Shown: positions 1 through 64,000, counted from the first letter of the stretch. The stretch: 64,000 bases of DNA from Candidatus Thorarchaeota archaeon (GCA_030612005.1 JAUWOU010000004.1:1-64000); one strand, 5' to 3'. Translations and numbers: made by a program. The notes: generated by a model not told the origin, from the letters alone.

Positions 1-885
1 ATCTTTGGAAAATCATTTCTGCTAGAAGTGACTCGTGGTTGTGGACATTCATGTAAATTCTGTTTAATTGGGCACATTTGTCGTCCCCGAAGAACTCGAT
101 CTTTGAGCAAATTAAAAGAACTTGTTAAGATAGGATTAGAAGAAACTCCAGTTAGGAAAGTTTCTCTGATTGGTTCATCTTTAGGGGACTTGGATAGGCT
201 GGAGGATCTTGTCTGTTGGATTGTGGATCAGGATGTGGATGTATCAGTACCATCACTTCGAGCTGATTCTGTCACCCCGAACCTTTTGAAATGTCTTGTA
301 AAGAGCGGACAACGTACACTAACCATTGCTCCAGAAACAGGTTCATCAAGACTTAGGAAGATAATGGGTAAAGGTCTAGATGACGATGAGATTGATAATG
401 CTGTAAGACTGGCTGAAGCAGCAGGATATAGCTCACTAAAGATGTATTTCATAATCGGACTGCCTGGTGAAACAGATTCGGATGTGAAAGATACTGCAAC
501 AATGATTCGGAATATTGCACAGCATTCAACGATGAGAATCACTGCAAGTGTGAACCCGTTTGTGCCAAAGGCTCAGACTAGATGGCAACAAGAACCCCAG
601 CCAGATATCGAAGTACTTCGAAACAAAATCAAACAGATAGAGGAGAAACTCAAGAATGTACCAAGAGTCACTCTTGAAACTCTTGACCTGAGAGGCGCAC
701 GAGTCCAAGCAGCCCTCTCTATTGGAGATAGGTCTCTTGGAAAGGTTATACAAGCAGCTGCAACTTATGGTGGATACGGTGGTTGGAGAAGAGCTGAGAA
801 AGAGTCTGGTATTTCCTTTCTTACCTTAGCCAATGATACAGAACATCTCTCAAAGGGATTTCCTTGGGCATATTTGAGAGAATAA
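1..885 (+). CDS. Radical SAM protein, 5'-truncated by window start
   Basis: Open frame runs to base 1; CGHSCKFC = CxxxCxxC motif, IAPETGS and YFIIGLPGE motifs typical of radical SAM enzymes. Confidence 0.85.
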   Translation: MFGKSFLLEVTRGCGHSCKFCLIGHICRPRRTRSLSKLKELVKIGLEETPVRKVSLIGSSLGDLDRLEDLVCWIVDQDVDVSVPSLRADSVTPNLLKCLVKSGQRTLTIAPETGSSRLRKIMGKGLDDDEIDNAVRLAEAAGYSSLKMYFIIGLPGETDSDVKDTATMIRNIAQHSTMRITASVNPFVPKAQTRWQQEPQPDIEVLRNKIKQIEEKLKNVPRVTLETLDLRGARVQAALSIGDRSLGKVIQAAATYGGYGGWRRAEKESGISFLTLANDTEHLSKGFPWAYLRE

Positions 886-985
886 CACATCTACGCCGTC
901 TTGGCAAACCTCTTAAGTCGAATATTGGAAATGACTCTTGGAGAAGCCATGGTCATAATTGACCGAGACCTTCTGGTGAAGACCA

Positions 986-1327
986 ATGTCTGAAGACGAA
1001 GATTTTCGTCGGGACTTCCCGGCTCTGAATAAAGAACTAAAAGAAGGAAATACACGGTCCTTCAAGATAGACGGTGTTCGAACGATGTCTGACGAATCTA
1101 CTGAATCAAAAGAGGAGAAAATAGCATATACTCCAGATGTCGTGGATTACATACGACGTTGTGATACATTGACTCAAGCAAATGAGATTGTCGAATTCTT
1201 GGTAAAACAGGATGAAATCTCTCCAGCACAGGGAAGAGCAATCAAGGCTAAATTGAAAGCTGATGGTATTCGTAGTTTTGGAGCTAAACGAGAAAAAGAT
1301 CATTACTTACATCACGGTCTCGAATGA
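986..1327 (+). CDS. Small conserved archaeal protein (DUF2095-like)
   Basis: 113-aa ORF in coding orientation; 'FRRDFPALNKEL' and C-terminal 'DEISPAQGRAIKAKLKADGIRSFG'; family assignment from memory. Confidence 0.55.
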   Translation: MSEDEDFRRDFPALNKELKEGNTRSFKIDGVRTMSDESTESKEEKIAYTPDVVDYIRRCDTLTQANEIVEFLVKQDEISPAQGRAIKAKLKADGIRSFGAKREKDHYLHHGLE

Positions 1328-1525
1328 GAACCAATTCTCTAGTATCTGTATACATGTGAAAAACTTCACAATGTCATCAATCGAAGCAAGATTATTGCAT
1401 GTAGGAGCATCAGTAGATTGAATTGATTTCTTCTTGCCACAGCTCCCAATCACTAAGATACGCAAGGTTGAATCTCCTACTAAGAGGACATACTCAACCA
1501 CACCTGATTAAGTCAACCATAAAAT

Positions 1526-2923
1526 CTATGATGATTTGTAGAGATTTTGATTCTTAGCCCAAGAGATTGTATCGGGATCACAACGCTTGAGTTCTCGCTC
1601 AGGAAAGTCACTAAGCAAGTCCCAACCAATATCTAGTGTCTGTTCAAAGGAACGGTCTTCGAACTCACCCTGGTTGATGAACTCTGCTTCAAACCGATCG
1701 GCAAACTTCAGATATTTTTGATCTCTCTCGGTAAGTGCCTCAGCGCCTACAACTGCCACCAAGTCACGCAGGTCACAACCTTCAGAGTAACCATAGTATA
1801 GCTGAGCCTGTACCTCTTTATGGTCAAATCTTGTCATTCCTTCACCAATACCTTCCTTCATCAATCGACTCAGTGAAGGGCCAGGATCTATTGGTGGATA
1901 GATACCTCTTCTGTGTACACTACGCCCAACAATGATTTGTCCTTCAGTAATATATCCAGTAAGGTCAGGAATAGGATGAGTCATGTCATCTTGTGGCATT
2001 GAAAGAATTGGCATCTGTGTAATTGTACCCTTTCGTCCTTTGATACGACCTGCACGCTCATAGATGAGACTAAGATCGGTGTACAGATAGCCAGGATATC
2101 CGCGCCTTCCGGGAATCTCTGACCTTGCAGCACTAATCTCACGTAGTGCTTCTGCATAATTTGTCATGTCAGTTAGAATGACTAGAACATGTAGATCTGA
2201 CTCATAAGCCAGGTATTCTGCAGCTGTAAGAGCTGCTCGAGGAGTAATGATTCTCTCAATTGCGGGGTCATTTGCAAGATTGAGGAATAAAGCTGTATGT
2301 TCAAGAGCTCCAGTTTCTTCGAACGAGTCCATGAAGTATTGTGCTTCGGTTGCAGTGATACCCATTGCTCCAAAGACTATGGCAAAATCGCTCTCTTCAC
2401 CTGGAATCTTAGCCTGACGGACAATCTGTGCTGCAATCCGATTATGTGGAAGACCAGAACCAGAAAAGATAGGTAGTTTCTGGCCACGAACCAGCGTATT
2501 CAAACCATCTATAGAAGAAAGTCCAGTCTGAATTGGTTGACGTGGATATTGTCTAGCGTAAGGATTGATAGGAGAACCATAGATGTCCCAATGATCTTCA
2601 GCTGTGAGTGGAGGTCCCTTATCGAGTGGATTCCCAGCTCCGTCAAGGACTCTTCCGAGAATCTCTGTTGACACAGGCAGGTGCATTGTTTCTCCTGTAA
2701 ATCTGACAGCGGTAATGTCAGCATCAAGACCACTAGTTCCCTCAAATACTTGAATAATTGCTCTACCTCGACCGGTTTCAAGAACAGTCCCGGTTAGCAA
2801 TTCACCATTTGGTGCACGGACCTTAACAACTTCATTGTAAGATACATCGTGAGTGTTTTCTACAATAAGAAGAGGACCACTTACATCTGAAACAGATCGA
2901 TAGACAATGGAAGTATTAGACAT
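1526..2923 (-). CDS. atpB: A/V-type ATP synthase subunit B
   Basis: Strong identity pattern: [61 protein letters not shown]; internal Met (MSNTS) at 2923 is the likely start rather than 3001. Confidence 0.95.
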
Positions 2924-2997
2924 CTGAGAAACCACCTTTGGTGTATTGTCAGTCAAAGTCAGTATTAGCTTGAGTTTTAAGAGTTGCGAAGTATCAA

Positions 2998-3522
2998 TCA
3001 AATAATATATGGTGCAATATAGTAGAATGAAAGTATAGCGAGGAGTATCAGAGACCTGATTATCAAGGATTTACCTTGTGATTCCAAATCTCGAGCAGCT
3101 TTTGTGAAATAGAGGATTGCACCAGTAAGACAACAAATAGCTGCTACAGCATCACCAAGCAACACGATTGTATAGATTAGGTCGGCATCAGACATCCCAA
3201 AGAAATCTATCCAAACCGAGGTAGCACTCTCAAAGGTCACTAGTTCAACAGTAGCTAACTGTGCAAAGACATTGGCTAGTATTGGTCCTGCGAAATACAG
3301 AAAGAAACCAATTCCAACCAATAATTTTGCAAATCCATCAGCATATGTTGTTGTATAGATTATGAAGCCAATTAGAATGAAAATCAAGTATCCACGAAAA
3401 GCTATTGCATAGAGCGCATTGAGTATAAATGTAGCAATAGAAAGCCAATATTCAAGTGGTGTAAACTCGAAGGGAGATTGTGCCATCACAATAGATACTA
3501 CTTCTGGAAGCATTGACCTCAC
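2998..3522 (-). CDS. Multi-pass membrane protein of unknown function
   Basis: 174-aa ORF with several hydrophobic helices, in the ATPase/UDG gene string. Confidence 0.6.
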
Positions 3523-3557
3523 AATATGAGATTAGCATTATCCAATATAACGACCAC

Positions 3558-4109
3558 TCATAACAGTTCAGATTGAAGAATTCTGAAATCATCTTTCATC
3601 AGGTCTTTTACACTGGAAGAACGAAGAGCAGCTGCAGGATGAAATGTCATAAAGTAAGTCCTACCTTTAGCCTCAAAGAACCGACCATGTGACTCTGTTA
3701 CTTTCCAGGGACCAACCATTGAAGAGATTGATACTCTGCCTAAGAGAACAAGTATTCGAGGATTAATCAGTTCAATCTGTTTTTCTACATACGGTCTGCA
3801 CAACTCAATCTCTATCCTCTTTGGGGTCCTATTCTTTGGTGGTCTGCATTTGAGAATGGAAGAAATGAATACATCTTCTCTGGAGAAACCAATCTCCTCA
3901 ATTATAGAAATGAGAAGTTTGCCAGATCTACCAATAAATGGCTTTCCAGTTTCATCTTCTTGAGCACCTGGAGCCTCTCCAATGAAGAATAATTGTGCGT
4001 TTGCAGGACCTTCTCCTGGAACAGTATTAGTACGTGTTTCATGTAAAGGACAAAGTCTACAACTATGTATTATTTCATGGAGGTCTTTCAATTCTTTTTC
4101 GAGTGTCAT
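3558..4109 (-). CDS. Family 4 uracil-DNA glycosylase
   Basis: CRLCPLHETRTNTVPGEGPANAQLFFIGEAPGAQEDETGKPFIGRSGKLL plus TFHPAAALR; Fe-S cysteine pattern. Confidence 0.93.
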   Translation of the reverse strand: MTLEKELKDLHEIIHSCRLCPLHETRTNTVPGEGPANAQLFFIGEAPGAQEDETGKPFIGRSGKLLISIIEEIGFSREDVFISSILKCRPPKNRTPKRIEIELCRPYVEKQIELINPRILVLLGRVSISSMVGPWKVTESHGRFFEAKGRTYFMTFHPAAALRSSSVKDLMKDDFRILQSELL

Positions 4110-4153
4110 TTCATTATCCTACTATCCAGCTAATGGGATAAAGTACACTTAGT

Positions 4154-5959
4154 TTAAACCACTGGCTCCGATAAGAGCCCTGAATCAGAGAGTTCTTGTA
4201 ATAATGATTTAAACTCGCGTTCCATTTTCTTTTCGACAGCATCCATCTGTTCTTCATAGGTATCCAAAGGAGTAATCTTCATCCGTGCGATATTATCCAA
4301 AACACTCAGGTCTAAGATTCTTTTTACTTGAACTCCCATTTTGACTGCTGCGGCCATCCTCTGTGTAAATCCAATGATGACTCTGAGCATTCGGTAGGTC
4401 TTACCAATAGGAGAGTATGTATCAATCTCATGAAGAGCACTCTGAGTCAGAAAATCCTCCTTAATCATCCTAGCAGCTTCAAGGATGGCACGTTCAGACT
4501 CAGGAAGAGCGTCTGGTCCTACGAGCTGTACGATTTCTCGTAGTTCCTGGTCTTTCTGCAAAAGTGCAAGAGACTCTTTAACTAATTCTGGCCAATCTTC
4601 GCCGAGATTTTCTATGTGCCATTTTTTCAATGTGCTATGATACAACGAATAACTAGTGAGTGTGTTAATAGCTGGGAAGAATCGTCTTGCGGCTAGGTCC
4701 TTATCTAATGCCCAAAATACCTTGACAATTCTCAATGTTGCCTGAGTTACTGGTTCTGAAAAATCACCACCTGGAGGTGATACAGCTCCACAAATTGTGA
4801 TTGAACCAAGTCTTTCATCAGAAGCCAGTGTCTTCACTCTACCACCACGTTCGTAAAATTGAGCAAGACGCGAACCAAGATATGCAGGATAACCTTCTTC
4901 TGAGGGTAGTTGACCAAGCCTTCCAGAAATTTCACGAAGTGCCTCAGCCCATCGTGATGTGGAATCTGCCATGAGAGCAACATCGAACCCTTGGTCTCTG
5001 AAGTATTCTGCAATCGTAACTGCAACGTAAATTGATGCCTCTCGAGCAGCTACTGGCATATTGGAAGTATTAGCTATCAGAACGGTACGTTCCATTAGCG
5101 GTCGTCCGGATTTTGGATCTTTCAAGCTAGGCCATTCCTCAAGTGCCTCAGTCATTTCATTTCCTCGTTCCCCACAACCAACGTACACAACCACTTGAGC
5201 GTCTGCCCACTTAGCGAACTGGTGAAGGGTAACTGTCTTCCCTGTACCGAAACCTCCCGGAATTGCACCGGTACCTCCTTTTGCTTGGGGCATAAAAGTA
5301 TCAATAACACGCTGTCCAGTCAATAGAGGTGTATCCATCGGTGCGCGATCCTTGAATCCTCTACCTACTCTGACTGGAGTACGTTGCATCATAATAACAT
5401 CATGAATATCACCATGACTATCTTTTACCTTGCAGATTGTTTCAATTACTGTATATTCATCTTCAGAGGCGATTTCTACAACTTCACCCTGAACACCGAC
5501 AGGAATCATGATCATTGTTGTGAGGATACCTGTTTCAGGTACTTTACCAATAATATCTCCTGGTGAAACCTTGGCGCCAACCTCAACTGAAGGTTTGAAT
5601 TCCCATTTCTTCTCTTTGTTAAGTGCATCGACATTGAGTCCCCTTGAGATGAAATCACCAGACATTTCCCGTAGTTCAGGAAGTGGACGCTGAATGCCAT
5701 CATAAATAGCTCCAAGAAGTCCAGGACCTAATTCAACAGAAAGAGAATCTCCAGTACTTATCACGGGTTCTCCCGGTGCAAGACCAGAGGTTTCCTCATA
5801 GACCTGAGCTGTGAACTCCTTGTCACTTACCTCGATGACCTCCCCAATCAGTTTTTGGGTCCCAACTCGTACTACTTCATACATTCGAACAGAAGGTAAT
5901 CCAGAACATTTTACAACTGGGCCCGCAATGGTTTCAATTCGTCCTGTCGATTCAGTCAT
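4154..5959 (-). CDS. atpA: A/V-type ATP synthase subunit A
   Basis: [42 protein letters not shown]; likely start MTESTGRIE at 5959. Confidence 0.96.
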
Positions 5960-5984
5960 GGTTTGTATCTCCAACATTTTGCGA

Positions 5985-6305
5985 TTAGATATTGATCTCG
6001 ATTCCCACAGCACGTCTAATAAGTTCCTTCAATATTGCTTCATAAGTACCAGTAGATCCAGTTCTATCTGAAATCAGTAAAATCACAGGTACAGGGGACT
6101 GTGAGAGTTCAACGACTGTGTCTTCCACCTCTTTAGCAAGAGGCTCCGTGATGATAATTAGCCCCATATTAGGGTCTCGAAAGAAGGAGAGCAGTAATTC
6201 TCTTGTTTCATTAGGAGATTTAGGAGTTGCACATTCACTGACTCCGACTAATCGGAATCCTGTAACTGTATCTATATCACCAATGACAGCAATCTTATCA
6301 GACAT
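5985..6305 (-). CDS. atpF: A/V-type ATP synthase subunit F
   Basis: MSDKIAVIGDIDTVTGFRLVGV and IIITEPLAKEV; immediately upstream of subunit A. Confidence 0.9.
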   Translation of the reverse strand: MSDKIAVIGDIDTVTGFRLVGVSECATPKSPNETRELLLSFFRDPNMGLIIITEPLAKEVEDTVVELSQSPVPVILLISDRTGSTGTYEAILKELIRRAVGIEINI

Positions 6306-6394
6306 GAGACCATCCAACTAATTTTGACTTGCGCCTTGTTTCTAAGGTCTATTAAAAAGCATTTGGAAATTGACCGGTGACATGTTTCATCGTG

Positions 6395-6877
6395 TCAACT
6401 TGTAAACGCGGAGATTATGTGTCCTTCTTCAACGAGTGTCCAACAATATAGACATTTAAGCTGGATTGGCTTGTGTGATATGACTTGGTACTTGCTATGA
6501 ATTGGCTCTCGTTCTTTATTGGTGACACATCTCTGATTAGGACACTTCATGATATCAGTTAAAGTGTCTGGGAGCTCAATTTGGATCTTTTTAATTAGTT
6601 TATTGTCTTTGATTAGATTGATTGTTGCTCCGGGTGCAACAAGAGCAATTCGAGCTACTTCTTCGTCTTTGAGAAATCGATGTTCAACCTTAACAATGTC
6701 CTTCTTCTCAATCTTAGAGCTGCTTATGTTCATTGCCAGAGATACAACATGACCATCCTCACCAGTGATTCTTAGAATCTTAAGCACCTCTAGAGCCATT
6801 CCTGCCTTGATGTGGTCAATAACGGTTCCATTGTGAATTTTCACAATTCTGATTTTATCGTCTCCAACTTCAGACAT
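6395..6877 (-). CDS. pyrI: Aspartate carbamoyltransferase regulatory subunit
   Basis: NGTVIDHIKAGMALEVLKIL and C-terminal Zn site CPNQRCVTNKE...LKCLYC. Confidence 0.93.
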   Translation of the reverse strand: MSEVGDDKIRIVKIHNGTVIDHIKAGMALEVLKILRITGEDGHVVSLAMNISSSKIEKKDIVKVEHRFLKDEEVARIALVAPGATINLIKDNKLIKKIQIELPDTLTDIMKCPNQRCVTNKEREPIHSKYQVISHKPIQLKCLYCWTLVEEGHIISAFTS

Positions 6878-6964
6878 ATCAAATCACGCGCAGGTCCGTC
6901 CTACTAATCACTCTTTTTTAGACTTTCCTCTTTTCATTCTGAATATACAAAGGCGAAGGTTGAT

Positions 6965-8353
6965 ATGGACAGCATAGGAGCAGTCCCAGAAGACGGTGAT
7001 ACTGTTTTGGTTCTCGAAGGTCTTGGTAAATCACTTAACTCGGCTCTGAAGAAACTCTTTGGTGCAAATGTCATTGACGAGGAATTGGTAAAGGAGCTTG
7101 TCAAAGACATACAACGAGCCCTGCTAGTAGCTGACGTCGATGTCAACCTTGTAATGGCAATCACTAAGAGAGTAGAAGAGCAGGCATTAGATGAAAACTT
7201 GCCTAGAGGAATTTCTCGACGAGAACATGTCATTCGTGTAGTCTGGGATACTCTTGCATTCTTTCTTGGAGAAAAAGCTGTACCACTGACCATCAATCCT
7301 GGGAAGCAAAATCTAGTAATGATGGTGGGTATTCAGGGTTCGGGAAAGACTACGACAATTGGAAAACTAGCCAGATACTATCAGAAGAGAGGGATTAAGA
7401 CAGGGGTTATCTGTGCAGACAATTTCAGACCGGGAGCATATAATCAGTTGATGCAGCTAGCTGAGAAATCAAACGTACCTTTTTGGGGTGATGAGGACGA
7501 GAAAGATGCAGTCAAGCTAGCGAAGAAAGGATTCAAAGAGATGAAGAAGAAGGGCATTGAATTAATTCTCTTGGATACTTCAGGTCGCCATAAAGAGGAA
7601 AAAAGTCTCATAAAGGAGATGCGTGATATCTCCAAATCTGTTAAACCCCAAGAGATTATTCTTGTTATTGATGGTACTCTGGGACAACAGGCAGGAGTTC
7701 AGGCAGAAGCATTTCGTAAAGCAACTCAGATTGGATCAATCATAATTACAAAATTAGACGGTAGTGCAAAAGGTGGCGGAGCAATATCCGCAATAGCAGC
7801 AACGAAGGCACCAATCAAGTTCATTGGTCTGGGAGAAGGAATGGATGCAATAGAACCTTTCAATCCAACCAAATTTGCTGGTCGTCTACTTGGAATGTCA
7901 GACATTGGAGGCTTAATTGAAAAAGTCAAAGAGGCTGAAATCGAGGTTGAAGATGACGTTATGAAGCGTATCATGAAGGGACAATTCACTCTGAAGGATA
8001 TGATGGCTCAACTCAACCAATTGAAGAAAATGGGTCCAATTGGAAAAGTGATGGAAATGCTTGGTCTCCAGTATAAACTTCCAGAAGGTATGGCTGAGGT
8101 TCAAGAGGAGAACATGAAGAAATGGGAAGTTATCATGAACTCCATGACAAAGGAAGAGATGGAAGAGCCCAAACTCATCAAAGCAGCAAGAGTCAAACGT
8201 ATTGCTAAGGGTTCAGGTACATCTTTGAAGGATGTGAGAGACCTCCTAAAACAATACGACCAAATGAAGAAAATGATGAAACAGATGGGAAAACAACGTC
8301 GTGGAAGGAAAGGAGGCATTCCAGGTCTTCCAGGCGGTCTACCGGGAATGTAA
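6965..8353 (+). CDS. srp54: Signal recognition particle 54 kDa protein
   Basis: GIQGSGKTTTIGKLARYYQKRG, DTSGRHKEE, TKLDGSAKGGGA; Met-rich M domain at C-terminus. Confidence 0.97.
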   Translation: MDSIGAVPEDGDTVLVLEGLGKSLNSALKKLFGANVIDEELVKELVKDIQRALLVADVDVNLVMAITKRVEEQALDENLPRGISRREHVIRVVWDTLAFFLGEKAVPLTINPGKQNLVMMVGIQGSGKTTTIGKLARYYQKRGIKTGVICADNFRPGAYNQLMQLAEKSNVPFWGDEDEKDAVKLAKKGFKEMKKKGIELILLDTSGRHKEEKSLIKEMRDISKSVKPQEIILVIDGTLGQQAGVQAEAFRKATQIGSIIITKLDGSAKGGGAISAIAATKAPIKFIGLGEGMDAIEPFNPTKFAGRLLGMSDIGGLIEKVKEAEIEVEDDVMKRIMKGQFTLKDMMAQLNQLKKMGPIGKVMEMLGLQYKLPEGMAEVQEENMKKWEVIMNSMTKEEMEEPKLIKAARVKRIAKGSGTSLKDVRDLLKQYDQMKKMMKQMGKQRRGRKGGIPGLPGGLPGM

Positions 8354-8365
8354 ACTGGAATTGGG

Positions 8366-8947
8366 ATGACAATGCGACATTTCCTGATCCTATTTGATGA
8401 CATTCCTATTGACAAGATATCAGTAAAATCAGGCAATAATTCTCCTGAAGTTATCACAGCAGCAAGATGTGTGAATGTAGGACTTTTCATTTCAGGAAAT
8501 CTACGAAGAGATGTAGTAGTATCTCTAGCTAAAGGAACGCCGGATGACTTGAAACTCATCTCATTCCCAGGAGCTAGTCTGAAACGTGTTTCACCTGATG
8601 AACGATCAATCTCGTTCTTTCTAATGAAAGCCATTTCAATTGCTGATGGGTTATTGATGGATTCTTTTGAAATAATGGATAATGGGATTGAAGTGAGAAG
8701 ATTTAACTTGAAGAATTTCTTCGAATCACTAAATCCCGATAGAGTCTATATATCAACCTCAGAGATTTCCTCTAACACCATAAATGTTACAGAGTATGAA
8801 AATTCACTACTAATCTACTCCATTGGAAAACAATTCGAATCATTACAAGCAGATGGCAAATGGACACAAGTAGAGCTACCCCATTTTCCACATCCAGAGA
8901 GATTCATTCTGGATGTCAATATGATAGTAGACAGAACCTCTTCTTGA
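8366..8947 (+). CDS. trmY: TrmY-like tRNA (pseudouridine-54 N1)-methyltransferase
   Basis: RHFLILFDDIP, AARCVNVGLFISGNLRRDVVV, RVSPDERSISFFLMKAI. Confidence 0.85.
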   Translation: MTMRHFLILFDDIPIDKISVKSGNNSPEVITAARCVNVGLFISGNLRRDVVVSLAKGTPDDLKLISFPGASLKRVSPDERSISFFLMKAISIADGLLMDSFEIMDNGIEVRRFNLKNFFESLNPDRVYISTSEISSNTINVTEYENSLLIYSIGKQFESLQADGKWTQVELPHFPHPERFILDVNMIVDRTSS

Positions 8948-8978
8948 ACACGAAGAAAGCTTCATAAAAACCCATACC

Positions 8979-10715
8979 TTACAATTGTGAGTGAACTGTA
9001 AGAGACTCCTGTGTTCCACCTTTCTCACGACTGCTGTCGCCAGCATCTGAAAGACCTGAGTCATCCAAAGAGTCGCAAGCTTTGCCCCTCTTCACTGGAA
9101 CATCGTTCCTCCGATGGGACTTGGCTTCTGTCCGCTGCATTGACTCACACGCACCAGTAGGTGTGATAGCAGTCGGTGTTTCCACAGCATTTACCATGGC
9201 AGGGTCTTCACTCCTCGCAAACGACTCAAGAGTCGCCTGGTCATAGGGGTCGGCCACGGACTCCCCTTTCAAGGCTGGTGTCCTCTGGGGGAGTGCGGAC
9301 TTCCCATGAGAAGAACGAGTCTTCCTCCGGGCTTTCAGTATGGCTCTATCTCTAGGAGTGAGCCACATCCCTAGTCCGTTCTCATTTCTCAGTGAAGGAA
9401 TGAGCATAATAAGGCGCTTTCCAATGTTGATGGCGCCATTCAGGTCGGCGTTCAGTTTTTGTCCACAGGTGGTACAGATGAAGAGGTTCTGTCTGGGTCT
9501 CTGTCCCTTGTGTCCACACTTGTGACACATGATTGACGTCCATTGCTCAGGGACTGCCTTGAACTTTTTGGGGTTGAATCCAAGGGATGTAAGCTTGTGT
9601 TCTAATTTATCACGGACTCTCGCAAAGGCCCAGCGATGGATCATCCCTCTGTACCTTCGTCCTCTATAGTTACCTTTTCGAGCAGTATTCCTGATTCCCT
9701 TCAGTTTCCCAATTGACACATAGAGGTCATATTGCCTAGTCATCTCTCTGATGTAAGCAGAGATATCTTTCACAAGCTTCTTGTCATGTTCTTTACTGAC
9801 ACGTTCGCGCTTTCCACTTAATTCCCTAAGCTGGGCAGTTGCTCTATCAGGATTTCCACCCTTGGTAATGAGTTGTTCCTTCTCTCGTTGAAGGGAAGAA
9901 ACTCTCTCATCCAAGTTTTTCATACGCTGGAGCTTGTCTGGCTGTTTCCAGTATCGAATCTGCCTGTAGCCCTTCCTTGTGAGAAGGACTGAACATGCAG
10001 CCTTGTTAATCCCAAGGTCGATGGACAATACAGCAGGGGGTTTTCCAGTAGAATCGATTTTCTCAACAGCGAGAGTCACCGTGAAGATAGCCCACCACTT
10101 CCGACGAGAATCCTTGAATATTCGGACTGTCTTGACCTCCCCCTCTTTCATCCGATTGAGATGGAAGGAGGAGATGGAGAGGGGAATCATGAGTTTGTCG
10201 TGACGCTTTCTCTCTTCAGAAACTGAATCCAAAGAATCTCTAAGCTTCAACCAGTGACGAATCTCAAGATTTGGATTATAAACCAACTTGAAACGTTTGT
10301 TAAAAGCAAAGCGTGGGATCTTCCGTGTGGAATATCCCCTAGTACGTAATGGCTTTGCACCACCCCGTTCAAGATAGCTCTGCCACATGGCAATAGCTGT
10401 ATCTCGACACTCCTGAAACTCATTTACAGAGATGTTTGGAAACCTAACTTTGAAGTCATGAGGTACATAACTTCGGTCCGCCTTTCCTTTAGAAGCAGTC
10501 AGGGTGAGTTCTTCCAATTTTGAGGTGTCAATTCTCGTTCGTTTCTTACCTGTCAGTAACTCTTCTTCACACCTTTCAATCACTCCTAGATACGCCTTGA
10601 TGACTCTACTATCTCTACCAGTTATCCGGTTGAGGCGAGTCTTCTGATTATCAGTCATCGAGTCCCATCTGATTGGAACCTTCACACTGATTATTGTACC
10701 CTTGGAGCGACCCAT
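8979..10715 (-). CDS. tnpB: TnpB-family RNA-guided nuclease homologue (no TnpA nearby)
   Basis: RuvC-I VLSIDLGINKAA; zinc ribbon CHKCG...CTTCG; RuvC-III LNADLNGAINI; RuvC-II Glu absent (SIGKLKGIR) with alternative Glu in VPEQWTS. Confidence 0.9.
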   Translation of the reverse strand: MGRSKGTIISVKVPIRWDSMTDNQKTRLNRITGRDSRVIKAYLGVIERCEEELLTGKKRTRIDTSKLEELTLTASKGKADRSYVPHDFKVRFPNISVNEFQECRDTAIAMWQSYLERGGAKPLRTRGYSTRKIPRFAFNKRFKLVYNPNLEIRHWLKLRDSLDSVSEERKRHDKLMIPLSISSFHLNRMKEGEVKTVRIFKDSRRKWWAIFTVTLAVEKIDSTGKPPAVLSIDLGINKAACSVLLTRKGYRQIRYWKQPDKLQRMKNLDERVSSLQREKEQLITKGGNPDRATAQLRELSGKRERVSKEHDKKLVKDISAYIREMTRQYDLYVSIGKLKGIRNTARKGNYRGRRYRGMIHRWAFARVRDKLEHKLTSLGFNPKKFKAVPEQWTSIMCHKCGHKGQRPRQNLFICTTCGQKLNADLNGAINIGKRLIMLIPSLRNENGLGMWLTPRDRAILKARRKTRSSHGKSALPQRTPALKGESVADPYDQATLESFARSEDPAMVNAVETPTAITPTGACESMQRTEAKSHRRNDVPVKRGKACDSLDDSGLSDAGDSSREKGGTQESLTVHSQL

Positions 10716-10819
10716 TCATTTCACCTGAGCTGATTTAAACTTCTGACCTTTCTCTTTCGAGTTCACTCCCATCTTTGTTCCCAAGAGTGGTTATGTACTC
10801 GTACTATTTTCTATTACAT
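8994..10819 (-). mobile_element. IS200/IS605-like TnpB-only element; right end near 8994 (TCTTACAGTT on minus strand), left end near 10811-10819 (ATGTAATAG on minus strand)
   Basis: Both ends have short matches to the deleted copy at ~29.82-30.26 kb; imperfect left-end hairpin GTTATGTA / TACATTAAC. Confidence 0.55.
10730..10742. repeat. CTGATTTAAACTT, 13-bp direct repeat copy 1 (AAGTTTAAATCAG on minus strand resembles BRE+TATA)
   Basis: Exact match to 10823-10835. Confidence 0.75.
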
Positions 10820-10822
10820 TAA

Positions 10823-10835
10823 CTGATTTAAACTT
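10823..10835. repeat. CTGATTTAAACTT, 13-bp direct repeat copy 2
   Basis: Exact match to 10730-10742. Confidence 0.75.
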
Positions 10836-10919
10836 ATGAAGCAAAAATACAAATTGACCTGATTCTCTTAACTAATAGAAAATAATACACTAAACGTATT
10901 GCAAACAAATTATAATTAC

Positions 10920-10928
10920 TTATAAATA
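10920..10928 (+). promoter_or_regulatory. Putative archaeal TATA box (TTATAAATA) for the three-gene operon
   Basis: TATA-like 9-mer about 25-30 bp upstream of the TTG/GTG start region at 10951-10954. Confidence 0.45.
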
Positions 10929-10950
10929 AGCGTACATACTACTAACTGCC

Positions 10951-11202
10951 TTGGTGGAACCCAAAATGAAGGAAATATGGTGTTTTCTGGATCATACAGG
11001 ATGGTTCAGAAGTGTATTAGAAGCCAATAGATTCACCTTATGGAACGAGGTAATTCTTGAACTACAGGAATATGGGGTCCACCCCAGTAAAGATGCTAAA
11101 ATATTATGTACGTCCGTACATAATAAACAAATTTCTATGTACGTGTGTACAGAGTGTACCGATTTTTCTGTACAACCGTACAGAGGAGGTATGAATCAAT
11201 GA
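10951..11202 (+). CDS. Small protein of unknown function, first gene of operon
   Basis: 83-aa ORF; stop overlaps next start (ATGA at 11199-11202); start may be TTG 10951, GTG 10954 or ATG 10966. Confidence 0.5.
   Translation: MVEPKMKEIWCFLDHTGWFRSVLEANRFTLWNEVILELQEYGVHPSKDAKILCTSVHNKQISMYVCTECTDFSVQPYRGGMNQ
11106..11121. promoter_or_regulatory. Palindrome 1: ATGTACG-TC-CGTACAT
   Basis: Inverted repeat; contains TGTAC-N4-GTACA. Confidence 0.8.
11138..11151. promoter_or_regulatory. Palindrome 2: TGTAC-GTGT-GTACA
   Basis: Centre exactly 31 bp from palindrome 1. Confidence 0.8.
11168..11183. promoter_or_regulatory. Palindrome 3: CTGTAC-AACC-GTACAG, abutting the Shine-Dalgarno-like GAGGAGGT (11183-11190)
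   Basis: Centre exactly 31 bp from palindrome 2. Confidence 0.8.
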
Positions 11203-11855
11203 CTACAACACAATTAGAGACCCATCCCCCTCTAGATGATATTCAAGAGTTCAGAAGATCCGAGTCAAACACAATCTACATCAAGAGCCCAATCGTGCAA
11301 GGAGTAGCTGGACTATTGATTGGTTCTGTCTGGCGTGTGGACTATTCTGATAGATCAATACGTCTACTTAATTCTAATCTCATATCACATCATGAGAAGG
11401 TTCCTCTTACTCCGTTTTCCATCCCTGATAGACATCTCCGTGCTGTTCGAAAGATTGGGGCGGCATTGTTCAATGTGCGACGATTTGATAGACTATTCCT
11501 TATTGACAAGACTGTTTCATCAATAGGGTATGTCGTCAATCGAGATGACGAAACTCGTCTGTTTGTAGACCGCACAGATGCTGAGTTGTATGTTTCCCAG
11601 ATAGGTGAAGGCGCAGAGATAGTGACCCAACCACTAACGAAGAAGACAACCCGTAATGCTCAGAGGAATAGTGCAGAGATTCGGACTGAGATGCTTCGAC
11701 TGATGACTCAGTTCATGACCGGGACGGGTGCATTGAGGCAACTCAAGACCCTGAAAGAAAGAGGGGTAGACCCCAAAGAACTAGAGAAGATCTGGTGTGA
11801 TGCACATGAACAAGACAATATCCCAGCTATCCTTGGGACGTTCCTCTACGAGTAA
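11199..11855 (+). CDS. Protein of unknown function (219 aa), second gene of operon
   Basis: ORF with GGAGG upstream of ATG 11199; tracked ORF start at 11145 lies inside the upstream gene. Confidence 0.75.
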   Translation: MTTTQLETHPPLDDIQEFRRSESNTIYIKSPIVQGVAGLLIGSVWRVDYSDRSIRLLNSNLISHHEKVPLTPFSIPDRHLRAVRKIGAALFNVRRFDRLFLIDKTVSSIGYVVNRDDETRLFVDRTDAELYVSQIGEGAEIVTQPLTKKTTRNAQRNSAEIRTEMLRLMTQFMTGTGALRQLKTLKERGVDPKELEKIWCDAHEQDNIPAILGTFLYE

Positions 11856-14800
11856 GGAACAGAAAATCCTAGGTATGAGGATGGTTCCGGCGCAGCCTGC
11901 AAAGGTCCTAGCTAATTCCATCTACGCAGGTTTAGCAGCTCTTGTCAGGCTTGCAGAACGACGCGTGACAAAGGACCCTGAGGTCATCCGTCTGTTCAAT
12001 GAGATCAAGCAGATGTGGAAAGAAGCATGTGCCGAGTATAAGCGATTGAAGAAGATGGGAATCCCTGACTTTTCACTGATTTTGAACATTGAGCATAATA
12101 TGAGAAAGAACTACCTTGGGATGCTATGGTACAGTACACGACCCTTTGGAAACACAGAATACAAGCGAGTCTATCGATGGAGAGAAGGGACCATCGGACC
12201 ACTCAATGAACTCCTCAACTATGCAGGGGCAGAACTGAGGAGTGTCGCAGCCAAATACTACAGCTTCCCTTTGGTGCAATATTATCAGGTCAGAGAACTT
12301 TCAGACAAAAGGGTGGATTTTGTCCACAAGAGCGTTGCACCGAAGTATCCTCCAGAGAAGGGAGTGAAGGTCTCGTGGACAGCAGCTTATCCAGGGAACT
12401 CAAAGCATCCTCTTGTCCGTGTTAGACACTCCACCCTTCCGGAGATGGACTTTATTGACATGATACGAGCTCATGTGATCGAGCTGGTCCGTCAGTGTTT
12501 CATACATAATGTTCCAAAGATGGCCTCCAGGAGGTATATTCGACTCCTCATCTATAGACTGCAACCCTTCCTGGACTGGGTGTATACTGATAGAGCTCAG
12601 GGGCGAGGAAAGTTCTGGCCAGATGCAGACAAGGTCCTTCGTGAGATGGTCCTTGAGGTGCGAGCAAGATACAGCAGGCGCTTAGGAAGGACTCCACGAC
12701 TCACCCATCAGATTGAGTCTGGTTCAAGGAAACCCTCGATGGCGGACATAGTGACTCAGATCAACAAAGCCTACAGACAGGACACTTCCAAAAAGATGAA
12801 GCAGACTACCAGTGAACTTCTGAAGTTGATGGGTTATTCTGTAGATAAGAAGAGAAAGACACTCACACTGAGAGCAGACACCTCACCTGCCATGAAAAAA
12901 GCACTTACAAAAATTGCTAAAGATATGAAGTACAAAACCAGAGAGGTCAAGGAGTTCAAAGAACCTATCAAATCTGCCCTTACTGATGATGATGCACAGG
13001 ACCTCTATGATAATATCCTCAGTCTGAGCCAGCGAGAGGGGAATGACTGGCATAGAGTACTCTTTGGAGATATGTTCCACCCCTCATCCCTGCGACAGCT
13101 TGTCTATGCTGGGGACAAATTTCTGGATGATACATCGGAATACTTGATCGCAGCTGAGGTCCCTGTGAAGAGTATCTCTGGGAGTGGACAGGCAGATATT
13201 GTGGTGTCAGTACGACGGTCCGTTGTTGGAGAAATTCTATACACCCCGATCGTGACGTTTGATGTCAAGACAAAGACTGGAATAAACTGGACTATGCGCG
13301 GAAAGCAACCGCGAACGAAGAAGGAAGACTCGCGGATTCCAGGGCTTGTTGTTCGAAAGCGAGCATTGACTTCCACTGAGTGGTCTCGAATAGTCAATAG
13401 TACACCTAGCCCCACAGAACTCTCACAACTCCAGAGCTATGAGTCTGGTCTGCTAGAAGAGTATAGGGAATTGGTGAAGCAAGATCCAGACCACCCTAAG
13501 ACCCTCTGGAAGGGAATCGTGCTATTGGACAGTGATGAGGACCGTGAAACTCTATTCACCCTCCTACCGGAACTTGTGAAATCAGTCATCAGCGACCTGA
13601 AGACTGGTCCATCCCCAGACGGACGGACCCTGTACACACTGAATTCACAAGGAGTTAAAAAAAGAGGGCAGTATAAGTTTGGCATAGTCTTGCTTCCAGC
13701 ACTGGGACCGCACCATCTGCTTAAGCAGGCAATACCCATTGAATCTATCATTGAAGATGATCCCTTCAGAAACAGGGTCAAGGATGATGTCCACTTCACC
13801 CTGTATCTGACAGTTCCCTCTGGAGGGTCTTCTGGTGAGTCTGCAGCATGGATATCGCGCAACTGGCATCTTTTACACTATCTGTCTGACCTTAGAGAAA
13901 CCTCTGAAAGACAGAATATCAAGTGGTTAGATCTGACTGGGGTACTCGCAGAGAGCGGTGTACGTCTTCAACGACTCCGTCTCGTTGGAGACCAGAAGCC
14001 CAGGAAGTTATCAAGAAGAAGGTTGGAATCCCTCCAACAGCTAACAGAAGAGATTGAATTCCATGACCTCAGTAGCAATCTCAAGGAGTACTTCTTCTCG
14101 GATGCTACCACTGCCATTGAGGAGCTTGAAGCACAGATAAGAGAGTGTATACAGCAGGCATCAGATGAGAGGTCTATTATCGTCGTAGATGGATGGCCCC
14201 AGCTTCGTAATATCATCCCCTCTCACATGGACTCATTATTGAAGACCTTAGAACATAGGATCATCGAGTGGCTGCCAAAGGAAGATGCAGAGGTCATCTG
14301 GCTTGATAGACCAGTTCCTGTCCCGATACTGTCTGCTACCTATCAGTTGCACAGGATGACTCCCCTACCTCACGACTCACCCAGATGGTTTCTCCTTGAT
14401 GAGGTCATATGGAACCTCCCGACCTCTCCCCGAAATTTTGGATGGAGAACCCCTCGAAGGGAGGACATCAGGGTCATTGCACAGGACACTCCTACCTCGA
14501 ATAAGCCAAGGGTGCTATCCTTCGGAGTTCCACACTTGAAGGGGTGGGCACGACGGTTTCGAGCAGACTCTAAGAGAGAGCGGACGGTTTCAGTGGATGA
14601 GGTGTTTGGTGATAATGAAACCTATGGGCGTGCGTTCTACTCTGCATCGTATGTAAAGGTCGGTCTTGGCTCTAGAAAGATCATACTTGATGATATCTAC
14701 AAGTTAGTACCCAGTCTGAGTAGAGTCCGTGATACACAGAAGGGGTCTTCAGATGAATCATCGAAGAATAATTCTCAATCAAAGTATAGAGTGAAGAGAC

Positions 14801-16740
14801 AGATTCTTGGAAAGACCTCATCCTCTAGGGGAATCTGGGATCGAGTGTCCTTCATTCAGCAAAATATGGAGCCTCACCGAGGTCGACTTGGCACATATTC
14901 ATCCATTGAGGATATCACCAGGGGCAAGGTCAGGAAACCCTCCCGTGAAACCCAACTAGTATCAAGAACATCACGACGACCTCCGGTTGTGCGACCAACT
15001 CCTGTAGAGTTAATAGACACAGACCAGACCCGACATGATGAGATCCTTCGTATAAAAAGAACTGTAGAGTTCTTGCTGCCCAAGTGTGATATTTTTGATG
15101 AATACTGGGAGGGTGTTCTGAAGAGTACGCTCAAGCTCTGTAAGAAGTATCAGAGGGGAGAGAATACATCTCTTGATACCTTTGACCAGCTACAGAAACT
15201 CTATGCGAAGCTTGAGGGCTCCCGAGACCTCTGGAAGGACCTCTCATATGAACGAAGATTTGGTAGCGGTCGTGAACAGATCCCTCGAAGTATACTCTCC
15301 GTAGTACGAGAAAAGCCAGAGCTCATCACTAGGTATGGGATTCCACTCTTCCTATTACTTCAAGGAGTAATGAGTGAGGACGACTCAGAGTCTTTGAAGG
15401 TCCATGTACCTACCCTTTGGAGCGCAGTGGCAGACTGGCAATGGGTGCACATGGGTTTCAACCCCCAGAATGACCAGCAGGGACTTGCACAATATAGATT
15501 TGATATTCCTGCCCTATGGTCAAATCTTCTCTGGAGAGCACAACAACTCGCCTCAGGACCTGTCAAATCTAGGCTTTTTGAGAGTCACAAGATTGGGGAA
15601 CTTATTCCAAGGGGTGATGACCAAGTGTGGCTGGTCTTTCAGGAAAAGCCAAGGAGTGAGAAGATGATTGCAGGACTCCTCACTGGAGTCAACATGACTG
15701 CTCCACTACGGGGTACTTATGAAACAGTAGTAGACCTCGGTAAACTAGCAGCTTCTGTTGATTACACCCTGGATGAGTCTTCTGATGAACGACAGACCAT
15801 CATCATCACTCGATTTGATGGGATGGACCTCCTTTGGGCAAAGCACCTGGAAGAGATTGATGATTCGGATTGGGCGCTCCTTGGAAAGATCAGATACAGA
15901 GCACCGAAGGAGGGGATAAGTGCTCCAATCAGAGGAGTCACTATCTCAGGGGTACCGAAAAAGGTCATTGAAAGAATACCATTTCCTGATGATACTGCCA
16001 TTCCCTCAGACCTCAGAGTACGAGTGGATGAGAGTCTGAAACAGATCGTGAGTGATGCAGACCCAGTTCAATCAGTGCGTATCAATGTCACTATCAATGA
16101 AGAGTCGGGTTCGTATCTCATCAATCTAGTGGGACAAAATGAGGAACTCCTAGAGGAACTAGAATATGAAACTACTGATGAGGTGATCGGTTTCTTACGA
16201 AGTCCGATGACCAGGGGCGATTATTATCAGGCAGAGGATGGTCGGCTGTATTCTTGGAATCCCCTGAAGGACGTTTCGTATGATGATGAGGTTGAAACAA
16301 CAAATGGACTGTTGAGTCTGACCTTCCTTCGGCCACGAGTGGAGAATGAGCTATTTCTCAATGGAACATATGTCCTTCCGAGGACTGCACAGGAAGTCAT
16401 TGAAAGTGAGTTGGGTGAGGAAGTCGTCATGGTGGCAACACCGGACCTGGCCCGGTATAGGAAGGGTTGGAAACGGTGCTGGAATGTCTGGTTCATGAAA
16501 TCTGATCTTGGCGAGGGAATGCGGTCAATGGAACAGGTATCCTGTACAATCTATGATATTGCATTACTCTTTGAGTGTGAGCAGATATTCGATGTTGATA
16601 TGAAGAAACACTATCCAACATGGACATCAGTCAACCATCTAGCTGAGGTCAAGATTCCAGATGAACTAATTCATCATAGTCGAATGGGACAGCATATGGA
16701 TCTCAGAAACCTCGCTGAAAAGTATGGGTTATCTTATTAG
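11797..16740 (+). CDS. Giant protein of unknown function with PD-(D/E)XK nuclease-like core; start could be 11797 or as late as ~11874
   Basis: Uninterrupted 1647-codon frame; SEYLIAAEV...GQADIVV...TFDVKTKTG...QLQSYESGLLEEY. Confidence 0.85.
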   Translation: MMHMNKTISQLSLGRSSTSKEQKILGMRMVPAQPAKVLANSIYAGLAALVRLAERRVTKDPEVIRLFNEIKQMWKEACAEYKRLKKMGIPDFSLILNIEHNMRKNYLGMLWYSTRPFGNTEYKRVYRWREGTIGPLNELLNYAGAELRSVAAKYYSFPLVQYYQVRELSDKRVDFVHKSVAPKYPPEKGVKVSWTAAYPGNSKHPLVRVRHSTLPEMDFIDMIRAHVIELVRQCFIHNVPKMASRRYIRLLIYRLQPFLDWVYTDRAQGRGKFWPDADKVLREMVLEVRARYSRRLGRTPRLTHQIESGSRKPSMADIVTQINKAYRQDTSKKMKQTTSELLKLMGYSVDKKRKTLTLRADTSPAMKKALTKIAKDMKYKTREVKEFKEPIKSALTDDDAQDLYDNILSLSQREGNDWHRVLFGDMFHPSSLRQLVYAGDKFLDDTSEYLIAAEVPVKSISGSGQADIVVSVRRSVVGEILYTPIVTFDVKTKTGINWTMRGKQPRTKKEDSRIPGLVVRKRALTSTEWSRIVNSTPSPTELSQLQSYESGLLEEYRELVKQDPDHPKTLWKGIVLLDSDEDRETLFTLLPELVKSVISDLKTGPSPDGRTLYTLNSQGVKKRGQYKFGIVLLPALGPHHLLKQAIPIESIIEDDPFRNRVKDDVHFTLYLTVPSGGSSGESAAWISRNWHLLHYLSDLRETSERQNIKWLDLTGVLAESGVRLQRLRLVGDQKPRKLSRRRLESLQQLTEEIEFHDLSSNLKEYFFSDATTAIEELEAQIRECIQQASDERSIIVVDGWPQLRNIIPSHMDSLLKTLEHRIIEWLPKEDAEVIWLDRPVPVPILSATYQLHRMTPLPHDSPRWFLLDEVIWNLPTSPRNFGWRTPRREDIRVIAQDTPTSNKPRVLSFGVPHLKGWARRFRADSKRERTVSVDEVFGDNETYGRAFYSASYVKVGLGSRKIILDDIYKLVPSLSRVRDTQKGSSDESSKNNSQSKYRVKRQILGKTSSSRGIWDRVSFIQQNMEPHRGRLGTYSSIEDITRGKVRKPSRETQLVSRTSRRPPVVRPTPVELIDTDQTRHDEILRIKRTVEFLLPKCDIFDEYWEGVLKSTLKLCKKYQRGENTSLDTFDQLQKLYAKLEGSRDLWKDLSYERRFGSGREQIPRSILSVVREKPELITRYGIPLFLLLQGVMSEDDSESLKVHVPTLWSAVADWQWVHMGFNPQNDQQGLAQYRFDIPALWSNLLWRAQQLASGPVKSRLFESHKIGELIPRGDDQVWLVFQEKPRSEKMIAGLLTGVNMTAPLRGTYETVVDLGKLAASVDYTLDESSDERQTIIITRFDGMDLLWAKHLEEIDDSDWALLGKIRYRAPKEGISAPIRGVTISGVPKKVIERIPFPDDTAIPSDLRVRVDESLKQIVSDADPVQSVRINVTINEESGSYLINLVGQNEELLEELEYETTDEVIGFLRSPMTRGDYYQAEDGRLYSWNPLKDVSYDDEVETTNGLLSLTFLRPRVENELFLNGTYVLPRTAQEVIESELGEEVVMVATPDLARYRKGWKRCWNVWFMKSDLGEGMRSMEQVSCTIYDIALLFECEQIFDVDMKKHYPTWTSVNHLAEVKIPDELIHHSRMGQHMDLRNLAEKYGLSY

Positions 16741-16795
16741 TGGTAAATCTTACATATTTTCTTACATTTTGCGTTAGTTGCTATTTAGGAATCTA

Positions 16796-16818
16796 TTATC
16801 TACGAAGAAACAGAAGAC
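16796..16818. repeat. TTATCTACGAAGAAACAGAAGAC, 23-bp direct repeat copy 1
   Basis: Exact match to 16898-16920. Confidence 0.95.
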
Positions 16819-16857
16819 TTCATAATGTCATATTTTCCAGAATATACTTGACTCCTA

Positions 16858-18033
16858 TTGCCTACTAATGTTACTCCAGAATTTGACAAGCAACGGCTTA
16901 TCTACGAAGAAACAGAAGACATAGCGCAGCGGATAATAGAATTAGAAAAACTTCTGTCTCTTGCCCCACGCCATAAGGGTGGGGAACGAATGGTAGGAGA
17001 CTACCGAAAGAAACTAGCTCAGCTCAAGGCACTATTAGAGAAAAGACGAGAGCAAGATAAAGCCAGAAAGAGTGGAGGTACAGAAGAAGGAGTCGTTCGG
17101 AAAGAAGGCGCTGGACAAGTTTGCTTGGTGGGAGTAACAAATTGTGGAAAATCAAGCATCATTAACGCTGTGACAAATGCAACTTTTGACATAGGAGATT
17201 ATCCATTTACTACACCTATACCAACTCCAGCAATGCTAACTTTGGAAGACATCAACATCCAACTTGTAGAACTACCAGGAGTGTTCAAAGGAAGTCATAA
17301 AGCAGGAATTGGCAGACAGGCTCTTGCAGTAGCTAGAAACACTGACTGTATCGCAATAATCATTGATTTGTCACAGGACATCGATACTCAGATGAATGTA
17401 ATTCTGGGTGAATTGGATGCTGCAAGAATTAGGTTGAACAAGGAGAAGACTGCTGTTAGAATTGAGAGGGTTGGTCTCGGCGGTCTCATGATCTATGGTG
17501 CTCAGAATTATCAAGGTGATATTGAAGAAGTAATGGAATATCTAAGAGCACGCAGAGTATCAAACATCATTGTCAGATTCCAGAAACCAGCCACTTTCGA
17601 ACAACTCTTGGATGCAATGGATGCGAGTGTTTCTTATGTACGCGCCATGGTAATTGCAACAAAGGGTGATTCGGAAGGATCTGAAGCAAGATTCAAAGAA
17701 CTGGAAGAAAAATACAGTACAAGATTCGATATCATTCCAATATCTGCCGAAAAAGGAGAAAATCTTGATGGAATGAGTTGGACACTCTACAACCATCTTG
17801 ATATTCTGAGGGTATACACCAAGATACCCGGACAGAAGAGGGAAAGGAAACCAATAGTCCTACCTGAAGGTTCAGTAGTTGAAGATGCAGCCGGTAAGGT
17901 TCACAAGGAGTTGTTTGTAGAACGCTTCCGGTCAGCTGTAATCCTTCGAGAAAATGACAAAATTAAACGTAGAGTTGTTGGTCTTAACTATCCACTCCAA
18001 GATGGCGACGTTCTTCAACTGGCACATAGTTAG
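16858..18033 (+). CDS. DRG/Obg-family GTPase with C-terminal TGS domain
   Basis: LVGVTNCGKSSIINAVTNA, DYPFTTPIPTPAML, VELPGVFKG; TGS-like C-terminus ending YPLQDGDVLQLAHS; start TTG uncertain. Confidence 0.88.
   Translation: MPTNVTPEFDKQRLIYEETEDIAQRIIELEKLLSLAPRHKGGERMVGDYRKKLAQLKALLEKRREQDKARKSGGTEEGVVRKEGAGQVCLVGVTNCGKSSIINAVTNATFDIGDYPFTTPIPTPAMLTLEDINIQLVELPGVFKGSHKAGIGRQALAVARNTDCIAIIIDLSQDIDTQMNVILGELDAARIRLNKEKTAVRIERVGLGGLMIYGAQNYQGDIEEVMEYLRARRVSNIIVRFQKPATFEQLLDAMDASVSYVRAMVIATKGDSEGSEARFKELEEKYSTRFDIIPISAEKGENLDGMSWTLYNHLDILRVYTKIPGQKRERKPIVLPEGSVVEDAAGKVHKELFVERFRSAVILRENDKIKRRVVGLNYPLQDGDVLQLAHS
16898..16920. repeat. TTATCTACGAAGAAACAGAAGAC, 23-bp direct repeat copy 2 (inside 5' end of the DRG gene)
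   Basis: Exact match to 16796-16818; spacing 102 bp (multiple of 3). Confidence 0.95.
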
Positions 18034-18051
18034 TTGAATCTGGAGGCATGA

Positions 18052-18792
18052 ATGTCCATGGAACTACCAAATATTGTTGTGGTTCTAGTTGAGCCTGAGG
18101 AACCTGGTAACGTTGGTTTTGTTTCTAGAGTCTTAGCGAATTTTGGTGTTCCAGAGTTGAGAATCGTGGGATGGGATCCACGGGAAGATATGACTGCACA
18201 AATCTTCTCCGTACGTGCAAACAATATTCTTGATTCTGCAGGTATTTTCGACGATTTACCATCAGCATTAGAAGATATAGAAGCGGCTTGGGCGACATCA
18301 GCAAGAGCAGGTAGAAATCATAGCGTAACCAGAGCTCTGGTTCCCCTCAAAGAGTTGCCTGACCCAACAAACCTTGAAGGAAAAATCGCTCTTGTCTTCG
18401 GAAGAGAGAGTTCAGGACTCACAAATGAAGAATTAGGTCTCTGTGAACTGGCTTTCACAATACCGACCTCAGAGGCGTATCCAAGCCTCAATCTCAGTCA
18501 TGCTGTTGCGGTTGTTCTTCATCACTTGTTCTCAAATTATGGACTTGAGGAACCAAGTGAAATCGTACTACCCAGAGCAGCTACTCGAAAAGAACGAGAT
18601 CAGGTAATGATCTTCTTAGATGAAGTAATCGATGGACTCAATCTGAAAGACTACAGAAAACCAATTGCAAAGCAGGTCTTCAGGAATTTACTAGGAAGAG
18701 CCTACATGACAGGACGTGAAGTGACTACCTTAACTGGTATCGCTCGAAAACTGTACGACCTTGTTAATGATTGCGAGAAGGTAGAAGATTAA
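18052..18792 (+). CDS. trmJ: TrmJ-like SpoU-family RNA methyltransferase
   Basis: VVLVEPEEPGNVGFVSRVLANFGV, LVFGRESSGLTNEEL, IPTSEAYPSLNLSHAVAVV. Confidence 0.88.
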   Translation: MSMELPNIVVVLVEPEEPGNVGFVSRVLANFGVPELRIVGWDPREDMTAQIFSVRANNILDSAGIFDDLPSALEDIEAAWATSARAGRNHSVTRALVPLKELPDPTNLEGKIALVFGRESSGLTNEELGLCELAFTIPTSEAYPSLNLSHAVAVVLHHLFSNYGLEEPSEIVLPRAATRKERDQVMIFLDEVIDGLNLKDYRKPIAKQVFRNLLGRAYMTGREVTTLTGIARKLYDLVNDCEKVED

Positions 18793-19328
18793 ATGCCATA
18801 ACCCATTTTTCGTTTGAGTTCTGGGTCAATCTTGTCAAACACAATCTTGCATGGGGTTGGCATCTTGGGTGCCGCTTTCTTTAGTGCAGCCCTTGCTGCT
18901 TTGATGTGCTCACGGTTTGTACGGATTGTGATGAGAGCCTGCTTTGGTTTGACTCTAGCCGCGGAACCTATGACCTTGCCCCAAGCCCTTCTCATTCCAT
19001 CCTGCACACGATCCGCACCAGCTCCAGAGATCATCTTGTTCTCTCGAAGGTAGTGGTAAGGCTTGACACGAATCCGAAGATGATAGTTACTCCTACCAGC
19101 ATTTTTGTTCATATCACGGTTGGATGCAATACGTGCAGACTCAAGAGCCTGGTGTCTAATCTGGCATCTCTCAAGACCAATCAGAGATAATTCAACCTCA
19201 AATTCACCACCAGGATTGCCCATGTCAAAGCTGACTATACGGCTAGCTGGTCTCCGATGGATATACTTCTTCCTCACGAAGGCGGGTCGGTCGCACTCTC
19301 GATAACATTGTCCGGGACGTTTTCCCAT
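18789..19328 (-). CDS. rpl10e: Ribosomal protein L10e (uL16)
   Basis: MGKRPGQCYRECDRPAFVRKKYI...MNKNAGRSNYHLRIRVKPYHYLRENKM. Confidence 0.95.
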   Translation of the reverse strand: MGKRPGQCYRECDRPAFVRKKYIHRRPASRIVSFDMGNPGGEFEVELSLIGLERCQIRHQALESARIASNRDMNKNAGRSNYHLRIRVKPYHYLRENKMISGAGADRVQDGMRRAWGKVIGSAARVKPKQALITIRTNREHIKAARAALKKAAPKMPTPCKIVFDKIDPELKRKMGYGI

Positions 19329-19554
19329 AATCGTTCACCTGATATTGATGGTCTTGAGTTGCTAGACTCAACGCTTCCGCGAGATGTTTCAATAAAAGGA
19401 TTATGGAGTGGATGGGAAATCGATAGGTAAGAATGGCGAATTTTGAAGTGCAGAGTAGCAAAATCGGGTTATAGGGGATTAAAACCAGCTGGTCTGAATA
19501 ATTTGTGCGAAAGAAACTCTTGATTGGGACTAGAGTCTTGCACACGTTCCCATA

Positions 19555-19571
19555 AACAATGAGTGTTTCTT
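19555..19571. repeat. AACAATGAGTGTTTCTT direct repeat copy 1
   Basis: Exact match to 20150-20166; downstream of the stop of 19600-20088. Confidence 0.85.
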
Positions 19572-19599
19572 GATGAGCACCGTTTCGTCTGCTGGGTTT

Positions 19600-20088
19600 T
19601 CACCATGGTGATGTGATTTCTTTTGGACCAGCAAGATGCATCAACAAGAAACCAGTAGCTAGCTGTATAGGAATGGGACCAATGTAGACGAAGACTCCTG
19701 ATGAGAGCATGACAGGTAATGTTGCTATCAGTGATATAATTGGCAGGACTAAAGTCAGAGCTCCAGCTACAAGTGTACTCCTTTTACTTGTTTTACCTCT
19801 TATGTAACGAATCACCTGAAATGCGAAGATGATATTGAAAAAACCGAGCATAAGTCCAGCAGTCAAGGAGTAATAATTCAGCACCTGTAATCCACCTAAA
19901 GATGATTCAGGTGGATATATCGCCCAAAAGAGCGCATATATTGCTACACTCACGCTCATATGACCGTCATGACCGCCAAAACCATATAGAAAGGTTGTAT
20001 ACGGTGGCACCACTGTTGCCAATGCCATAATTAGTGAAGCATATTTACGTATGAGTCGTCCTTCCACATCTGACATGATTCTCTCCAA
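19600..20088 (-). CDS. Membrane protein, paralogue of 20169-20702
   Basis: Shared motifs: GFFNI(I/L)FA(F)xVIRxIxGKTS, IGPIPIQL. Confidence 0.75.
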   Translation of the reverse strand: MERIMSDVEGRLIRKYASLIMALATVVPPYTTFLYGFGGHDGHMSVSVAIYALFWAIYPPESSLGGLQVLNYYSLTAGLMLGFFNIIFAFQVIRYIRGKTSKRSTLVAGALTLVLPIISLIATLPVMLSSGVFVYIGPIPIQLATGFLLMHLAGPKEITSPW

Positions 20089-20149
20089 CCACTACAGCCC
20101 ATATTAGTTACAATTGATAGTTGTGAAATTATGATTTGAATTATTCGTT

Positions 20150-20166
20150 AACAATGAGTGTTTCTT
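20150..20166. repeat. AACAATGAGTGTTTCTT direct repeat copy 2
   Basis: Exact match to 19555-19571; immediately after the stop of 20169-20702. Confidence 0.85.
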
Positions 20167-20168
20167 AA

Positions 20169-20702
20169 TCACTCCCAAGGAACATCCACTGGTTTTGGAC
20201 TATATTTTCTGGCAATTAGTATACCCATAATAAGCTGAATCGGTATCGGTCCTATGAAATACGGGCCGATTGTAAGTAAATAGGGAAGATAGAGAAAGGT
20301 TTGATACAATGGAATTGCAAGAGTCAATAAACCTGCAATAATCGTCTTCCTCATGGATGTCTTACCTTGAATATGGCGTATAACCAGAACTGCGAAAAGA
20401 ATGTTGAAGAATCCGAATATTGGTATCCACACCAAGATAAGAGGATTAAGGATGTGTAGACCATAGAACACACTACTTGGATCAACTGGCAAGAAAATGC
20501 CAAATATGGATGTTCCAGCAAGTTCCCAATTTGCACTAGGGGGAATGTATGCCCAAAGTACTGAATAGATCATGTTGCCCCCAATAGAGGCCATGCCCCC
20601 TGCAAGTGCATAGTAGAACACTGCAAATGGTGCAAATAGTGTTGTCAAAATACAAATAACAAGTACTGAAGTGGGAAACAGTTTTTCCTTCTTCTCTGGC
20701 AA
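20169..20702 (-). CDS. Membrane protein, paralogue of 19600-20088
   Basis: Shared motifs with neighbouring ORF; multiple hydrophobic segments. Confidence 0.75.
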   Translation of the reverse strand: MPEKKEKLFPTSVLVICILTTLFAPFAVFYYALAGGMASIGGNMIYSVLWAYIPPSANWELAGTSIFGIFLPVDPSSVFYGLHILNPLILVWIPIFGFFNILFAVLVIRHIQGKTSMRKTIIAGLLTLAIPLYQTFLYLPYLLTIGPYFIGPIPIQLIMGILIARKYSPKPVDVPWE

Positions 20703-20783
20703 CTTTTACTCTTCCCTCCCAACAAATCGAAACTGACGGTAGCTGTATTTCAGTCTATCCAAAGTTCTTCTATTGCACTACCT

Positions 20784-21140
20784 TTGATGGCAATGTTGTG
20801 GAAAGATGTTTATGGACACACACTACTTCAAGACACCAGAGTGGTGAAGCGGTGGATGAGTGTAGAGGATAAACCGCCATCGAAAGAAAACAATTCTGCG
20901 ATAACATCACAGAGAAGAAACTCTAAAGTTGAAACAATCTACAAGATTTTAGAAACTGTGCTTGTATCTGAGATTGTTTTATTCCTTTTCGGAGGTTTCT
21001 TTGTAACCAATATGGATTCAATTTCATTGCGTATTTTATACTGGATAGTGATACCATGGTCAACCCTGATTACGGGAATATTGTTTCTAATAGTACGCTA
21101 TATGAAACGGAATTATCTTCGTGAAGAAGTTCCATCGTAG
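20784..21140 (+). CDS. Small membrane protein of unknown function
   Basis: 118-aa ORF with two hydrophobic segments at C-terminus; overlaps 3' end of convergent ORF by 28 bp. Confidence 0.5.
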   Translation: MMAMLWKDVYGHTLLQDTRVVKRWMSVEDKPPSKENNSAITSQRRNSKVETIYKILETVLVSEIVLFLFGGFFVTNMDSISLRILYWIVIPWSTLITGILFLIVRYMKRNYLREEVPS

Positions 21141-23734
21141 GGGTATCCCTCGTATGTGTCAGAAGATTTGTACTTGTAAATTATCCAGATGGTTGCTATA
21201 GTCCCCATAAGCACTATAAGATCGAATCCGGGCCAACCGAAGACTGATACAAAATATTGTACGAGTCCCACACTTGAGTCCAATGGATTAAAGCCATTAT
21301 AGTATTCCCAAGAATCTAGATATCCATCTGCATCACTATCTGCAAGTACTGGACTTGTACCAATCACAAACTCTTGCAGGTTGTCCAAATTATCCATATC
21401 CGGGTCTAGATGACTGTCATCAACTAACGGATTGAGTGAATGTTGCACTTCCCATCCATCGGGCATTTGATCAAAATCGGAGTCAGGGTTGGTTGGATCC
21501 GTACCATATATGAGCAATTCAGCTGAGTCAGATAGCGCATCAACATCTGTGTCATTTGTCAATGGACTAGTACCCGCAAGATATTCATCCAGGGCCGAAA
21601 GGTCATCGTCATCATCGTCCTGTTGACTATCATAGACCAACGGATTCAGTCCATACTGAACTTCCCATCCATCCGGGATTGCATCCGAGTCGGTATCATT
21701 ATTCAAAGGATCTGTGAAATAGATATACACTTCAGAACCATCAGAGAGATTGTCAGAGTCTGCGTCAGGATTGTCAGGAGGTGTCCCCAATTCAAACTCA
21801 GCTCGTGAAAACAGTTCATCTTCATCAAGGTCATGTTCTAGTATCCACAACCCACAATCGATGTCAATCACATAGATGTAACCTTCTTTGTAAAATGCAT
21901 CTATTGACATTCCGTTAGTCTTGTATGAACCCACCTCTATGATATTAGTAGGATTCTGAGCATTGAGAATTTGAAGCCCAGCGCCATCAGCAGCAACATA
22001 AAACAGTTCATTGTCAACGTATACTCCGCGAACATAACCTGGTACATTGTACTCCCAGATTAATTCAGGATTTGCAGGATTAGCTGTGTCGAAGACCTTA
22101 ACCCCAAAGTTTGCAACTGTCACAACTGTGACATTGTCTTTTACATGAATTCCTGTTTTTATGCCATAGATTGTGATACCACTACAACGAGTGGGATTGG
22201 TCGGAATACTCACATCAACTATCACCAAACCACCATCATGAACATAGTAAACATAGTCACCAAACTTGTGGAGTGTTTCAACATCCGAACCATAAGATCC
22301 TACTTCATATGGGCTTGCAGGATTACTGATATCGACAACCACCAGTCCATCTATGCCACATGCAAGGTATGCAAATTGCTGATCTACATGGACATCATAT
22401 GTGTAGGTGGATGTTTTACAATGGCCTATGAGGGTGATATCTTGGGGATCTGCAACATTGAGAATCAATAGTCCGTTGTCTCTATCAGCAACATATGCGC
22501 GTTTATCAACCACGAAAACTTCTACGGCATGACCTGGTGTTCTGTAGTTTCCAACTTCTACAGGATTTGTTGCATCGGATATGTCTACAACCCTTAAACC
22601 GGCGAGATTATTCGCAATATACGCATAATCTCCATTCACAGACATTCCCCTGGCACTTCCAGCTGTATTATGGTTTCCAACTTCTAGCGGACTAAGCAAA
22701 TTTCCAGTGTTGATTATGCTCAACCCTCTTTCAGAAACAGGAACGTAGGCGTAATTTCCGTTAACAATAACATCGTAGCCAGGTCCTGATATCGCGCAAC
22801 GTCCTAATGGACTAGGAGTATGTGGAGATTTGACATCGAATATCGAAAATGCACCCGCGCCTTCGTTGGGATCTCCTTCTGAAACATAAGCAGTACCGTC
22901 TATAACTTTGATATCTGATGAATATTCTATTGTATCATGATGGCCAACCTGAGTTGGTGATGAGGGGTTATTTACGTCAATAACGTGAATTCCACCATAT
23001 CCACTTGCAAGAAAGACATGATTTCCTTCATAGGCTATTCCCAACGATGGCCATTCAGTATCGTAATGCCCTACCTCTATAGGACTTTCTTTGACACTAA
23101 CATCAAACACGCGAATGCCACCGTAGCTATCGGATGCATAGACATAGTCGCCGACAACAGTAGCATCTGTTAGTTTTCCTGATGTATCACATTGACTTAT
23201 CTCAAAGAGTGCTACTGGGTCACTTACATCGACAAGAACAAGACCACGATAGCTAATGATTACATAAGCAACCTCGGATTCGACGTAAACCCCCAACGCC
23301 CAAGCTGGAGTTCTTAATTGACTGATTCTCTTGGGATCGTGTATATTTTCAATGTTGACTATTTGGAGCCCACCAAGTCTACAGGCTGCATAGACAAAGT
23401 CGCCCTCAGCATATATTCCCTCAACCACATACCCCAAGAAAACGCTGGATACGTGAGTAGGTAAAGCGGGATTTGATATATTGAGTATCTCCATGTGGCG
23501 TCCGTTTCCAATATATGCCAAATTGTTTTCAACAAATACTGCGTGACAGGGGCCAAGAGTCCAATTTCCAGTTGCCACAACATTTCCATTTGGAGTTTGA
23601 GCTTCCTGATACTCAGAGAATGATGTGGGAGTGATTAATGGTTCAGTGATTGAAGAAACTCCTACTTGCACTTGCAGCAAACTCAATATGAGAGAAAAAA
23701 TCAGGATTGGTCGCACAAGTGCTAGTTTAGTCAT
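21113..23734 (-). CDS. Secreted/membrane-anchored LVIVD beta-propeller protein with thrombospondin type 3-like Ca-binding repeats
   Basis: N-terminal hydrophobic signal; many G(L/I)xIxDVSxPxxPxxxGxY repeats; DADxDGYLDSWEYYNGFNP repeats; C-terminal TM helix. Confidence 0.88.
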   Translation of the reverse strand: MTKLALVRPILIFSLILSLLQVQVGVSSITEPLITPTSFSEYQEAQTPNGNVVATGNWTLGPCHAVFVENNLAYIGNGRHMEILNISNPALPTHVSSVFLGYVVEGIYAEGDFVYAACRLGGLQIVNIENIHDPKRISQLRTPAWALGVYVESEVAYVIISYRGLVLVDVSDPVALFEISQCDTSGKLTDATVVGDYVYASDSYGGIRVFDVSVKESPIEVGHYDTEWPSLGIAYEGNHVFLASGYGGIHVIDVNNPSSPTQVGHHDTIEYSSDIKVIDGTAYVSEGDPNEGAGAFSIFDVKSPHTPSPLGRCAISGPGYDVIVNGNYAYVPVSERGLSIINTGNLLSPLEVGNHNTAGSARGMSVNGDYAYIANNLAGLRVVDISDATNPVEVGNYRTPGHAVEVFVVDKRAYVADRDNGLLILNVADPQDITLIGHCKTSTYTYDVHVDQQFAYLACGIDGLVVVDISNPASPYEVGSYGSDVETLHKFGDYVYYVHDGGLVIVDVSIPTNPTRCSGITIYGIKTGIHVKDNVTVVTVANFGVKVFDTANPANPELIWEYNVPGYVRGVYVDNELFYVAADGAGLQILNAQNPTNIIEVGSYKTNGMSIDAFYKEGYIYVIDIDCGLWILEHDLDEDELFSRAEFELGTPPDNPDADSDNLSDGSEVYIYFTDPLNNDTDSDAIPDGWEVQYGLNPLVYDSQQDDDDDDLSALDEYLAGTSPLTNDTDVDALSDSAELLIYGTDPTNPDSDFDQMPDGWEVQHSLNPLVDDSHLDPDMDNLDNLQEFVIGTSPVLADSDADGYLDSWEYYNGFNPLDSSVGLVQYFVSVFGWPGFDLIVLMGTIATIWIIYKYKSSDTYEGYPYDGTSSRR

Positions 23735-23871
23735 TACGGAGCTCCCTGTATAGATTCACAACCGTTGTTAATAATCTTGACAACTTAGCAGTGGAAGATG
23801 GATTGATAACCTTTCGAGGGTATGTAAGGATTAGAGGGATTCGCTAAGACTCCAATAAGGAGTTACAAATT

Positions 23872-24090
23872 ATGGGAAAGAAAGGTGTCGCAGTTGGTGC
23901 TATCACATTCATATTAGGTTTACTAATCTTTGTTGATGATTTGCATGATTTTGTACCGGGTACTGAATTTCTACATTTTCTACCAGATTTCGATCCGTAC
24001 ATTATCGGTGGATTTCATTTGCACCATCTCTACTTAGGAATCATCATCATGCTGGTGGGATTATACATAGCCACAAAGTATGATGAGTAG
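23872..24090 (+). CDS. Small two-TM protein of unknown function
   Basis: 72-aa ORF, two hydrophobic segments. Confidence 0.5.
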   Translation: MGKKGVAVGAITFILGLLIFVDDLHDFVPGTEFLHFLPDFDPYIIGGFHLHHLYLGIIIMLVGLYIATKYDE

Positions 24091-24142
24091 TGAACACAGG
24101 ATTTACTGTTCGCTCTTGACTCGGACAGTTCAGTAGGAGAAC

Positions 24143-25069
24143 TCAAGATAATACTCCTATAACCAACAGAGGAAAGATGATAGTGGCATCACCGATTACT
24201 GTTTCAAAGTTGGACTCGGTCTGCATCTTCTGCCAAGAAACTCCTTCAATAAGAGGGGCTCCACCAAGACTACCTCCTTCTGGGCGATCTAGTGTTATTT
24301 GTATAGCCATGTTGAGACCACCTTTGAGAATTGTTGAGCCCATTGTGAAGTGCTTTGTGAGACCTCCCCCAAGCATGATTGCACCAGTCTTCTTGGTCTG
24401 GGTGACAATTTCACCCAAAATTCGAAGGTCCTTGACAAAATCAAGTGATAGTTGCTTAGTAGTACTGTAAGTATAGAGATGAAAACCGAGCATAGAATCC
24501 ATCAGTCCTGGTGAAAAGATAGGGACATTTCGGAGTGCAGCTTGTCTGAGAATAGAGGAATCATCTTTTTGCACTAGACCGAGCTCTCGGAGAAATTCAG
24601 TTGGCGCAAGGGTTGTCATTTTCTCTTCAGGCAGTTCATCAAGAAATGTGTAGATTCCCTTCTCGAACTTTTCGAAATCTTCTTCTTTTACATAGATATC
24701 AGCAATACGACCCATTCCAGCCTCACGCAGCTCATAGTCGTCTTTTCCAGCAGGTACTCGATAGTGAGCTCCCCCGTATGCTTCAACAAGATCATGCACA
24801 ATGTTAGCACCACTAGTCACTATTGCATCTATTTTGCCACTCTCAACTAGTTGACTCACTACTTTTCTTAGTCCTCCTGGAACCATTGGACCAGACATTG
24901 AAAGAAATGTAAAACACTCTGAATCCTCGAACATTCTCTGGATAATCCCTGCAGCTCTACCTAGACGACCAGCACCAAGTACTCCTACTTTTTCCATCGA
25001 GTCAAGAAATGTTTGAAGATCTTTGGTCTTTGTGGGATCGATGTGATGAACTTTATCCATAGTGGTCAC
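24143..25069 (-). CDS. Deoxyhypusine synthase-like protein
   Basis: DSMEKVGVLGAGRLGRA, FLSMSGPMVPGGLRKVV, DAIVTSGANIVHDLVEAYGG, EGVSWQKM (active-site Lys region). Confidence 0.88.
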   Translation of the reverse strand: MTTMDKVHHIDPTKTKDLQTFLDSMEKVGVLGAGRLGRAAGIIQRMFEDSECFTFLSMSGPMVPGGLRKVVSQLVESGKIDAIVTSGANIVHDLVEAYGGAHYRVPAGKDDYELREAGMGRIADIYVKEEDFEKFEKGIYTFLDELPEEKMTTLAPTEFLRELGLVQKDDSSILRQAALRNVPIFSPGLMDSMLGFHLYTYSTTKQLSLDFVKDLRILGEIVTQTKKTGAIMLGGGLTKHFTMGSTILKGGLNMAIQITLDRPEGGSLGGAPLIEGVSWQKMQTESNFETVIGDATIIFPLLVIGVLS

Positions 25070-25323
25070 CTGTGTTCGAACCTAGAATTTTGGTGATAAG
25101 TGATTCTGTAAGAAAAAGAAGAGGAGGCGAGTCCAGGCAAAATTCCGGGAGGACAATACCCGGACCCGCGCGATCCAAAATAAAACCTATGACAAGACTT
25201 GCTCCAAAGAGGGTTCAGGTTTTTCATAGTGCACAGTTTTCTAGAGTGAACAGTGACGTTGTAGGGAGTGACCCGAAAGTATTGTTCTATCGCGTAGTTA
25301 CATACGTTTAAACGCAAAATTTC

Positions 25324-25971
25324 ATGGGAAAGCCTATGCAGGCCCTTTTCAGCCCAGTTTCACTGGTTTTCATTCTACATGCTTTGTTCCTGCAGGGTAT
25401 CTGGCTATACATAGGTCGAATTTCACGGAATAGATACCTTACTGATCTCATGACCTTTCAAGCTCCATCCTCAAGACTATCAAGATACTATCACTGGCGC
25501 GTGACTAGTATTGAGCATGCATTAGGCGAAGGGATTGCATATCTTCTAATTCTTATAGCATCATTATATGGGCTGGGTTTTGCATTATTTGGTTTTGAAC
25601 AAGTTAATGGAGCTTTCTTAATAGTACTCTTTGTCGCCTTGCTCTCATTAATGAGTGCTTTACAACATGCATGGAGAGTCAAAGAGGTTGTTGATAGTGA
25701 AAGTAGGATAGCTGTAGGCATTCAAATAGCAACTGACAAAATTGGTGTGACAAGAATGATGGTCGACGACCTATTTATTCAAGGGGCCATGGGTGATGGA
25801 AGAACTTGGTTTGCACTGTTCAAGCTGGCGCAAAGAAAGGATCAGGTTGGATGGACGGTCAGGGATGTATTGTTAGAGAAAGGCAAGGAAGAAGATGCTC
25901 GTTTTCAAAGTCAAGGTCCTGAATCCAGTTCAACTAGTTCTAGTAAGGACAGTGGTCCAGACATTGCTTAA
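25324..25971 (+). CDS. Membrane protein of unknown function
   Basis: 215-aa ORF with several TM segments and Ser-rich C-terminus. Confidence 0.65.
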   Translation: MGKPMQALFSPVSLVFILHALFLQGIWLYIGRISRNRYLTDLMTFQAPSSRLSRYYHWRVTSIEHALGEGIAYLLILIASLYGLGFALFGFEQVNGAFLIVLFVALLSLMSALQHAWRVKEVVDSESRIAVGIQIATDKIGVTRMMVDDLFIQGAMGDGRTWFALFKLAQRKDQVGWTVRDVLLEKGKEEDARFQSQGPESSSTSSSKDSGPDIA

Positions 25972-26060
25972 TCCTAGAGAGTAAAAATAAAGTTCATTCA
26001 GTAAGTCTTATATCCGATTCCAAGGGGCGTTCACCAGAACTCCCATAGGAGGAACTCCGC

Positions 26061-26342
26061 ATGTCTAAGAGTGTATCAACTGGTCAAAGAGGCGTTGTCG
26101 TAAGCTATCGTAGAGGAAAACATCTACAGCATCCTAATCAAGTGATTTTAATTTTTGATAGTATTAAGACCAGAGCGGACGCTTCCGCTCTTGTAAGTCG
26201 TAAGGTGAAATGGACATCACCCGGGGAAAGAGAATTCTTAGGTAAAGTACTTGGAGCACATGGAAACAGTGGTGCAGTTAGAGCAAAATTCCGTACTAAC
26301 CTCCCAGGTCAGGCTATTGGAACACCTGTTTTCCTAATGTAG
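26061..26342 (+). CDS. rpl35ae: Ribosomal protein L35Ae (eL33)
   Basis: GVVVSYRRGKHLQHPNQVIL...VKWTSPGEREFLGKVLGAHGNSGAVRAKFRTNLPGQAIGTPVFLM. Confidence 0.92.
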   Translation: MSKSVSTGQRGVVVSYRRGKHLQHPNQVILIFDSIKTRADASALVSRKVKWTSPGEREFLGKVLGAHGNSGAVRAKFRTNLPGQAIGTPVFLM

Positions 26343-26497
26343 GCCAATCACGAAGTTTTATCAGGAAATCATCGGAAGTCAACTTGGCTCCAGTGATGTA
26401 ATTGGCTATCTGAGGATAGAAATATCCAGCGACGAGTCATAGTTAAGCTGAGGGGCCACTATAACAATCGTTGTTTGTTTCTGGTCGGTGAATACGT

Positions 26498-27052
26498 ATG
26501 ATAGAATGGGTGGTGTATTTCTCAGCCTATCTTCTTGCAGGATTAACCCTGAAGATTGGCGATGACCTTCTTGACGAACTAGACAGACCAGATCTCTCAT
26601 GGATTCCACTTGCTCTTGCTGGTGTTCTTTTTGGTTTCATAATGACTGTATCAGAATGGGACCTTGCACTCATGACAAGCATAATCATTGGAGTCATTGT
26701 GTCAGGGAAAGTCAATCGATTGCAGTTTGTTGCGGGATTTGTACTAATATTCTCAGTGTTGATTATTTTTGGGCTTCCACCCATTAGCAATTGGCTAGAT
26801 TGGTTGGCAGTGGTCATTATGTTGTTTCTTGCAGCCGTTCTTGATGAACGAGGAAATGACTGGGCAAATCAAGAGATTTCCCCTAAGGCGTACAAATTCT
26901 TTGAGTACAGATTTACACTGAAAACTTCTGTAATCCTAATATCGATACTTTGGCCACTGCTCTTACCAGCAGCAGTAGGTCTCTGGTTTTTTGATTTGGG
27001 TTATGAAACCGCGGGCTGGATTGTAAAGAAGAATTACAATAGTGATCTATAG
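26498..27052 (+). CDS. Membrane protein of unknown function
   Basis: 184-aa ORF with multiple TM segments. Confidence 0.65.
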   Translation: MIEWVVYFSAYLLAGLTLKIGDDLLDELDRPDLSWIPLALAGVLFGFIMTVSEWDLALMTSIIIGVIVSGKVNRLQFVAGFVLIFSVLIIFGLPPISNWLDWLAVVIMLFLAAVLDERGNDWANQEISPKAYKFFEYRFTLKTSVILISILWPLLLPAAVGLWFFDLGYETAGWIVKKNYNSDL

Positions 27053-28041
27053 GCAAGGCTACAGCACACATCTTCAAAGACGGGTTCTAATTCTCGTTCT
27101 TTGGCAAAATCTACTCCTTCTTGGCTGATAAGGGCAATTCCATTGGCACCACTTCTGATTGCATACTTGTCTGTGTCAATTTTGTGTTGCCCCATTGGAC
27201 GAGCACAACCCAACAAAATTGGAATGTCTTGGAATCCTAAACGTGCTGCTGTCATCAGACGACCAATACTTTCAGGAGTCGGTGGTGTAATACTCTCCAT
27301 TGGTGTTTTCCGAACGGGACTGAGTGCAATAATAACCACTGCTGAAGGAGTTCCCTCCGATATCATTTGAAGCGCTTCAATTTCTCCTTTAATTTGTCCA
27401 TAATTCAATCCGACAAGCACATGTGGTACGGTAGGTATCTTGTGTTCTTCAAGGATATCAAGGGATTTTCGCATCTTTTGTGGACCATCATCTATATGAT
27501 AGACCTTTGAGGAAACTGTTTCATCACCAATGACATCGATCATCGCAGCATCAATTCCCGCTGCTGCAAGTTGATGAGCGGTTTCAGGTGTTACAAGACC
27601 CGTATGGACTACAACTAACATGTCCAGTTCATTCTTTACACGTCCAATTGCCTTGCCAAATCGTTCCAGTGGAACATAACCAGCAGAATCAGAGCCACCG
27701 CTAATCAGAACACCTTCTCCTCCCTGATTCTTTATCTCCAGGCAGCGCTCAAACAGTGATTCTGGGGTAAGAGTTGACTCCATGCCTTTCAGGAGCTGAC
27801 CATCACAATGTTCACAGTTCAATGAACAAGATGTACCTGTCACACTAAGAGAAGGAAAGTTGTTTGACCGAACCTGTTTATGAGCTCTAATCTTGTAGGG
27901 ATAGGCAGTGGGGCTATAACATAATAGCTTCTGATCAAATGAACTCAATCTCGATTCGAAAGCTTTGTTCATCCACTGACTAAGTTCGTCTGTGGGAGCT
28001 TGCATTATAGAATGTCCATCATTAATAATATCAAAGTTCAA
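27034..28041 (-). CDS. Radical SAM protein
   Basis: TGTSCSLNCEHCDGQLLKGM = CxxxCxxC motif; GGVLISGGSDSAGYVPL. Confidence 0.85.
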   Translation of the reverse strand: MNFDIINDGHSIMQAPTDELSQWMNKAFESRLSSFDQKLLCYSPTAYPYKIRAHKQVRSNNFPSLSVTGTSCSLNCEHCDGQLLKGMESTLTPESLFERCLEIKNQGGEGVLISGGSDSAGYVPLERFGKAIGRVKNELDMLVVVHTGLVTPETAHQLAAAGIDAAMIDVIGDETVSSKVYHIDDGPQKMRKSLDILEEHKIPTVPHVLVGLNYGQIKGEIEALQMISEGTPSAVVIIALSPVRKTPMESITPPTPESIGRLMTAARLGFQDIPILLGCARPMGQHKIDTDKYAIRSGANGIALISQEGVDFAKERELEPVFEDVCCSLAYRSLL

Positions 28042-28175
28042 GACTCTGCCTCATGATTGGAAGTCTATCAATTGTGCTATTAGGATTGTTATCTATGACC
28101 AAATGGCAAAGAACAAGTACCACTTAGGTTACAACACCATCCAGCTGAGTGTGAAAAAACGTGAATTGTGGGAAT

Positions 28176-29597
28176 ATGGAGTCAATTGACATATTTTTCA
28201 ATGCAAAGAGTGTCGCTATTTATGGAGCATCTACGAGCCAGAATAGTGTGGGACAATCAATCATTCAGAATTTTATCAAACCTCAATATGCTGGAAAGGT
28301 CTATGCAGTCAATCCAAAATATTCACAGGTACTTGGTGTTCCCTGTTTTTCAACTCTCCAAGAAATTAAAGATCCTATTGATTTAGTGATAGTTGCAGTA
28401 CCCGCGAGAATAATACCTAGGGTGTTTGATGACATAGCAGCTAAAGGTGTCAAAGCATCAATAATCATCTCTGGTGGTTTTTCAGAAACGGGTGTTATTG
28501 GTACAGAACTTGAGAATGAAGTTGTAGCGATAGCAAAGAAACATGGAATCCGTATTATTGGACCAAATTGTATTGGTGTGGTAGATACACTCAGTCATAT
28601 TGATACATTCTTCCTGCCTGAGTATAGATGTGGTAGACCAAAGCCCAGCAATGTTGCAAATATTTCACTAGTATCTCAGTCGGGAGCTTTTGCTGCAGCA
28701 ATCGCAGATTGGACTTCTGAGCTAGGTATCGGTGTTAGTAAGCTAATTAGCCTTGGTAACAAATGCGATGTAGATGATGATGATTTGCTCTGTTATCTTG
28801 CAGAAGATAATTCTACCCAGGTCATTTGCTATTACACAGAAGGGTATGATCAGAATAAAGGTCGTACTTTCTTTGATACAGCTAGCAGAGTGACTCCTAA
28901 CAAGCCTGTAATTGTTGTAAAGTCAGGAAGGGGTCAGAGAGCGAAGGCCGCTGCAAGTTCTCACACAGGTTCTCTTGCAGGTTCAGATAGTGTTGCTGAT
29001 GCAGCTTACAAGCAGTCGGGTGTAATTAGAGTAGATAACTTTGAACATATGTTTGACACCGCCAAAGCACTGGCGATGCAACCTCCAGCAAAGGGAGATA
29101 GAGTCCTTATGATTACAAATGGAGGTGGTTTGGGTGTGATGACCACCGATGCTCTTGAAGCTCTTGAGTTAGCAATACCAACCCCATCAAAGGAACTAAC
29201 AGACATTTACAAAAAACGTCTTCCATCATATTGTGCAATAGGAAATCCCATTGATGTTGTTGGAGATGCAAATGCGTCCAGATATGATATCGTCTTCGAA
29301 GAAGCAATCAAGAGTGGAGAGTATGATATGTTTGTTGTAGGTATGCTACTCCAGACACCTAGTCTAAGCATGGAAATAACCAATGTCATTGCAAACCATC
29401 AGCGTCAATCTAGTCTTCCCTTTGTCGTGGTTTCTATGGGCGGTGGTTTCACAACTAAGGCTGGAGAGATTATGGAGTTAATGGGTGTACCAACATATGC
29501 AACTGGTGAGAAAGCAGCACTTGCAGCAAAGGGATTGGCACAATATGGTGAAATCAAATACAGAGATATATTCAACAAAACTCTTGCAAGTTCATAA
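28176..29597 (+). CDS. acdA: ADP-forming acyl-CoA (acetyl-CoA) synthetase, alpha subunit
   Basis: KSVAIYGASTSQNSVGQSIIQNF (CoA-binding), ISLVSQSGAFAAAIADW, SSHTGSLAGSDSVADAAYKQSGVIRV. Confidence 0.92.
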   Translation: MESIDIFFNAKSVAIYGASTSQNSVGQSIIQNFIKPQYAGKVYAVNPKYSQVLGVPCFSTLQEIKDPIDLVIVAVPARIIPRVFDDIAAKGVKASIIISGGFSETGVIGTELENEVVAIAKKHGIRIIGPNCIGVVDTLSHIDTFFLPEYRCGRPKPSNVANISLVSQSGAFAAAIADWTSELGIGVSKLISLGNKCDVDDDDLLCYLAEDNSTQVICYYTEGYDQNKGRTFFDTASRVTPNKPVIVVKSGRGQRAKAAASSHTGSLAGSDSVADAAYKQSGVIRVDNFEHMFDTAKALAMQPPAKGDRVLMITNGGGLGVMTTDALEALELAIPTPSKELTDIYKKRLPSYCAIGNPIDVVGDANASRYDIVFEEAIKSGEYDMFVVGMLLQTPSLSMEITNVIANHQRQSSLPFVVVSMGGGFTTKAGEIMELMGVPTYATGEKAALAAKGLAQYGEIKYRDIFNKTLASS

Positions 29598-29628
29598 ATA
29601 ATTTCCGTTGAAGATTGTAAGAAAATGT

Positions 29629-29668
29629 GTTAAATATTCATTAAGATAATAGTTTATGAATATTTGAC
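29629..29668. terminator. Long inverted repeat GTTAAATATTCAT / ATGAATATTTGAC (12/13 complementary, 14-nt loop)
   Basis: Begins 32 nt after acdA stop; terminator or element boundary. Confidence 0.5.
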
Positions 29669-29821
29669 ACTTATTAATCAAATTAGAAATCAAACAACAC
29701 CCAATCAATATCTCAATTCCCCCTTCATTTCAGTGGTATCTAAGTATGAAAAAGCTCAGAAATCTACTAAGATATTTTCTTCGTATTTAGAGAAATTGAA
29801 TGAGCTCATATACTCGCACTA

Positions 29822-30257
29822 GTATGTAATAGTATGAGAGGACTAGGTATGTGGACTAGAGCAGTTGTTCGAGGAACAACTAATCGACGTGCGCGACTGA
29901 AAGCCCGAAAGAAGAAACCTTCTTCCAAAGGGAAGTCCTTACTCTCTATAAATGAACCAACATCAGGTTCCGGAGAGTCCGCGGCTGTTCACTTTGTCCA
30001 GTTGGACCTTGTCAGTTTCTGTGATGGAACGGGTGAGAGTGATAATGACCCCGCCGTGGTAAGAACTGTGGAAACGCTCACTGTCGTTGGAAGTGATGTA
30101 TCAACATCAGTACAGGAGAAAGAAGCCAGGTCTTCAGGAGGGATACCATCCCGATGAACGTCGACAAAGCTCTTGCTAAGTTTAGCATTTTCTCGAAAAT
30201 GCTGGATGGTGGTGACACTGGCAGGAGAAGGGCGGAACATAGAAATATCTTACAGTT
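29822..30257 (+). mobile_element. Deleted TnpB-type element: left-end 9-mer plus 3' end of tnpB only; candidate orphan omega-RNA locus
   Basis: ORF 29834-30157 aligns with the C-terminus of the 8979-10715 TnpB (GLGMW...LKARKK..SKGKS...NDPAVVRTVET); nucleotide similarity continues past the ORF to TCTTACAGTT (30248-30257). Confidence 0.7.
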
Positions 30258-30349
30258 AAGAATTACTCACCATTAAATGTAGGATATAAGTTATAACCAT
30301 AAAAGGAACGGAAACTGTGGTAGCAAATAGAGCTGAGGTCTGAAAAGCG

Positions 30350-31084
30350 ATGAAAGAAGCCCAAAAAATCTTCAAGACTGCCCTCGAAGAGGGAAGAACG
30401 TTTGTACTGGAGCACGAAGCAAAGGACATAATGAAAGCATATGGGATTCCCATTCCAGCTTATGATACTGCGGTGACTGCAGATGAGGCTGTAGAAAAGT
30501 CCAAAGCTATCGGTTTTCCTGTAGTACTCAAAATCCTCTCAAAGGATGTTTTGCACAAATCCGACGCAGGAGGAGTGAAAATCAATCTTAAGAATGAAGA
30601 AGAGGTTCGCAAAGCGTTCACTGAGATTATGGATAACGCAAAGAACTATGGAAAAGAGAAAGGCATTGATGTGGATCTGAGTCGAGGAGTATTCATTTCA
30701 GATTTCGCAGATATGGGTACAGAGATTATTGTCGGTGTCACAAAAGATCCTCAGTTTGGGCATGCACTGATGGCAGGTCTTGGTGGCATTTTTGTTGAAG
30801 TCTTGAAAGACGTATCTTTCAGATTGATTCCATTCACCGAGAATGATGCCAGAGAGATGTTGAAGGAACTAAAAGCATACAAGATATTGGAAGGTATCCG
30901 TGGCGAACCTCCAAGAGATGTAGATTCTCTAGTCAATGTCATGTTGGCTGTATCCAAGATGATTGAAGAGAATCCTGAAATCATAGAACTAGATTGCAAT
31001 CCAACCTTTGTGTATGAAAAAGGGAAGGGGACTCTAGTTGTTGATGCACGGATTCTGATTGGTAGCTCGGAAGCTAGCCACTAA
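30350..31084 (+). CDS. acdB: ADP-forming acyl-CoA (acetyl-CoA) synthetase, beta subunit
   Basis: ATP-grasp: VLEHEAKDIMKAYGIPIP, FPVVLKILSKDVLHKSDAGGVKINL. Confidence 0.92.
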   Translation: MKEAQKIFKTALEEGRTFVLEHEAKDIMKAYGIPIPAYDTAVTADEAVEKSKAIGFPVVLKILSKDVLHKSDAGGVKINLKNEEEVRKAFTEIMDNAKNYGKEKGIDVDLSRGVFISDFADMGTEIIVGVTKDPQFGHALMAGLGGIFVEVLKDVSFRLIPFTENDAREMLKELKAYKILEGIRGEPPRDVDSLVNVMLAVSKMIEENPEIIELDCNPTFVYEKGKGTLVVDARILIGSSEASH

Positions 31085-32297
31085 TCAACTTGTAAAGAAG
31101 AATCAGACCTCTCTTTATATCAGAATCCTCAATTGGAGTGGTTGCAGAGTCTTTGGTACTACTGGCTAATAGTAATATCAATGCAATAAGGCGTGGTACA
31201 AGACGGGCATATTGAAGGAGAAAATCCCTGTTTCCAGTGGAATCTACGATTAAACCTTCAAGTCGTCTGATTAAGAGCTGAATACGTTCGTCAACTCCAT
31301 CTCCAGGACGAAGACTCTTGAAAATAGCCACAGCTGATGAATCATTTTGAAGGAAATCAGATGATACTCCGACACTCTCTATTAGATCTAATGCACCAAC
31401 AATGATGGCATCATAGTGCTCTTCTTCCAGACGTTCAATACCCTGTTTCACTGCTTGAAGTTGACCAAGTAGTCTTAATGAATTTGTGAGAATTGAGCGA
31501 GATGCACCTGAAGTTGCCTTTGCCATTTGAATAAGATGCTCACCATGTTCTTTCTCAAGACTTGCAGCAACTGATGCATTTAGCTTCTTTTCAAATCCTG
31601 GAGAAAAATTAACACTTGCAGCCTTTGGAAGTAAAGTGTGAGTTCCTAGTTGACGAACAATAGAGAGTGCTTTGAAATCGTCAAGGCTGACGTAGAATAG
31701 AAGTATACGGACAACATCATAAGCTGTTTCAAAATCAGCTTCTGACGCAACATTTCTACCCTGACCCTTGCATGCAAATGCACTAAGTAGAGCCCAAGCA
31801 GAGAGCATACCATTACAGAGCCGTTCAACCTCTCCTGATTTTTCAATTTCGTGTTCTTCAAGAAACCTAGAGAGTTTGTCAGTAGACCCAGAGATTCTTT
31901 GAAGAGTTGTTCCACCAACATGAAGATCGGCAATGGATTTGATGAAACCGCGAGCTTCACGGGAGGGAGGTCTCAGAACAATACTTGGTTCCTGTCGTGT
32001 AACTGTCCACCACTTAGAAGCAGAAGTAAGATAGTCAAGAAGGTCAATTGACATTGTTAGGTGACTTTGATTAGCACTTGTTTCAGAGTCTATTAATGCA
32101 ATCAAGCGTGTTGTGAGATCAAGAAACCTATTGAGATGGATAGATAGTTTTTCGCCAGCAAATACAAAATCAGTAAATCTAGATACGACTGAATTAATCT
32201 GTTCTGTTATTTTGTCATCGAGCTGTGTTTGCACGAGACCTCGATAGACATCAACTGGAGTTCTAGCCAAAGCCTCATTGTCTCCTAATATCAACAA
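31074..32297 (-). CDS. Helical protein of unknown function
   Basis: 407-aa uninterrupted ORF in the same direction as downstream genes; converges on acdB with an 11-bp overlap. Confidence 0.7.
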   Translation of the reverse strand: MLILGDNEALARTPVDVYRGLVQTQLDDKITEQINSVVSRFTDFVFAGEKLSIHLNRFLDLTTRLIALIDSETSANQSHLTMSIDLLDYLTSASKWWTVTRQEPSIVLRPPSREARGFIKSIADLHVGGTTLQRISGSTDKLSRFLEEHEIEKSGEVERLCNGMLSAWALLSAFACKGQGRNVASEADFETAYDVVRILLFYVSLDDFKALSIVRQLGTHTLLPKAASVNFSPGFEKKLNASVAASLEKEHGEHLIQMAKATSGASRSILTNSLRLLGQLQAVKQGIERLEEEHYDAIIVGALDLIESVGVSSDFLQNDSSAVAIFKSLRPGDGVDERIQLLIRRLEGLIVDSTGNRDFLLQYARLVPRLIALILLLASSTKDSATTPIEDSDIKRGLILLYKLISG

Positions 32298-32336
32298 ATA
32301 AAATGGAGGGCATATAAAACACTGTGTTGTTTGAAA

Positions 32337-33113
32337 TCACTTACCATATCTTCGTGACCGGGCACCATAGGAACGTAATGCACGCCAAATATCAATTCGT
32401 CTCACTGCAGGCCAATAAATCTGTGCAAAGTATAGTTCAGAATAAGCAGATTGCCAGAGAAGGAAACCCGATAATCGCTCTTCGCCGGATGTTCGAATAA
32501 TGAGATCTGGGTCTGGTACACCATTGGTATAGAGATGGCCTTCAATTACATCCTCATTGATGTCAGCAGGGCTCATTGTACCGGCCTCTATCTTCTCGCC
32601 AATGGCCTTCACTGCATCCACAAGTTCTGCTCGACCAGAGTAACCAATAGCCACATTGAGAATATGGTCTGTATAATCTCGAGTTTCTTCTTCTGCAGCC
32701 ATTATTGCAATTTGAACATCTTCTGGAAGTAAATCGACTCGCCCAATGGCTTGAATCCGAACTTTGTATTTATGAACGTCGGGGTTGTCAACGACTTCTG
32801 CGAACTTATCTTTAGCCAGGGACATGATCTCTTCGACCTCATCCTTGCTTCTCTCAAAGTTCTCTACTGAAAACGCATAGAGTGTGCATACCTTGACACC
32901 TGCTTCCCAGAGAATACGTAGTACCTCCATGACCTTGGCTGCACCCTTCTGATGACCAAACCATGGGACTTCCATACCCTGTTTCTTGGCATAACGTCGG
33001 TTTCCATCAAGTATGATACCAACATGACGGGGAGCTAATTCCTTGTCTAACTGACGATACAAGAAGTATTCGTATAATCGGTAGACTGGACCAGTAATAT
33101 TCAACAGTAACAC
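32337..33113 (-). CDS. uppS: Isoprenyl (undecaprenyl-type) diphosphate synthase
   Basis: HVGIILDGNRRYAKKQG, TLYAFSVENFERS, DLIIRTSGEERLSGFLLWQSAYSELYF. Confidence 0.95.
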   Translation of the reverse strand: MLLLNITGPVYRLYEYFLYRQLDKELAPRHVGIILDGNRRYAKKQGMEVPWFGHQKGAAKVMEVLRILWEAGVKVCTLYAFSVENFERSKDEVEEIMSLAKDKFAEVVDNPDVHKYKVRIQAIGRVDLLPEDVQIAIMAAEEETRDYTDHILNVAIGYSGRAELVDAVKAIGEKIEAGTMSPADINEDVIEGHLYTNGVPDPDLIIRTSGEERLSGFLLWQSAYSELYFAQIYWPAVRRIDIWRALRSYGARSRRYGK

Positions 33114-33174
33114 TCTCTGTAATGATAATTTGACATGTAAACCTAATAGAGTTGGTGCTAGGAGACCTAACGTA

Positions 33175-33543
33175 CTAAATCATCTGTGAAACCTTTTCTG
33201 CAGCACGTTTCATGTCCAAGAATATGAGACCGAGTTTGGCATTTGCAGTTGTAGAAACGGTGAGACAGGCGTTCATTCCAGCTTGAATCACAAGCAGCCA
33301 ACCATTTACACCCTTGATGTTGACCTGTTCAAGCTCACCTTTACCTAGTTCCATTGCAGCTTTTTCTCCCAGTGTTAACATTGCTGCGGTCATTGCTGCA
33401 ACCTTGGCCTCATCAACATCTGTGGGAAGTGCTGACACAATAGGGAGCCCTTCAACACTTACTATAGCACAGGCTTCAATCTCAGGAATACTTCCCTGTA
33501 GTTCATTTAGAACACCTTCGAGCGTATTTTCGCGGGATTGCAT
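33175..33543 (-). CDS. Roadblock/LC7 domain protein
   Basis: IEACAIVSVEGLPIVSALP...VAAMTAAMLTLGEKAA. Confidence 0.85.
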   Translation of the reverse strand: MQSRENTLEGVLNELQGSIPEIEACAIVSVEGLPIVSALPTDVDEAKVAAMTAAMLTLGEKAAMELGKGELEQVNIKGVNGWLLVIQAGMNACLTVSTTANAKLGLIFLDMKRAAEKVSQMI

Positions 33544-33560
33544 TTTGCCTCACCTGAATT

Positions 33561-34094
33561 TTACTTGTACATTCTTTTCAATATGACTTCTCGTGCTATA
33601 GCTTGGAACGCCCTCTTAACTCCTACGCCCTGAACTGCAATAGTTTCATAGATTGGAACATTGCCTCCAAGACCAAGAAGATCAAGCATTTCGTCACGTG
33701 ACATTCTATTGGGTAGGTCTCTCTTGTTGAGCATGACCACAATTGGGATTTCGCGCCCAAGAGCATCACCCAAGAATAATTTCAATTCTTCAAAGCTCTC
33801 TGTATTCTCATCACGCTGGTCTGGTGATGAGTCAGCAACAAAGAGGATTCCATCTGTACCCTGTAGTACCACCTTTCTCTGGTGACGATGGCGCTTCTGT
33901 CCTGCTACTGTAAAGACGTCAAAGAGAACGCGGCCACCTGCACTCATCGGGACGTAATCGAAGAACAATGTCCGATTGGTTTCATCCTCGATGGCAGTGA
34001 ACTCTCCCTTCTGTAGACCTTCAACTTTTCCATAAAGCCATCGCAGTGCTGTTGTCTTACCACCAAGGGATGGTCCGTAAAAGACCAGTTTCAA
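33561..34094 (-). CDS. MglA/Arf-like small GTPase
   Basis: KLVFYGPSLGGKTT (G1), FTVAGQKRHRHQR (G3 variant), MLNKRDLP (G4). Confidence 0.9.
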   Translation of the reverse strand: MKLVFYGPSLGGKTTALRWLYGKVEGLQKGEFTAIEDETNRTLFFDYVPMSAGGRVLFDVFTVAGQKRHRHQRKVVLQGTDGILFVADSSPDQRDENTESFEELKLFLGDALGREIPIVVMLNKRDLPNRMSRDEMLDLLGLGGNVPIYETIAVQGVGVKRAFQAIAREVILKRMYK

Positions 34095-34323
34095 ATGAAT
34101 TCTACCCTTGTCGTCTTTGCGAATTGTAACACCTCAGTATATCGAAACTTGGGCCCTGTGATGGGAGATTGATTGAGTTAGAAATCATGTCTCATAAAAG
34201 CCTTTGTGGGACAAGAATCTCATATCTCACCATTCCAGACCTCTGATTTAGACCTTCAAGTAATATTAACTAATCTTGAGTAGATAGGACAAAACAACCA
34301 CTGCAATTGTGTGTTGCTTTTGG

Positions 34324-34788
34324 TCATACACGTTCGAGCTCAGCTAGAGCAGACTTGAGATCTTCTTCGTCAAGCTCACTTTCCTTTGGGGACAATGGCT
34401 CAACTGCTAAGAATTTGTCAAGTTCGTCAGCAAGTTGTACACCCTGCTTCTTCATCACAAGCCGGATCAGACCAATGTTAACTTCAGCCTCTGATACTAC
34501 ACAGAGTACACCTTTCCCACAGGCTGAGGCGAAGATTTTGCCCTCCGAAAATTCAGAAGTGACTATCTCAAGCTCCCCAATCTGCAGGTTCTTGCCCTGC
34601 TCCTCACTTGCACAGAAAACTGCGCTAGCGATAGCACCGATTGAATCGACATCAACAGGATAATAACTCAATTTTGACACATTAGCGATTGTGAGCCCTG
34701 TTTTGTCGACAAGTATGACCTTCTTAATACCCTTGTCCTGTCTTATGATCTCAGTCAATATTTTATCGAAGGCTTTCGGATCACTCAT
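34324..34788 (-). CDS. Roadblock/LC7-like protein
   Basis: GIKKVILVDKTGLTIANVSKL...IGAIASAVFCASEEQGK. Confidence 0.75.
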   Translation of the reverse strand: MSDPKAFDKILTEIIRQDKGIKKVILVDKTGLTIANVSKLSYYPVDVDSIGAIASAVFCASEEQGKNLQIGELEIVTSEFSEGKIFASACGKGVLCVVSEAEVNIGLIRLVMKKQGVQLADELDKFLAVEPLSPKESELDEEDLKSALAELERV

Positions 34789-34803
34789 TCAAGTACACTC
34801 CAT

Positions 34804-35103
34804 TTATTCATTATCTTTGAGGACTACTAATATTACGCCCTCGCTCACATCCGGTGCGATGTTGATCTGACCCTTGGTTGTGTCCAAGGTCAGGAATTGT
34901 AACGACCCCTCACGAAGTTCCCTTACTGCATCGAGGGACTTTCCAACAAGAGAGGTAATAATTGCAGCGACGTTCTCGGTTGTTTCGGGATCTAGATCAC
35001 TGCTAAGTGGAAGACCCTCCATATTGGTCACAACAACTCCTCGTACACCTTCTTGCGACTTAAGTCGCGCTAAGATTTTCTGGAGTTTTTCTTGTGTGAT
35101 CAA
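34804..35103 (-). CDS. Roadblock/LC7 domain protein
   Basis: GVRGVVVTNMEGLPLSSDLDPETTENVAAIITSLVGK. Confidence 0.85.
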   Translation of the reverse strand: MITQEKLQKILARLKSQEGVRGVVVTNMEGLPLSSDLDPETTENVAAIITSLVGKSLDAVRELREGSLQFLTLDTTKGQINIAPDVSEGVILVVLKDNE

Positions 35104-35196
35104 TGTACGGAATCCCCGCTTTTTTCAACTGTGCACTAACAACATTTACCCCGCAGTTGACTATTTTAGACTTGTGGAGATATGCTGCTAGGCACC

Positions 35197-35220
35197 TGTT
35201 CAAAATGCGCATTTTGAACA
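35197..35220. promoter_or_regulatory. Perfect 24-bp palindrome TGTTCAAAATGCGCATTTTGAACA
   Basis: Read directly; no loop; upstream of the roadblock operon. Confidence 0.9.
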
Positions 35221-35254
35221 TATACAATGCTGTGTTATACTAAAATAAAGTTAG

Positions 35255-35274
35255 CCGTGCTGAATTCAGCACGG
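35255..35274 (-). terminator. Perfect 20-bp palindrome CCGTGCTGAATTCAGCACGG followed on the minus strand by T-rich sequence
   Basis: Read directly; 31 nt past the vWA gene stop. Confidence 0.65.
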
Positions 35275-35304
35275 TATATTCTATTGTGAGCTTGTATCTT
35301 AGGA

Positions 35305-36930
35305 TTATTCTTCGTCTTCATCGCTAAAGAGACGTTTTGAGCTTCTCTTCATCTGAGCAAGATTCTGCGTGAAAGCTTCATCTGCAGCACCTGACGGAGC
35401 TGATGGAAGCAGCTCCCTCATCTTTAGCTCCTGACGTTGAATCTCTTTCTCTTCTGAATCTAGAGCTCTGTCTGCCCTCTCAAGCATTGCCTGTACAGAT
35501 TTTGGAGCGGCTCCAGCCTTCTTCCTCAATGCAGACCTGAAGGATGCAATCCTCTTGCGACCCTTTTCTCGGTTTCCACCAAAGGACTCTTCTCCAGCCT
35601 TCTGTGTAACAAAAGTTGCACCAACAGTTGGGTCTAGAGTAGCCATAATCTCATCTTCCTTCTTTGAAACTTTTAGCTTGGTTGTGACTGCACGAACACG
35701 GCGAGCTCCCGCTTCATCAGTGTATGTGACTTGGATCTGAATTGGTACTTCAGATTCTTTGATCTCCGTCTCAGGAGCAATCTCAAAGTAGAGTTCATGG
35801 TCTTCACCAACAACACCGATTTTACTATGGCCCTCCTTCTTGAGTGTTTCAACTACTGCTCGTGATACTCCTGAAGCATCTTTTATGGTGATTCCAGGTG
35901 GCGTAACAAGACGGACCTCTACATCACGACCTAGCATGGATGCACCCGCTAGTTCGGAGAGGCTTCGGTCAAGCTCGTTTGGTGTGACATAATACATCTG
36001 TCCACCAGTAGCCTCAGGTAGTAGACCAAGTGTCTTCAGTTCCATTCCTCTACCAGAAGCAATTCCTACAACATCAACGGCGGCTCCAATATCTAAGAAC
36101 ATCTTTCCTAGATCTTCATAGTACTTGCTTGCAGGAGTGACTTGGTAACCTTCAAGGGCGCCAATTCCCTCATTTGCAAGACCGTCGGTGAGAAGTACAA
36201 TTCTCCCCACATCTCGATGTTTAGCAATAACAAAAGCCATTGCGGCTGCAGGTCCTAGAGCAGTACCACCCTGGTCGCGTAATGCTTGAATATGACCCTT
36301 TAGGCTGTCCTTGTTCTTTCCAACATTGACTAGCTTGATTTTATCTAGGAGTTTCTTGGTGGACTCCATTATAGCATTAAGACTTGCAAAGGAGTCATGG
36401 GGTAGTGTAATAGCTTCTCCAGTTTCCAGATTTCTCGATACAACAGTGCTCTCAAACTCGATGAGGCCAAACATCGTTTCTGGAGCATTTGCAGCTAGGC
36501 TGTCTATAGAAGTATTCAAACTTCGCTTGACTGCGGCAAGATTAGCACCACTCATAGATCCAGATACATCTATCAATGCTAGGAAGGACTTACCACCTGT
36601 TGATGGAACACCGGTATCAGTATCGGTCGTATCTTTTGGTGGTTCTATAACAAAGTCTGTGTCAGTTCCAGCAACAACAATCTCGCCTTCAATAATATTC
36701 AGGGTACCACAGAAAGGACAGATGAAATGTTTACCTACCTTCGGGTCTTCCTGAATTTGATCTAAACTAAGAAGGAAACCATTACACTTGTGGCATGCGA
36801 TTGGCTTCCCAACTATCTTTGTGGTCTCGTGTGCAAGATGGCTAAACTCTACACGCAAGACGTACGGAATATCGCTCATGATGTCTTTCGACGCAGGAAA
36901 GGCCTCTGAGCTAGTTCTCAACATAGACAT
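35305..36930 (-). CDS. von Willebrand factor A (vWA) domain protein with N-terminal zinc ribbon
   Basis: CHKCNGFLL...CPFCGTLN zinc ribbon; FLALIDVSGSMSG MIDAS motif; LLTDGLANEG. Confidence 0.88.
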   Translation of the reverse strand: MSMLRTSSEAFPASKDIMSDIPYVLRVEFSHLAHETTKIVGKPIACHKCNGFLLSLDQIQEDPKVGKHFICPFCGTLNIIEGEIVVAGTDTDFVIEPPKDTTDTDTGVPSTGGKSFLALIDVSGSMSGANLAAVKRSLNTSIDSLAANAPETMFGLIEFESTVVSRNLETGEAITLPHDSFASLNAIMESTKKLLDKIKLVNVGKNKDSLKGHIQALRDQGGTALGPAAAMAFVIAKHRDVGRIVLLTDGLANEGIGALEGYQVTPASKYYEDLGKMFLDIGAAVDVVGIASGRGMELKTLGLLPEATGGQMYYVTPNELDRSLSELAGASMLGRDVEVRLVTPPGITIKDASGVSRAVVETLKKEGHSKIGVVGEDHELYFEIAPETEIKESEVPIQIQVTYTDEAGARRVRAVTTKLKVSKKEDEIMATLDPTVGATFVTQKAGEESFGGNREKGRKRIASFRSALRKKAGAAPKSVQAMLERADRALDSEEKEIQRQELKMRELLPSAPSGAADEAFTQNLAQMKRSSKRLFSDEDEE

Positions 36931-37038
36931 CTAATTATTCGCCTCCAAAATTCTTAGCCTCCCTTTTCGCGAGTGGATTTAAGTCAATCGACGATTGTTG
37001 AGTCCTTCAATGTACCAATATTTGGTTATGAGAGAAAG

Positions 37039-37049
37039 GGCGCGGTCTA
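37039..37049. repeat. GGCGCGGTCTA direct repeat, left copy
   Basis: Exact match to 38400-38410, bracketing the TnpB gene. Confidence 0.85.
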
Positions 37050-37161
37050 AACAGCTGCGTAAATCCTGAACGAACCTAGACATCAATGAAACCAATAGTT
37101 GAATAAAGACTATTCTTGTATGAGCTTATTAGCTCCCAGCAAGACCCATTATCGAACCTGA

Positions 37162-38387
37162 ATGTTGATCAACAAGGCTTACAGGTATGAACTGGACCCG
37201 AACAACATCCAGAGATCATCCCTTGCTCAACATGCTGGAGTAGCTCGTTTTGCCTATAACTGGGGTCTCGAGAAAAGGATTACACGGTACAAGAACAATC
37301 AGGGTGACGACCGGTTCACTAACGCTATGAAGCAGCACAAGCTCCTCAACTCCCTGAAGAAAATAGAGTTCCCATGGATGTACGAAACCTCGAAGTGTGC
37401 ACCCCAGGAAGCCCTGAGAGACCTCCATAGAGCCTTCAAAAACTTCTATCGAGGACTCAAGTCTGGGAAGAAAGTCGGATTCCCACGTTTCAAGAGGAGA
37501 GGAGTCAGGGACAGCTTCAGACTGACCGGGGCCATCAGGTTCCACGAGCGAGCAATCCAGCTCCCTAGAATCGGAAAAGTTCGTATCAAAGAGAAGAGGG
37601 AGCACTATTACAAGGGAAGGATACTCTCAGTCACAGTGCGACGAAGGGCCAACAGGTGGTTCGTGTCAGTCACTGTGGAGGAGAACATCATTGACCCGCA
37701 GCCTGTAAGAGGGGCATCAGTGGGGGTCGACCTGGGAGTGAAGACTCTGGCCACACTCTCGGATGGGACCACCTTTGCAAACCCACGAGCCCTTGGAAGA
37801 CGCTGAGGAAACTGCGACAGCTCTCAAAGAGCCTGTCACGAAAGGAGAAGGGGAGCAAGAACCGCGAAAAAGCGAAATTACGACTTGCAAAGATGTACTT
37901 GAGGATCTTCAATGTCCGACGAGACACACTGCACAAGCTGACGACCTACCTTGCCAAGAGCCACAGTAAGGTAGTGATCGAGGACTTGAATGTGTCAGGG
38001 ATTCTGAAGAACAGAAGGCTTGCAAGAGCCATAGCTGATGTGGGGTTCTACGAGTTCAGACGACAGTTGGAGTACAAGTGTGGATGGTACGGTTCTGAGC
38101 TTGTCGTCGTTTCAAGGACCTTTCCCTCCTCGAAGATGTGTTCACAGTGTGGGCACAGGAAGAAGGAACTCTCTCTATCAGAGAGGAAGTATAATTGTGA
38201 TCAGTGTGGACTTGAAATCGATAGGGACCTCAATGCTGCACTGAATCTAGTCGCCGTCAGTTTGCCGGAGACTGAAAACGCCTGCGGAGAGGAAGTAAGA
38301 CATAGCAAATCTTCCGAGATTTGCAATGCAGCCTCGATGAAACAGGAACCGAACATCATCCCGGACTCGATATCCAGGAATGTCTAG
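37162..38387 (+). pseudogene. tnpB: Frameshifted canonical IS605 OrfB/TnpB
   Basis: Frame 1 ends at TGA 37804-37806 after ...GVDLGVKTLATLSDG...; continues in another frame from ~37803 with LRKLRQLSKSLSRKEKGSKNREKAK...VVIEDLNVSGI...MCSQCG...CDQCGLEIDRDLNAALNL. Confidence 0.88.
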
Positions 38388-38399
38388 GTTTCGGGGAAC

Positions 38400-38410
38400 G
38401 GCGCGGTCTA
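38400..38410. repeat. GGCGCGGTCTA direct repeat, right copy
   Basis: Exact match to 37039-37049. Confidence 0.85.
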
Positions 38411-38485
38411 GCGCACAAGATTTAAAGAGCCCGGCGTTCAACACGATACTAGAAAGTTGAAACCTCTTAAGAGGAGAACTCACAG

Positions 38486-38854
38486 ATGGTAGACCAAGCT
38501 AAGATTGAAGAGATTGTTACTGAAACAATGTCGAATAACGCAGACATACAAGGAATAATCGTTTGCGATGCAAAGGGAAAGGTGCTCTTTGGACATACTA
38601 TTACTGGAGGTATCAAACACGAAGATGTTGCAAGTCTTGCGGTGAAAATAGCAGGTAACTCTTCTCAACTGACGGCAGGTCTTGACAAGGGAGGCCTCAA
38701 AGAGGTGAATATATCCTCTGATCATGGACTTGTGATTATTCTTGGTGATGCAAAAGTAGTGATGGCTGCAGTCGCCGGAGAAGGAGCCCGTGAGAGTCAA
38801 GGTCTCCTATTGATATCGCTACGTAGAACTTTACTCGCAATATTGGGTAAGTGA
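38486..38854 (+). CDS. Roadblock/LC7 domain protein
   Basis: DIQGIIVCDAKGKVLFGHTITGG...VVMAAVAGEGARESQGLLLISLRRTLL. Confidence 0.75.
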   Translation: MVDQAKIEEIVTETMSNNADIQGIIVCDAKGKVLFGHTITGGIKHEDVASLAVKIAGNSSQLTAGLDKGGLKEVNISSDHGLVIILGDAKVVMAAVAGEGARESQGLLLISLRRTLLAILGK

Positions 38855-39018
38855 TATAGTAAAACAGCACCAGAGTTACCTTTTTGTGCCCAAGGTTAAT
38901 GGGCCATACGAGAAACAGAGGTATATTCTAATATAGCTAGGGTATTACCCACGTCATACTAACCATATTTAGGCCTCTGTAACATCTGAATAATACAAAC
39001 GCAGACACGTCAAATTGG

Positions 39019-42000
39019 TTGAAATTGCCGGGAAGGGAACGGGACTTGGTTTACATAGAGAAGCTAGTATGCAAGGGCTTCAAATCATTCGGTCGAGACT
39101 CCGTTACTATAAAATTCAACAAGGGATTTACATGCATTGTTGGTCCTAATGGTTCAGGGAAATCAAATGTAATTGATGCGATATTATTTGTGCTAGGCCA
39201 ACTGAGCGCAAAAACTCTCCGTGCTACAGTTTTCTCTGATTTGTTGTATTCCCCTCCAAAACCACATATGCCACCAAAAGCCAAGACTGCAGTTGTTGAA
39301 CTTCATTTCAATAATAAAGATAGAAAACTGCAGGTCGAATCAGATCGTGTTGTTATTGAGAGGCAGCTTGATGACACAGGGAAGTCAGTTTGTCGTATTA
39401 ATGGTAAGACTTACACTCGTAGTGCAGTTCTTGATGTGCTTGGAACCATTGGTGTCGACCCTAATGGTTACAATCTTGTACTGCAGGGTGAGATTGCCCA
39501 GATGGTCAAGGTCAGCCCCAATGAGCGCCGCAAACTTATCGAAGAGATAGCTGGAATAGCTGCTTATGATGAACAGAAGGATCGAGCGCTCAAGAAACTA
39601 ACAGAGAGCGAGAGTAATCTTGGGAAAGTAGATACTCAACTTCAAGAACGTAGACGCCAGCTTGAGAAACTTGAAGGTGAAAGGGGAGATGCTCTGCGTC
39701 ATAAAGGAATGAATGACCAGATAGAGAAATTCAAAATTGATATTCAATCTTGGAGTGTCATCAAGGGTAGACTAAGGATAGACACTATCAATGAGACTCT
39801 TGCCCAAAGAGCACAAGAAGCTGAAGGACTTGTCACAGAGTTAGTTGAGGTTGAAACAAATAGTGGCACAACTGAAACCGAGATTGATACTATTGACCAT
39901 GAGATTGATCAGATAACTGGAGGAGATTCAGCAAGAGTTTCTGAACAATACGGTATTGTTTCTGCAGCTGTGAACCATGTTAGATCTGATCTAGAACGTG
40001 CACAAGGAGAACATGACGGGTCTGCAAGTGATAGAGCGGGGTTGGTGGAAGAGCTAGAAAAGACCCAGGATGAGATAGCTCAAAATGAGAAAATGTTGAC
40101 TGAAAAGAACGATGATCTTCAAAAACTGGAAAAGGAGATTTCAGGAACTTCAGCTCAGATTATTCGAATGGAAGATTTAGCAGAGAAAGAACAGACTACA
40201 TATTACGAAACAACTCTTCGTCTACAGGATTTGAATAATCAATTACGTGCACTTGATGAGGGTGTTTCAGAAGTTCGATCATCAATTAAATCTGATAATA
40301 GAGAACTTGGTACATCGTATGAAGATGTTCGTGATTCAACAGAGAATCTTGAGAAAACAACTGAGGACCTTGAACAGCTAAAAGGAATCATACCTGAAAA
40401 GAAAGAATCACTAGAAAAGACAGAACAGATTGAATCCGAAAGAAAAGTTGAGATCAAAGAGATTGCAAAACAGTTGAAGGTAGTAGATGCAGAAGTCGAT
40501 GAGAGTGCAAAGATTGTTGCAGCAACTCGAGAAGAACTGATCAAGGTGCAAGCACGTCAAGATGCGCTACAAGAAGCAGAAGATGCATTTCTGAAGAGGC
40601 GAAGAGCTCTTGCAAAAGTCCTCGAACTAAGGGACACTGGTACTATCGAAGGCATCTATGGTACGGTTGCAGAATTGGGAACTATTAATCCAGATTATGC
40701 CACAGCTATGGAGATTGCAGGTGGCAATAGATTATCCCACATAGTTGTAGAAGATGATAATGTAGCTACTGCATGTGTAGATGTTCTGAAACGAGATAGA
40801 GTGGGAAGAGCATCTTTCATACCCCTTGATAAAATCAAAACACATTCACCAAGAAAACTTCCAAATGATGCGGGAGTCATAGATTTTGCTCTTAATCTTG
40901 TTAGCTTTGAACCGAAGATGTCGCCAGCATTCGAATTCGTATTCTCGGATACCATTGTAACTGAAGATTTTGATACTGCTAAACGATTAGGTTTCAAGGG
41001 TCAACGCGCTGTTTCACTCGAAGGAGACCTAGTTGAAAGATCAGGTCTTATGACTGGTGGTTATTATCAAAAAGGTGCAGCGAGGCTATCACTCCAAGTA
41101 GAAGATACTAGTCCAGAAATAACAAAACGGCTTCAGGGTCTAGATGCTATTTTGAGTGAACTCCGCGAGAAACAAGAGAAATTGAGAAGCCAGAAAAAGG
41201 AAATTGATACTGAGATTCAAGAACTATCAAAGAAAAATTACCGTGGTCGACTCGATTTAGAAAAACAAGAAGAGCGATATGATGAACAAGAATATCGAAG
41301 TAGTATTCTGAAAGAAAGAATCGAGAAGGGCACACTCACAATCAGTGCACTTGAGGCTCAAATTACCAATCTCCAAGAACGCGATGATGAGCTTACTGTC
41401 CAACGTGAACGTGTAATGGCACAGCGAGACCAGTACAATGAAGACCTCACAAAGTCAGATTCTGCAAAATTGAATCAGGATATTAAAGATCTAAAAGAGG
41501 TCCTAGAGCAGTACCAGAAGAAACGTGAAAAGATGCAGACTAACCTTACAGCCCTTAGAGTTGGACTTGATGAACGACTCGGACCAAAGGCCGTTGAGAT
41601 TGAGTCTAAAATCCAAGCACTTGATGTAGTGCTGCCTGGATTGGAGGAACAAGTCAAGCGTTTTGAGATGGGACTCGCGGAGAGAGAGAAAGAGTTTGTC
41701 AAATTGAAGAGTGAGCGCGAAGAGATTGATGAGGCGGTTAAGGACAAACGAGTCCGTCAACTAGAGTTGAGGGAGAAATTACGCAACCTAAGGATGAGAC
41801 ATGAGGAGATTCGTGAAGCTCAAACATCGAATGAGAAAGCCGTGTATAGGTTACAGACTGAACAAAATCGTCTTGAAACGGACATAGTTGCTTTCGTCGC
41901 AGAACTTGGAACTCTCACTGACACAGATGAAGCTCTTGAAGATAGAAAGGATGAACGTGAACTTACATACAGAGAACTTGAAGAGTTTCAAGAGAAAATC

Positions 42001-42636
42001 AAAGAGATTGAAAGAGAACTTGAAGCAATGGGTCCTGTAAATCTGAAAGCATTAACAGATTACGAATCTGAACGTGACCGATATGATGAGATAGTAGACA
42101 AAAAGACCCAGCTGGAAGAGGAACGAAAAGAAATTCTTGCATTTATGGAAGAACTTGAGGCAGAGAAGACTCAGAAATTCCTAACGGTCTATAATGAGAT
42201 TGCTGATAATTTTGCAACAGTGTTTGCTCGACTTTCACCTGGTGGTGACGCTACTCTCATGCTTGAGAATCCTGAGCACCCATTGATGGGTGGAATTACT
42301 GTAAGATCAAAGCCAAGAGGTAAAGAATTAGTCACTCTTGATGCTATGAGTGGTGGAGAAAAGACCATAACTGGTCTTGCTCTAATCTTTGCAATCCAGA
42401 TGTATAACCCCACTAGTTTCTACATTTTTGATGAGATTGATGCAGCTCTAGACAATGTTAATGCTCACAATGTAGCTCTGCTAATCTCAGAGATGGCTAA
42501 AGCATCTCAGTTCGTTGTGGTATCATTAAGAGACACTACTGTTAGAAAAGCCGATCTTCTCATTGGTGTATCTAACCAAGATGGAATATCAAAGATTGTG
42601 TCGGTAGACCTAGAAGAGGTGAGTGCTAAATCATGA
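39019..42636 (+). CDS. smc: Chromosome segregation ATPase SMC
   Basis: CIVGPNGSGKSNVIDAILFVLGQ, hinge region, LDAMSGGEKTITGLALIFAI, FYIFDEIDAALDN. Confidence 0.97.
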   Translation: MKLPGRERDLVYIEKLVCKGFKSFGRDSVTIKFNKGFTCIVGPNGSGKSNVIDAILFVLGQLSAKTLRATVFSDLLYSPPKPHMPPKAKTAVVELHFNNKDRKLQVESDRVVIERQLDDTGKSVCRINGKTYTRSAVLDVLGTIGVDPNGYNLVLQGEIAQMVKVSPNERRKLIEEIAGIAAYDEQKDRALKKLTESESNLGKVDTQLQERRRQLEKLEGERGDALRHKGMNDQIEKFKIDIQSWSVIKGRLRIDTINETLAQRAQEAEGLVTELVEVETNSGTTETEIDTIDHEIDQITGGDSARVSEQYGIVSAAVNHVRSDLERAQGEHDGSASDRAGLVEELEKTQDEIAQNEKMLTEKNDDLQKLEKEISGTSAQIIRMEDLAEKEQTTYYETTLRLQDLNNQLRALDEGVSEVRSSIKSDNRELGTSYEDVRDSTENLEKTTEDLEQLKGIIPEKKESLEKTEQIESERKVEIKEIAKQLKVVDAEVDESAKIVAATREELIKVQARQDALQEAEDAFLKRRRALAKVLELRDTGTIEGIYGTVAELGTINPDYATAMEIAGGNRLSHIVVEDDNVATACVDVLKRDRVGRASFIPLDKIKTHSPRKLPNDAGVIDFALNLVSFEPKMSPAFEFVFSDTIVTEDFDTAKRLGFKGQRAVSLEGDLVERSGLMTGGYYQKGAARLSLQVEDTSPEITKRLQGLDAILSELREKQEKLRSQKKEIDTEIQELSKKNYRGRLDLEKQEERYDEQEYRSSILKERIEKGTLTISALEAQITNLQERDDELTVQRERVMAQRDQYNEDLTKSDSAKLNQDIKDLKEVLEQYQKKREKMQTNLTALRVGLDERLGPKAVEIESKIQALDVVLPGLEEQVKRFEMGLAEREKEFVKLKSEREEIDEAVKDKRVRQLELREKLRNLRMRHEEIREAQTSNEKAVYRLQTEQNRLETDIVAFVAELGTLTDTDEALEDRKDERELTYRELEEFQEKIKEIERELEAMGPVNLKALTDYESERDRYDEIVDKKTQLEEERKEILAFMEELEAEKTQKFLTVYNEIADNFATVFARLSPGGDATLMLENPEHPLMGGITVRSKPRGKELVTLDAMSGGEKTITGLALIFAIQMYNPTSFYIFDEIDAALDNVNAHNVALLISEMAKASQFVVVSLRDTTVRKADLLIGVSNQDGISKIVSVDLEEVSAKS

Positions 42637-43343
42637 TGGGTGATGACTCACCATTCTGGGCAACTCCACCATATATCCTTCTTACTGATGTCCTTCAATT
42701 GGATAAAGTGGAGCCTTGGAACGTAGATGTTGGAAAACTTGTTGTTGGTTTCCTTAATGAAATGAAGCGAATGGGAGATATTGATTTCCGCATATCAGGA
42801 AATGCTCTCTATTCTGCATCGGTCATCTTCATGCGTAAGACGCGAGATCTTGTTCAACTTGGAATACTTCCGCCAGAGAAAGATGACGATGATGAGGAAC
42901 TAGAGATTCCTTTGATTCGTCCTCCATTTAGACTGACTAACCGTAGAGTTACCATGGAAGAATTACTAATAGCAATGGACCATGTCTTGAGCAAGGGGGT
43001 CAGAAAGAGAAGTATTCCCACCAAACGCCAATACAAAATAAAGGCAGATCCAATTACATTCACAATGAACGTGGACCAGGCGAATATCGAGGAAACCTTG
43101 GCAGAGGCGTATATGGACCTGCAAAGATTGTTGAAAGTAGGCGAATCTTCAAAATTCACAGATATCTTGATGAACAACACTAGAAAAGAGATAGTTCGTG
43201 TCTTCTTCTCAATTCTGTTCCTTTATAATCGTAAGTTCATAGACATCTGGATGGATGAAAATGTTATTTGGGTGAAAATGATTGAACCACCGGAGATTAA
43301 TGAAGAAGAAACTAAGGAAGCAACACCAACGATAAAGAGCTAA
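42633..43343 (+). CDS. scpA: ScpA-like kleisin
   Basis: Position after smc with ATGA overlap; ILLTDVLQLDKVEPWNVDVGKLVVGFLNEMKRMGDIDFRISGNALYSASVIFMRKTRDL. Confidence 0.88.
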   Translation: MMGDDSPFWATPPYILLTDVLQLDKVEPWNVDVGKLVVGFLNEMKRMGDIDFRISGNALYSASVIFMRKTRDLVQLGILPPEKDDDDEELEIPLIRPPFRLTNRRVTMEELLIAMDHVLSKGVRKRSIPTKRQYKIKADPITFTMNVDQANIEETLAEAYMDLQRLLKVGESSKFTDILMNNTRKEIVRVFFSILFLYNRKFIDIWMDENVIWVKMIEPPEINEEETKEATPTIKS

Positions 43344-43352
43344 GGTGATTTT

Positions 43353-43904
43353 ATGGAAGAAGATTTGGTAACACTTGAAGCAGCCCTTTATGTATCGGGC
43401 AGAGCTTTAACACTTGAAGAGTTATCCAATATCATAGGAAAATCACAATCAACTGCACAGAAACTTCTAGACGAACTTGGTTTTGAATACAGTAAACGAA
43501 AGGGAGCATTAGAAGTTGTAGCTCTTCCTAGAGACCGTTATGCAATGCAGCTTCGACCTGAACTCACACCAAGTGTTGGAAAATTGATACCTGGTGGTCT
43601 TCTATCATATGCAACATTGCAAACTTTGGTGATTATCGCAATAAAACAACCAATTATTCAATCAGTGCTTGTAACAGAAAGAGGAACGCACTGCTACGAT
43701 CATGTGAAGGAACTCATCGAGAAGAAATTTGTTGAGGCTGTGCCAGAGGGAAGGTCGAAAACTCTGACAACAACTCCACTCTTTGCGGACTACTTTGGAC
43801 TTGACAATGATAGAATCAAACTTAAAGCTCAACTCAAATTTAAAATAAAAAAAATACTTGAAGACCATCGAGAAGCAGAAGAGGTTTCTGTGGTCCAAGA
43901 CTAA
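43353..43904 (+). CDS. scpB: ScpB-like winged-helix protein
   Basis: LVTLEAALYVSGRALTLEELSNIIGKS...LSYATLQTLVIIAIKQPIIQSVLVTERG. Confidence 0.88.
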   Translation: MEEDLVTLEAALYVSGRALTLEELSNIIGKSQSTAQKLLDELGFEYSKRKGALEVVALPRDRYAMQLRPELTPSVGKLIPGGLLSYATLQTLVIIAIKQPIIQSVLVTERGTHCYDHVKELIEKKFVEAVPEGRSKTLTTTPLFADYFGLDNDRIKLKAQLKFKIKKILEDHREAEEVSVVQD

Positions 43905-43920
43905 TTTTGAATGTACTTCA

Positions 43921-44403
43921 TCAGATTGGTGTACCTATTGATACAAGAAGCAAGATTCCAAGAGCTAGTAGGAAGAGTCCTGAAATGAAACCGGTATTTT
44001 TTCTGAATTTGATTAAAATTGCTGTATGGGCGACGCCATTGAGAATTCCATTGAATGCTACACCAATACCGTAGATTATTGCCCAAGGAGCACCTGCATT
44101 AACTGGAAAATAGAACAGAAAACTCAACAATATTAAGACATGACTGAAAGCTACCAAGAAATTCCGTGTACCTAGTTGTTCTTTGGGAGTTCCATCAGCG
44201 TTCTTCCTCAGTTTTGCTTCCATTTCCCATGCTTTAGTAAAATTTTCTTCAAGTAAATGACCGGCCATTGCAAAACAAAGAAGTAGGTATATTGTGGGAG
44301 AGAAGGCGAATGGTGCTATTTGAGTAGGAAAAAGATATCCTACAGCAATTGATATCGTAGTCAAGAGAGTAAGGAAGATAACAAGCGGATGGGCGATTTT
44401 CAT
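43921..44403 (-). CDS. Membrane protein of unknown function
   Basis: 160-aa ORF, several TM segments. Confidence 0.6.
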   Translation of the reverse strand: MKIAHPLVIFLTLLTTISIAVGYLFPTQIAPFAFSPTIYLLLCFAMAGHLLEENFTKAWEMEAKLRKNADGTPKEQLGTRNFLVAFSHVLILLSFLFYFPVNAGAPWAIIYGIGVAFNGILNGVAHTAILIKFRKNTGFISGLFLLALGILLLVSIGTPI

Positions 44404-44463
44404 TTATTTCACAAGTGTAGCCACTGATAACCAAGTTATTAAAATTCCGAGATTGAGTGAACT

Positions 44464-45477
44464 TTAACAGACTCGAGGTACTGGTTCACCATAAGGTACC
44501 TGTATCACTTTTCTTCCACCAATTGCAGTCTTCATAAGAACCCTCGATGGACCTTTCTGGAATTTCCCTACGAGTTGGGCATCTTTGGTAGATTCATGCT
44601 TGCGAAGAACTCCAAGGATATCATCTGTGTAATTGGAATCAACAGCCATTACGAATTTACCTTCACTGCTCATGTGTAGTGGATTCAGACCCAGTACTTC
44701 ACAGAGTGACTGGACTGCTGGGCGAACTGGAATAAGGCTCTCTTGAATTTCAAGTTCCAATTGTGATTTCGATGCTATTTCATTTAGTGCAACCGCCGTA
44801 CCACCTCTTGTGGGATCTTTCATTGCATGAACACCCCCCACATCAAGACAATCATGAATTGGATTCCAAAGTGGAGCAACATCACTAGTCAGACTGGTTT
44901 CAAACTCCAAACCTTCTCGATGTGCCAAGAGGACTGTACCATGGTCTCCGATGGGACCAGAGATTATGAGGTCATCACCTGCCCTTGCACCTCCATCGGA
45001 CACTGGTCGGTCAAGATAGATTTCACCAATACCAGTAGTGGACATGATGAGTCCATCTAGGGTTCCAACTGGCATGACCTTCGTATCCCCGGCAACCATT
45101 GCGATACCTAGTGGTTCGATGATACTGTTCAAAGAGGTGAGCACTGTCTGAAGTGTTTCAATCTTTGTTCCTTCTTCAACAATGACTGTATTTGTCATTG
45201 CAATTGGTCGAGCACCCATGACAGCTATATCATTCACTGTGCCACAGGCTGTTAGAGTGCCCAAATTACCGCCTGGAAAAAAGATTGGATGAACAGTATG
45301 TGCATCAGTGCATACAATCAGATTAGTTCCAGATACCTGAACAGTAGCTCCATCATCCATCTCATCAAGACCGATAGAGCCACTCTTTCTTCGACTAAAC
45401 GAGGGAATGATTACTTCTTCCAACAATCGCTGCATAATCTTACCACCAGCACCGTGAGCGGATTCTATCGTAGGCAT
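44464..45477 (-). CDS. hypE: Hydrogenase maturation factor HypE
   Basis: SAHGAGGKIMQRLLEE, LDEMDDGATV, DPTRGGTAVALNEIA, C-terminal PRVC. Confidence 0.92.
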   Translation of the reverse strand: MPTIESAHGAGGKIMQRLLEEVIIPSFSRRKSGSIGLDEMDDGATVQVSGTNLIVCTDAHTVHPIFFPGGNLGTLTACGTVNDIAVMGARPIAMTNTVIVEEGTKIETLQTVLTSLNSIIEPLGIAMVAGDTKVMPVGTLDGLIMSTTGIGEIYLDRPVSDGGARAGDDLIISGPIGDHGTVLLAHREGLEFETSLTSDVAPLWNPIHDCLDVGGVHAMKDPTRGGTAVALNEIASKSQLELEIQESLIPVRPAVQSLCEVLGLNPLHMSSEGKFVMAVDSNYTDDILGVLRKHESTKDAQLVGKFQKGPSRVLMKTAIGGRKVIQVPYGEPVPRVC

Positions 45478-45634
45478 CTGTCATTCTCCGAGTATTCGAT
45501 ATGTCAAGATAATTATAGATTGTATTTGAACAGAACTATTGGGACGTCCTAGTGTCTGTGGAAGTTCGCCACTAAGCAAGATTTAAAACCACTCCACAGA
45601 GTGCGTCATTGACCTAACAAAGAGGTAGTCAAAT

Positions 45635-46012
45635 ATGGCCATCTGGCATAGAAGATCTAATCGTACAAGCACTGGATCTCGATTAAGGCGATTCCGTAGC
45701 AAGAGAAAGTATGAGATGGGCCGCACTCCAACTGAAACCCTGATGGGTGACACAAAGAGGATAATAGTCGATAGCAGGGGTAAGGCAAAGAAGACACCAG
45801 CCCTTAGAATTCAATTTGCTAACGTAACAGACCCTGCAAAGGGAGTTACATTTCGTGCAGAGATTCAGGACGTTGAAACGAATCCTGCAAACATGGACTA
45901 CCAACGGAGAAAGGTCATCACCAGAGGTACAATCATCAAGACTACAAAGGGTCGTGCTAAGGTCACAAATCGCCCAGGTCAAGATGGTATTCTGAATGCC
46001 ATACTAATCTAG
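45635..46012 (+). CDS. rps8e: Ribosomal protein S8e
   Basis: GSRLRRFRSKRKYEMGRTPTETLMGD...NPANMDYQRRKVITRGTIIKTTKGRAKVTNRPGQDGILNAILI. Confidence 0.95.
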   Translation: MAIWHRRSNRTSTGSRLRRFRSKRKYEMGRTPTETLMGDTKRIIVDSRGKAKKTPALRIQFANVTDPAKGVTFRAEIQDVETNPANMDYQRRKVITRGTIIKTTKGRAKVTNRPGQDGILNAILI

Positions 46013-46044
46013 TTTTGTTAGATTATTTCCTGTAAAGTTTTTCA

Positions 46045-46437
46045 CTATGTAGTGGATTCTGAAATTTCTGCTTCTATGCTAGCAATGATGAAGTCCTTTC
46101 CACCAGTGATTGTAGTCGAGCTGGATCCACATTTGGGACATTTCATCGGAGCAAAGACAGCTATCTGAGGTGGAATATCAGGGTCAACCTTAGATTCTCC
46201 TTCAAAACCACAATCACCACATAAAAGCTGACCTTTGACTATTTTTATGCAAAGTTCTGCACCCTCCACTATTGTATTCTTACTTGCAATCTCAAAGTTG
46301 AATGAAAGCTGTTCAGGAATTAGAAATGTAAACTCGCCCACTTCAACATTAACTACTGTGATCTTTGTAGCATTGTTGCTCTTAGCAGCTTCTAGGGCTG
46401 TATCAACAATTGAACATGCAGCAGAGAATTCGTGCAA
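46045..46437 (-). CDS. hypA: Hydrogenase nickel incorporation protein HypA (TTG start)
   Basis: TTG at 46437 gives MHEFSAACSIVDTAL (conserved MHExS); Zn site CGDCG...CPKCGSS; GKDFIIASIEAE. Confidence 0.88.
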   Translation of the reverse strand: MHEFSAACSIVDTALEAAKSNNATKITVVNVEVGEFTFLIPEQLSFNFEIASKNTIVEGAELCIKIVKGQLLCGDCGFEGESKVDPDIPPQIAVFAPMKCPKCGSSSTTITGGKDFIIASIEAEISESTT

Positions 46438-46559
46438 ATGGAGGCACCATGTAAATGATGTTTTATGCCAGTTAAGTCGTTTCCGTTGTGGCGAAAGCAA
46501 CTAAGACACTTTTTATATGAAACAGTGTTTATTCCTGTCGCGTTTGAGGAGTTATCATC

Positions 46560-47114
46560 TTGTCAAAGTCTACTAAGACAGCCAAGAAAGGGAGTAAGCC
46601 AAAAAAAAGGGATACTGTAAAAACCACTAAAATTACAAAGACGAAGAAGGCATCAGCTCCTAAGAAGAAGAAGACAGCAAAGAAGAAACCAGCTCCAAAA
46701 AAGAAAACTACGAGTAAAAAGAAGAAAAGCCCAACAAAAACTGCTGTTGATCGTGCTGTATTAAAAGAACTCGAAAATGAGATGGGAAACCAAGATGAAC
46801 AGGTCAGTCTTGGGGCGATTGGAAGACTAGGTCTCATGAAGAACCGTCAGGCAACACAGGTTTTGATTGTCGGACTCAAAGACCCAAGGCATATGGTCAG
46901 AATTCATGTAGCAGCTCAACTTGGAGAAAGAAAAGACTCGAAAGCAGTCGATGCTCTAATCGATGCCCTTCAGGACGAATCAATTTTCGTGAGACAAACG
47001 GTAGCAGGAGCTCTTGAAAATATAGGTAGTGCAAAGGCAAAGAAAGCAGTCAAAAAGGCTGAAAACGATAACTTACTTCTTGATGAACTACCTGAAGGTC
47101 GACGTTTAGACTAA
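46560..47114 (+). CDS. HEAT-repeat protein with lysine-rich histone H1-like N-terminal tail
   Basis: MSKSTKTAKKGSKPKK...AKKKPAPKKK; HEAT: VGLKDPRHMVRIHVAAQLGERKDSKAVDALIDALQDESIFVRQTVAGALENIG; start near 46560. Confidence 0.8.
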   Translation: MSKSTKTAKKGSKPKKRDTVKTTKITKTKKASAPKKKKTAKKKPAPKKKTTSKKKKSPTKTAVDRAVLKELENEMGNQDEQVSLGAIGRLGLMKNRQATQVLIVGLKDPRHMVRIHVAAQLGERKDSKAVDALIDALQDESIFVRQTVAGALENIGSAKAKKAVKKAENDNLLLDELPEGRRLD

Positions 47115-47215
47115 GAGCAATCTTCCTTCAAATCAAGGATACTATGAGCTAGCTCTTCTTATATTGCTGAAGTAATCGATGAATATTAGAAGCCTGAAAC
47201 CCGGAGGCAGTAAGT

Positions 47216-47755
47216 ATGGAAGACCATGGTGAAATTGCTAAACTTGAAGCGGCAATCAAAGATCTTGACCTTGATTATATGCGTGGATGGGTGTCAGAAG
47301 AAGAATACCAGACAAAGATGAATGGACTGAAATCAAGTTTGATAGCAGCTGGAGGAACCCCATCAGCATCGCCTACTCCAAAAATAGAAGCATCAGAGAT
47401 ACAGACTGCCAAATTGCAACCACCTCAGATAAAAAAGAAAGCTACTGTTGATCCTGTTACAGCTGTAAAGAGAACTGTTCAAGCAATGAGAAGAATATCA
47501 ATAGAGAGATTATCTCAGGAGTCTGGAGTTTCAGCACACAATGTTACCAAGATTTTAGGAGACCTTCTTGATGGAAGAGAACTCTCTGGCAGAGTTGACC
47601 ACGATGCAGGTGATTTCATTCTTGGAACAGGAACCGGTCCTCCACCTAAAACCATTCATGGTTGTCCCTATTGTAGAACTGAGTTAGAGAGAGTAGCAGT
47701 GAAGGGAGAAACAGTTACCTGTTCAGTGTGTAGAGAGTCCTTCATTGTATCATAA
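47216..47755 (+). CDS. Winged-helix plus C-terminal zinc-ribbon protein
   Basis: RISIERLSQESGVSAHNVTKILGDLLDGRELSGRVDHDAGDFIL; CPYCRTELERV...CSVCRESFIV. Confidence 0.65.
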   Translation: MEDHGEIAKLEAAIKDLDLDYMRGWVSEEEYQTKMNGLKSSLIAAGGTPSASPTPKIEASEIQTAKLQPPQIKKKATVDPVTAVKRTVQAMRRISIERLSQESGVSAHNVTKILGDLLDGRELSGRVDHDAGDFILGTGTGPPPKTIHGCPYCRTELERVAVKGETVTCSVCRESFIVS

Positions 47756-47783
47756 TCAATTCTCAACCAGGTGATATTCTCAA

Positions 47784-49055
47784 ATGGACCTTGTTGAATC
47801 ATGTCTAAAGGCAAAGGGTAGAGAGGCTGTGAAAGCAGTCAGAGCTATGTTACCTTCTGTTAGACCATCAGCAATCTGGGCAATAATAATGCACGCAGCA
47901 GCATGGCATGAGGAACGATCATATGATACATCTCATGCTACAATTGCAGTTTATACAGTTCATCGGATGATTGAGAGTCTTGGTGAACATTCAAGTCTGA
48001 TAACAGAGAATGCCCTTGCGTCACAGACAATTAACCTTCCTGATGAACATAGGACAAGCTTGCAGGAGGTATTGGTCGAACGGCTAGCATATCATTTAGC
48101 CGATACAGATCACTGGCGACCTGAACATGGTCCGCGATATGACATTAGAACTCGGCTTGATTCAAAAGGAAATGCAGTTCAAATCTATGTTCAGTCAATT
48201 AGAGAGCATGTACAAATGAGTGCTCTGAAAGCTGCTGCAGTTCTAGGAGCAAGAAACGATCGTACTATGCTCATCAGAGCTACAGCATCAATAGCAGCAG
48301 AAGAACCGGATAGGCTAGGACATGGTTTCATTATGCCTACTTCTCTTGCCATGGAGCTTCCAGCCCCAGAATATACTCGACCACATATTGCTTCATTATG
48401 GCATCTCACAGAGTATCTATCAAGAAAAGTATCATCCAAGGCTGTTGAAGGGTTCAGTATGGATGAAAAGATAGGAAAATTTACAAAACAGACTGACCTA
48501 TCGCCTAATCAAAATCTATTCTTGAATTCAGTAATTAATATTGGAACCTTAGGGCATAATGCAATTTTCGCACATAGAATATCAGAGGCTGCACGATTAG
48601 GTCTTGTCAATACAAATACAATCCAGTGGCTTCTGAAAAAACTTGAACGGAATGTTGGATCTAATATTGATGTTGCGGACGACTTGTCGCTCACCGACCT
48701 CATTAGTAAAAAGGAGGGTACTAACTGGGACGTCCAACCCACTGAGATTAGTTTACCAAGTTCGAAGAAAGTCAGGGAATGGATATGTGCAGAACATGAG
48801 GATCTTTGGGATGCAATGTTTCATCAAGAATCATCAGTGTTTGAAAACATGATTCTAGAGATGGATGATGATTCTTGGCCAATAGTAAGAGCATTACAAT
48901 ACGCGATGGTTGCATTTACTGGAGATATGGAAGCCTCACATCCATTGATTTTCACCCAATCTGTTTGGGGTCTAGTTGATAATCAACTAGTTTCAGATTC
49001 TCTTGTTGCATTACAGGTTCATAGGTTTCTCAGAGAACAACTAAATGGAATGTAA
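47784..49055 (+). CDS. Protein of unknown function
   Basis: 423-aa uninterrupted ORF. Confidence 0.7.
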   Translation: MDLVESCLKAKGREAVKAVRAMLPSVRPSAIWAIIMHAAAWHEERSYDTSHATIAVYTVHRMIESLGEHSSLITENALASQTINLPDEHRTSLQEVLVERLAYHLADTDHWRPEHGPRYDIRTRLDSKGNAVQIYVQSIREHVQMSALKAAAVLGARNDRTMLIRATASIAAEEPDRLGHGFIMPTSLAMELPAPEYTRPHIASLWHLTEYLSRKVSSKAVEGFSMDEKIGKFTKQTDLSPNQNLFLNSVINIGTLGHNAIFAHRISEAARLGLVNTNTIQWLLKKLERNVGSNIDVADDLSLTDLISKKEGTNWDVQPTEISLPSSKKVREWICAEHEDLWDAMFHQESSVFENMILEMDDDSWPIVRALQYAMVAFTGDMEASHPLIFTQSVWGLVDNQLVSDSLVALQVHRFLREQLNGM

Positions 49056-49068
49056 AAAGAAGAATGCG

Positions 49069-49085
49069 GAGAGGATTGTCCTCTC
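49069..49085. terminator. Hairpin GAGAGGA-TTG-TCCTCTC between convergent genes
   Basis: 7-bp perfect stem, 3-nt loop. Confidence 0.65.
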
Positions 49086-49104
49086 TCACATAATCTGTAG
49101 TTGT

Positions 49105-50664
49105 TTATTCGTCGCCCTTTTTGTAGGACTCGGCAAGTAAATCAGGAATATACCGTACCTTCATCTCTGTACCTTTCATCATATCGTTAAGTTGAATTGT
49201 ACAGAAAGGACACTCTGTGGTCACCATATCGGCACCGGTTTCTTCTATGTACTCTTTCCTGGTATTAGCAATCTGTTGGGAAAGTTCTCGATAACCTGCA
49301 CGAACTCCTCCACCTGCACCACAACAACGATCCTTCATGGGATCATCAATATACTCAACACCAGGTATTAGTTTCAACAATTCAATAGGTTGATCGACAA
49401 CACCCTGACCACGACCAAGATGACAAGGTTCGTGGTAAGTGATTTTCAGATTAATCTCACCCTTTGGAGGTACGATATTCTCCTTGCCAATCACATCAAG
49501 CATGTATTCTGCCAAATCATAGACCTTGTACGTTGGAGGTGTACCACGCTCTTCCTCAATAAGAGGATAATGATCTTCACGGAGAGTCTTTCCACAACCT
49601 GCACATGCCACAACAACAGTATCAAAATTGTATTTTTCAACTGCTTTTTCGAATATCTCAGTGACTCTTCTTGCTGAATCTCTACCTGTGTTTAAATCAC
49701 CAGTTCGGAAGGCGGGACTTGCACAGCACCACTGTTCCTTCGGTACAATAACATCAATATGATTGCGATTAAGGACATCAATCAGTGCCTTGCCAGTACT
49801 CTGCATTCGATAGTCAATTAGACATCCAGTAAAGAAACCAACTCGTCCACGTGGATTATCCACCAAGAACTCCTCTGTACCAAGGTCTTCCAAAAGAGGG
49901 GTATCCTTCACTGTTACAGAGCGTCCAGTTTTATTGACTTCATCAAGGAACGCTTGTTGACCGGGATCAAGTGGATATCCAGCCTCAACAGCCTTAGCTC
50001 TAAGAAGCTCTACAGCGAGAGCAGGTATCTTGATGCTTTTTGGACATATGTCCTCGCACATCTTACAGGTAGTACATGAATAGACCGCCTCATTCATCGC
50101 CATTGCTACACGGTCTTCCACATCACGCGGGTCTAGCTCCAATCGTGCTATCTGGCGAATGATCATGGGACCAGGATAGTCCCAGGTTTCATGTACAATT
50201 GGACAGTTTGAGAGACAGGCACTGCACTCGATACACTTTCTAATCTCACGCAACTTCTCAATTTGTTCAGAATGAATGATTTCAGGGTGTACTGGTTTTT
50301 TATCTCGTGCAACATAAGGACGAATCCGTCGCAATCGATAAGTTACTTGAGCCATATCATTGACAAGATCTTTGATTACGGGCATCTTCTCCAGTGGTTC
50401 AAGAACGAGATCTTCATCAGGTTCAACCTTTGTCCTGCATGCGACTCGAGCAGTTTTATTCACTCTAACAGCACAGGAACCACATTGACCACCTCTGCAT
50501 TCCCAGCGAAATGCTAGACTTGAGTCAAACTTATCTTGAATATAGAGAAGTACATCTAATACTGTCATTCCAGGCTCGTATTCAACATCAAAATCTTGGA
50601 GATATGGTTGATCATCAGAGTCAGGATTGTATCTTAGGACACTTGTTTTGATTGTCTTTGTCAT
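49105..50664 (-). CDS. tfrB: Succinate dehydrogenase/fumarate reductase iron-sulfur subunit with CCG (HdrB-like) domains (TfrB-like)
   Basis: CRGGQCGSCAVRVN, CIECSACLSNCPI, CTTCKMCEDICP, CCG motifs CCGAGGG and C-terminal CPFC. Confidence 0.88.
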   Translation of the reverse strand: MTKTIKTSVLRYNPDSDDQPYLQDFDVEYEPGMTVLDVLLYIQDKFDSSLAFRWECRGGQCGSCAVRVNKTARVACRTKVEPDEDLVLEPLEKMPVIKDLVNDMAQVTYRLRRIRPYVARDKKPVHPEIIHSEQIEKLREIRKCIECSACLSNCPIVHETWDYPGPMIIRQIARLELDPRDVEDRVAMAMNEAVYSCTTCKMCEDICPKSIKIPALAVELLRAKAVEAGYPLDPGQQAFLDEVNKTGRSVTVKDTPLLEDLGTEEFLVDNPRGRVGFFTGCLIDYRMQSTGKALIDVLNRNHIDVIVPKEQWCCASPAFRTGDLNTGRDSARRVTEIFEKAVEKYNFDTVVVACAGCGKTLREDHYPLIEEERGTPPTYKVYDLAEYMLDVIGKENIVPPKGEINLKITYHEPCHLGRGQGVVDQPIELLKLIPGVEYIDDPMKDRCCGAGGGVRAGYRELSQQIANTRKEYIEETGADMVTTECPFCTIQLNDMMKGTEMKVRYIPDLLAESYKKGDE

Positions 50665-50676
50665 ATGATAGCCTCC

Positions 50677-52365
50677 TCATGGTGGTGTAATCTTTGTAAT
50701 CACAAGGTCATCCTTTTGCATCTCCATCTTGCCATCCTTGCCTTTCTTGATTACAATGTTATAGTAGCCCTTATCGTTAGGATCAGCATCAACACGATAA
50801 TGGGCGCCTCTGCTACCCTTTCTCATAACCGCCGCTTCTGCAACCATTCTTGCAGTAAGGACCATGTTAACGAATTCCATGGCTTGATGCCAACCGGGGT
50901 TGAACCTCTTAACAGGTACATCGACTTTGATGTTTGGTACAACCTCTTTCTCTATTCGACGTAATTCATTGACCGCAAATTGCATATCCTCTTCCTTTCG
51001 GAAGATTTGCACCTTTTCCCACATAAGCTCGGTCAATTCACTCCTCGCATCTGCAGGAGAGATTCCATCTTTTCTATTGAGCATTGATTCTATACGCTCG
51101 AACTCCTGTGTGATAGTTTTTCTATCTACACCAAGGTGTGATACAGATTTAGCGTATTTTGCTGCACTCTCACCTGAGATTGCTCCATATACTTGAGTAT
51201 CAGCAAGAGCATTTCCTCCGAGCCTATTTCCACCATGAAGTCCACCCGTACATTCACCCGATGCGAAGAGACCAGGAATTATAGTGCCTGCATCCTCATC
51301 AGTCTTGATTCCACCCATGAAGTGATGAGCGGTTGGTGATACCTGCATTGGTTCTTCTCGGATATCAATACCCGCGTCCTCAAATTGTTCTATCATACTC
51401 TCAAGACGGAATTCCACAATAGACTTTGGCAAGTGTGCAATACTAAGATAAGCGCCACCATCTGGGGAACCTCTTCCCTCAAGAACTTCGGTCATTATTG
51501 ACCTTGCAACTTGGTCACGACCTGCAAGTTCCATAACTTCAGGATAGTAACGATTCATGAAACGTTCACCCTTGTTGTTAAGGAGTATTCCACCCTCACC
51601 TCGTACAGCTTCAGTCACAAGTCTACCCTTAGCAGACTCGGGTTTGACCATACCTGTGGGGTGAAACTGTATCATCTCCATGTCAATCAGTTCACAACCA
51701 GCTTCATAGGCCATACCATAGCCATCTCCAACATCGAGCTGAGCGTTGCTTGTGACACTGAAGATTCTACCAGCTCCGCCAGTGGCCATGACTACTGATT
51801 TTGCACGGAATACAAGATAATCACCATACTTTAGATCTACAGCACAAACACCTGAGATTTTGCCATTGGTGATAAGAAGCTTAGTTGCAAAGACTTCGTC
51901 AAAAACTCTGACAGAGGTCTTCCTAATTGCCTCAGTCAGTGTAACCATAATCTCTGAACCTGTTCGGTCAGAAGCATAAGCGGTTCTACGCCAACTCTGC
52001 TTTCCAAATGTTCTCTGAGCAATTTTACCTTCGGGGGTTCTATCGAAAACTGCGCCCATATCTTCGAGATCGAAGATTCTCTGAGCGGCTTGTTCTACAA
52101 GAATTTCAGCTAGTTTCTGATTATTGATGTAGTTTCCTCCCGAAATTGTGTCCTTGAAGTGAGTTTCAGGATTGTCGTCTGGGTCGACATTTCCTAGGGA
52201 CACATTTAATCCTCCCTCGGCCATGGCTGTGTGAGCCTTGCCAAGGAGCTCTTTGCTCAGCATAATAACGTCAAGGTTGTTTGCAGCAGCCTCAATTGCA
52301 GCGCGGCAGCCAGCTCCGCCAGCACCAACAACGAGAATATCACACATTATTGTCTTATAATCCAA
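50677..52365 (-). CDS. tfrA: Succinate dehydrogenase/fumarate reductase flavoprotein subunit (TfrA-like)
   Basis: DILVVGAGGAGCRAAIEAA, HTAMAEGGLNVSLGN, QFHPTGM, GGLHGGNRLGGNALADT. Confidence 0.93.
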   Translation of the reverse strand: MDYKTIMCDILVVGAGGAGCRAAIEAAANNLDVIMLSKELLGKAHTAMAEGGLNVSLGNVDPDDNPETHFKDTISGGNYINNQKLAEILVEQAAQRIFDLEDMGAVFDRTPEGKIAQRTFGKQSWRRTAYASDRTGSEIMVTLTEAIRKTSVRVFDEVFATKLLITNGKISGVCAVDLKYGDYLVFRAKSVVMATGGAGRIFSVTSNAQLDVGDGYGMAYEAGCELIDMEMIQFHPTGMVKPESAKGRLVTEAVRGEGGILLNNKGERFMNRYYPEVMELAGRDQVARSIMTEVLEGRGSPDGGAYLSIAHLPKSIVEFRLESMIEQFEDAGIDIREEPMQVSPTAHHFMGGIKTDEDAGTIIPGLFASGECTGGLHGGNRLGGNALADTQVYGAISGESAAKYAKSVSHLGVDRKTITQEFERIESMLNRKDGISPADARSELTELMWEKVQIFRKEEDMQFAVNELRRIEKEVVPNIKVDVPVKRFNPGWHQAMEFVNMVLTARMVAEAAVMRKGSRGAHYRVDADPNDKGYYNIVIKKGKDGKMEMQKDDLVITKITPP

Positions 52366-52567
52366 CTACGGACCTCCAGTAGAGAGTTCTCCATTGGTTA
52401 AACCGTCGAGTTTGTGCTCCCCGTTTAAGAGTTACTGTTGAGGTTGATTAGCAATAGAAGAAGAATAGGCAGAAAATCAAGGCTGGTAATTCAAATGCTA
52501 AGTCTTTCGTATTATTGATTCAAATTTACTAAGGAAAGTTTATGTTTTTTAAACCATAGTTGAGTAT

Positions 52568-52951
52568 GTGGTTGAAATGGCGTTTACAACAGTGACTGTA
52601 ACAATATTTGTAAGCATGATAGCAATTATCTCTGCAATTCTAGTGGGCCACTATTCTGTGCGGAGTCCGAATATAGGAACACTACAAGCTCTTGTTGTAT
52701 CTGCAATAGCCATCCCTATTGGAATAGTAATTGTATCCGTTCCATTGTACAACATTGCTCTCTACGATTGGCCAATGACCTACGCTCCACTTCCACAATT
52801 TGCCATTTGGGTAGCAGCATTTTTAGGTGTAGTCCTTGGTTTCAAATCAGGAGAAATCTGGAACCAAGGGGATGCTAGTTGCATTCGATGTTTACTATCA
52901 TTTGTCGCTATGCTGACAGTATTGTCACTGGTGATTGTGCTCATGCCCTAA
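52568..52951 (+). CDS. Small membrane protein of unknown function
   Basis: 127-aa ORF with four hydrophobic segments. Confidence 0.55.
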   Translation: MVEMAFTTVTVTIFVSMIAIISAILVGHYSVRSPNIGTLQALVVSAIAIPIGIVIVSVPLYNIALYDWPMTYAPLPQFAIWVAAFLGVVLGFKSGEIWNQGDASCIRCLLSFVAMLTVLSLVIVLMP

Positions 52952-53004
52952 AACCTACTCTTTGAATAAGTTACATTGAAAAATCAGGCAATGAATAGAG
53001 CGTT

Positions 53005-53020
53005 GGGGCCCAAAGGCCCC
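53005..53020 (-). terminator. GC-rich hairpin GGGGCC-CAAA-GGCCCC just past the fumarase stop
   Basis: 6-bp GC stem, 4-nt loop, 8 nt downstream of the stop on minus strand. Confidence 0.6.
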
Positions 53021-53027
53021 GTTACGT

Positions 53028-53636
53028 TCATTCTTTGACACCAATCTTGGAGTAGACCTCAGCCTTTCGGGCTGCGACCATCTTATCCATATCATCGTGC
53101 ATGCTATTACCATGTGAATCCATTGTCACCAAGAGTGGACCGAACTCCTCTGCTGTGATAACCCATAGAGCTTCAGGCATACCTAGGTCAGACCAGAGAT
53201 AGCCCGTTACCTCTTTGAGGCCTTTAGCCGCAAGAGCACCGCACCCACCAGTGTAGCTGGTGTAGACAGCTCCTACTTCTTTCAGAGCACTCAAGGTCTT
53301 TTGGCCCATTCCACCTTTTCCAACAAGAATTCGTGCCTTGTACTTCCGGAGGAACTCATCTTCAAATAGCTCCATCCTAGCACTGGTTGTTGGACCAGCA
53401 GAAACAACTTTCCACTTGCCATCCTTTTGCCAGGCAAGAGGACCTACATGGTAGACCACACTACCCTCGAAATCCACTGGAGTTTTTTCGCCTTTCTCAT
53501 ACATTTCCAAAGCACGTTCATGTGCTTCATCACGGGCAGTATAGACATGCTCACCTGTAACATAGACAATGTCGCCAACTTTGAGCTTTCGCGCATCTTC
53601 CTCAGAAATTGGTGTAGTTAAATGATATTCAGCCAT
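53028..53636 (-). CDS. fumB: Class I fumarate hydratase, beta (C-terminal) subunit
   Basis: LKVGDIVYVTGEHVYTARDEAHERA, GPTTSARMELFEDEFL, YTGGCGALAAKGLKEV. Confidence 0.92.
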   Translation of the reverse strand: MAEYHLTTPISEEDARKLKVGDIVYVTGEHVYTARDEAHERALEMYEKGEKTPVDFEGSVVYHVGPLAWQKDGKWKVVSAGPTTSARMELFEDEFLRKYKARILVGKGGMGQKTLSALKEVGAVYTSYTGGCGALAAKGLKEVTGYLWSDLGMPEALWVITAEEFGPLLVTMDSHGNSMHDDMDKMVAARKAEVYSKIGVKE

Positions 53637-54524
53637 TTAGTTACCCTCCATTGGGTGTGTTACATATATGACCTTCATATCCTTAGAGATTACAGCCTTG
53701 CTTTGCCGAGCAGCCCAGCATTGTACAGCAACGCCAACAGGAAGACTGGCTGGATGTCGCATTGCATAGTCGACTTTGACACCGAGGACAGTTGTACTAC
53801 CTCCAAGACCCATTGGTCCAATACCGGTAGTATTGATGGCCTCCATAATTTCTTCCTCGATCTTTGCTACTTCAGGTTCGGGATGTTTGTCAGAAAGGGG
53901 TCTCATAAGCTGTTGTTTTGCAATCTTGATAGCAATGTCAGAACCACCACCAATGCCAACACCGATGATGTTTGGTGCACATGCCTTTCCCATGTAGTTC
54001 ATTGCGTTGTCCACTACTAGTTTCTTAACACCAGTTAGGCCAACACCAGGTTTTAGCATGCCAACAATGCAGACGTTCTCGCTACCACCACCTTTTGGAA
54101 ATGCTGTGATTTCAAGAGAGTCGCCTTCTACAATCTCCCAGTTTATCCAAGGTATCTTCACACCTGTGTTATCACCAGAATTACCTCCCACAATGGGATT
54201 CACTGCATTCGGCCGTATTGGAACCTCAACTGTTGCTTTTCTTGTTGCCATAGTTAGCGCATTCTTAATCTCCTCCATGAAGGGGAACTTTGCACCGACT
54301 TTGACATAGAAAATCATGATTCCTGTGTCCTGACACATCGGAACACCGGATTCAGCAATTTCCATGTTAGTAAGAATAGCAGACAACTGAGTCTTAGCGG
54401 TTTCATTCGTTTCACGCTCATAGGCAGCTTTCAGGGCTTCTTCCACATCTTTTGGAAGCACTGTTGCAGCCTTCTTGAGCAGACGAAATGTCGTATCATG
54501 AATTACTTGGTAAGGATCTTCCAT
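53637..54524 (-). CDS. fumA: Class I fumarate hydratase, alpha (N-terminal) subunit
   Basis: ESGVPMCQDTGIMIFYVKVG, NAVNPIVGGNSGDNTG, FPKGGGSENV, GIGGGSDIAIKIAKQQLMRP. Confidence 0.94.
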   Translation of the reverse strand: MEDPYQVIHDTTFRLLKKAATVLPKDVEEALKAAYERETNETAKTQLSAILTNMEIAESGVPMCQDTGIMIFYVKVGAKFPFMEEIKNALTMATRKATVEVPIRPNAVNPIVGGNSGDNTGVKIPWINWEIVEGDSLEITAFPKGGGSENVCIVGMLKPGVGLTGVKKLVVDNAMNYMGKACAPNIIGVGIGGGSDIAIKIAKQQLMRPLSDKHPEPEVAKIEEEIMEAINTTGIGPMGLGGSTTVLGVKVDYAMRHPASLPVGVAVQCWAARQSKAVISKDMKVIYVTHPMEGN

Positions 54525-54676
54525 CTGATCAGCTTCTGAACAGTTGTTCTGGAAACCTAAATTTAGTCTCCAGACAACTGCCGAGTGGCTAACAGGTGGC
54601 TAATCTATATTACTATTCAACCACTGTGGCTATATGCTGAAAACTGAACAGTAATTTCAGTGGAGATATACGATAG

Positions 54677-55159
54677 ATGGTATTGATAATTACAATGTCG
54701 ACAATTGCTTCCTTTGTGTTTACAACCAGTCTGTTGATTATGTATGCTGTTCTTGATATTCGTACAAGAAAAGTCCCAAATCAGGCACTGCTGATTGGAG
54801 GGATTACGGGCTTAGCCGTTGTTCTACGATTCAGTCATATTGTAGACTATGCACTACTACATCTAACTGCAGCACTTGTCGCAGTGATTCTTGGATATAC
54901 CTTGTTTAGAATAGGTGCATTCGGAGGTGCAGATGTGAAGGTGCTCTTTACAATTGCACTCATAAGCCCAGGTATAGAATTTGCAAGTTGGGGAAATCCG
55001 ATACTGGAGGGTATTATAGCAGTAGGATTACAGCTTGTGATTACCTTACTTGTCGGATATCTAATCGCACAGAGAAAAACGGATGAAACTGGTATTATCC
55101 CACTAATTCCAATACTATTAGGTGCTTATCTTGTGGTGCAACTTATTGCTCTGTTCTAA
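54677..55159 (+). CDS. A24-type prepilin peptidase-like protein
   Basis: LDIRTRKVPNQALL and FGGADVKVLFTIALISP carry the two expected Asp positions. Confidence 0.8.
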   Translation: MVLIITMSTIASFVFTTSLLIMYAVLDIRTRKVPNQALLIGGITGLAVVLRFSHIVDYALLHLTAALVAVILGYTLFRIGAFGGADVKVLFTIALISPGIEFASWGNPILEGIIAVGLQLVITLLVGYLIAQRKTDETGIIPLIPILLGAYLVVQLIALF

Positions 55160-55893
55160 CGACTCTTTGTGGTAGAACTCTTTCTTGACTTAATCTCAAT
55201 TCCATTCTTACCGATTGTGAATGTGTGCTTCTTGAGACTATGTGAAGTCTGGCGCATTTTCCAGACGAGTAGGTTACGTTTCAGAGTTCCACTATCCTCG
55301 AAAAGATTGAGTGATATCAGTCCCTGAGTAACGAATTGCTCGACACCAGCTCTACTATGGGTTTCAGGGTCAATCGTTTCACTGATCAATAGTGATGTGA
55401 CCTCGAGCTCTCTCAGTAATGCACTAATTCGGAATAATTCACTACGGACTTCAGATGGTTCGTTAAATTTCATACCAAGAGCCGAAATACAGTCGATAAC
55501 TAATCTCTTAGCTTTTGAGTCCTCTACTGCACGATAGATTTCCTCAGCAAGTGTACTAACGTCAAAACCCCTGCGTAGTGCATATTTCTCAGAAGTAGGA
55601 AGTCCAGCCTTACTTGATGCTGCATCTACAATAATGAGTGCATTCTTCTTCTCAAGTTCCTCTAGATCCCATCCAAATTGTTGAGCTTCAAGTCTGAGGT
55701 CTCTTGGTCTTGTTTCAATGGTCACAAAAACACCAGGTTCATCGTACTTAGCTACACCATTATACAGAAACTGAAGACCAAATATTGTCTTACCCGAACC
55801 GGCCCCACCGGATACTAAAATGGTACTACCTTCAACAAGACCTCCCCCTATCAACTCATCAAGGCCCGATATTCCGGTTTTCGTGCGAGTCAT
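55156..55893 (-). CDS. KaiC/RadA-like RecA-superfamily ATPase
   Basis: TGISGLDELIGGGLVEGSTILVSGGAGSGKTIFGLQFLYNG. Confidence 0.9.
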   Translation of the reverse strand: MTRTKTGISGLDELIGGGLVEGSTILVSGGAGSGKTIFGLQFLYNGVAKYDEPGVFVTIETRPRDLRLEAQQFGWDLEELEKKNALIIVDAASSKAGLPTSEKYALRRGFDVSTLAEEIYRAVEDSKAKRLVIDCISALGMKFNEPSEVRSELFRISALLRELEVTSLLISETIDPETHSRAGVEQFVTQGLISLNLFEDSGTLKRNLLVWKMRQTSHSLKKHTFTIGKNGIEIKSRKSSTTKSR

Positions 55894-55896
55894 ATA

Positions 55897-56379
55897 CTAA
55901 TCATCTCGTTCTTCAGGGGTTCCACTAATCTCCCAGCCTTTTACAACCGAACTCACTGGATTAATTGTAACTTTTACAACATCAGGAGATTTTCGTATTG
56001 TTTCCACTCGTTGTTTCAAATCTTGATCATTCTCACCCATTATTACAGCATGGATTATCATAGGTTCATCATCCACTGCAATCCAGAGGTATTGGTCTTC
56101 TTTGCCGAGCTCTGCTGCAAAGGTTCGAGTACGGTCCTTACTAATCTCGGGTAGTATATGTCCACCAATCTCAATGGTAAGGAGGGCAGCTGTTGTGAAT
56201 CCTAGAGCCTCAGGGCGCACTAATGCACAGAATCGGGTTACTGTTTTGTTTTCTTTCAATCGTTTTGCTCTGAAGTGGATAGTAGTATCTGGTTGTTTGA
56301 GCTCTTCAGCTATCTGAGTAAATGGTCTCTTTGCATCCTGTTGTAGGATTCGAATTAAGTCTCTATCTAGCTGGTCCAT
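55897..56379 (-). CDS. Lrp/AsnC-family transcriptional regulator
   Basis: MDQLDRDLIRILQQDAKRPFTQIAEELKQPDTTIHFRAKRLKENKTV; start MDQLDRD at 56379. Confidence 0.85.
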   Translation of the reverse strand: MDQLDRDLIRILQQDAKRPFTQIAEELKQPDTTIHFRAKRLKENKTVTRFCALVRPEALGFTTAALLTIEIGGHILPEISKDRTRTFAAELGKEDQYLWIAVDDEPMIIHAVIMGENDQDLKQRVETIRKSPDVVKVTINPVSSVVKGWEISGTPEERDD

Positions 56380-56550
56380 TATGTAGACTACCACCTTCCC
56401 CGTCAAGAGGGGGTTCTGTGCACCAATTATCTTCTCTAATATATTATTAAGGATTGTTTGTGTGATTCGCAATCTATTTGGAATAAATTGAGGATTCTAC
56501 TAGATATGAACACAAAACTGCAATCACTTTGTTTGAAATCTGTAATTTTC

Positions 56551-56928
56551 TCAAGGTACTACGGGATTATTGATGATAAGGAGAATATTTTCAGGGATTG
56601 AGAAAGCATAGAGAAGAGTCCAAATCACTGTCCAAAGCATGAGATATGAGAACAGCGAGTTTGTGATCATCTTTTGCATACCCCCAAGCTGCTCAGGTTC
56701 AACTTCCAACAAGTAACGAATAACAAAGAGGGCCAGAGCATAGATCAAGAAGCCTAGCATAACACCTCTTGTGCCAGCAAAAGCTTGTCCACCGATACCA
56801 CAGATTATGGCACTGATGAAGGCAAAGAGAATCTTGACATAGTACTGCTGGTCATTTGGTGAGTCTGCCCATTTGCCAAACATTCGATTAAAGACGTTCT
56901 TTAGAGGGGTAAGGTCCATATCAATCAC
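56551..56928 (-). CDS. RAB5IF/EMC6-like membrane protein (tentative)
   Basis: Pattern of TMs with EVEPEQLGGMQKMITNSLFSYLMLWTVIWTLLYAF resembling the Rab5-interacting family (PF07019). Confidence 0.55.
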   Translation of the reverse strand: MIDMDLTPLKNVFNRMFGKWADSPNDQQYYVKILFAFISAIICGIGGQAFAGTRGVMLGFLIYALALFVIRYLLEVEPEQLGGMQKMITNSLFSYLMLWTVIWTLLYAFSIPENILLIINNPVVP

Positions 56929-56996
56929 TGACCAGTTGAAGGTGGTTCAATCGACTATGTTATAATCATGTCGGTTTGTTGACGATGTGAACTTCA

Positions 56997-59024
56997 ATGA
57001 AGGACTCAATGAGTAATATTGACATTCACCTTATACTACCAGAGCTACGTGAGGCTGCAGAAGGTGCCTTCATCAAGAATGTCTACCAGTATGGAGATAT
57101 CTTTGTTCTCAAGCTGTATCGGCCAGGGGGAGGCACAACAAACCTACTCATTCACCCAGGAAGAAGAGTCCACCTTACAGAATATGCTCGTAAGGCACCA
57201 CGCCAACCTCCACATTTTTGCACAGTATTAAGGAAGTATTTGAGAGAGAAACGAGTTCTCTCAATTAAACAACACGATCTTGATAGAATTATGATTATTG
57301 AGATTGGAAGCGAGGATGAAACCTACAAGCTTGTTGCAGAGATGTTTGGAACGGGGAATATGCTTCTCTTAGACCCTAAGAATATGATTTTCGTCGCTAT
57401 GCGATATAAGCGGATGAAAGATCGAAATATCATTCCAAAGGCGCAGTATCTATTCCCTCCACAAAGGGGGGAAGATTTGTTCAGTATTGATGATGATTCA
57501 TTTGATCAATTGTTAGTGGATTCAAATGCTAATATAGTGAGAACACTTGCAAGCAGGTTAAATCTTGATTCACTAAGCTGTGAGGAAATATGTGCCTTAT
57601 CAACAGTTTCACCCAAAGTTATGGTCCCAGAGATTGATGGCCAAACACTCTCAGATTTGAAGAGTGGATTTGCAGAATTTACAAACAAGCTAAAGACAGG
57701 TGTATCTCAACCTAATTTGGTCCTTAATGATGAACCATCCGAGGAAGAAGATACTTCTGACTATGTAGCATTCTTACCTTTCCAATTCCAACTCTATAAT
57801 GAACTACCATCCGAAAACTTCGATACTTTTAGCAAAGCTATCGACGAGTTCTTCGGTGTATCTGATAGTGAGCTTGAAGATGAGGAACTTCAAAGCGCAC
57901 TTACCAAGGAGCAGAAGCGTCTCCAAAGAATCATTGACAAACAGGGCGAGGGAATAGGAAACCTAAAGGCAAAGGCAGACAAACTAAGGATTATAGGCGA
58001 GCTCATTTACTCTCATTTTTCTATTACTCAAGAAGTCCTTGGAACTGTGACTAAGGCCAGAGCAGACGACATTCCCTGGGATGAAATCATTCGGAGAATT
58101 GAAGAAGGAAAGACAAAGGGAATTCCATCAGCAATAATAATTGAGAAAATAAGCCCATCACAGGGACAAATCATAGTTAACCTGAATGATTCTAAAGTAA
58201 CTCTTGATGTTAGACTCACTGCTCAAGATAATGCCTCTCGTGCATACGATTTAGCAAAGAAATCTGAGGCTAAAATCAAAGGGGCCAATATACAGATTGA
58301 AAGGACAAAGGCAAAACTAGAGAAACTTGAAGTGAGTATCGCAACAGAACCAGAAATCAAGAGGGTCCGCGTAAAAATAAGAAAGAAACGGTGGTACGAA
58401 AAGTTCCGCTGGTTCACATCATCAGAAGGCTATCTGGTTCTTGGAGGACGGGATATCAAGAGTAATGAGGATATTGCTAAGCGTCAAATGAGTGCGAACG
58501 ATATCTTTCTGCATGCTGTAATTCATGGGGCACCATACACAGTGATCAAGGTCCCCGATGAAGCACCAGGGCAGCAAACAATAGAAGAAGCTGCACAGTT
58601 TGCAGTGACTTTCTCTAGAGCATGGCAGGACGGTCTATCAGGAGGCGACGCTTTTTGGGTAAATCCAGAGCAAGTTAGTTTCTCGCCACCATCAGGAGAA
58701 CACCTGCCTACAGGTTCCGTTATGCTGTATGGAACAAAGAATTTCGTACGCAAAGTAGCTGTGGAATTGGCTGTGGGTGTATTATTGGAAGGGGACTATG
58801 CAATTGCAGTGTCTGGTCCTCCATCAGCTATAGAAGCTAATACCGAGTATTTTGTTCGAGTTATACCTGCTGATGGAAAGAAGGGACAGTTAGTCAAGGA
58901 AATACAGGCTAAGCTGAAGAAACTTGTTCCAGAAGAACAATCTCATTTAGTCAGTCAGATTCCACAAGAAGATTTTATGCGAGCTCTTCCTGCTGGTGGT
59001 GGAAAAGTAGTAGATAAGTCATGA
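56997..59024 (+). CDS. rqcH: RqcH/NEMF/Tae2-like NFACT-family protein
   Basis: MSNIDIHLILPELREAAEGAFIKNVYQ, LLIHPGRRVHLTEY, KRWYEKFRWFTSSEGYLVLGGRDIKSNEDIAKRQM. Confidence 0.95.
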   Translation: MKDSMSNIDIHLILPELREAAEGAFIKNVYQYGDIFVLKLYRPGGGTTNLLIHPGRRVHLTEYARKAPRQPPHFCTVLRKYLREKRVLSIKQHDLDRIMIIEIGSEDETYKLVAEMFGTGNMLLLDPKNMIFVAMRYKRMKDRNIIPKAQYLFPPQRGEDLFSIDDDSFDQLLVDSNANIVRTLASRLNLDSLSCEEICALSTVSPKVMVPEIDGQTLSDLKSGFAEFTNKLKTGVSQPNLVLNDEPSEEEDTSDYVAFLPFQFQLYNELPSENFDTFSKAIDEFFGVSDSELEDEELQSALTKEQKRLQRIIDKQGEGIGNLKAKADKLRIIGELIYSHFSITQEVLGTVTKARADDIPWDEIIRRIEEGKTKGIPSAIIIEKISPSQGQIIVNLNDSKVTLDVRLTAQDNASRAYDLAKKSEAKIKGANIQIERTKAKLEKLEVSIATEPEIKRVRVKIRKKRWYEKFRWFTSSEGYLVLGGRDIKSNEDIAKRQMSANDIFLHAVIHGAPYTVIKVPDEAPGQQTIEEAAQFAVTFSRAWQDGLSGGDAFWVNPEQVSFSPPSGEHLPTGSVMLYGTKNFVRKVAVELAVGVLLEGDYAIAVSGPPSAIEANTEYFVRVIPADGKKGQLVKEIQAKLKKLVPEEQSHLVSQIPQEDFMRALPAGGGKVVDKS

Positions 59025-59165
59025 TTCTTTGTGAATATGATTTGAGGTTTATACAGACGATACAGACACATTTAAAATCTGAAAAATGACAACTCAGCTT
59101 GAGAAGACACTCTGCCGGTTGGTCATTGAGTGTCAAACCAACTTCTTACGATTGGAGGATAATTC

Positions 59166-59750
59166 GTGTCAAATCCCACTCATTCAATGTTTGTGAGAGA
59201 CATCATGGCGGTCAATGTAGTATCAATGCCTCCAGATGCATCTATATTTGAGGTTTCCAAGGCTATGGCCAAGATGGACATTGGTTCCGTTATTATAGCT
59301 GATAAGGATAGACCATTAGGAATCATCACGGAATCAGATATCGTTAGACGTGTGATAGTTGGGGAAAAGGATACGAAGACAACTACTGCATCAGAGGTTA
59401 TGTCATCGCCAATTATCCATGTAGAACCAGGAACTGGGCTTACAGATGCTATGAGGGTAATGGCAAAAAGCAACATTAGACGAGTAGCAGTATTGAAGAA
59501 CAACACCCTTGCAGGCATCATTACATCAAGGGATCTTCTTCGTTGGTCACCCGAACTTATCGATATTCTAGTAGAGTCATTGCGACTCAAGGATGAAGTG
59601 GCCTCAAGTAGAACAGCGGATGTAGATGACGACCTCATTGCTTATGGCGGCGACTGTTCAAGCTGTGGGGAATATTCAACTGACCTAGTTCTTGAGGATG
59701 GTGAATATCTCTGCGAGTCCTGCCGTGAAGGTTGGGAAGACACTGATTGA
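59166..59750 (+). CDS. CBS-domain pair protein with C-terminal zinc ribbon
   Basis: Two CBS motifs; CSSCGEYSTDLVLEDGEYLCESC. Confidence 0.9.
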   Translation: MSNPTHSMFVRDIMAVNVVSMPPDASIFEVSKAMAKMDIGSVIIADKDRPLGIITESDIVRRVIVGEKDTKTTTASEVMSSPIIHVEPGTGLTDAMRVMAKSNIRRVAVLKNNTLAGIITSRDLLRWSPELIDILVESLRLKDEVASSRTADVDDDLIAYGGDCSSCGEYSTDLVLEDGEYLCESCREGWEDTD

Positions 59751-59798
59751 TTACTCCTGTCATTCTATGATTGATATACCATATTGGAGGATGTAAAT

Positions 59799-60602
59799 AT
59801 GCAAGTAAGTCAGATTATGATTGAGCCAGTTACAATAAGTAAAGATCAAAGACTCTCATATGCCCTAGAACAACTAGACAAGAAGGGTGTAGACCGACTG
59901 GTTGTTGTTCAAGATGGAGAGGTTACAGGTATCTTAACATACGCAGACATAGCCGATCGTTTGGGAGTAAGTAAGGTTGTAGCCCTTTCAATAAAGAGAC
60001 TCCATGTTTCAAGTGCAATGGCTGATACTGTCATTACTGTTGGACCTGATGATGATGTAAATGAGGTTGCCCAACTTATGATTGAAAGAGGTATGAGTGG
60101 GTGCCCAGTGGTTAATGAAGATGGTAAACTAGTTGGTGTAATTACCAAAGTACAGATTTCCAAACTAGTAGATAGATTCGACAAGGTCAAAGTTTCCGAA
60201 CTTATGACCACAGAGGATATTCTTCAAGTAAATCCTGTAACACGTTTAGTGAAAGCTCGAGGAGATATGCTTGATGCAGGATATTCTGGTCTTCCAGTGA
60301 CTGATGGCGGACGTGTGCTTGGTCTGATTACTGAGAGAATGGTTGCCGAAGCAATGGCACGTTTTACTGTAGAAGTTCCAGACAAACACAGAGCAAATCA
60401 AGTGAGACAGATTCGTGTTGTGGATGCTATGAAGCAACAGCCACCTATGGTTGCTCCTGAAGATTCCATAGCTGAGGCTGCGACTAAAATGCTTGATGCA
60501 AATCTGAATACACTCCCAGTGGTGGAAAAGGGTAACAGATTAGTCGGTATGATCAGTGCTACTGACCTAACTCGTTTCGTTGCAAACAAGTTTAAGGTGT
60601 AG
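59799..60602 (+). CDS. Four-CBS-domain protein
   Basis: Repeated CBS motifs (LPVVEKGNRLVGMISATDL etc.); likely start MQVSQIM. Confidence 0.9.
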   Translation: MQVSQIMIEPVTISKDQRLSYALEQLDKKGVDRLVVVQDGEVTGILTYADIADRLGVSKVVALSIKRLHVSSAMADTVITVGPDDDVNEVAQLMIERGMSGCPVVNEDGKLVGVITKVQISKLVDRFDKVKVSELMTTEDILQVNPVTRLVKARGDMLDAGYSGLPVTDGGRVLGLITERMVAEAMARFTVEVPDKHRANQVRQIRVVDAMKQQPPMVAPEDSIAEAATKMLDANLNTLPVVEKGNRLVGMISATDLTRFVANKFKV

Positions 60603-60661
60603 AATGCATCTGTATATTATTGGTCACTGCGTATAATTGACCACACCGGCGTGGTTGTCTA

Positions 60662-61966
60662 ATGGATGTAGATATAGTCCTCATAGATGGAATAGTCATT
60701 GTAAATGATAGGGAAACAGTTCGATCTCTCGCTATAGATAGAGGAAAAATCGAGGGTTTCTATAAACACGGAGAAGAACCAGAAAGTAAAAGGAGTATTG
60801 ATTGTAGAGGACTTTACATTCTTCCTGGACTTATCGATATGCATGTACATCTTCGAGACTTGAATCAGTCAGAGAAAGAGGATTACGAAACAGGTACTAT
60901 GGCTGCTGCAGCTGGCGGAATTACAACAGTTGTTGATATGCCAAATTCGAGTCCCCCTGTTTTAACGCGTGAAGTGCTAGACCAAAAAATTACGAGTGCT
61001 ACAACTAAACGTTACGTGAACGTTGGTTTTTATGCAGGAATCGCCGAGAGATTTGACACTTCTATGGTTCCAGATATTCTTGGTTTGAAGGTATATCCAC
61101 ATTCACCATTAACGGACGGAGTGAATTATGATATCGAACGGATAAGGAATTGTGTCCAACTTGCCAACAAACATAATCTCCCACTCCTTTTCCATCCAGA
61201 TTCTTCAACAGAGGATGAAAAACCTGAAACAAGAGAGGAGTTCTTCCTTATTCATAGCTGTGAGAGCGAAGTCAACTCGCTTCAAGCATTTTTAGATGCA
61301 AAGGTCGAATATGAAGCAAGACTTCATGTCTGCCATGTGAGCTGTGCGGCCACTACAAGACTGATTTTGGAACATAGAGCAGAACATACCTTGACTGCAG
61401 AGGTGACACCACATCACATCTTTTTATCCGGTGGTGATTTTTCACATGACGATGGAGTGGCCAAAATGCTACCGCCGCTCAGGTCTCCATATGACTCCCA
61501 GATGCTTGCTCAAGCATTATGCAAGAAATGTGCCATAGACTGCGTAGTTTCTGATCATGCCCCTCATATTAATTCTGAGAAGACTATGCCTTTCATTGAG
61601 GCACCTTCAGGGATTCCAGGACTTGAAACTACTTTGCCATTAATACTTACAGAAGTATTCGAGGGGAGAATCAGTTGGGTTGATTTTCTTAGGTGCTGTT
61701 GTTCTGGACCAGCTATGATACTTGGAATTCCAAGTAAGGGAATACTGACAGAAGGATATGATGCGGATATTGTTCTCGTACGTAGACAGGAATGGTATAT
61801 TTCAGGAGCAGATTTCTACTCCAAAGCGAAAATCACACCATTTGAAGGGCGCCGTGTGCTTGCAAAACCTGTGACAACAATCGTTGGTGGTGAGGTTGTC
61901 TATCATGAAGGTAGATTCATGGTTGGACCAGGAATTGTAGGAAGAGTTCCAATACGCAAAGTTTGA
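60662..61966 (+). CDS. pyrC: Dihydroorotase
   Basis: LPGLIDMHVHLRDLNQSEKEDYETGTMAAAAGGITTVVDMPNSSPPV; DHAPH. Confidence 0.93.
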   Translation: MDVDIVLIDGIVIVNDRETVRSLAIDRGKIEGFYKHGEEPESKRSIDCRGLYILPGLIDMHVHLRDLNQSEKEDYETGTMAAAAGGITTVVDMPNSSPPVLTREVLDQKITSATTKRYVNVGFYAGIAERFDTSMVPDILGLKVYPHSPLTDGVNYDIERIRNCVQLANKHNLPLLFHPDSSTEDEKPETREEFFLIHSCESEVNSLQAFLDAKVEYEARLHVCHVSCAATTRLILEHRAEHTLTAEVTPHHIFLSGGDFSHDDGVAKMLPPLRSPYDSQMLAQALCKKCAIDCVVSDHAPHINSEKTMPFIEAPSGIPGLETTLPLILTEVFEGRISWVDFLRCCCSGPAMILGIPSKGILTEGYDADIVLVRRQEWYISGADFYSKAKITPFEGRRVLAKPVTTIVGGEVVYHEGRFMVGPGIVGRVPIRKV

Positions 61967-62020
61967 TGACTGCAAAACAAATAACGGTGAGATTTCTCAG
62001 ATATAGTGAGTTGATACCAC

Positions 62021-62650
62021 ATGTCCAATGTATATTCAGATGAGCAGGGTAAATTCCTTGTTAGGCTTGCGAGAAAGACAGTAGATGACTATGTCACTCA
62101 AAAGAGGAAATCTGAAATTCCTGAGGACACGTCAGAACAGCTTAGACTCAAATCTGGAGTGTTCGTCACTCTTAACTCCATAACTGGAAATCAAGTTTCG
62201 TTACGCGGATGTATAGGACGGCCATATCCAACTCAACCTCTTGTTGAAGCAACTATTGATTCCTCAGTGGATTCTGCGGTTAATGACCCGCGTTTTCCAG
62301 CAGTTACTACGAAAGAACTTGATACTATCATAATTGACCTGAGCGTCTTAACACCTCCAAAGAAAATTGAGTATTCAAATCCAGAGGATTTACTGAATCT
62401 TGTGAAAGTAGGTCGTGATGGATTGATTGCAATAAGAGGTGTGCAGCGTGGTCTTCTACTACCCCAAGTACCTGTTGACTGGAACTGGAATACTTTGGAG
62501 TTCATAAAACACACATGCAGTAAAGCAGGACTTCCAGAAAATACGTGGAAAGACCCAAAGACAGAGTTCATGTCCTTTCAAGCTGAGATATTCGGTGAGG
62601 AAACCCCTAGAGGTAATATTGTAAGAGAACCAAAACATCCTAAATGTTAG
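62021..62650 (+). CDS. AMMECR1-domain protein
   Basis: SGVFVTLNS...LRGCIGRPYPTQPLVEATIDSSVDSAVNDPRFPAV; GLLLPQVPV. Confidence 0.92.
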   Translation: MSNVYSDEQGKFLVRLARKTVDDYVTQKRKSEIPEDTSEQLRLKSGVFVTLNSITGNQVSLRGCIGRPYPTQPLVEATIDSSVDSAVNDPRFPAVTTKELDTIIIDLSVLTPPKKIEYSNPEDLLNLVKVGRDGLIAIRGVQRGLLLPQVPVDWNWNTLEFIKHTCSKAGLPENTWKDPKTEFMSFQAEIFGEETPRGNIVREPKHPKC

Positions 62651-62663
62651 TAGAGGTGATCAT

Positions 62664-63521
62664 GTGAACACACTCCCACCCGAGATTGTTGAAACCCTGA
62701 AGAAGTTCCTTGAAGAAGATGTTAGATCTGGAGATTTAACGACAAATGTAACAATTCCTTTGGAAAAGACAGCCCTTGCTACAATTTACGCTAGGGAGAA
62801 AGTTGTCCTTGCAGGTGTTAAAGAAGTAGAGGGCATTGCACATTTGACTGGTTTAACCTACGAAATCCTTGCATTTGAAGGGAACTGGGTAAATCCGGAA
62901 GATCCCATCATGCGACTTAGGGGGAGTGCAAGAACACTGCTAACTGTTGAACGATTATGTTTGAATATCATTCAAAGAATGAGCGGCATAGCTACAAAGA
63001 CCTATAGAATGGTGAGTATAGCAAGAGAAGAAAATCCCAAAGTGAAGATAGCGTGCACTCGAAAGACAACTCCAGGATTCAGGTTCTTCGAGAAACGTGC
63101 TGTCGTCATTGGTGGGGGAGACCCTCATAGATATGCACTCGATGATATGATCTTAATCAAGAATAATCACATCACCGCAGTGGGAGGAGTGCATGAAGCC
63201 GTAAGTGCTGCTAGAGATGCTGTTTCATTTAGTAAGAAGATATCATGCGAGGCACGTACACTCCAAGAAGCCCAAGAGGCAATTGGTGCAGGAGCAGACA
63301 TCGTGCTCCTTGACAATTTCTCACCAAAAGATGTGGGAGGAGTAGTCGAGGTTCTCAAAAGTAAGGGGCTTCGCGGTAATGTCATTCTTGAGGCTTCAGG
63401 TGGTATTGACGAAAATAATGTCAGAGAATATGCAAGAAATGAAATTGATGTGATTTCATCAGGCTCATTGACGCATTCTTACGATTCTGCAGATTTCAAT
63501 ATGCGACTCTCTTTGAATTAG
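62664..63521 (+). CDS. nadC: Nicotinate-nucleotide pyrophosphorylase (quinolinate phosphoribosyltransferase)
   Basis: EDVRSGDLTTNVTIP, LNIIQRMSGIATKTY, CTRKTTPGFRFFEKRAVVIGGGDPHRYALDDMILIKNNH. Confidence 0.95.
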   Translation: MNTLPPEIVETLKKFLEEDVRSGDLTTNVTIPLEKTALATIYAREKVVLAGVKEVEGIAHLTGLTYEILAFEGNWVNPEDPIMRLRGSARTLLTVERLCLNIIQRMSGIATKTYRMVSIAREENPKVKIACTRKTTPGFRFFEKRAVVIGGGDPHRYALDDMILIKNNHITAVGGVHEAVSAARDAVSFSKKISCEARTLQEAQEAIGAGADIVLLDNFSPKDVGGVVEVLKSKGLRGNVILEASGGIDENNVREYARNEIDVISSGSLTHSYDSADFNMRLSLN

Positions 63522-63540
63522 CGAATTACAAAAAAATGAG

Positions 63541-63618
63541 TGGTGCCCCGACCGGGATTTGAACCCGGGTCTACGGGTCGAAAACCCGCGATGCTGGGCC
63601 GTGCTACACTATCGGGGC
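63541..63618 (-). tRNA. tRNA-Glu (anticodon UUC), 3' CCA encoded
   Basis: Minus strand GCCCCGATAGTGTAGC...GCGGG-TTTTCGA-CCCGT...GGTTCAAATCC...TCGGGGC-A-CCA; acceptor, anticodon and T stems pair. Confidence 0.93.
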
Positions 63619-63674
63619 CAGTTTAGCCTCGAACCTTGATTTACGGTTATTAAGATTGTGTAGAGGACCTGATT

Positions 63675-64000
63675 TTATGCACTTCGAACTACAGGGTCTT
63701 CACTAACCTTTGAGCTCTGAAGTTTTCTAGCCTCACGAAGTACTGAGCTTGGCGCGTCTTTCTTTAAACGAGACCGCGATCCAGGATTTAATTGGAGAAT
63801 AAACGACCTCAAATCGGATGATGTGGGGACTCCCGAAATCTTCTGCATTCCTGATACGAGTGTGGGAACAACGAGAATACTGTACGCTTCTGCTATGTGA
63901 TAATGTTTGTCTACATTAACTTCGAATACTGATTGATGTAGTCCAAGCTCCTCTGATTCCTCTTCTAACATAGTCTTGAGTACGTCGCACCATACACAAT
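63675..64000 (-). CDS. Thioredoxin-fold protein, 5'-truncated by window end
   Basis: Frame continues past 63971 to the window edge as CVWCDVLKTMLEE (CxxC), then VVPTLV (cis-Pro region). Confidence 0.8.
   Translation of the reverse strand, partial: CVWCDVLKTMLEEESEELGLHQSVFEVNVDKHYHIAEAYSILVVPTLVSGMQKISGVPTSSDLRSFILQLNPGSRSRLKKDAPSSVLREARKLQSSKVSEDPVVRSA

What the first reader, a model, noticed from the sequence alone, without database searches (positions are those of the whole stretch)
10951..16740. Three-gene operon with a ~1640-residue protein carrying a PD-(D/E)XK nuclease-like core: candidate undescribed system
Seen: TATA-like box at 10920, then three co-directional ORFs (83, 219, ~1640 aa) with an ATGA overlap between genes 1 and 2, and gene 3 starting within or just after gene 2. 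I recognise no family for any of the three whole proteins. They sit between housekeeping genes (TrmY, DRG GTPase) and directly beside a TnpB element, so the locus looks acquired. By eye it is also more GC-rich than its neighbours. A small upstream gene, clustered operators and a giant multidomain nuclease-like protein are consistent with an anti-MGE/defence operon or integrated-element cargo, but function is inference.
Basis: partly seen in the sequence, partly recalled or inferred. Interest (0 to 1): 0.85.

Follow-up and report, generated by a model that had tools for sequence, protein, structure and literature searches.

The report
Giant-protein TnpB transposon in Asgard archaea
What looked like a three-gene defence operon is the right-hand part of a 7.85-kb jumping element, present in many copies in a Thorarchaeota genome, that pairs an RNA-guided TnpB nuclease with an unknown ~1,650-residue protein and inserts with one precise and one ragged end, a pattern not known for any TnpB transposon.

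Summary
The three ORFs, TATA box, operators and GC rise are real, but they are not a stand-alone operon. They are the right-hand part of a 7,850-bp mobile element, window 8968-16817, that also contains the neighbouring TnpB. Two close relatives have the empty site. The own genome holds dozens of related copies and fragments, including miniature copies that keep the TnpB-3' end. TnpB and the giant gene are paired across Thorarchaeota and one other Asgard family. Two very different TnpB types pair with the same giant-protein family; the window's type has its catalytic glutamate moved to the Fanzor position. The TnpB-3' end encodes a covarying structured RNA (probable omega-RNA) and is the only precise end. 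The other end is cut at different points, is often extended by sequence copied from the target's flank, and is flanked by 2-11 bp duplications. No RVT_1 reverse transcriptase or Y1 transposase was found in the genome. The giant protein has RecB/Cas4-type nuclease motifs, a RecA/Rad51-like domain, and a conserved N-terminal E-H-D-D domain that may be Cas1-like (not significant). Best reading: a new superfamily of TnpB-carrying transposons that insert from one end and are mobilised by the giant protein.

The parts
8960..8967 (.). target-site duplication, left copy (CTTCATAA)
   Evidence: empty sites in G212 and G213; second copy at 16818
8968..16817 (.). whole mobile element (7,850 bp)
   Evidence: absent from the orthologous TrmY-DRG interval of two close relatives; its two ends are joined in internally deleted copies
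8968..9381 (-). precise element end; probable omega-RNA scaffold overlapping the 3' part of tnpB (structured part 8968-9187)
   Evidence: kept at 85-92% in miniature copies; pS 0.063 here against 0.56 in the rest of tnpB; 20 of 42 pairs with two-sided changes, 0/500 shuffles
8979..10715 (-). tnpB, 578 aa; RuvC-II Glu lost, Glu at the alternative (Fanzor) position E-QWTSIM-CHKC
   Evidence: NCBIfam guided_TnpB 8e-31, Pfam TNB domain, alignment, pattern D{P}G...Ex6CxxC met
10951..11202 (+). gene 1, 83 aa, accessory, unknown
   Evidence: ORF; no homologue at the other element loci
11107..11182 (.). three TGTACNNNNGTACA palindromes, 31 bp apart; probable operators
11199..11855 (+). gene 2, 218 aa, accessory, unknown; homologues in some subfamilies only (L009, L021, L024, L032, L115, L118)
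11797..16740 (+). giant protein, 1,647 aa; proposed mobilising enzyme
   Evidence: paralogues in own genome, family across Thorarchaeota, pN/pS 0.25
12064..12591 (+). giant N-terminal conserved domain (res 90-265) with near-invariant E99 and invariant H211, D218, D221; Cas1-like candidate
   Evidence: Foldseek weak Cas1; hhalign not significant
12985..13476 (+). giant RecB/Cas4-type PD-(D/E)XK nuclease domain (res 397-560): H419, E454, D467, D489-x-K491, Q544xxxY548
   Evidence: AlphaFold mean pLDDT 83.6 for res 1-1000
13489..14541 (+). giant RecA/Rad51-paralogue-like domain (res ~565-915), P-loop Lys mostly lost
   Evidence: Foldseek E 3.8e-5, prob 1.00; P-loop inspection; residue range inferred from the two models
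16745..16768 (+). right-end repeats AAATCTTACATATTTTCTTACATT
   Evidence: shared by several copies
16796..16817 (+). 22-nt filler at the variable end, identical to 16898-16919 inside the DRG gene
16818..16825 (.). target-site duplication, right copy (CTTCATAA)
29585..30294 (+). second, miniature member of the family (other subfamily), also absent from G212 and G213

Best explanation
This is a member of a previously unrecognised superfamily of TnpB-carrying transposons of Asgard archaea. SHOWN: the element is 8968-16817. Its conserved core is tnpB and, divergently, a 1,400-1,900-aa protein. One end, the 3' end of tnpB and its structured RNA, is precise and is the only end kept by all the mobile copies examined. 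The other end is variable, with a short direct duplication and often a patch copied from nearby target DNA. INFERRED: the giant protein is the mobilising enzyme. It nicks the target at a (C/A)A^T step and joins the element's omega-RNA-side end there (one-ended strand transfer). The second target strand is cut a few bases away, and that 3' end primes synthesis along the element. Copying stops at a variable point and is closed by error-prone joining with template switches into the flank. Its nuclease and RecA-like domains process and handle the DNA ends. TnpB, guided by flank sequence read out beyond the precise end, would cut empty alleles and so favour retention of the element, as proposed for IS605 TnpB. 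Gene 1, gene 2 and the palindromes would be regulatory accessories of this subfamily.
For: Paralogues: 40 matches to the giant protein in the own genome. Deleted derivatives join 8967-9381 directly to 16552-16794. Empty sites at the window locus and at about eight other insertions. Duplications of 8 (window), 11, 10, 9, 7, 8, 8 and 2 bp abut ends truncated at different points. Filler copied from the right flank in 4 of 8 insertions: 22, 12, 18 and 37 nt, 0/200 shuffles each; an inverted filler is seen by eye in L095. A^T at the precise point in 10 of 11 sites. TnpB and giant paired in 24 of 36 independent loci, plus a second Asgard family. Two TnpB lineages with opposite catalytic-Glu positions share the same giant-protein family. 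Purifying selection on the giant protein. Omega-RNA covariation. No RVT_1 in the own genome and in only 4 of 47 family genomes; no Y1 transposase in the own genome and in only 1 of 16 genus genomes.
Against: No direct evidence that the giant protein catalyses insertion; no transposase fold was established, and the C-terminal half has low pTM (0.39). The genome is a 91%-complete MAG, so a trans-acting enzyme could be missing; serine recombinases and DDE transposases were not searched genome-wide. Two insertions show little or no duplication, one shows an 11-bp deletion, and one is composite (L046). Some junctions allow a shift of 1-2 nt, and I chose the A^T phase where ambiguous. The closest-relative comparisons rest mainly on two genomes.
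Confidence: 0.66

Rival explanations
1. LINE-like retrotransposition: an RNA ending at the omega-RNA 3' end is reverse-transcribed at a nicked target by an enzyme supplied in trans, giving a precise 3' end, variable 5' truncation, variable duplications and filler.
For: The insertion signature is the LINE signature; miniature copies can keep only the RNA 3' end, as SINEs do.
Against: No RVT_1 in the own genome at E 1e-3 and in only 4 of 47 family genomes, while the element occurs in 34 of them. No polymerase-like fold among the best structure hits. The giant gene would be antisense in that RNA.
Confidence: 0.13
2. Ordinary cut-and-paste or copy-paste transposon with two defined ends (Y1, serine or DDE enzyme in trans); the ragged ends are later decay.
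For: TnpB elements are usually moved by such enzymes; some copies share a longer right end with TGTAAG motifs.
Against: Duplications abut the truncated ends, so truncation happened at insertion; duplication length varies; no Y1 in the genome; IS605 and IS607 make no duplications (PMC6188088 for IS607; IS605 from general knowledge).
Confidence: 0.07
3. The giant protein is not the mobiliser but a TnpB partner or element-protection factor (e.g. processing TnpB breaks for recombination with a sister copy); insertion is done by an unseen factor or by capture at breaks.
For: RecB-like nuclease plus RecA-like domain, and a Rad51-like gene in one subfamily, suit recombination work.
Against: Precise end and A^T target preference argue against passive capture; the giant protein is the only constant companion across two TnpB lineages.
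Confidence: 0.17
4. Acquired anti-MGE/defence operon.
For: Large nuclease protein, small upstream gene, operators, acquired position.
Against: The unit includes TnpB and has transposon ends; multi-copy with miniature derivatives; no PADLOC match; genes 1 and 2 are not conserved with the giant protein.
Confidence: 0.03

Closest known systems
IS200/IS605 and IS607 TnpB elements
   Same: TnpB with its guide-RNA scaffold in the 3' end of the gene and the precise element end; minimal non-autonomous derivatives
   Different: No TnpA; giant protein instead; duplications; one ragged end; single-end requirement
Pro-Fanzor / Fanzor RNA-guided nucleases (PMC10711439)
   Same: Alternative catalytic Glu (E-x6-CxxC) in the window-type TnpB; matches the paper's D{P}G pattern
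   Different: DLG, not DPG, at RuvC-I; archaeal; not in an IS607 or eukaryotic transposon
Aloposons (Heimdallarchaeum, PMC8813620)
   Same: Asgard mobile element with a very large protein
   Different: Aloposons carry tandem 3,000-6,000-aa proteins and a MinD/ParA gene and sit in tRNA genes; this one has a single 1,400-1,900-aa protein plus TnpB and general A^T targets
Non-LTR retrotransposons (LINE/SINE)
   Same: One precise end, variable truncation, variable duplications, fillers, parasites keeping one end
   Different: No reverse transcriptase found; TnpB and giant protein instead
Casposons / Cas1-Cas4 modules
   Same: RecB/Cas4-type nuclease motifs; N-terminal E-H-D-D domain with Cas1-like motif order
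   Different: No significant Cas1 profile match; no conventional inverted terminal repeats; duplication length not fixed

Membership tests
IS200/IS605 | TnpB with omega-RNA at the element end | tested here: met
IS200/IS605 | Y1 (HUH) TnpA in the element or genome | tested here: not met
   no TnpA ORF in 8968-16817; PF01797 absent from own genome
IS200/IS605 | no target-site duplication, two precise ends | tested here: not met
IS607 | serine recombinase TnpA in the element | tested here: not met
   no Pfam or NCBIfam match to a recombinase in the element's proteins
Pro-Fanzor TnpB | alternative Glu, Ex6CxxC | tested here: met
   alignment
Pro-Fanzor TnpB | DPG at RuvC-I | tested here: not met
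   DLG at 233
RecB/Cas4-type PD-(D/E)XK nuclease | H, GxxD, (D/E)xK, QxxxY in order, conserved | tested here: met
   activity not tested
RecA/Rad51 superfamily | RecA fold | tested here: met
   Foldseek E 3.8e-5 to Rad51 paralogues
RecA/Rad51 superfamily | Walker A lysine | tested here: not met
   GES in the window; GK only in 6 of 35 rows
Cas1 integrase / casposon | significant sequence or fold match to Cas1 | tested here: inconclusive
   hhalign P 0.04-0.09, 7/100 column shuffles as good; Foldseek E 0.1, prob 0.63; none by PDB profile
Non-LTR retrotransposon | reverse transcriptase | tested here: not met
Aloposon | tandem 3,000-6,000-aa genes, ParA/MinD gene, tRNA-gene target | tested here: not met
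   definition from PMC8813620
Known defence system | PADLOC model match | tested here: not met

The most novel reading that the evidence does not exclude
The giant protein's N-terminal domain is a divergent Cas1-type integrase (E99-H211-D218/D221) fused to a Cas4-type nuclease and a RecA-like domain. The element inserts by Cas1-like half-site integration of its omega-RNA end followed by target-primed copying. It would then be a living transposon that already joins the parts of type V CRISPR (Cas1-like, Cas4-like, Cas12 ancestor), independently or as a relative of that ancestor.
Probability: 0.25. Interest if true: 0.97.

Novelty: categorically new. Interest (0 to 1): 0.87.

Why it matters
TnpB elements are the source of Cas12 and Fanzor, and until now are known mainly with two transposase types. 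A third, abundant kind in Asgard archaea, with an unrelated giant protein and a one-ended insertion mode that seems to need only the guide-RNA end, would add a new transposition chemistry in prokaryotes. It would also show how TnpB is handed between transposases, how its active-site glutamate moved, and offer candidate enzymes that place DNA next to an RNA-guided nuclease. It also shows LINE/SINE-like genome structure in archaea close to eukaryotes.

Tried and rejected
Pfam, NCBIfam, PADLOC, PHROGs and PDB sequence searches of the giant protein: nothing significant. IMG/VR, PLSDB and phage searches: no relative. Aloposon identity: rejected on definition. Rfam: no omega-RNA family match. Retrotransposon: signature fits but no RT. 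Cas1: motif order fits by eye and in hhalign's own alignment, but controls are not beaten clearly, so kept only as a candidate. The search for related loci with the widest alignment failed; a narrower one worked. Simple within-genome word search for duplications worked only for a minority of copies; empty sites in relatives resolved most of the rest.

Full report
WHAT IS THERE. The 'operators' are three perfect TGTAC-N4-GTACA palindromes exactly 31 bp apart. None of the three proteins matches Pfam, NCBIfam or PADLOC, and the two larger ones match no PHROG. The giant protein matches no PDB sequence.

IT IS A MOBILE ELEMENT, AND TNPB BELONGS TO IT. The giant protein has 40 matches in the own genome. 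Short copies there join window 8967-9381 (the TnpB 3' side) directly to 16552-16794 (the giant gene's 3' end and tail), with the same internal junction. The whole-genome search with that left end finds about 17 closely related ends and a second, more distant set. In two close relatives (G212, G213; 91-93% DNA identity over the flanks) the TrmY-DRG interval is empty, reading GAAGAAAGCTTCATAA^TGCAATATTTTCC in G212. The element is therefore 8968-16817, flanked by CTTCATAA (8960 and 16818).

CONSERVED CORE. In the own genome and in 24 of 36 independent loci of a GTDB-wide pattern scan, TnpB lies divergently just upstream of the giant gene; several of the remainder are cut off at contig ends. One subfamily has the order giant - Rad51-like - gene 2 - TnpB. 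The pair also occurs in a second Asgard family whose contig is labelled Heimdallarchaeota. In a scan of 232 genomes of the phylum, 37 have it, all in these two families. Genes 1 and 2 are accessories. Two TnpB lineages (about 18% identical) pair with the same giant-protein family. One (L015 type, about 715 aa) has the standard RuvC-II FEDL glutamate. The other (window type) has lost it and has Glu at the alternative E-x6-CxxC position. The window TnpB matches the D{P}G...Ex6CxxC search pattern of PMC10711439.

THE PRECISE END IS A GUIDE-RNA SCAFFOLD. Synonymous divergence between the window TnpB and its 84% copy falls from 0.56 (aa 1-440) to 0.063 (aa 441-578), where pN/pS exceeds 1; miniature copies also show pN/pS near 1. 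So the DNA or RNA, not the protein, is under constraint. Fifteen ends from both subfamilies share a fold in which 20 of 42 pairs show two-sided changes. The covariation score is 0.40 against 0.22 in shuffles (0/500), and slid structures fail. The terminal GGTT of the element pairs inside this fold. That it is expressed and bound by TnpB as a guide RNA is inferred from the known TnpB arrangement, not shown.

ONE PRECISE END, ONE RAGGED END. All copies start at the same base (within a nucleotide or two), and the other end differs. With empty sites or flank words, the duplications are 8 (window), 11 (L041), 10 (L042), 9 (L044), 7 (L047), 8 (L049), 8 (L095) and 2 (L046, composite) bp. They abut ends cut at different points, so the cuts happened at insertion. 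L092 and L043 are unclear, and the second element in the window lost 11 bp of target. In four of eight cases the ragged end carries a patch copied from the neighbouring target DNA, same orientation, 0/200 shuffles each: window 22 nt (source 16898 in DRG), L041 12 nt, L042 18 nt, L043 37 nt. L095 shows an inverted one by eye. The precise point is A^T in 10 of 11 sites; this count is favoured by my choice of phase where the junction was ambiguous. L046 and L049 lack most or all of the right end, so one end seems enough in cis.

WHO MOVES IT? There is no RVT_1 reverse transcriptase in the own genome, and it is found in only 4 of 47 family genomes. There is no Y1 transposase in the own genome. The giant protein is under purifying selection (pN/pS 0.25; 0.18-0.20 in the three N-terminal domains). 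Its model for residues 1-1000 is good (pLDDT 83.6, pTM 0.83). Residues 397-560 carry the RecB/Cas4 nuclease set H419, D467, D489-x-K491, Q544xxxY548 in essentially all homologues. The region around 565-915 has a RecA fold closest to Rad51 paralogues (E 3.8e-5), with the P-loop lysine mostly lost. The most conserved part is residues 90-265, with near-invariant E99 and invariant R103, H211, D218, D221 and R224. The order of its motifs resembles Cas1, and a weak Foldseek Cas1 hit exists, but profile comparison is not significant. I treat this as a lead only.

MECHANISM. The most economical scheme is one-ended: the giant protein joins the omega-RNA-side end to a nicked A^T target; the second strand is cut 2-11 bp away and primes copying of the element; copying stops anywhere and the end is closed with template switches into the flank. 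This is inference. LINE-like copying from RNA gives the same footprint and is kept as the first rival. TnpB would then cut empty alleles: in the empty site the guide-matching DNA is preceded by (C/A)A, a possible TAM, while the filled site lacks it.

NOVELTY. No paper in the searched library describes it. The library lacks bioRxiv preprints and most subscription journals, so prior description elsewhere cannot be excluded. Aloposons differ in every defining feature tested.

Noticed in passing
window 29585-30294: A second, miniature member of the other subfamily, upstream of a gene, absent from G212 and G213, with an 11-bp target deletion instead of a duplication.
   Followed up: partly
window 11107-11182: Three perfect TGTACNNNNGTACA palindromes with exact 31-bp spacing at the end of gene 1; likely regulator sites. 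The TnpB-giant gap of L115 and L118 also holds several GTAC sites.
   Followed up: partly
L021:10080-11078: Rad51/RadA-like gene (PF08423, 5e-21) directly downstream of the giant gene in one subfamily, conserved in L133, L139, L140 and L141.
   Followed up: partly
window 10740-10800 and upstream of TnpB in L092, L094, L095: Conserved motif GTACGAGTACATAACC-N-GGGAGTGAACTC upstream of tnpB, an imperfect inverted repeat of the precise end (GGTTCACTC...GGTTAT); TnpB-only copies L092 and L095 are truncated a few hundred bases upstream of it.
   Followed up: no
L046 (C8:45.7-46.3 kb): Composite insertion with precise ends of two subfamilies in inverted orientation and only a 2-bp duplication.
   Followed up: no
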